A stretch of DNA of 22,463 nucleotides. It comes from a virus. The position numbers and the translations under genes are program-made. The stretch covers positions 1 through 22,463 of the IMG/VR virus record IMGVR_UViG_3300032294_003283. One strand, written 5' to 3'. The notes beneath the pieces are model-generated. The model searched no databases and was not told where the DNA came from. It saw only the letters and a list, made by a program, of their open reading frames with translations. Below are positions 1 through 22,463 of the stretch, one piece after another. Position 1 is the stretch's first letter, and every line of letters starts with the position of its first letter.

Positions 1-24
1 TTGCTATCGGGTTCTTTTCTTTAA

Positions 25-38
25 TGAGTAATTACTCA
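25..38. other. 14-base perfect palindrome downstream of the last gene
   Basis: TGAGTAATTACTCA is a perfect dyad lying 2 bases past the stop of the small basic protein gene. It could be a binding site or a weak hairpin; no T-tract follows closely, so it is not a convincing terminator. Confidence 0.4.
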
Positions 39-39
39 A

Positions 40-477
40 TTATTTTTTCTTAGCTAGTACTTTTTTTAGAATAGCACCTGCTACTTTTTGACCAGCTTCT
101 TTAGATCCGTATTGTTTTTCACCAGCTTTAGCTATTTTTTCAAATCCTTTACCTGGTTTACCTATATCGGTGCCTTTTTCAAAGCGAGCTTCTTCAATTG
201 GACGGTCTTCACCACCATCATTAACTTCTAATCCTCTTGGACCTATACCAAATCCTTCTTCTTTCAATTGCTTGTAAGCTTCAGCTAATTTTTTATATTT
301 AGCTTTAGCTGCTCTTTCACCAGCGGCATATCCAGCACCATAAGTATCTTCTTCAGCTTTATTTTTAGCAGCTACACCTTTAGAGCCTTTATCAACACGC
401 TGAAATTCACTGTATTTTTCGTTTAATACTTCAGCAATGCACTCTTGTACTAATGATTGTAATTCAGTTTTTTTCAT
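40..477 (-). CDS. Small basic Lys/Ala/Gly-rich protein downstream of tail tube (hypothetical)
   Basis: I do not recognise this family. The 145-residue product starts with a short amphipathic helix (MKKTELQSLVQECIAEVLNE), has a charged middle rich in Ala, Lys and Glu, and ends in a basic tail with KYGSKEAGQKVAGAILKKVL followed by lysines. The reading frame stays open 8 codons further upstream, but that would overlap the end of the tube gene. I chose the ATG at 477 because it lies just after the tube stop (483-485) and begins with the common MKK. There is no signal peptide or membrane segment. Its place right after the tube gene suggests a virion or assembly protein; that is inference from position only. 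Confidence 0.7.
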   Translation of the reverse strand: MKKTELQSLVQECIAEVLNEKYSEFQRVDKGSKGVAAKNKAEEDTYGAGYAAGERAAKAKYKKLAEAYKQLKEEGFGIGPRGLEVNDGGEDRPIEEARFEKGTDIGKPGKGFEKIAKAGEKQYGSKEAGQKVAGAILKKVLAKKK

Positions 478-482
478 ACTAA

Positions 483-974
483 TTAGTAGTTTAAGATGCA
501 ATAATCCATACCAACTGTCATGGTAATGTTGATTGCTTCAGTATAAGTTGACCAATCGTAATCATCAAAGTTTGCAGTTTTAATAAATGCACCTTTAACA
601 ATCCACTCAGATACTACATCACCTACAGGACCTAAACCATTAAATGTTAAGTCTTTCTTGTAGAAATCAGAGTAACCAGCACGGCCAGTTACTGATTCGT
701 ATGCCAAACGAGCCCATTCCATTACGGCTTGAGCACCAGATGGAGCGATAGGATCGAATAATGTGAAGGTCATGTCTCCCCAAATTCTTTTACCACTACG
801 AATTTTTCTATAAGTGTTGATATGATCTAATACAATCTCACCATCATCAAATGTTACGGCGCTTACGCCTTTTACAAGATATGATGGGATACCGTCTACA
901 TACATTATGAACCTATTTGGAACTTTAGGTTCAAATTGTGTAAACATGATTTCGTTTGCGTCTAATACAGGCAT
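483..974 (-). CDS. 19: Tail tube protein, T4 gp19-like
   Basis: This is the subunit of the inner tail tube of a contractile tail, which stacks as hexamers inside the sheath and forms the DNA channel. The 163-residue length equals that of T4 gp19. Family-like features are PNRFIMYVDGIPSYLVKGVS near residues 18-37, the central RKIRSGKRIWGDMTFTLFDP stretch, and the C-terminal segment AINITMTVGMDYCILNY. It lies 42 bases after the sheath gene in the usual 18-19 order. No Shine-Dalgarno is visible; the start is preceded by an A-rich stretch ending AACACAACATG. An ATATTTATA element lies 30 bases upstream of the start. Confidence 0.9.
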   Translation of the reverse strand: MPVLDANEIMFTQFEPKVPNRFIMYVDGIPSYLVKGVSAVTFDDGEIVLDHINTYRKIRSGKRIWGDMTFTLFDPIAPSGAQAVMEWARLAYESVTGRAGYSDFYKKDLTFNGLGPVGDVVSEWIVKGAFIKTANFDDYDWSTYTEAINITMTVGMDYCILNY

Positions 975-1004
975 GTTGTGTTATATTTTAATATACTTGT
1001 TTAC

Positions 1005-1013
1005 TATAAATAT
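1005..1013 (-). promoter_or_regulatory. Candidate late promoter element upstream of tail tube gene
   Basis: Coding-strand ATATTTATA lies 4 bases past the sheath stop and 30 bases before the tube start. It is followed by GTAAACAAG, nearly as at the phoH copy (GTAAACAT). It belongs to the recurrent junction motif described in the findings. Confidence 0.45.
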
Positions 1014-1016
1014 TTC

Positions 1017-2786
1017 TTAAGCTGGGAATTCAACTCCTGTTGGTAAAATGTTGAAATCTAGGATTACAAATTCCGCAGTTTTAGTTGGTTGGATGTAAAT
1101 CTGACCAATTAATTGGTTTCTATCAACTACATCTGGTGTGTTGTTTGATTCATCCATTACTACTTTGTAAGCGAATAAACCTTGTCTTTGTACTACGTTA
1201 TCTAAGTACGGATTTACTTGGTTTAAGAATCTATTTCTAGTAGCAGCTGTATTTTGTTCAAATACTAATGTGCGACCTACACCAGCAATATAATTTTTCA
1301 AAGCAATTAACAAACGACGAACATTTACTCTGTCTAAAGCACTTGCTTTTTGTTGTAATGTTTTCTGACCAAATACTACAACACCTTCACCAGGGAATGT
1401 AGCTAATGGGTTAACGTTATCGTTGTATAATGTATTTCTATCGTTTAATGATAATTTTCTTTCAACTTTAATTACGTTTGGAATACCACCACGAGTAGTA
1501 CCTGCAGGAGCAAACCAAGGAGCACTTACTTCATCTGTGAATGCGAATACACCACCCATTAATACTGAAGCAGGAACCCAAACTAGTTTACCCATTGGTG
1601 AACTGAATACTTGACACCATGGCCAGTAAGTAGCACCGTAGCTAGAATTTGAAGCATTTGCAGCATTTGAAGCACCCGTTACAGTACCACCGTAAGGAAC
1701 AGTATCAACTACTGCTAAAGCATCTGCTCTACCTTCAGCAAGTGCGATTGGATCTGCGTTATTAGCACCAATGTTAATTGCTGTGTTACCACCAGCTAAG
1801 AATAAACCTGGAGTTAACAATAAGTTAAATTGGTATTCATCTGTATTGTTTAATAAGTTTAAAGCAGGAGCATAATCAGCTGTAGTAAATCCTTGAGCGT
1901 TTGGAACACCATTAACGATTTGTTCAAACATATAACGAGATAAGTTTGTGTCTTCTACACCACCATTAAATGCACCATTTACTGAGCCACTACCTGGATT
2001 TGGTAAGCTTGAGCTATAAGTAGCAGCCATATAAGTACCGTTATTATTTATAGTATTATATTGTGCTTGAGGAACACTAGCTACACGAATATATCTTGAA
2101 GCATTAGCATAATCACCAATAGAATCAACATATCCTTGACCATCTACTGTTGAGTAAGTATAAACTGGTTTTGTGTTACCAATTACTCTAGCAATGTAGT
2201 TAGGTTGGTTAACGTCCATGGTCAAGTTAGTCCATGTTTCAAGAATATTTTTCTGAGCGTTGTTATCGTTACCGCTTCTTACTAATAAGGTAAATGTACC
2301 TCTTGTGTAATCTACGTTTGTAACTTCCCAACGTACGTTATCCATAGTACCGCTTGGTAAAGCACCTGAAATTACAGTACCACCTGCGTTGTTCATTTGA
2401 GCACCCCAAGCTAGTGTTTCTAACACAAAGCTGGTTGCTAACGCACCACTTGAAGGAGCACTTGCTGATGCAAAGCTGTTTAATGCTGTACTGCCAGTAC
2501 CAGCATGAGTAATTCTAGTTACTAATAAGGTATTACCACCATTTTCGAAATAGTTACGAGCAGCGATTGAAGTAAAGTATTCAGCGTCACCGCTAGTACC
2601 ATTGTTAAAAGTTGTACCGAATTTTGCAACGTAGTCGCTGTATGTAGTTACTAATGTTGGAACATAAGGAACACCATTAACAGTTGGACCTACAATAGCG
2701 GCACCAACTACAATAGGACCTTGTGATACTGCACTCTGATCGTTTTCGTTGGTATATACACCAGGAGAGATGATTGCTTCTGCCAT
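1017..2786 (-). CDS. 18: Contractile tail sheath protein, T4 gp18-like
   Basis: This is the sheath subunit that forms the outer contractile helix around the tail tube and drives DNA injection. At 589 residues it is somewhat shorter than T4 gp18 (659). The N-terminus has the family signature ISPGVYTNENDQS (about residues 6-18) and GAAIVGPTVNGVPYVPT. The conserved C-terminal domain includes NRFLNQVNPYLDNVVQRQG, an ANP-like VVMDESNNTPDVVDRN region, and QLIGQIYIQPTKTAEFVILD at about 558-577. The less conserved, Asn/Gly/Ser-rich middle probably forms surface domains. The gene is followed by the tube gene. Codons are richer in G and C than in the small neighbouring genes, as expected for a very highly expressed protein. 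Confidence 0.93.
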   Translation of the reverse strand: MAEAIISPGVYTNENDQSAVSQGPIVVGAAIVGPTVNGVPYVPTLVTTYSDYVAKFGTTFNNGTSGDAEYFTSIAARNYFENGGNTLLVTRITHAGTGSTALNSFASASAPSSGALATSFVLETLAWGAQMNNAGGTVISGALPSGTMDNVRWEVTNVDYTRGTFTLLVRSGNDNNAQKNILETWTNLTMDVNQPNYIARVIGNTKPVYTYSTVDGQGYVDSIGDYANASRYIRVASVPQAQYNTINNNGTYMAATYSSSLPNPGSGSVNGAFNGGVEDTNLSRYMFEQIVNGVPNAQGFTTADYAPALNLLNNTDEYQFNLLLTPGLFLAGGNTAINIGANNADPIALAEGRADALAVVDTVPYGGTVTGASNAANASNSSYGATYWPWCQVFSSPMGKLVWVPASVLMGGVFAFTDEVSAPWFAPAGTTRGGIPNVIKVERKLSLNDRNTLYNDNVNPLATFPGEGVVVFGQKTLQQKASALDRVNVRRLLIALKNYIAGVGRTLVFEQNTAATRNRFLNQVNPYLDNVVQRQGLFAYKVVMDESNNTPDVVDRNQLIGQIYIQPTKTAEFVILDFNILPTGVEFPA

Positions 2787-2824
2787 GTTATATTTTTATT
2801 TAATTTTATAGGGTTTTTTCTGAG

Positions 2825-2833
2825 TATAAATAT
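2825..2833 (-). promoter_or_regulatory. Candidate late promoter element upstream of tail sheath gene
   Basis: Coding-strand ATATTTATA, 38 bases before the sheath start. Here it is bracketed by TGAG and CTCA, so it sits in the loop of a small possible hairpin with outer GGTTT/AAACC pairing. The pairing may be accidental. Confidence 0.42.
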
Positions 2834-2862
2834 CTCAAAACCTTTACAAAATTAAAGAATAA

Positions 2863-3120
2863 TTAACTAAGCTCGCCTGTTTCTAAATTAACTTGTTTAT
2901 CACCATATTTTTCACCTAATTTGACACTCATTTCTTGTTGTCTTTCGGTTACTGTTTTAAGATGATTCAATAAATCAATTTTTTCGCCTTTTAATTCATT
3001 AAGTTTTTGCTCAGTTTCATTAAGTGCTACTGATAAAATACCTAAATCAAAAATAGCTTGTTGGTAAGCTGTGTTAATTTCTTTAAATTCTTGTAATTCG
3101 TCTTTTGTTAATTTTGCCAT
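2863..3120 (-). CDS. Small coiled-coil protein (hypothetical, probably virion-associated)
   Basis: The 85-residue product is almost entirely predicted helix, with heptad-like spacing of Leu/Ile from about residue 20 to 70 (DLGILSVALNETEQKLNELK). It ends in GEKYGDKQVNLETGELS, and similar C-termini occur in small phage structural genes. No catalytic motif, cysteine pair or membrane segment is present. It lies between an unknown 83-residue gene and the tail sheath gene. A role as an assembly factor or small virion protein fits the position, but the exact function is unknown. The start is preceded by AATAAATAATGTT rather than a Shine-Dalgarno. Confidence 0.7.
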   Translation of the reverse strand: MAKLTKDELQEFKEINTAYQQAIFDLGILSVALNETEQKLNELKGEKIDLLNHLKTVTERQQEMSVKLGEKYGDKQVNLETGELS

Positions 3121-3136
3121 AACATTATTTATTTAA

Positions 3137-3388
3137 TTAATTAAACCAGTGACTATTCTCTAATACAAATTGTTTTGCAGAAAATATAAATCTACCTGTT
3201 TGTATAGTTGTTCCTGATCTAGGTAGGTTAAGTTCGTAAGGTATCTGATGGTTGGTTATAGCCATAAATACTTCTCCTTCTATAGAAAATAATTCTTTAA
3301 TAATTATAAATTTATCTTCTGTAAGATTAAATGTTTGTTCTAAAGTTAATATTTTACCTTCTACCTCTGCTATAGTTAATATTTCCAT
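3137..3388 (-). CDS. Hypothetical protein, 83 residues
   Basis: I do not recognise this small protein. Its composition is mixed and acidic to neutral, with alternating hydrophobic stretches (KILTLEQTF, KFIIIKELF, FMAIT) that suggest a compact beta-rich fold. There are no cysteines, no signal peptide and no membrane segment. It starts 54 bases after the stop of the large Thr/Pro-repeat gene, and an ATATTTATA element lies 14 bases upstream of its start. It ends 16 bases before the start of the coiled-coil gene, so the two are probably co-transcribed. No function can be assigned. Confidence 0.65.
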   Translation of the reverse strand: MEILTIAEVEGKILTLEQTFNLTEDKFIIIKELFSIEGEVFMAITNHQIPYELNLPRSGTTIQTGRFIFSAKQFVLENSHWFN

Positions 3389-3402
3389 ATAGTTTGTCTT
3401 TT

Positions 3403-3411
3403 TATAAATAT
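3403..3411 (-). promoter_or_regulatory. Candidate late promoter element upstream of the 83-residue gene
   Basis: Coding-strand ATATTTATA, 14 bases before the start of the 83-residue gene, in the 54-base gap after the Thr/Pro-repeat gene. Confidence 0.4.
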
Positions 3412-3442
3412 AATTAAAATACTTTTAATCTACACATTTTTA

Positions 3443-6214
3443 TTAACAAGGTGACATTGATCCAGGCCAGTTTGTTACTGAAGCATCACATAGTTGACCA
3501 CTACAAGGGTTAAATCTTAAGTATGTGTCAAAGAATGAATTATTTCCTGTAGTAATTGTTGCTCCATAACTACCACAACCTGCTCCTAAATCAATAGTAA
3601 AGTTAGCATTTGATGTAACGTTTTGTGGATTTTGGTTTGTACAATTATCTACAGTTGTAATTTGAATATTATAGTATTCAATAGCTGAAATATCTCCATC
3701 TCCAAAACAGTCAATAAATTGTACAAAAGCAAAGGTATCACTAAATGTAAATCCTTGAGGACCTGCTACTGAAGTAGAAGGTGTTCTTGAAGGTGTAACA
3801 GGTGGGGTTGGAGATGCTGTACGTGTTGGTGTTACTGGTGGGGTTGGTGATGCTGTTGGTGTTACTGGTGGAGTTGGAGATGCTGTACGTGTTGGTGTTA
3901 CTGGTGGGGTTGGTGATGCTGTTGGTGTTACTGGTGGAGTTGGGGATGCTGTGCGTGTTGGTGAAGGTGTAATTGTTCTTGTTGGTGTAATTGTAGGAGT
4001 AGCGGTTATACTTGGAGTACTTGTTATACTTGGTGTTATTGTTCTTGTTGGTGTTATACTTGGTGTTGCTGTTATTGAAGGTGTTGCTGTTCTTGTTGGT
4101 GTGATTGAAGGTGTAGCTGTTATACTTGGTGTTGGTGTTATAGATGGTGTAGCTGTTCTTGTTGGTGTAATACTTGGTGTTGCTGTTATTGAAGATGTAG
4201 GTGTAATTGTTCTTGTTGGTGTTATTGTTGGTGTTATACTTGAAGTTGGAGTAATTGTAGGTGTTGCGGTAATACTTGGGGTTGCTGTAATTGAAGGGGT
4301 TGCGGTTATTGAAGGTGTAGCTGTTATTGTTGGTGTAACAGAAGCTGTTACTGTTGCTGTTGGTGTAATTGATGGTGTAGCAGTTATTGATGGTGTTGCT
4401 GTAATTGAAGGTGTAATTGTTACTGTAGGTGTAATTGTTACTGTAGGTGTAACAGATGGGGTTGCTGTAATTGAAGGGGTTGCGGTTATTGAAGGTGTAG
4501 CTGTTATTGATGGAGTAACTGTTACTGTTGGTGTTACAGAAGGAGTAACTGTTACTGAAGGAGTAATTGTTACTGTTGGTGTAATTGAAGGTGTTGCTGT
4601 TATACTTGGAGTTGCTGTTATACTTGGTGTAATTGTTAATGTTGGAGTTATAGACGGTGTTACTGATGGTGATGCTGTTATTGTTACTGTTGGTGTAATA
4701 GTTGGTGTTACAGTTCTTGTTGGCGTTATACTTGGTGAAGGAGTAATTGTTCTTGTTGGTGTTATTGTTGTAGTTACACTTGGAGTTACAGTAATTGTAG
4801 GAGTAATACTTGGTGATGCTGTAATACTTGGTGTAATTGTTACACTTGGAGTAATTGTAGCTGTTGGTGTTACTGACGGTGTTGAAGTTATAGTAGGTGT
4901 TGGAGAAGCAGCTGGTGTAGCTGAAATAGAAATTGTTGGTGTAATTGTTGGTGTGATGGATGGTGATGCTGTTATACTTGGAGTAATAGTAGCGGTTAAT
5001 GTTGGAGTTAAAGTTGGTGTTAAAGTTGGGGTTACTGTTCTTGTTGGTGTAATACTTGGTGAAGCAGTAATAGATGGTGTTGCAGTAATTGAAGGTGTAA
5101 TTGTTACTGTAGGTGTAATTGTTGGAGTTACAGTTACAGATGGAGTAACAGTTACAGATGGTGTTATTGTAGCTGTTGCTGTTATAGAAGGTGTTACTGT
5201 TACAGACGGAGTAATTGTTACCGATGGAGTGATTGTTACTGTTGGTGTTATTGAAGGAGTAACTGTTACAGAAGGAGTGATTGTTACTGTTGGTGTAACA
5301 GTTGATGAAGGTGTAATTGTTAATGTTGGTGTAATTGATGGTGTTACTGTTACTGATGGGGTAACTGTTACAGAAGGAGTGATTGTTACTGTTGGTGTTA
5401 TACTTGGAGTAGCTGTTATAGATGGGGTTGCTGTTATTGATGGAGTTATAGATGGAGTTACAGTTACAGATGGTGTGATAGTAACTGTTGGTGTAATAGT
5501 TGCCGTTGGAGTAATAGATGGTGTTACTGTTACAGATGGGGTAATTGTTAATGTAGGTGTAATTGTTCTTGTTGGTGTTACCGTAGGAGTAATACTTGAA
5601 GTTGGAGTAATAGTTGGTGTGGCTGTTATTGATGGAGTTGCAGTAATTGAAGGAGTAATAGTAACTGTTGGTGTTATTGTTACAGTAGGTGTAATTGAAG
5701 GAGTTGCTGTTATAGAAGGGGTTACTGTTACTGAAGGGGTTACTGTTACTGTTGGTGTAATAGTTCTAGAAGGTGTAATTGAAGGTGTGGCTGTTATAGA
5801 AGGAGTAACAGTTACTGACGGAGTAATTGTTACAGACGGAGTAATTGTTACTGTTGGTGTAATTGTAGGAGTTACTGTTACCGACGGTGTAACTGTTACT
5901 GAAGGTGTTACTGTTCTTGTAGGTGTAACTGTTACTGAAGGTGTTACTGTTACTGAAGGGGTAATTGTAGGAGTAGTAGTAACACTTGGTGTTATTGTGC
6001 GAGTTGGCGTAGGAGCAGGTGTTGCTTGATCATATCCCCACCAACTTTCCATTCTAAATGGAGCAGATGGATCAGGTTGATAAGGGGAAAATGGATTTAA
6101 AGGAACATATATTCCTAAAGATGCAGAAGCCAACGTAAAAGGGGCTTGAGCTGGTACTCCCAGCTCAATTCTTATTTGGTCTAATGAAATAGAACTTGAA
6201 ATTGGTAACGGCAT
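3443..6214 (-). CDS. Giant Thr/Ser-Pro dipeptide-repeat virion protein with Cys-rich C-terminus
   Basis: This 923-residue protein has three parts. Residues 1-65 form a short head containing [12 protein letters not shown] and [10 protein letters not shown]; this resembles N-terminal modules seen in some phage structural proteins. Residues about 66-812 are low-complexity repeats of units such as [18 protein letters not shown] and TPTRTI, in which Ser or Thr falls at nearly every second position. Residues about 813-923 form a non-repetitive C-terminal domain with six cysteines. The last repeats change to [10 protein letters not shown] and are arranged as a 66-base tandem. No signal peptide is present. 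An exposed stalk or fibre with a terminal domain is likely; glycosylation is possible but unproven. The smaller gene at 11341-12435 uses the same repeat type. Confidence 0.85.
3822..3953 (-). repeat. 66-base tandem duplication within the repeat gene
   Basis: Two adjacent 66-base units (3822-3887 and 3888-3953) differ at only two bases. Each encodes 22 residues made of [10 protein letters not shown]-type units. The near identity, compared with the scattered synonymous changes in the rest of the tract, points to recent duplication. Confidence 0.9.
4277..4509 (-). repeat. 53-base exact repeat at 180-base spacing
   Basis: Bases 4277-4329 are identical to 4457-4509. The offset of 180 bases equals 60 codons, so the frame is kept. 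This marks an older segmental duplication or conversion inside the Thr/Pro tract. Confidence 0.85.
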
Positions 6215-6238
6215 CTACTGATTTGTTGATATATCAGT

Positions 6239-6247
6239 AATAAATAT
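6239..6247 (-). promoter_or_regulatory. Candidate late promoter element upstream of the 923-residue repeat gene
   Basis: Coding-strand ATATTTATT, 24 bases before the start of the repeat gene and 3 bases after the stop of the zinc-ribbon-like gene. It differs from the main form only in the last base. Confidence 0.38.
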
Positions 6248-6250
6248 TCA

Positions 6251-6484
6251 CTATTTTTCCCATTTACCCTCTGGACATGATGTTTTGTCTTGAGCAAATA
6301 TTTTTTTATTCAATGGACAACCACACAAGTCACAATAATAAAAATCAATTAATGTAGTATTTTGTTTGCGGTGTTGACATCCATTGCATATAGATGCTCT
6401 ATAAGCAGCTGTAAATTTTTCTTCAGCTGTTGGATTAGCAGCTGTTATCCATGCTTGAGCTATTTCTTTAAACTTCTTTATCAT
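6251..6484 (-). CDS. Small Cys-rich zinc-ribbon-like protein
   Basis: The 77-residue protein has a helical N-terminus (MIKKFKEIAQAWITAANP) and six cysteines at 33, 36, 51, 54, 56 and 70, in the pattern CNGC, then CDLCGC, then a late CPEGKW. Two CxxC pairs of this kind usually bind one zinc ion in a ribbon fold. Small proteins with this Cys pattern and a terminal CP-GKW occur in other phage genomes, without a settled function as far as I know. The start overlaps the end of the upstream gene by 17 bases, indicating translational coupling. A nucleic-acid or protein-binding role is inference. Confidence 0.8.
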   Translation of the reverse strand: MIKKFKEIAQAWITAANPTAEEKFTAAYRASICNGCQHRKQNTTLIDFYYCDLCGCPLNKKIFAQDKTSCPEGKWEK

Positions 6485-6944
6485 TTATAATAAATTTATT
6501 AAATATAGGATAATTTTCTTCAAATGTCAAATTTTCTATTTCTGATAATTTAAATGGAGTATATTGAATTTCTTTAGAAGTTTCAAGTAAATTTGAATAT
6601 TCTTTTTGAAATTCTAAAAATCCAGAATTAGGTAAGTAAGTATATTTTGGGTTATTTTCTTCATCTACACCATCCTCTATTTTTGTGTATGGTTGTATAA
6701 CTACATTTCCGTCGTTATCCTGCTGTCCATACTTAAATCCCAAATCATTATACAATTCTTTTACAATTTTATCTTCACGATCAACTGTTTCTCCTAAAAC
6801 ATTTAACCAATATTTAAGTTTAATAGAAATGTTTTGATTAACTAAACCTTTTTGCATAACCTCTCCACTAACAGGATGAAAAGATCCGTATATTTCGTTT
6901 TTTAAAAGAAGGATTTCGCCTAAGGTTAATTGAATTGTATACAT
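6468..6944 (-). CDS. Hypothetical protein, 158 residues
   Basis: I do not recognise a named family. The N-terminal part (MYTIQLTLGEILLLKNEIYG, then NISIKLKYWLNVLGETVDRE) looks mostly helical. An acidic middle follows with KYGQQDNDGNVVIQPYTKIEDG, then a C-terminal region rich in Glu, Asn and aromatics. There are no cysteines, signal peptide or membrane segments. It lies after the gp15-like gene and its last codons overlap the start of the zinc-ribbon-like gene. The position suggests a tail or assembly protein, for example a chaperone, but nothing in the sequence proves this. Confidence 0.7.
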   Translation of the reverse strand: MYTIQLTLGEILLLKNEIYGSFHPVSGEVMQKGLVNQNISIKLKYWLNVLGETVDREDKIVKELYNDLGFKYGQQDNDGNVVIQPYTKIEDGVDEENNPKYTYLPNSGFLEFQKEYSNLLETSKEIQYTPFKLSEIENLTFEENYPIFNKFIINDKEV

Positions 6945-6982
6945 AACTATAATATAATAACTCTTTAGTAAATAACCAAATT

Positions 6983-7861
6983 TTATAAATCTCCTGCTCT
7001 AACGTTTTTAATATTTCTAACAGTTTCGGAAGTAATAGAAACGGTAGATTTAGAGAAGAATTGACGTTTACCATTTGTTGCTTTATCTCTGTTTAAAGTA
7101 TCAGGTACAATATAACCATATAAAGTAATACTCATACTAGTTTTAGCTACTCTTTGTTCATTAATAGCATATTCAGCAGTAGTATCAAATCTATCAATAT
7201 AAGTTCTAAATTGAAAACGATTTTCATTCCCCCAGTATGAATCTGAAGCAAATTCAACTGCTTCTACAATTTTATTGTTTTCTTGAATTAAGTTAGTAAA
7301 TATAACACAATCATAGCTTATGTTAATATAATCTGGTACTGGTGTTAAATAGAATTTTTCAGATGGTATAAAATTATTTAATGTATCAAATGGCGTATAT
7401 TGATTTTGTGAATTATATCTACCTTTAGATACAGCAAAATTATTTACGTTATTACCATCTAATTTATTTGCTAATGTTCTGTTTTTTTCAAATCCTGTTC
7501 TTCGTAAAATAATAGCAGGATACATTATTCGGCCGTTTTTATCTCTCCAATACCCATCTTGTTGAACAGCTACCCATCTTTCTTGTGTAGCATAACTTAC
7601 AGGAACAGGAATTTTATTTCCGTTTTGAATTACAGATGGTTGAATAACATTATTAAAATAATAAAATACAGCCTCATCAATATCTTGTAAACCAATACTA
7701 AATGGTTTAATATTATCTTCAATATCAGCAGATATTTGATTAGCTCTAGTTATTTGTTCTGCAGGTAAAACAGGGCTACCTAAATCAGGAAGATAAGGCA
7801 CAATTTGCTCATTTACTCTTTGAGCAGGTGTTGCGGGTAATATAGGTAGTTTTCTTGGCAT
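6983..7861 (-). CDS. 15: Tail sheath stabiliser/tail completion protein, T4 gp15-like
   Basis: T4 gp15 caps the top of the tail and joins it to the neck. This 292-residue protein is close in length to T4 gp15 (272) and shares its layout. It has a YYFNNVIQP strand-helix start (about 68-76), then IPVPVSYATQERW (about 84-96), a YPAIILRRTGFEKNR segment, and a DYINISYDCVIFTNLIQENN region followed by FQFRTYIDRFD. The C-terminal MSITLYGYIVPDT strand also fits. The assignment rests on this pattern plus its position after the gp14-like gene, as in T4. Its ATG overlaps the preceding stop (TAATG). An unusual Pro-rich N-terminal extension (MPRKLPILPATPAQRV) precedes the core. Confidence 0.72.
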   Translation of the reverse strand: MPRKLPILPATPAQRVNEQIVPYLPDLGSPVLPAEQITRANQISADIEDNIKPFSIGLQDIDEAVFYYFNNVIQPSVIQNGNKIPVPVSYATQERWVAVQQDGYWRDKNGRIMYPAIILRRTGFEKNRTLANKLDGNNVNNFAVSKGRYNSQNQYTPFDTLNNFIPSEKFYLTPVPDYINISYDCVIFTNLIQENNKIVEAVEFASDSYWGNENRFQFRTYIDRFDTTAEYAINEQRVAKTSMSITLYGYIVPDTLNRDKATNGKRQFFSKSTVSITSETVRNIKNVRAGDL

Positions 7862-8358
7862 TATCTAGATATTGTTATTCCTAAAGATTCAGGTGAAACA
7901 TAATGAGCAAAACATAAAATTGAGAAACTAGCGCCAAAATCATCTAAATATTCACCACCATAATTGTATTGTGGTACTTTACCTACTATGTCTTGGTTTT
8001 CGTTTACTAAGTTTACTTCATAATAGTCATTATTCCATAAAACAACATCACCAATTTGTGGTACTACGTTTTGAGCTACCAAATCACTACGTAAAAATCT
8101 AAATCCGAAATTTCTTGTAATGTTAGGTCCAAATTCGCTATATGCTCCCTCGTAATCTCCTCTATCAATTAAACATTGGATTAATACTGGGGGATAGTAC
8201 ATTTTAGTACCATTGGCTGCTTCACCATATACGTTTGATTTGGTTTCACCTAATGATATTTGGTAATATCCTATATTTTGTTCAATAATATTATGGATTA
8301 ATTCAGTATTAATCACATGGAAAAAACCAATATCTCGAGAGGATCCGTATAAAGCCAT
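7861..8358 (-). CDS. 14: Neck protein, T4 gp14-like
   Basis: T4 gp14 forms part of the neck connecting the filled head to the tail. This 165-residue product is shorter than T4 gp14 (256) but keeps a recognisable core: ALYGSSRDIGFFHVINTELI at the N-terminus, then FGFRFLRSDLV (about 85-95), PQIGDVVLWNNDYYEVNLVN (about 100-119) and YGGEYLDDFG. The 'pattern P-x-x-G-D-V followed by YYEV' is typical of neck and head-closure proteins. It sits between the gp13-like block and the gp15-like gene, matching the T4 order. The start lies 2 bases after the previous stop and the stop overlaps the next start, so the neck genes are tightly coupled. Confidence 0.72.
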   Translation of the reverse strand: MALYGSSRDIGFFHVINTELIHNIIEQNIGYYQISLGETKSNVYGEAANGTKMYYPPVLIQCLIDRGDYEGAYSEFGPNITRNFGFRFLRSDLVAQNVVPQIGDVVLWNNDYYEVNLVNENQDIVGKVPQYNYGGEYLDDFGASFSILCFAHYVSPESLGITISR

Positions 8359-8360
8359 TA

Positions 8361-8696
8361 TTAGTAGTTTCTAATTTTTAATAATGTTTTTGTTCTAACT
8401 TTGAACTGAAGTAAGCCTGGGATTTTAAGTGCTTCGGTTTTAATTCTTTTAACTGTATTTATGGGATTTCTATCAGAAACCATATATTTCATTTCTAATA
8501 AAGTATACTTATAATCTCCAGTTGATAAAGCATCTAATCTATCAGTATCAATAACTTTAACTACAACAACATCCTTAATTCCACGAATTTGGTTATAAAT
8601 TTCAGTGAAATTAGCGTCTTTTTTCATTTTGATAATTACTTGTACAAAGTAAGTTTCAAAAAATGCCTCGTTTAGTAAAGTTTGTATTGATATCAT
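8361..8696 (-). CDS. Small alpha/beta protein between neck genes (hypothetical)
   Basis: The frame is open 11 codons further upstream, but that would overlap the end of the gp13-like gene. I chose the ATG at 8696 because it lies one base after that gene's stop, giving 111 residues (MISIQTLLNEAFF). From about residue 15 the sequence alternates in a beta-alpha-beta-beta-alpha-beta pattern (YFVQVIIKM, ANFTEIYNQIRGI, DVVVVKVID, YTLLEMKYMV, INTVKRIKTEALKI, LLQFKVRT). This suggests an ACT-like or ferredoxin-like fold. T4 has no gene at this point between 13 and 14. A structural or assembly role in the neck is inferred from position. Confidence 0.72.
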   Translation of the reverse strand: MISIQTLLNEAFFETYFVQVIIKMKKDANFTEIYNQIRGIKDVVVVKVIDTDRLDALSTGDYKYTLLEMKYMVSDRNPINTVKRIKTEALKIPGLLQFKVRTKTLLKIRNY

Positions 8697-8697
8697 A

Positions 8698-9870
8698 TTA
8701 AAAAACGTATAATCCCATAGGGACGTCATTCAAAGTTTTATTTAAATTTTCAGCATTTGCTGCTTGTTTTTCAAGTTGTTTTTGTCTTCCTGTTTCAGCT
8801 AATGCTTCTCTTAATTGTAATAACAGTGCTTCTTTAGTTTGTCTAGCATCTGTTAATAAATCTTGTTGGTTAAGTGTAACCTCAGCTCCTGGAATAGGTA
8901 CTTGAGAGTACTTACCTCTAACATATCCCAATATTTCTCTACATAATGCTAATGTATATTGGTAAATCCACATTTTACCTACTGAATTAATGTAGTTATA
9001 ATTTGGATTACAGTAAGGTACGTTAGAAGGATTGGTTATCAAATTATCTGCTGCAGAACCACTAACTGTTCTACCACCTACTACACTATCTCTTTCACTT
9101 CCTTTAACATAGTTAAACCAAAGTTCATAAGCAACTAAGGGAATAGGGAATATTTTTAATTGGTTGTTTTGAATTTCGTATGAAAATGCTGCTTTTCTTA
9201 TCTGGTCGTTTAATTCAATTGCTTGAATTCTTTGTAAGTCAAAGAATATAGGCATTAATAAGAATGTAATTGCAGGTGAATAAGCACCAAATCCAAAACT
9301 ATTTAATAATGATTCGTAGCTGTATCCAATACCAACGTAAGGGTCAAAATATCTTAATGCTGCTGGAGGTGCTTCAAAGAATACTCTTTTAATCTCTACA
9401 TAATCGTTTGGTCCTATTGATGCAGATACTTCAGCCCATTTATTTAAATCGTATGATTGTTTACCTGGTTCTAAACGAATTGAACCACTATACCAAGTAA
9501 CATTACCACCAACACCTGCTTCTTCACCATAGTTAGAAGCAATTCTAATCATACCTCCAAGTGATGGAGTCATTAGTTTTTGGTTAAATGGTCCTGATCC
9601 TGTTGGATTACCTTCCATAGAGATCATGTTTTCTCTAATTTGGAATTGGTAAACCTCATTACCATATACAGTTACTGCTTCTTCAAATGCAGTATATATT
9701 TGATTTGGTTCTAATTCGACAACTTCAATAGGCCATCCTAAACGTCTTGTAACAAACGTTACAACTTTATCCGCATCTACTTGGAATTCATATTGGTAAT
9801 CGTAAAAACCAAATGCTGTATCCCCAGGGAAGAATGAAGAACTACCAGCGTATACAGGAATATTAGCCAT
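8698..9870 (-). CDS. 13: Neck protein, T4 gp13-like
   Basis: The 390-residue protein is longer than T4 gp13 (309). Its C-terminal third resembles the gp13 family: a long helix MWIYQYTLALCREILGYVRG, then VPIPGAEVTLNQQDLLTDAR and a helical region with REALAETGRQKQ. Upstream are YDLNKWAEVS and VEIKRVFFEAPP, and a central region with DLQRIQAIELNDQIRKAAFS. The N-terminal 60 residues (VYAGSSSFFPGDTAFGFYDY) are an extension of unknown role. The order of this gene, gp14-like and gp15-like matches T4, which strengthens the call. gp13 acts with gp14 to seal the head and receive the tail. The ATG overlaps the stop of the S74 fibre gene (TAATG). Confidence 0.7.
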   Translation of the reverse strand: MANIPVYAGSSSFFPGDTAFGFYDYQYEFQVDADKVVTFVTRRLGWPIEVVELEPNQIYTAFEEAVTVYGNEVYQFQIRENMISMEGNPTGSGPFNQKLMTPSLGGMIRIASNYGEEAGVGGNVTWYSGSIRLEPGKQSYDLNKWAEVSASIGPNDYVEIKRVFFEAPPAALRYFDPYVGIGYSYESLLNSFGFGAYSPAITFLLMPIFFDLQRIQAIELNDQIRKAAFSYEIQNNQLKIFPIPLVAYELWFNYVKGSERDSVVGGRTVSGSAADNLITNPSNVPYCNPNYNYINSVGKMWIYQYTLALCREILGYVRGKYSQVPIPGAEVTLNQQDLLTDARQTKEALLLQLREALAETGRQKQLEKQAANAENLNKTLNDVPMGLYVF

Positions 9871-11276
9871 TATTGTGTTTTAATATAAATATTAATTAAT
9901 TCTCTCAGTTCATCAATTTGTCGTTGTTGATCCTTGATTATTTCTTGTTGTTCTTTATCTACTTGGATTAAAAATGCTACTAATTTTTCGTATTTAACAG
10001 CTTTATATCCATTATCTCTTGTTGTTACTGTTTCAGGTAATACTTCTTCAATTTCTTGAGCAATTACTCCTATATCACCTCCTTCATGTCCGTGTACATC
10101 TACTTGATCGTTCCAATCAAAAGTATAACCACCAATTTTATCTAATTTTTCTAACGCATTTTCAATTGGTTGGATATTATCTTTAAGACGTTTATCTGAA
10201 GATCCAAAAGCAACAACATCACCATATATTGTTAAATTTCTAGTAACGTGACTTAAATTTAAATCTTCTCTATTACTTACAGTATCAGTTCCAGTTAAAA
10301 TTCTAAATTGGTTTGTAAAGTTATCTAACATTGAGGCAGATGCTTGAGAAGTACCTCTTTGCAATATTAATTGACCACCTTCTAATGCACCTAATGCACC
10401 TAGAGATAAATTACCTTCTGTACTTGTAACTGTTGTTCCTATACAAACATTACCTAATATATAATGTGTTGAACCAGTTACTTGTAGGGAGCCTGTAAAT
10501 TGTTGAGTATTAGATAATTGATTTCCAAATATGTTACTACCACTTGAATAAACAACACTTGAGCTTACTGTTTGAACATTAAGTGTTTGTGCTGTTAAAG
10601 TACCTGCTACGTTAAAAGTAGAGGCATATGAACTAGTTGCAGCATATGATGCAGATGTTGCTGTTGAAGCATTTGAGGCAAATGATGCACTTAATGCTTG
10701 TGTTGCATATGAAGCCGATACTGCGTTTAGGACGTATGATGCTGTTTGTGCTGTTTGTACGTATGATGCTGTTGTTGCGTTATTAGCATTTGTTGCTTGA
10801 GAAGCACTTATAGCATTTAAAACGTATGAAGCTGTTTGTGCAGTTTGAACATATGATGCTGTTGTTGCGTTATCAGCATTTGAGGCAAATGATGCACTTA
10901 GTGCTTGTGTTGCAAATGAAGCAGATACGGCATTTAAAACGTATGATGCTGTTGTAGCATTATTAGCATTTGAAGCAAATGAAGCAGATATTGCGTTTAA
11001 AACATACGATGCTGTTTGTGCTGTTTGCACATAAGAAGCAGTAAGAGCATTATCAGAGTTTATTGCTTGAGAAGCACTAATTGCATAAGAAGCAGTAACA
11101 GCAAATGATGCTGTTGCAGGAACATTATCTGCATAAGATGCAGTTAAAGCGTTTGTTGCAAAGCTTGATGTACCAAAAAGACTGCCTGTAATTCCATTAG
11201 TCACTATAAGTGACCCTGTGATTTGAGAATCATCTAATGCTATAACGCCATTACGCGCTACAAATTCATTCGCCAT
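9870..11276 (-). CDS. Tail fibre with C-terminal S74 intramolecular chaperone (autoprotease)
   Basis: The 468-residue protein opens with a short head containing ITGSLIVTNGITGSLFGTSS, then about 170 residues of Ala/Ser repeats (TASYVLNA, SASFASNA, SASQATNA; residues about 45-215). A beta-rich region follows. The C-terminus is an S74 peptidase/chaperone-of-endosialidase domain: SSDKRLKDN at 359-367, GVIAQEIEEVLPE at 403-415, and a final coiled coil (EQQEIIKDQQRQIDELREL). In this family the domain trimerises and folds the fibre, then cuts itself off at the Ser of the SD-x-R-L-K motif. The Ser360/Lys365 spacing matches the known Ser-Lys dyad. The released domain would be residues 360-468. Coding-strand ATATTTATA at 9884-9892 lies inside its last codons. 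Confidence 0.88.
   Translation of the reverse strand: MANEFVARNGVIALDDSQITGSLIVTNGITGSLFGTSSFATNALTASYADNVPATASFAVTASYAISASQAINSDNALTASYVQTAQTASYVLNAISASFASNANNATTASYVLNAVSASFATQALSASFASNADNATTASYVQTAQTASYVLNAISASQATNANNATTASYVQTAQTASYVLNAVSASYATQALSASFASNASTATSASYAATSSYASTFNVAGTLTAQTLNVQTVSSSVVYSSGSNIFGNQLSNTQQFTGSLQVTGSTHYILGNVCIGTTVTSTEGNLSLGALGALEGGQLILQRGTSQASASMLDNFTNQFRILTGTDTVSNREDLNLSHVTRNLTIYGDVVAFGSSDKRLKDNIQPIENALEKLDKIGGYTFDWNDQVDVHGHEGGDIGVIAQEIEEVLPETVTTRDNGYKAVKYEKLVAFLIQVDKEQQEIIKDQQRQIDELRELINIYIKTQ
9884..9892 (-). promoter_or_regulatory. Candidate late promoter element inside the end of the S74 fibre gene
   Basis: Coding-strand ATATTTATA, 13 bases before the gp13-like start. 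Here it lies within the last codons of the S74 fibre gene (encoding part of NIYI), so no intergenic space exists. The downstream bases TTAAAACACAATAATG resemble the leader of the tube gene. Confidence 0.38.
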
Positions 11277-11323
11277 TGTTTAATACCCTAGTTCACTGTC
11301 CCTAAGGTGGGGGTTTTATTTGA

Positions 11324-11332
11324 TATAAATAT
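11324..11332 (-). promoter_or_regulatory. Candidate late promoter element upstream of the S74 fibre gene
   Basis: Coding-strand ATATTTATA, 47 bases before the fibre start in a 64-base gap. The rest of the gap holds an unusually GC-rich patch (ACCCCCACCTTAGGGACAG) with no convincing hairpin. Confidence 0.42.
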
Positions 11333-11340
11333 TTAGTACG

Positions 11341-12435
11341 TTAAGTAAATTTTACACTCATTACGTGTACTGAACCACTAAACTCTGTGTATCCTGTTCC
11401 TGCTCCTCCAAATTGTGTAGGTACTATTGTAGTGCCACCTGATGGCCAATCACCTAAAACAACTCTATTAATAGCTGTTACATAAGGACTTCCAGAAACA
11501 GTACCTGTTCTGTTATTTGTTAATGTTTGAATAGTTCTATAGAATGGACCACCTGTATTCATCACTAAGAAATATCTATTTGCTGGGATTGTAACTGGAA
11601 CATTAATACTGGATGAATTAAACCCACCTGCTGTGTAACTAAATGAGGTTGAATTGGTAATTTGGGTTACAGTACCAAAACTACCAATTGAATTATTAAC
11701 AGAAGATACAGCAACATACCATGCCCATGAATTAGTACCATTTTGAGTTGTGTTTAATCCAATATTAAACGAGCCTGTAGAAAGAACTATTGGTTGATGT
11801 GCATAAAATAATTGCCAACATCCATTATTTGAGTTAAACGCTACAGATGATGTTACCCCACTTTGAGAGGTATAAACATCAAAGAAGCTTCCTACTGTAT
11901 AGTCAAATGCAGAACCTGTTACAGGTACTACTGGTATTGTTGGTGTAGGTGTAATTGATGGAGTTATTGTAGGTGTAATTGAAGGTGTACGTGTTATTGT
12001 TGGAGTTATTGATGGTGTGGGTGTTATTGTTCTAGTAATTGAAATTGTAGGAGTTATACTAGGTGTTATTGAAGGAGTAATTGAAGGTGTTCTAGTAATT
12101 GTTGGTGTTATTGATGGTGTAGCTGCTGGTGTTCTAGTAACTGATGGTGTAATACTAGGGGTTCTAGTAATTGTGGGTGTAATAGAAGGATTAACAGGAG
12201 TTGTACTTCTTGTTGGTGTTATTGAGGGTGTTATACTTCTTGTTGGAGTTATAGAAGGTGTTACACTTCTTGTAGGTGTTATTGAAGGTGTTACTGAAGG
12301 TGTTGCAGTTATACTTGGTGTTACCGAAGGAGTAGGAGTAATTGAAGGAGTCCTGGTTATAGAGGGTGTTGGTGAAGGAATTGGGGCACCTGCTTGTTTA
12401 TATAAATAAAACCCTCCGTAAATCTTAACAGCCAT
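11341..12435 (-). CDS. Thr/Ser-Pro repeat fibre protein with beta-rich C-terminal domain
   Basis: The 364-residue protein has a short N-terminus (MAVKIYGGFYLYKQAG), then residues about 19-169 of [12 protein letters not shown] and TPTRSI repeats, and a C-terminal domain of about 195 residues (172-364). That domain is rich in Ser, Thr, Asn, Gly and aromatics, has alternating beta-like segments (SWAWYVAVSSV, RYFLVMNTGGP) and only one cysteine. Like the larger gene at 3443-6214, Ser or Thr falls at every second repeat residue, with one phase break near PVNP (80-84). It starts 10 bases after the stop of the giant fibre gene. A receptor-contacting or decorative fibre is likely; the C-terminal fold is not one I can name. 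Confidence 0.82.
   Translation of the reverse strand: MAVKIYGGFYLYKQAGAPIPSPTPSITRTPSITPTPSVTPSITATPSVTPSITPTRSVTPSITPTRSITPSITPTRSTTPVNPSITPTITRTPSITPSVTRTPAATPSITPTITRTPSITPSITPSITPTISITRTITPTPSITPTITRTPSITPTITPSITPTPTIPVVPVTGSAFDYTVGSFFDVYTSQSGVTSSVAFNSNNGCWQLFYAHQPIVLSTGSFNIGLNTTQNGTNSWAWYVAVSSVNNSIGSFGTVTQITNSTSFSYTAGGFNSSSINVPVTIPANRYFLVMNTGGPFYRTIQTLTNNRTGTVSGSPYVTAINRVVLGDWPSGGTTIVPTQFGGAGTGYTEFSGSVHVMSVKFT
11929..12381 (-). repeat. Thr/Ser-Pro repeat tract of the 364-residue fibre
   Basis: This DNA encodes residues about 19-169 of the smaller repeat fibre: [12 protein letters not shown] and TPTRS units of the same type as in the 923-residue protein, but richer in Arg (TRTP, TRS). 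Confidence 0.88.
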
Positions 12436-12445
12436 ATCCTAATTT

Positions 12446-15400
12446 TTACATAAATGTAGCTAAAGATTTAACACTCCAGCCAGATGTATTAGTTATTGCA
12501 TTAAATTCTACATCACCTCCTGCAAGAATAATAGACATTGTTACTGGAGAGGTATTACCTAAATCACGAGTGGAAGTATCTGTAAATTCAACATTTACTC
12601 CGTTCCATATAGCCATTACTTCACCTGTTCTTGCATTTACTCCGTTTCTAACAGTATATTTAAAGAATGCTGATGTAAATGATCCTGTTGGTTGTGTAAA
12701 TAGGTTATTTGTTCCTGTAGATGTTGATGCAATTGTAGCATAATCATTAAATGTTGCATCAAATGTGAATGTGTTTTTAACTATGAAGTTATCAGCATAC
12801 GAGCTTGTTGTAGCAAATGAAGCACTTGTTGCAGTGTTTGCATTTGTTGCTTGAGAAGCACTTAAAGCATATGAAGCACTTGTAGCAAATGATGCACTTA
12901 TAGCATTTAATACATAAGATGCTGTTACAGCATTAGTAGCATTTGTTGCAAATGATGCACTTACAGCATTTAAAACATATGATGCTGTTGTTGCATTAGT
13001 AGCGTTTAGAGCATACGAAGAACTTATTGCATTATTTGCATTTTGCGCTTGTGATGCACTTATAGAATTAGTAGCAAATGATGCACTAATAGCATTGTTT
13101 GCATTTTGTGCTTGAGAGGCACTAATAGCAAATGATGCTGTTTCAGGAACATTAAGAGCAAATGATGCTGTTAATGCGTATGAAGCACTTACAGTACTAT
13201 TAGAAGAAACAGCGTGTGATGCACTTGTTGCAAATGAAGCACTTGTTGCTGTTTGAGCATTACCAAATAATGAACCACTAATATTTGAACTATTAATCCA
13301 TTTACCAGCTGTTGTACTATAAACTAATGGTTGTAAGTTTGTTTGTCCTGATATGGCAACATCAGATAAACCTGATAAAGTTTGAGTTACAACTGATCCA
13401 CCACCACCTGATCCTCCTACTTGTCTAAATAAACCACCAGGATATAGAGTATAATCTCCAGGGGTTGTAAATACTCCTGTACCATTTATAATAATAGCTC
13501 CTAAATATATAGCATTTGCTGCTGTATTTGGTGCTTCAACAAAAGATTCAAAATTTATATTAGCACGTGCTTCAGCTTCAGTACCATATCGTGCATTACC
13601 ATAATAAACAATTATTGCTTTTGTTACTGAATTTGGGAACCAAAATACACGTTGAATTGACCAATTTGACCCACCAACAGTTGATAAAACACCATTATTT
13701 GAATATTTAGTAGGGTCAATAGTAGTATATCCTGCTCCCCCATTTGTATCATATACCCAAGTAGATCCTGATTGGTAGTATCTCCAAATTTTAGATGTAT
13801 TAGTTCCTGAATCAACAGTATAGAATGGTTCATTTGGATCTACTATGTAATTAGATCCAGGAGCATAAGCCGTACCACTTCCTACAACTAAACTTCCTGT
13901 TGAAGAACCACTTGGTGCTAAGGTATATCCTGATAGTTTTAATGGTCCAAAGGCTCTATTAAATACGTTTTGAGCTTGTTCAAAACCATATGCTACAGAA
14001 GGTTGTGTTTTAACAGCATTGATTGTAGATTGATTTTGGAAAAATACACTACCAATATTGATTAATGTATCAAATTGACCATTACTAAATGGAGTACCTT
14101 GAGCAAAAATATTACTAGTTGAATCAACACCAACAAATACTTGTTGAAATGAACTAGTGAATGCACTAATGCTTGCTGATAAGTTCCCCCAATTTAAGTA
14201 TTGAATTGTTGGGTATGGGTTGTCGTTTAATGAAGCATTTAGGTTAACAATAATACCACTACCGCTACCTATTTGGTAAACAGTAGATGATTGTGATGTA
14301 ATAATACCACCATTTAATAAACCTGTGTATAAGTTACCTTCTAACCAACGTAAACGAGTTGTATTGGCATATCCACTACCATTTTGAGTAAAGTATAGGT
14401 CATTTGTAGAACCAGATACATAAATGTAAGAGGCAGATATAGAATTATCTATACTTCTTGATATAGGATTAAATCTAACTACACCAGTATGCTGAGTATC
14501 TCCAAATATTTCTATAGTTGGAGTTGATGGATTTTCTGATCCTGATATGATTATACTACCTGATAGTGAAGTATTTCCAACTAATGAATTCGAACCAGAA
14601 GTAAATAAACTTCCTGTTACTGTTTGAGTACCACGGAATACATTTGAACCAGTAGTTGCAAATTCAGTACTATCTTTTCCGTCTAATAAATTAGCATTCT
14701 CAGCAAATGATGCACTTGTTGCGTTAAAGGCATATGAAGCACTTAAAGCATAAGATGCACTTACTGCATTTAACACATAAGATGCTGTTGTAGCATTATT
14801 TGCATTTTGAGCTTGTGAAGCGCTTATTGCGAATGATGCTGTTGCGTCTGGGTTAAAGTTAAGAGCAAATGATGCTGTTGTTGCAAGAGCAGCATATGAA
14901 GCACTTAATGCTGCTGTAGCAAATGAAGCAGTTCCTGATAGATTACCAGTTATTCCTTCTTGTACTATTAAACTTCCACTAATGTCTAATGAACCAGTCA
15001 TTTCATGACTGTTATTAGGAGCTAACAATAATTTCATATTAGCATCCACATCATCACCACCAGCAAAGAAACCTACATATTCATTAGAAGCATTACCTAT
15101 ATGAAGGTGAACACCTGTAGAGTATAAGTAAGCATCATTTGGACCACCAAGAATACCTGTGTAATTGGCTCCATTAATACCCATATCAATGTAGTTAGTA
15201 GTTTCATTACCGTTATTAGCAGTTGCTACAACGTCTGAAGAAGCACTAACACCATTATTTAAGTTTTGTATGTTTAACTGTAAATAGTTATTTAAGTTAC
15301 CTTTACCACTAATTACGTTATATGAGGATGTATTTGGTTGGAAAACATATAATGCTTCAGGTGCTGCTGTAGTGTTATTATCTTGGTTGATTATAACGCT

Positions 15401-18400
15401 GAATGAATTTGATTGGTATATAGCACTAGTTACTAAACTATTTTGTGAGTCAAATAAAGGTACGTGGTTTGTAGCACCGTTTATGTTAAGTGAGTAACTA
15501 GAAGTTAAAGCATTATTTGCGTTTTGTGCTTGTGAAGCACTTGTAGCAGTATTAGCGTTTTGAGCTTGTGAAGCGCTTATTGCAATATTAGCATTTTGAG
15601 CTTGTGATGCACTTGTAGCAGTGTTTGCGTTTTGTGCTTGTGATGCGCTAAGAGAATAAGATGCACTTACAGCATTTAAAACATATGATGCTGTTATTGC
15701 ATTGTTAGCATTTTGAGCTTGTGAAGCACTTATTGCATTATTTGAATTAATTGCTTGTGATGCACTTGTAGCATTGAACGCATAAGAAGCACTTGTTGCA
15801 AAACTAGCACTCACAGCATTTAAAACATATGATGCTGTTATTGCATTATTTGCATTTTGTGCTTGAGAAGCGCTTGTTGCTGTGTTTGCATTTTGTGCTT
15901 GAGAAGCACTTAACACAGACATCGAAGATGTTTGGTTAGTTAATATTACATTACTGTTATTAACAGCAAGAGAACCCGTGATAGTAACGCTACCAGTAAA
16001 TTCGTGTGTATTCGTTAAACTACTACCAAATATTGTAGATCCCGTAATATAACTAATTGAAGATGTAATTACTTGTACGTTTAACTGTTGTGCTGTTATT
16101 GTACCAGCTACATTTAAATCACTAGATATACTTAATGATCCTGTAATTTGAGATCCAGAAGGTGTGTTTAATTGTAATATTCCTCTAGCAAAATCACCTT
16201 TAATTAATGGTGTTAATGTATTATTATTAGCAATCCATAATTGATTATCACCAGATGTTTGTAAAGCACCTGCACTTCTACCTAAAAATACGTTTCCTGA
16301 ACCTGTTGCTAATGCCCCTGCATTGTATCCTAAGGCAGTATTATTACTTCCTGTAGTATTTGCTAATAAAGTATTAGAACCTACACCTGTATTAAATGAT
16401 CCTGAAGTATTTGAAAGTAAGGTGGATGATCCTACAGCAACATTATTTGAACCTGAAGTATTAGTTAGTAATGTTTGAAAACCTATTGCTGTGTTATTAG
16501 ATCCTACTTGGTTTAATTGTAAAGCATCAACACCTATTGCTGTATTTAAATTATTGTTGTTTCCTCCATGTCCAATAGTTAAATCAGATACATAAATTTG
16601 TCCTGCAAAATAACCACCATTACTAGAAGATATAAAGCTACCTACGTTTAATCCACCAGATACATTTAAACTACCTGAAATTCCTTGACTACCACTAAAA
16701 ATGTTTGAACCAGTAGTAGCAAATGAACCTGTATCTATACCTGCATTAGCAGCGTATGAGGCAGTTATAGCAAAGGAAGCACTTAGTGCTTGTATTGAAT
16801 ATGAGGCAGTTAATGCATTTGCAGCGTATGAGGCAGTTAGTGCTTCAAGAGCATAAGAAGCAGTTCCTGATAAATTACCTGTTATACCATTTTGAACATT
16901 TAATGAACCTGTTATAGTTGTACTACCACTTATTACTACTGTGTTGTTAGAAAGCACATCTAATATAGGCTCATTAGAAGAGTTATTAATAGAATATATT
17001 GAACCTGATGTTACATCATCTACTTCTAGTAATACTCTGTTAGATCCACCATATACAGTAAATACATTATTACCTGTACCATAAATTGCAGCTGTATTTG
17101 CTGAGCTAGATACAATAAGTGATCCTGTTATGGTTTGGTTTCCATTAAATCGGTTTGAACCAGTTGTAGCAAATGAACCTGTGTTTATATCAGCATTAGC
17201 AGCGTATGAAGCTGTTATAGCAAACGATGCTGTTCCTTGTAGTGAACCTGTTATACCATTTGTTACTATTAAAGCACCTTCAATATCTAGTGATCCTGTC
17301 ATCTCATGGAGATCATCAGGATTTAATACGAATTTTTGGTAAACATCAACTAAACCACCACCTACGAAAAATCTTATATGTTTATTAGCTGTAGCATTAC
17401 CTATTGTTAAATCATTACCTGTGGAGTATAAGTAAGCATCATTTGGACCACCAATAGAACCTGTAAAGGTACTACTGTTGATACCCATATCAATAAAATT
17501 GATAAATTCATTTCCATTGTCCGCTGTTGCTACTATATCTGAGGATGCTGTTGAACCACTGTTTATATTAAAGAGGTTAAATTGCACATAGTTATCTACA
17601 TTAGCTTCAGCTGTAATAACATTGATAGAATCAGGATTTGGTTGAAATACAAATAATGCTTCTGGGTTGTTTGCTGTACCAAATTCGGCATTAATAGTAA
17701 TACTTTCTGTTGTCCATTGGCGCATTACGCTAGAGGACATACTATTGTTTGAATCAAAGAACGGTATGTGACTTTGAGCAAATTCTATATTTGATTGGAA
17801 GCTTGAAGTATTAGAATTTAATGCTTGTGATGCACTTATAGCAAATGATGCTGTTTCAGGAACGTTAGATGCATACGAAGCGGTTAATGCCTGTGAAGCA
17901 CTAATAGCAAAAGATGCTGTTAAAGGAACATTTGAAGCAAACGATGCTGTTACAGCAAATGATGCTGTTCCTTGTAGTGATCCTGTTATTCCTCCTTGAG
18001 TTACATTTACACTTCCAGAAAATACAGCAGGACCTATATTTGTAAAAGTAGAAGAACCAGATACGGTTAAACTACCTGTAATTATTTGATTTCCGTTAAA
18101 TCGGTTTGAACCAGTTGTAGCAAAAGCACCAGTAATAGCTCCTAATTCAGCCTCAGTTACAAAAGTTGCATTTAAAGATGAACTAAAATCTTGTAATTGA
18201 GATATAGAAGAACTAAATGATGCTGAGTTAGCATAATAAGATGCTGTAAAAGCATTAAATGATCCTGTAGTTACAAAGCTACCTGTAAGATTACTAGGGT
18301 CTCCTGGAGGACCTTGAGGACCTATAGGACCAGGAGTTGATACCTCTATTACGTTAGTGTTGTTAGGATTAACGTTTACAATATTGTAAGGGCTATTAAC

Positions 18401-18415
18401 GTTACATGAACTCAT
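12446..18415 (-). CDS. Giant mosaic tail fibre / adhesin-like structural protein (1989 residues)
   Basis: This is the largest gene of the window. Visible parts in order: a collagen-like stretch GPIGPQGPPGDP (29-40); a duplicated domain, first copy about 216-400; an NTAIG-type array with 17-residue period (623-730); a long tract of SASQAQNANNA and TASYVLNAVSA repeats (835-975); the second copy of the duplicated domain (983-1165); a non-repeat globular region (about 1425-1665) with FWFPNSVTKAIIVYYGNARYG; a Gly/Ser hinge GGSGGGGS (1667-1674); more Ala/Ser repeats (1721-1876); and a C-terminal domain (1880-1989) with AFFKYTVRNGVNARTGEVM. Recurrent ITGSL-GTASFA units join the parts. It lacks an S74 domain. 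It starts 2 bases after the upstream stop and is probably a long tail fibre or similar adhesion organ. Confidence 0.88.
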   Translation of the reverse strand: MSSCNVNSPYNIVNVNPNNTNVIEVSTPGPIGPQGPPGDPSNLTGSFVTTGSFNAFTASYYANSASFSSSISQLQDFSSSLNATFVTEAELGAITGAFATTGSNRFNGNQIITGSLTVSGSSTFTNIGPAVFSGSVNVTQGGITGSLQGTASFAVTASFASNVPLTASFAISASQALTASYASNVPETASFAISASQALNSNTSSFQSNIEFAQSHIPFFDSNNSMSSSVMRQWTTESITINAEFGTANNPEALFVFQPNPDSINVITAEANVDNYVQFNLFNINSGSTASSDIVATADNGNEFINFIDMGINSSTFTGSIGGPNDAYLYSTGNDLTIGNATANKHIRFFVGGGLVDVYQKFVLNPDDLHEMTGSLDIEGALIVTNGITGSLQGTASFAITASYAANADINTGSFATTGSNRFNGNQTITGSLIVSSSANTAAIYGTGNNVFTVYGGSNRVLLEVDDVTSGSIYSINNSSNEPILDVLSNNTVVISGSTTITGSLNVQNGITGNLSGTASYALEALTASYAANALTASYSIQALSASFAITASYAANAGIDTGSFATTGSNIFSGSQGISGSLNVSGGLNVGSFISSSNGGYFAGQIYVSDLTIGHGGNNNNLNTAIGVDALQLNQVGSNNTAIGFQTLLTNTSGSNNVAVGSSTLLSNTSGSFNTGVGSNTLLANTTGSNNTALGYNAGALATGSGNVFLGRSAGALQTSGDNQLWIANNNTLTPLIKGDFARGILQLNTPSGSQITGSLSISSDLNVAGTITAQQLNVQVITSSISYITGSTIFGSSLTNTHEFTGSVTITGSLAVNNSNVILTNQTSSMSVLSASQAQNANTATSASQAQNANNAITASYVLNAVSASFATSASYAFNATSASQAINSNNAISASQAQNANNAITASYVLNAVSASYSLSASQAQNANTATSASQAQNANIAISASQAQNANTATSASQAQNANNALTSSYSLNINGATNHVPLFDSQNSLVTSAIYQSNSFSVIINQDNNTTAAPEALYVFQPNTSSYNVISGKGNLNNYLQLNIQNLNNGVSASSDVVATANNGNETTNYIDMGINGANYTGILGGPNDAYLYSTGVHLHIGNASNEYVGFFAGGDDVDANMKLLLAPNNSHEMTGSLDISGSLIVQEGITGNLSGTASFATAALSASYAALATTASFALNFNPDATASFAISASQAQNANNATTASYVLNAVSASYALSASYAFNATSASFAENANLLDGKDSTEFATTGSNVFRGTQTVTGSLFTSGSNSLVGNTSLSGSIIISGSENPSTPTIEIFGDTQHTGVVRFNPISRSIDNSISASYIYVSGSTNDLYFTQNGSGYANTTRLRWLEGNLYTGLLNGGIITSQSSTVYQIGSGSGIIVNLNASLNDNPYPTIQYLNWGNLSASISAFTSSFQQVFVGVDSTSNIFAQGTPFSNGQFDTLINIGSVFFQNQSTINAVKTQPSVAYGFEQAQNVFNRAFGPLKLSGYTLAPSGSSTGSLVVGSGTAYAPGSNYIVDPNEPFYTVDSGTNTSKIWRYYQSGSTWVYDTNGGAGYTTIDPTKYSNNGVLSTVGGSNWSIQRVFWFPNSVTKAIIVYYGNARYGTEAEARANINFESFVEAPNTAANAIYLGAIIINGTGVFTTPGDYTLYPGGLFRQVGGSGGGGSVVTQTLSGLSDVAISGQTNLQPLVYSTTAGKWINSSNISGSLFGNAQTATSASFATSASHAVSSNSTVSASYALTASFALNVPETASFAISASQAQNANNAISASFATNSISASQAQNANNAISSSYALNATNATTASYVLNAVSASFATNATNAVTASYVLNAISASFATSASYALSASQATNANTATSASFATTSSYADNFIVKNTFTFDATFNDYATIASTSTGTNNLFTQPTGSFTSAFFKYTVRNGVNARTGEVMAIWNGVNVEFTDTSTRDLGNTSPVTMSIILAGGDVEFNAITNTSGWSVKSLATFM
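14921..15469 (-). repeat. Second copy of duplicated fibre domain
   Basis: Encodes residues about 983-1165 of the giant fibre. Shared landmarks with the copy at 17216-17770 are PEALYVFQPN, GGPNDAYLYSTG and HEMTGSLDI, all at a constant offset of 767-768 residues. Confidence 0.88.
16226..16549 (-). repeat. 17-residue NTAIG-type array in the giant fibre
   Basis: Encodes residues 623-730. The glycine of NTAIG/VAVG/NTGVG/NTALG/VFLG falls at 628, 645, 662, 679, 696 and 712, an almost exact 17-residue (51-base) period. The pattern resembles the left-handed beta-roll heads of trimeric autotransporter adhesins. Confidence 0.85.
17216..17770 (-). repeat. First copy of duplicated fibre domain
   Basis: Encodes residues about 216-400 of the giant fibre: PEALFVFQPN, GGPNDAYLYSTG and HEMTGSLDI in the same order and spacing as in the copy at 14921-15469. 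Confidence 0.88.
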
Positions 18416-18417
18416 GT

Positions 18418-18792
18418 TTATACTTCAGTTACTTCTTTGCTTAATTTAACTTTACCTTCGAGTATTCTATTTACATATGGGCAATTACTTCCTGAAATGA
18501 TATCTAAATCATATACAGCTTCATTAAAAGTAAACTGAGATGAAGTACAGGAAGCAATATAAATACCAATAGCACCTGATGCTGCATTGGACATATTTAA
18601 TCCAGTTCCATCAGCATTTAAACTACTACTTAAAGTAATAATAACATTAGGAGACCCAACATATGGTCTGATTTGCATTTTGGAACTATAGCCCGTTAGA
18701 TTTATAGGAGTTCCAGTAGAGTCAGTGTAGACTATTGTGAAATTTGTTGTAGATCCTTGTTCTATAGTAAATGAATATCTTCCTGCGGCCAT
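18418..18792 (-). CDS. Small Ig-like/baseplate-type protein before the giant fibre
   Basis: The 124-residue protein contains FTIEQGSTTNFTIVYTDSTG at the N-terminus, NLTGYSSKMQIRPYVG in the middle and AVYDLDI near residues 91-97. This pattern (EQG..., L-T-G-Y, M-Q-I-R, Y-D-L-x-I) is typical of a small beta-sandwich domain found next to tail fibre genes in many phages, sometimes annotated as BppU-like baseplate upper protein. The product is mostly beta and has two cysteines. It directly precedes the giant fibre (2-base gap), which suggests it attaches or caps a fibre. An ATATTTATA element lies 19 bases upstream of its start. Confidence 0.72.
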   Translation of the reverse strand: MAAGRYSFTIEQGSTTNFTIVYTDSTGTPINLTGYSSKMQIRPYVGSPNVIITLSSSLNADGTGLNMSNAASGAIGIYIASCTSSQFTFNEAVYDLDIISGSNCPYVNRILEGKVKLSKEVTEV

Positions 18793-18811
18793 GTATATTA
18801 AGATTACTATC

Positions 18812-18820
18812 TATAAATAT
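18812..18820 (-). promoter_or_regulatory. Candidate late promoter element upstream of the Ig-like gene
   Basis: Coding-strand ATATTTATA, directly after the phoH stop and 19 bases before the next start; followed by GATAGTAATC. Confidence 0.43.
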
Positions 18821-19513
18821 TTAATCTCTTATGTCATTAAATATCTCTAACACAGTATCTACTATGGGATGGCGATGGTTTTGTTTAAGACAAATTACAC
18901 CTATATTAGATGTATTTCTAAATGCTTTAACAACAAAAGGAAATCCTGATTGTTTTTTATCTCTTAGATCTATTTGTGCAGGATCGCCACATAGTACGAT
19001 ACGAGAACCTTGACATAAGCGAGATAATACCAATTCGATTTGTCCTTCTGTCATATTTTGAGCCTCATCTACAATAACGATTGAGTTACTAAAATTTCGG
19101 CCACGCATATATGCTAATGGGATAACTTCTATTTTACCCTCATTAATTAAATTATCAATTTTTTCTTTACTATACAATCTGTACATGTTATCATATACAG
19201 GTGCTGTAAATGGTGATAATTTTTCATTGATACCTCCAGGAAGAATACCTACTTCTTCGTTTCCTGGTGTTACTAATGCTCTTGTAATAATAATTTTTTC
19301 AATTTCTCTTCTAAATAACAAGTCCAAACCAGCTTGAGCAGCTACAGCTGACTTACCTGATCCTGCTTTACCAGTAACAATGGTAATTACATTTCCAAGA
19401 ATAAGTTTTTTTGCTTCTTTTTGCTCATCGTTTAATTGGAGTTGGAATTTAATTTCTCCTTTGATGCGTTTTTTTGGGGTAAAAACTTCATCGGTGTGAT
19501 GATTACTAGGCAT
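18821..19513 (-). CDS. phoH: PhoH-like ATPase
   Basis: This 230-residue P-loop NTPase has a Walker A motif TGKAGSGKS (47-55), a conserved ITRALVTPG segment (76-84), GILPGGINEKLSPF (89-102), a Walker B motif VIVDEAQNMT (146-155) and a CGDPAQID segment (175-182). These are the hallmarks of PhoH family proteins, which are widespread in T4-like phages. The function in phages is unsettled; ATP-dependent RNA or DNA helicase-type roles and phosphate-stress roles have been proposed. It lacks the N-terminal PIN domain found in the longer PhoH2 proteins. It lies after the capsid terminator and before the fibre genes, so it probably begins a separate transcript. Confidence 0.92.
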   Translation of the reverse strand: MPSNHHTDEVFTPKKRIKGEIKFQLQLNDEQKEAKKLILGNVITIVTGKAGSGKSAVAAQAGLDLLFRREIEKIIITRALVTPGNEEVGILPGGINEKLSPFTAPVYDNMYRLYSKEKIDNLINEGKIEVIPLAYMRGRNFSNSIVIVDEAQNMTEGQIELVLSRLCQGSRIVLCGDPAQIDLRDKKQSGFPFVVKAFRNTSNIGVICLKQNHRHPIVDTVLEIFNDIRD

Positions 19514-19544
19514 AAATAAAATTTAGTGTAACAAATATGTTTAC

Positions 19545-19553
19545 AATAAATAT
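19545..19553 (-). promoter_or_regulatory. Candidate late promoter element upstream of phoH
   Basis: Coding-strand ATATTTATT, 31 bases before phoH and directly after the T-tract of the capsid terminator. A new promoter is expected here because the terminator should stop readthrough from the capsid gene. Confidence 0.48.
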
Positions 19554-19554
19554 T

Positions 19555-19585
19555 AAAAAAAAGGAGCCGAACTTTCGTTCGGCTC
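19555..19585 (-). terminator. Intrinsic terminator after the major capsid gene
   Basis: On the coding (minus) strand a perfect 9-base-pair stem, GAGCCGAAC with GTTCGGCTC, closes a GAAA tetraloop (GNRA type). After one C it is followed by eight T. It starts 24 bases past the capsid stop. On the plus strand the same hairpin is followed by GCTTTTT, so it may also stop transcription in the other direction. It is the only clear terminator in the window. Confidence 0.93.
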
Positions 19586-19609
19586 GCTTTTTATAAAGGT
19601 ATTTTAGAA

Positions 19610-21265
19610 TTAGTTAGTTAAACCTAAGTTTCCTAAACCTTGTACTAACACCTTACCATAGAATTCAGGACGAACCATTTTCTTAGCGTAACGAGTCATG
19701 ATACCTTTACGTGGAGTGAAGGTATTTGGATCGTACACAAGAGGAGTCATCAACAATGGAACGTATGGAGCGTAAACCGCACCTGATTCCAAGAATTGAG
19801 CACCTTTGTAACCCATCAAGATCACGTTGTTGCTGAAGTAAGGGTTAACGTATACTTTGTAACGAGAGTTCAAAGTACCGATTTTCTGGCTACCAAAATT
19901 AAATACTTTTTCTAAGTCAGCACCAGCATCAGAAGCATATCCAGGGATAGACTGCATGATAGTAGCAATGTTTGGAGAAATTACCAAGAAATTAGCTTGA
20001 CCACGCAAAGTCTTCTGTAAGATTTTGTTTGATACTGATTGAATTACTGTACCTAAAGTTTGGAACCAACCACCTTGAGTGTTGTAGAAACCACCTGTAG
20101 TAGCTGAAGTCTGAGTGAATGAAGAACCATTCCAGATTTCGTTATTTGTAGCTGACCAGTAACCGATAGTAGCAGCTTCTTCAGTTAACATAGAAAGAAT
20201 TTCTAAGTCAATCTCCATAGCAATGTATTGAGATAATAGACCAGTTAACTCAGCTTCTGCATCGATGTTTTGGTAAGCGTTCAAATCTTGAGCCAATTCA
20301 GGTGTCCATTGTGCTTTCAACTTACGAGTTTTAGCAACGATAGCATCTGATTTCAACTGAATGTTGATAGTTGGGATATCGATTTGAGCTGGATCGGCGG
20401 CGTTAGGGATGGCGATAGTAGTATTATCAGCCTCGAAATCACCACGAGCAGCAGGAGTAGTTTGTTTGTTATAGAATACAGTAGTTGCACCACCGTCAGG
20501 AGTACCACTAACTACGAATTGTAATGCAGTTGCACCAGCACCTGAAGTGTAAGTAGTGAATTGTTGCAATACTTGAGCAGCACCGTATTTACCTGATTGG
20601 CTAGGAATCCAAGCTTGTACTGACAAGAAGTCAGGTAAGCTCAAAGTAGCTAACTGAGCATCAGAGAAGTTTACAGTGAATAAACCTTGACCATAAAAAC
20701 GAGAATCGTACTGCAATGAAGCTGTAGTAGCTGAAGCAGTAGTAGCAGTCAATGAAGCAGAGAATTGGTTCATTGAGTAACCATATCTACCTTGACCGTA
20801 AAGACCGCCTGTTGGATCTACGTTAGTAATATCAAAGTTAGTAGCTTGTACGTCAGCGATTGAGCCGTAAAGTGATTTACCAGCTTGGAAAGGGTTTTTG
20901 TTATTACCGTATTGGAAATCTAGGTAGAATACAAGACCTGAAGGCATAGCCATAGGTTGTACTGAAACGAAGTCTTTAGCTACGATTTCAGCGAACACAC
21001 GGCGTACCAAAGGTAATGCGATACCTGCCCAGTTCTCACCTGTACCACCCAACATTGAGTTAGTACCTGAAGTAATGTTAGTAGATTCAACTACTAATTG
21101 TTTAGCTTGGTTTTCAAGAATAACGGCCATGTTATTTTTTTCAATCTCGCCGTTGATGCCTTCTAACAAGCCACTTTTTTCCCATTTGTTAGCAACTTTA
21201 GCAGCTTCTGCTTGTTGGCTCTTCCATGGGTTTGCGCTTTCTAAAAGCATGTTTAAATTATCCAT
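19610..21265 (-). CDS. 23: Major capsid protein, T4 gp23-like
   Basis: This 551-residue protein builds the hexamers of the head (T4 gp23 has 521). Conserved segments include LPLVRRVFAEIVAKDFVSVQ (84-103), GLVFYLDFQYG (110-120), RKLKAQWTPELAQDLNAY (314-331), NIDAEAELTGLLSQYIAMEI (333-352) and DPNTFTPRKGIMTRYAKK (512-529). The N-terminal region of about 60 residues probably includes a prohead propeptide. Candidate gp21-type cleavage sites are LLE|G at 33-36 and, by position relative to T4, VVE|S at 58-61. Codon choice is richer in C and G than in the small genes, in keeping with very high expression. An intrinsic terminator follows the stop by 24 bases. Confidence 0.94.
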   Translation of the reverse strand: MDNLNMLLESANPWKSQQAEAAKVANKWEKSGLLEGINGEIEKNNMAVILENQAKQLVVESTNITSGTNSMLGGTGENWAGIALPLVRRVFAEIVAKDFVSVQPMAMPSGLVFYLDFQYGNNKNPFQAGKSLYGSIADVQATNFDITNVDPTGGLYGQGRYGYSMNQFSASLTATTASATTASLQYDSRFYGQGLFTVNFSDAQLATLSLPDFLSVQAWIPSQSGKYGAAQVLQQFTTYTSGAGATALQFVVSGTPDGGATTVFYNKQTTPAARGDFEADNTTIAIPNAADPAQIDIPTINIQLKSDAIVAKTRKLKAQWTPELAQDLNAYQNIDAEAELTGLLSQYIAMEIDLEILSMLTEEAATIGYWSATNNEIWNGSSFTQTSATTGGFYNTQGGWFQTLGTVIQSVSNKILQKTLRGQANFLVISPNIATIMQSIPGYASDAGADLEKVFNFGSQKIGTLNSRYKVYVNPYFSNNVILMGYKGAQFLESGAVYAPYVPLLMTPLVYDPNTFTPRKGIMTRYAKKMVRPEFYGKVLVQGLGNLGLTN

Positions 21266-21289
21266 TGTTTAGAGAATTTTAGTTGTTAA

Positions 21290-22423
21290 TTATTTAATAT
21301 TTGCTAATTTTTGCATTCTAGTAATGAAATCATTACCTTCAACAATTACAGGTTTTGCAGCAACGCCAGCGGCTTTAGAAGCAAATCCTAATGATTCTTT
21401 GATTTGGCTTTTTTCTGCTTTAGCGCTAAATGTTTCAGTCAATGACTCGTAAACAAGTTTAGCTTCTTTAGCTGATTCGGCTTTATCAAAGGCTTTCACA
21501 ACTTTTAACTTTTGAGATTCAGTTAAGTTTTTAGCTTTGAAGATTTTGTTTACGTAAAGTAATTTAGCGTTTAACAAATTAACTTCATGAAGTTCAGAAC
21601 GAAGTGTTTCAACAGCTTCTAAAGCTAATTGTAATTCTTCTTCCATTTTTTTCTTCTTCTTGTAGTCTTCAACGCCTTCTTCTTCAGCAGTGTCTTTTTT
21701 ATCACCACGTTTAGCAGCAGGTACGTCGCCTTTGTTACCACCGTATTTTTTTCTTTCGTCTAACTCTTCTTCTTCGCCTAATAACTCAGCTAAGATTTCA
21801 TCTAAGTTAACTTCATCATCAGCAGTATCAGGTAAATTAGTGTCAGCTGTCATGTCCATATCAAGATCCATTTGATCTTCTTCTGCACCGACTTCTTCAG
21901 CACCTTCGTTACCATCACCACCTACTTCTTGAGAAACGATATCTCTGATAAGTTCCTCTAATTCGTCCATAGAAAGTTCAGATACTTCTTTTTCTTCCTC
22001 TTCGTCTTCTTTAGCTTCGTCTTCCATGTCTTCTTTATCTTCTTCACCTTCAATTTCTTCTTCTTCACCTACTTCTTCTTCTTCTTCTTTGGCTTCGTTG
22101 ATTTCTTTAGACATTTCTTCGTCTAATTCAGCTAAAATTTCGTCAAGGTCGATGTCATCCATACCTTCTTCCATGTCGTAATTTTCGTCCATTTTATCTT
22201 CAGCTTTAGCTTCTTCCATGTTATTTCCCATGTCAGCATACTCTTCTTGATCCACCATTTCATCCAATTCACCATCCATCTCTTCCTGCAATTTAGCAGC
22301 AAACATAGATTGTAAACGTGGAGTAAAAGCTTCTTCAAGAGCAAGTTTAGCTTGAGCAAGGGCAGTCTCACGGACAGCTTTAGCATCAGCAATGGCCTCC
22401 TTTAAAAGGTCTTTTGTGTTCAT
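21290..22423 (-). CDS. 22: Prohead core scaffold protein, T4 gp22-like
   Basis: This 377-residue, extremely acidic protein lies directly upstream of the capsid gene, the position of gp22. The N-terminus is helical (MNTKDLLKEAIADAKAVRET). Residues about 45-225 are dominated by Glu and Asp with two copies of LDEILAEL (93-100 and 207-214). Residues about 255-330 form a Lys/Glu/Leu-rich helix region, and the C-terminus ends DFITRMQKLANIK. Sites fitting the T4 prohead protease rule (L/I-x-E before A or G) are LEE|A at 29-32 and IVE|G at 360-363. In T4 the scaffold is degraded after head assembly. T4 gp22 is shorter (269); the acidic insert explains the difference. AAGGA lies just before the ATG, the only Shine-Dalgarno-like site I would accept in the window. 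Confidence 0.82.
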   Translation of the reverse strand: MNTKDLLKEAIADAKAVRETALAQAKLALEEAFTPRLQSMFAAKLQEEMDGELDEMVDQEEYADMGNNMEEAKAEDKMDENYDMEEGMDDIDLDEILAELDEEMSKEINEAKEEEEEVGEEEEIEGEEDKEDMEDEAKEDEEEEKEVSELSMDELEELIRDIVSQEVGGDGNEGAEEVGAEEDQMDLDMDMTADTNLPDTADDEVNLDEILAELLGEEEELDERKKYGGNKGDVPAAKRGDKKDTAEEEGVEDYKKKKKMEEELQLALEAVETLRSELHEVNLLNAKLLYVNKIFKAKNLTESQKLKVVKAFDKAESAKEAKLVYESLTETFSAKAEKSQIKESLGFASKAAGVAAKPVIVEGNDFITRMQKLANIK

Positions 22424-22463
22424 TTTTCCTTAAATTTGTTTTTGGAAATAAGCTTATTGAAAA

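Follow-up and report, generated by a model that had tools for sequence, protein, structure and literature searches.

An alternating Ser/Thr tract protein of a T4-like phage as a candidate mucin-like fibre stalk linked to phage-encoded GT60 glycosyltransferases

Protein tracts rich in Ser, Thr and Pro occur in the mucins of eukaryotes and T. cruzi, on which GT27 polypeptide GalNAc-transferases (ppGalNAc-T) and the GT60 enzyme pp-alpha-GlcNAcT initiate glycosylation. GT60 and GT27 have in common a DxH motif and the glycosylation of polypeptide Ser/Thr (PMC7185993), and the T. cruzi enzyme adds GlcNAc to mucin Thr (PMC3769586). Among phages, structural proteins of mycobacteriophage virions are glycosylated (Freeman et al. 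2023, as cited in PMC12619734), and that source describes phage glycosyltransferases that act on DNA and host antigens. In the cultured Xanthomonas jumbo phage XacN1, ORF334 is a GT60, its neighbour ORF333 a carbamoyltransferase and ORF350 a protein with a TPT tract; the paper on this phage reports two or more glycoproteins from proteomics, and its authors suggest phage-encoded transferases (PMC5852040). Phage tail fibres and adhesins, finally, combine a conserved N-terminal domain, a repetitive shaft and a variable C-terminal module, encoded in the structural gene block. The locus described here resembles each of these systems in part. It has a Ser/Thr/Pro-rich tandem tract and is linked to an enzyme that shares the DxH motif and the fold class of the initiating transferases, but it belongs to a bacterial virus, its Ser/Thr period is strictly two and its Pro spacing even, the enzyme is often a direct gene neighbour in related loci, and the phage sugar is a prediction. 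Sugars sit on capsid and tail-tube C-termini in the mycobacteriophages, whereas here they are proposed for a dedicated stalk served by a ppGalNAc-T-like enzyme. XacN1 shares the GT60, the neighbouring carbamoyltransferase and the tract protein, but it is an unrelated jumbo phage, the ORF350 tract is shorter and less regular, and the available text of PMC5852040 does not assign the glycoproteins to ORF350. The fibre-like architecture is present too, although the shaft is an (x-[S/T])n chain, unlike the trimeric beta or collagen-like shafts that are known.

The window is the entire 22,463-base record of virus IMGVR_UViG_3300032294_003283. Pfam and PHROG matches place a gp23-type capsid gene, PhoH, the sheath and S74 fibre genes together, as in the structural block of a T4-like myophage, and the capsid protein shares 54.6% identity with that of Flavobacterium phage immuto, the nearest cultured relative. 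The stalk gene is flanked by neck-type genes and the tail sheath gene (Table 1). A close relative of 174 kb, G001 (MCP 86% and sheath 88% identical), has the syntenic order sheath, small ORF, stalk gene, 77-aa ORF, and also a second stalk protein of 2350 aa. The small Cys-rich protein is of CxxC type and has a counterpart at L092 5357-5590 (-). The block of the stalk gene also contains a shaft of a different kind, a 1989-aa fibre-like protein at 12446-18415 (-) in which a collagen-like GPIGPQGPPGDP stretch is accompanied by numerous repeats of the TASYALNAVSASFA type. A Pfam search of the 923-aa protein matched no family and no known fibre domain. Both tract proteins of the record match PHROG 15511, of unknown function (E 1.4e-35 and 5.7e-07), but this membership is weak evidence because the match runs mostly through the low-complexity tract.

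Table 1. Positions of the stalk gene, its parts and neighbouring features in the window
Feature	Position	Strand	Basis
Stalk protein gene, whole ORF, 923 aa, ATG start	3443..6214	-	Synteny with relative G001
N-domain (aa 1-63), candidate anchor to the virion	6026..6214	-	Homology with L112, L113, L114; distant stalk-less L115-L123
Alternating (x-[S/T])n tract (aa 69-811), candidate mucin-like stalk	3782..6010	-	Phase counts; class-wide
Distal tract part, aa 760-811, different repeat units	3782..3937	-	Repeat of 66 bp at 3792-3963 (95% alike)
Six-Cys domain at the C-terminus (aa 813-923), candidate tip	3446..3778	-	Other tips in L112, L113, L114
Tail sheath gene, downstream of stalk gene	1017..2786	-	Pfam Phage_sheath_1; 88% identical in G001
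Second tract protein, 364 aa, shorter, different C-terminal domain	11341..12435	-	Same kind of tract
77-aa Cys-rich ORF directly upstream of stalk gene	6251..6484	-	Kept at the same place in G001

The original prediction held that Ser or Thr occupies every second residue for about 745 residues, and the counts bear this out. Between residues 69 and 812 of the 923-aa protein, Ser/Thr is found at 366 of 372 in-phase positions and at 8 of 372 off-phase positions, whereas the best of 2000 residue shuffles placed 210 in phase. From residue 69 to 759 the sole in-phase exception is A435, and Pro is off-phase in 127/127 cases; the phase is looser in the final ~50 tract residues, which consist of different units containing P-P. 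The autocorrelation of Ser/Thr positions, the check suggested for this claim, alternates up to lag 30 between about -0.92 (odd lags) and about +0.92 (even lags). The other details of the description hold as well: the x residues are limited to Pro, Ile, Val, Ala and Arg, with Leu and rarely Ser/Thr besides, the seemingly irregular TPTSSITPT keeps the phase, and the C-terminal domain contains six Cys. Consecutive Pro residues are spaced by 6 in 80 and by 4 in 35 cases (115 of 126 spacings), while a spacing of 2 would be expected at 37% if the x positions were shuffled; the tract is best read as units of TP[ST]xTx alternating with TP[ST]x. Residues 66-812 are 50% Ser/Thr and 20% Pro, a tandem composition of the mucin type.

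When a degenerate protein pattern of the tract was searched in IMG/VR, 105 stretches matched. Among the fetched loci, mostly IMG/VR phage contigs and with the window itself included, 99 ORFs in 88 loci contain period-2 Ser/Thr tracts with Pro, the longest extending over 1609 residues. Pro spacings of 4 or 6 account for 5317 of ~6147 (86%) across 65 distinct tracts, and odd spacings for ~0.6%. These tract proteins constitute a large class that was previously undescribed.

How is the tract built into a protein? Used as a single sequence, the N-terminal domain gave no useful match in cultured phages and none in viral contigs, and its homologues were found once an alignment served as the query. 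L112, L113 and L114 share 76%, 75% and 51% identity with it, and all of them carry stalks followed by different tips, the tip of L112 being Gly-rich. In the more distant homologues L115-L123 the domain is fused directly to small domains, without a stalk. This combination of a conserved anchor and variable tips is that of phage fibres and adhesins. Since the N-domain is seen with and without the stalk and the tips are exchanged, the stalk appears as an optional insert between the two. The C-terminal domain alone found no relative among cultured phages and viral contigs, and AlphaFold returned no usable model for it (pLDDT 43), so that searching the two ends separately, as had been advised, was rewarding for the first only. 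From these comparisons the N-domain is probably the anchor and the C-terminal domain an exchangeable tip. The rigid stalk of the original prediction survives in the form of a long shaft that joins the N-terminal module to the tip, and the proposed display on the virion is consistent with gene position and architecture.

No glycosyltransferase gene, GT60 included, is present within the 22-kb record. G001 contains two tandem GT60 (PF11397) genes (E 5e-53 and 3e-70, above the Pfam curated cut-off) at 90-92 kb, co-resident with but not adjacent to the stalk gene at 130-135 kb. Its other sugar genes comprise epimerases, DegT aminotransferases, PglD, GT1/GT2 and a carbamoyltransferase. G021 and G036, the remaining close relatives above 100 kb (MCP 79-85%), also have two PF11397 genes each, which makes a pair in 3/3 such relatives, and the phage of the 22-kb record may carry GT60 too. 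Across 15 and 24 phage GT60 sequences the D-S-H of the DxH motif is invariant. A sequence search with GT60 against the PDB gave no ppGalNAc-T match, and the relation becomes visible at the fold level only: with an AlphaFold model of a phage GT60 (pLDDT 87) the best 33 PDB matches in Foldseek are all polypeptide GalNAc-transferases, and VIA-align gives Z 19.9-22.7 for 29 ppGalNAc-T entries, with no other glycosyltransferase scoring above 17.1. The predicted GT-A fold is thus nearest to that of the mucin-initiating polypeptide GalNAc-transferases, although a common fold alone does not prove the acceptor. Two long frames that contain PF11397 domains, G031 (55742-57886) and G018 (156741-158359), of 844 and 933 aa, are possibly fused or double GT60 enzymes. 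Elsewhere in G001, ORFs that resemble GroEL/GroES (L130/L132; 77623-79695) and QueC/QueE (L130/L132; 102371-105333), judged by eye from ORF starts only, suggest a chaperonin and a 7-deazaguanine pathway of its own.

The linkage between GT60 and the tract genes was assessed in both directions. In the forward direction, 50 records of ~49 kb or more were sorted into stalk-bearing ones, defined by two or more stalk motifs, and stalk-less ones; GT60 was found in 21/33 of the former and 0/17 of the latter (Fisher 7.6e-6), and in 15/25 and 0/16 after dereplication by hand (p 5e-5). Twelve of the 33 stalk-bearing records lack GT60, many of them being fragments. In the reverse direction, 44 records were chosen by GT60 regardless of stalks, with 30 chosen by an immuto GT2 as controls. 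A stalk motif occurs in 29/44 of the former and 2/30 of the latter, and a tract gene, at the protein level, lies within ~8 kb of 25/44 GT60 loci and 0/30 GT2 control loci (p 4e-8). Dereplication leaves 22/40 against 0/22 (p=3.8e-6); the GT60 and stalk sets partly share ancestry, which dereplication lessens in both directions, but it is no phylogenetic test. In the other 19 of the 44 GT60 loci no tract lies within this distance. Where a tract gene is near, it is on the same strand as GT60 in 22/25 cases with a median gap of 78 bp, in orders such as stalk-stalk-GT60-GT60 (L310) and GT60-stalk-stalk-GT60-stalk-stalk (L311), and 16 loci have GT60 and stalk within 3 kb of each other compared with a mean of 3 under random placement. 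This co-occurrence and adjacency is a new link: the literature searched contained no paper that connects the two gene families, and none that deals with phage PF11397 or with phage proteins of the mucin type. Two alternatives were considered and rejected. Generic GT2 (PF00535) is found in stalk-less genomes as well, in addition to the empty GT2-centred loci. For a hydroxyproline acceptor, by a Skp1-like GT60 route, there is no association with the 2OG oxygenase PF13640, and G001, G036 and XacN1 all lack this family. Unrelated phages have a carbamoyltransferase gene next to GT60 or in its vicinity (L131:6215-12434 in G001, L308:15001-18718 in XacN1), and the glycan may be carbamoylated.

Based on these observations, we propose that the 923-aa protein is probably a virion fibre or adhesin of a T4-like phage, whose mucin-like stalk is O-glycosylated by the phage's own GT60 enzymes. 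The small conserved N-terminal domain would anchor the fibre to the virion, the 743-residue (x-[S/T])n tract would form an extended mucin-like stalk and the exchangeable C-terminal domain would be the tip. Pro at every fourth or sixth residue would block folding and aggregation. The in-phase row of Thr and Ser would be the substrate on which the phage-encoded GT60 polypeptide transferases start O-glycosylation. The O-glycans would hold the stalk stretched, make it soluble and protect it from proteases, and may also shield the virion or tune adsorption. A glycosylated mucin-like brush was among the roles first imagined for the tract; the statistical and genomic linkage to GT60 and the likeness of that enzyme to mucin-initiating transferases speak for it, with the glycosylation itself as the predicted step. 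The mucin-like stalk is favoured by independent genomic evidence that goes beyond the letters of the sequence. For the wider proposition that many aquatic tailed phages have a self-contained mucin-type glycosylation system, in which giant (x-[S/T])n stalks and co-encoded GT60 yield mucin-like virion fibres, we see the case as evenly balanced.

What are the implications of a glycosylated stalk? If the model is correct, many unannotated phage proteins of low complexity, a large class, would gain a function, and so would a phage glycosyltransferase family that is common but unassigned. Mucin-type O-glycosylation, usually considered eukaryotic, would be encoded by bacterial viruses, and it would be explained how phages build very long flexible stalks; by the standard rise per residue, ~743 extended residues would have a length in the region of 200 nm, similar to that of the virion. 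There would also be a one-enzyme, one-substrate system in a cultured phage.

Could the stalk work without sugar? The tract might be an unmodified spacer, an extended disordered or polyproline-like rod that sets only the reach of the tip, in which Ser/Thr alternates because beta-branched Thr, Val and Ile together with Pro keep the chain extended and soluble. The occurrence of the N-domain and tips with and without stalk, the freely varying stalk length and the stalk-bearing records without GT60 agree with such a rod, but it leaves unexplained the GT60 linkage with its tandem same-strand neighbours and the presence of a hydroxyl residue at every in-phase position, and we regard it as unlikely. 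Alternatively, GT60 might act on hypermodified DNA, host surface glycans or another virion protein, the linkage reflecting shared host-interaction islands. Phage glycosyltransferases that work on DNA and host antigens are known from the source cited above, and the sugar cluster of G001 is large and partly shared with stalk-less immuto. However, stalk genes are found in 0/30 GT2-centred islands of related phages, and therefore mere sugar islands fail to explain the linkage; moreover, the predicted fold is that of protein-modifying rather than DNA-modifying enzymes, and GT60 is carried in pairs that flank stalk genes. This makes a different target quite improbable. In immuto itself, gp169-181 (L325; L005 region) form a sugar-biosynthesis cluster that resembles part of that of G001, with neither stalk nor GT60, and its target is therefore something else or additional. 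The polysaccharide-binding surface, the third role of the original prediction, received no support. That the hydroxyl row is itself an unmodified ladder binding polysaccharide or an ice-like surface is hardly credible: were the chain a strand, regular alternation could create a single polar face, but Pro every 4-6 residues breaks beta strands, the x residues vary and the GT60 linkage would have no explanation.

The original prediction had argued from many synonymous differences that the protein pattern is selected, and the comparison of repeats supports this. At lags 6, 12, 16 and 22, the main ones of the repeat, copies share codons as often as synonymous shuffling predicts, and lags 2, 20 and 60 show a small excess. 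Between repeat copies pS is 0.51, against 0.53 under random pairing, while pN is 0.25-0.30, below the 0.40 under random pairing. The repeat units do show the synonymous excess over nonsynonymous change whose absence had been named as counter-evidence. With synonymous sites randomised and amino-acid changes fewer than random, the pattern is held at the protein level, and the repeat copies are old at the DNA level because their synonymous sites are at the random expectation at the main lags. The orthologues L112 and L113 point the same way: stalk dN/dS is ~0.23, with alignment caveats, and the N-domain is identical in 62/63 aa, whereas turnover in the stalk is strong, the commonest exchanges being I/V and S/T. 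Stalk indels are even in 13/13 cases, which is support and not proof since the aligner may favour phase-keeping gaps. An origin of the tract by hexanucleotide-based slippage, with the phase as a by-product of low-complexity DNA expansion, would suit the repeat families at 18, 48 and 66 bp and the even indels, but the copies are not recent and the phase is nonetheless maintained across 690 residues and throughout the class, so that this idea is already largely refuted and exceedingly improbable.

A 692-aa antisense ORF at 3951-6029 (+) was rejected as a gene: equal or longer ORFs arise in 1000/1000 synonymous shuffles, and the frame is therefore a by-product of composition. Similar long antisense frames are seen in L092 and L007.
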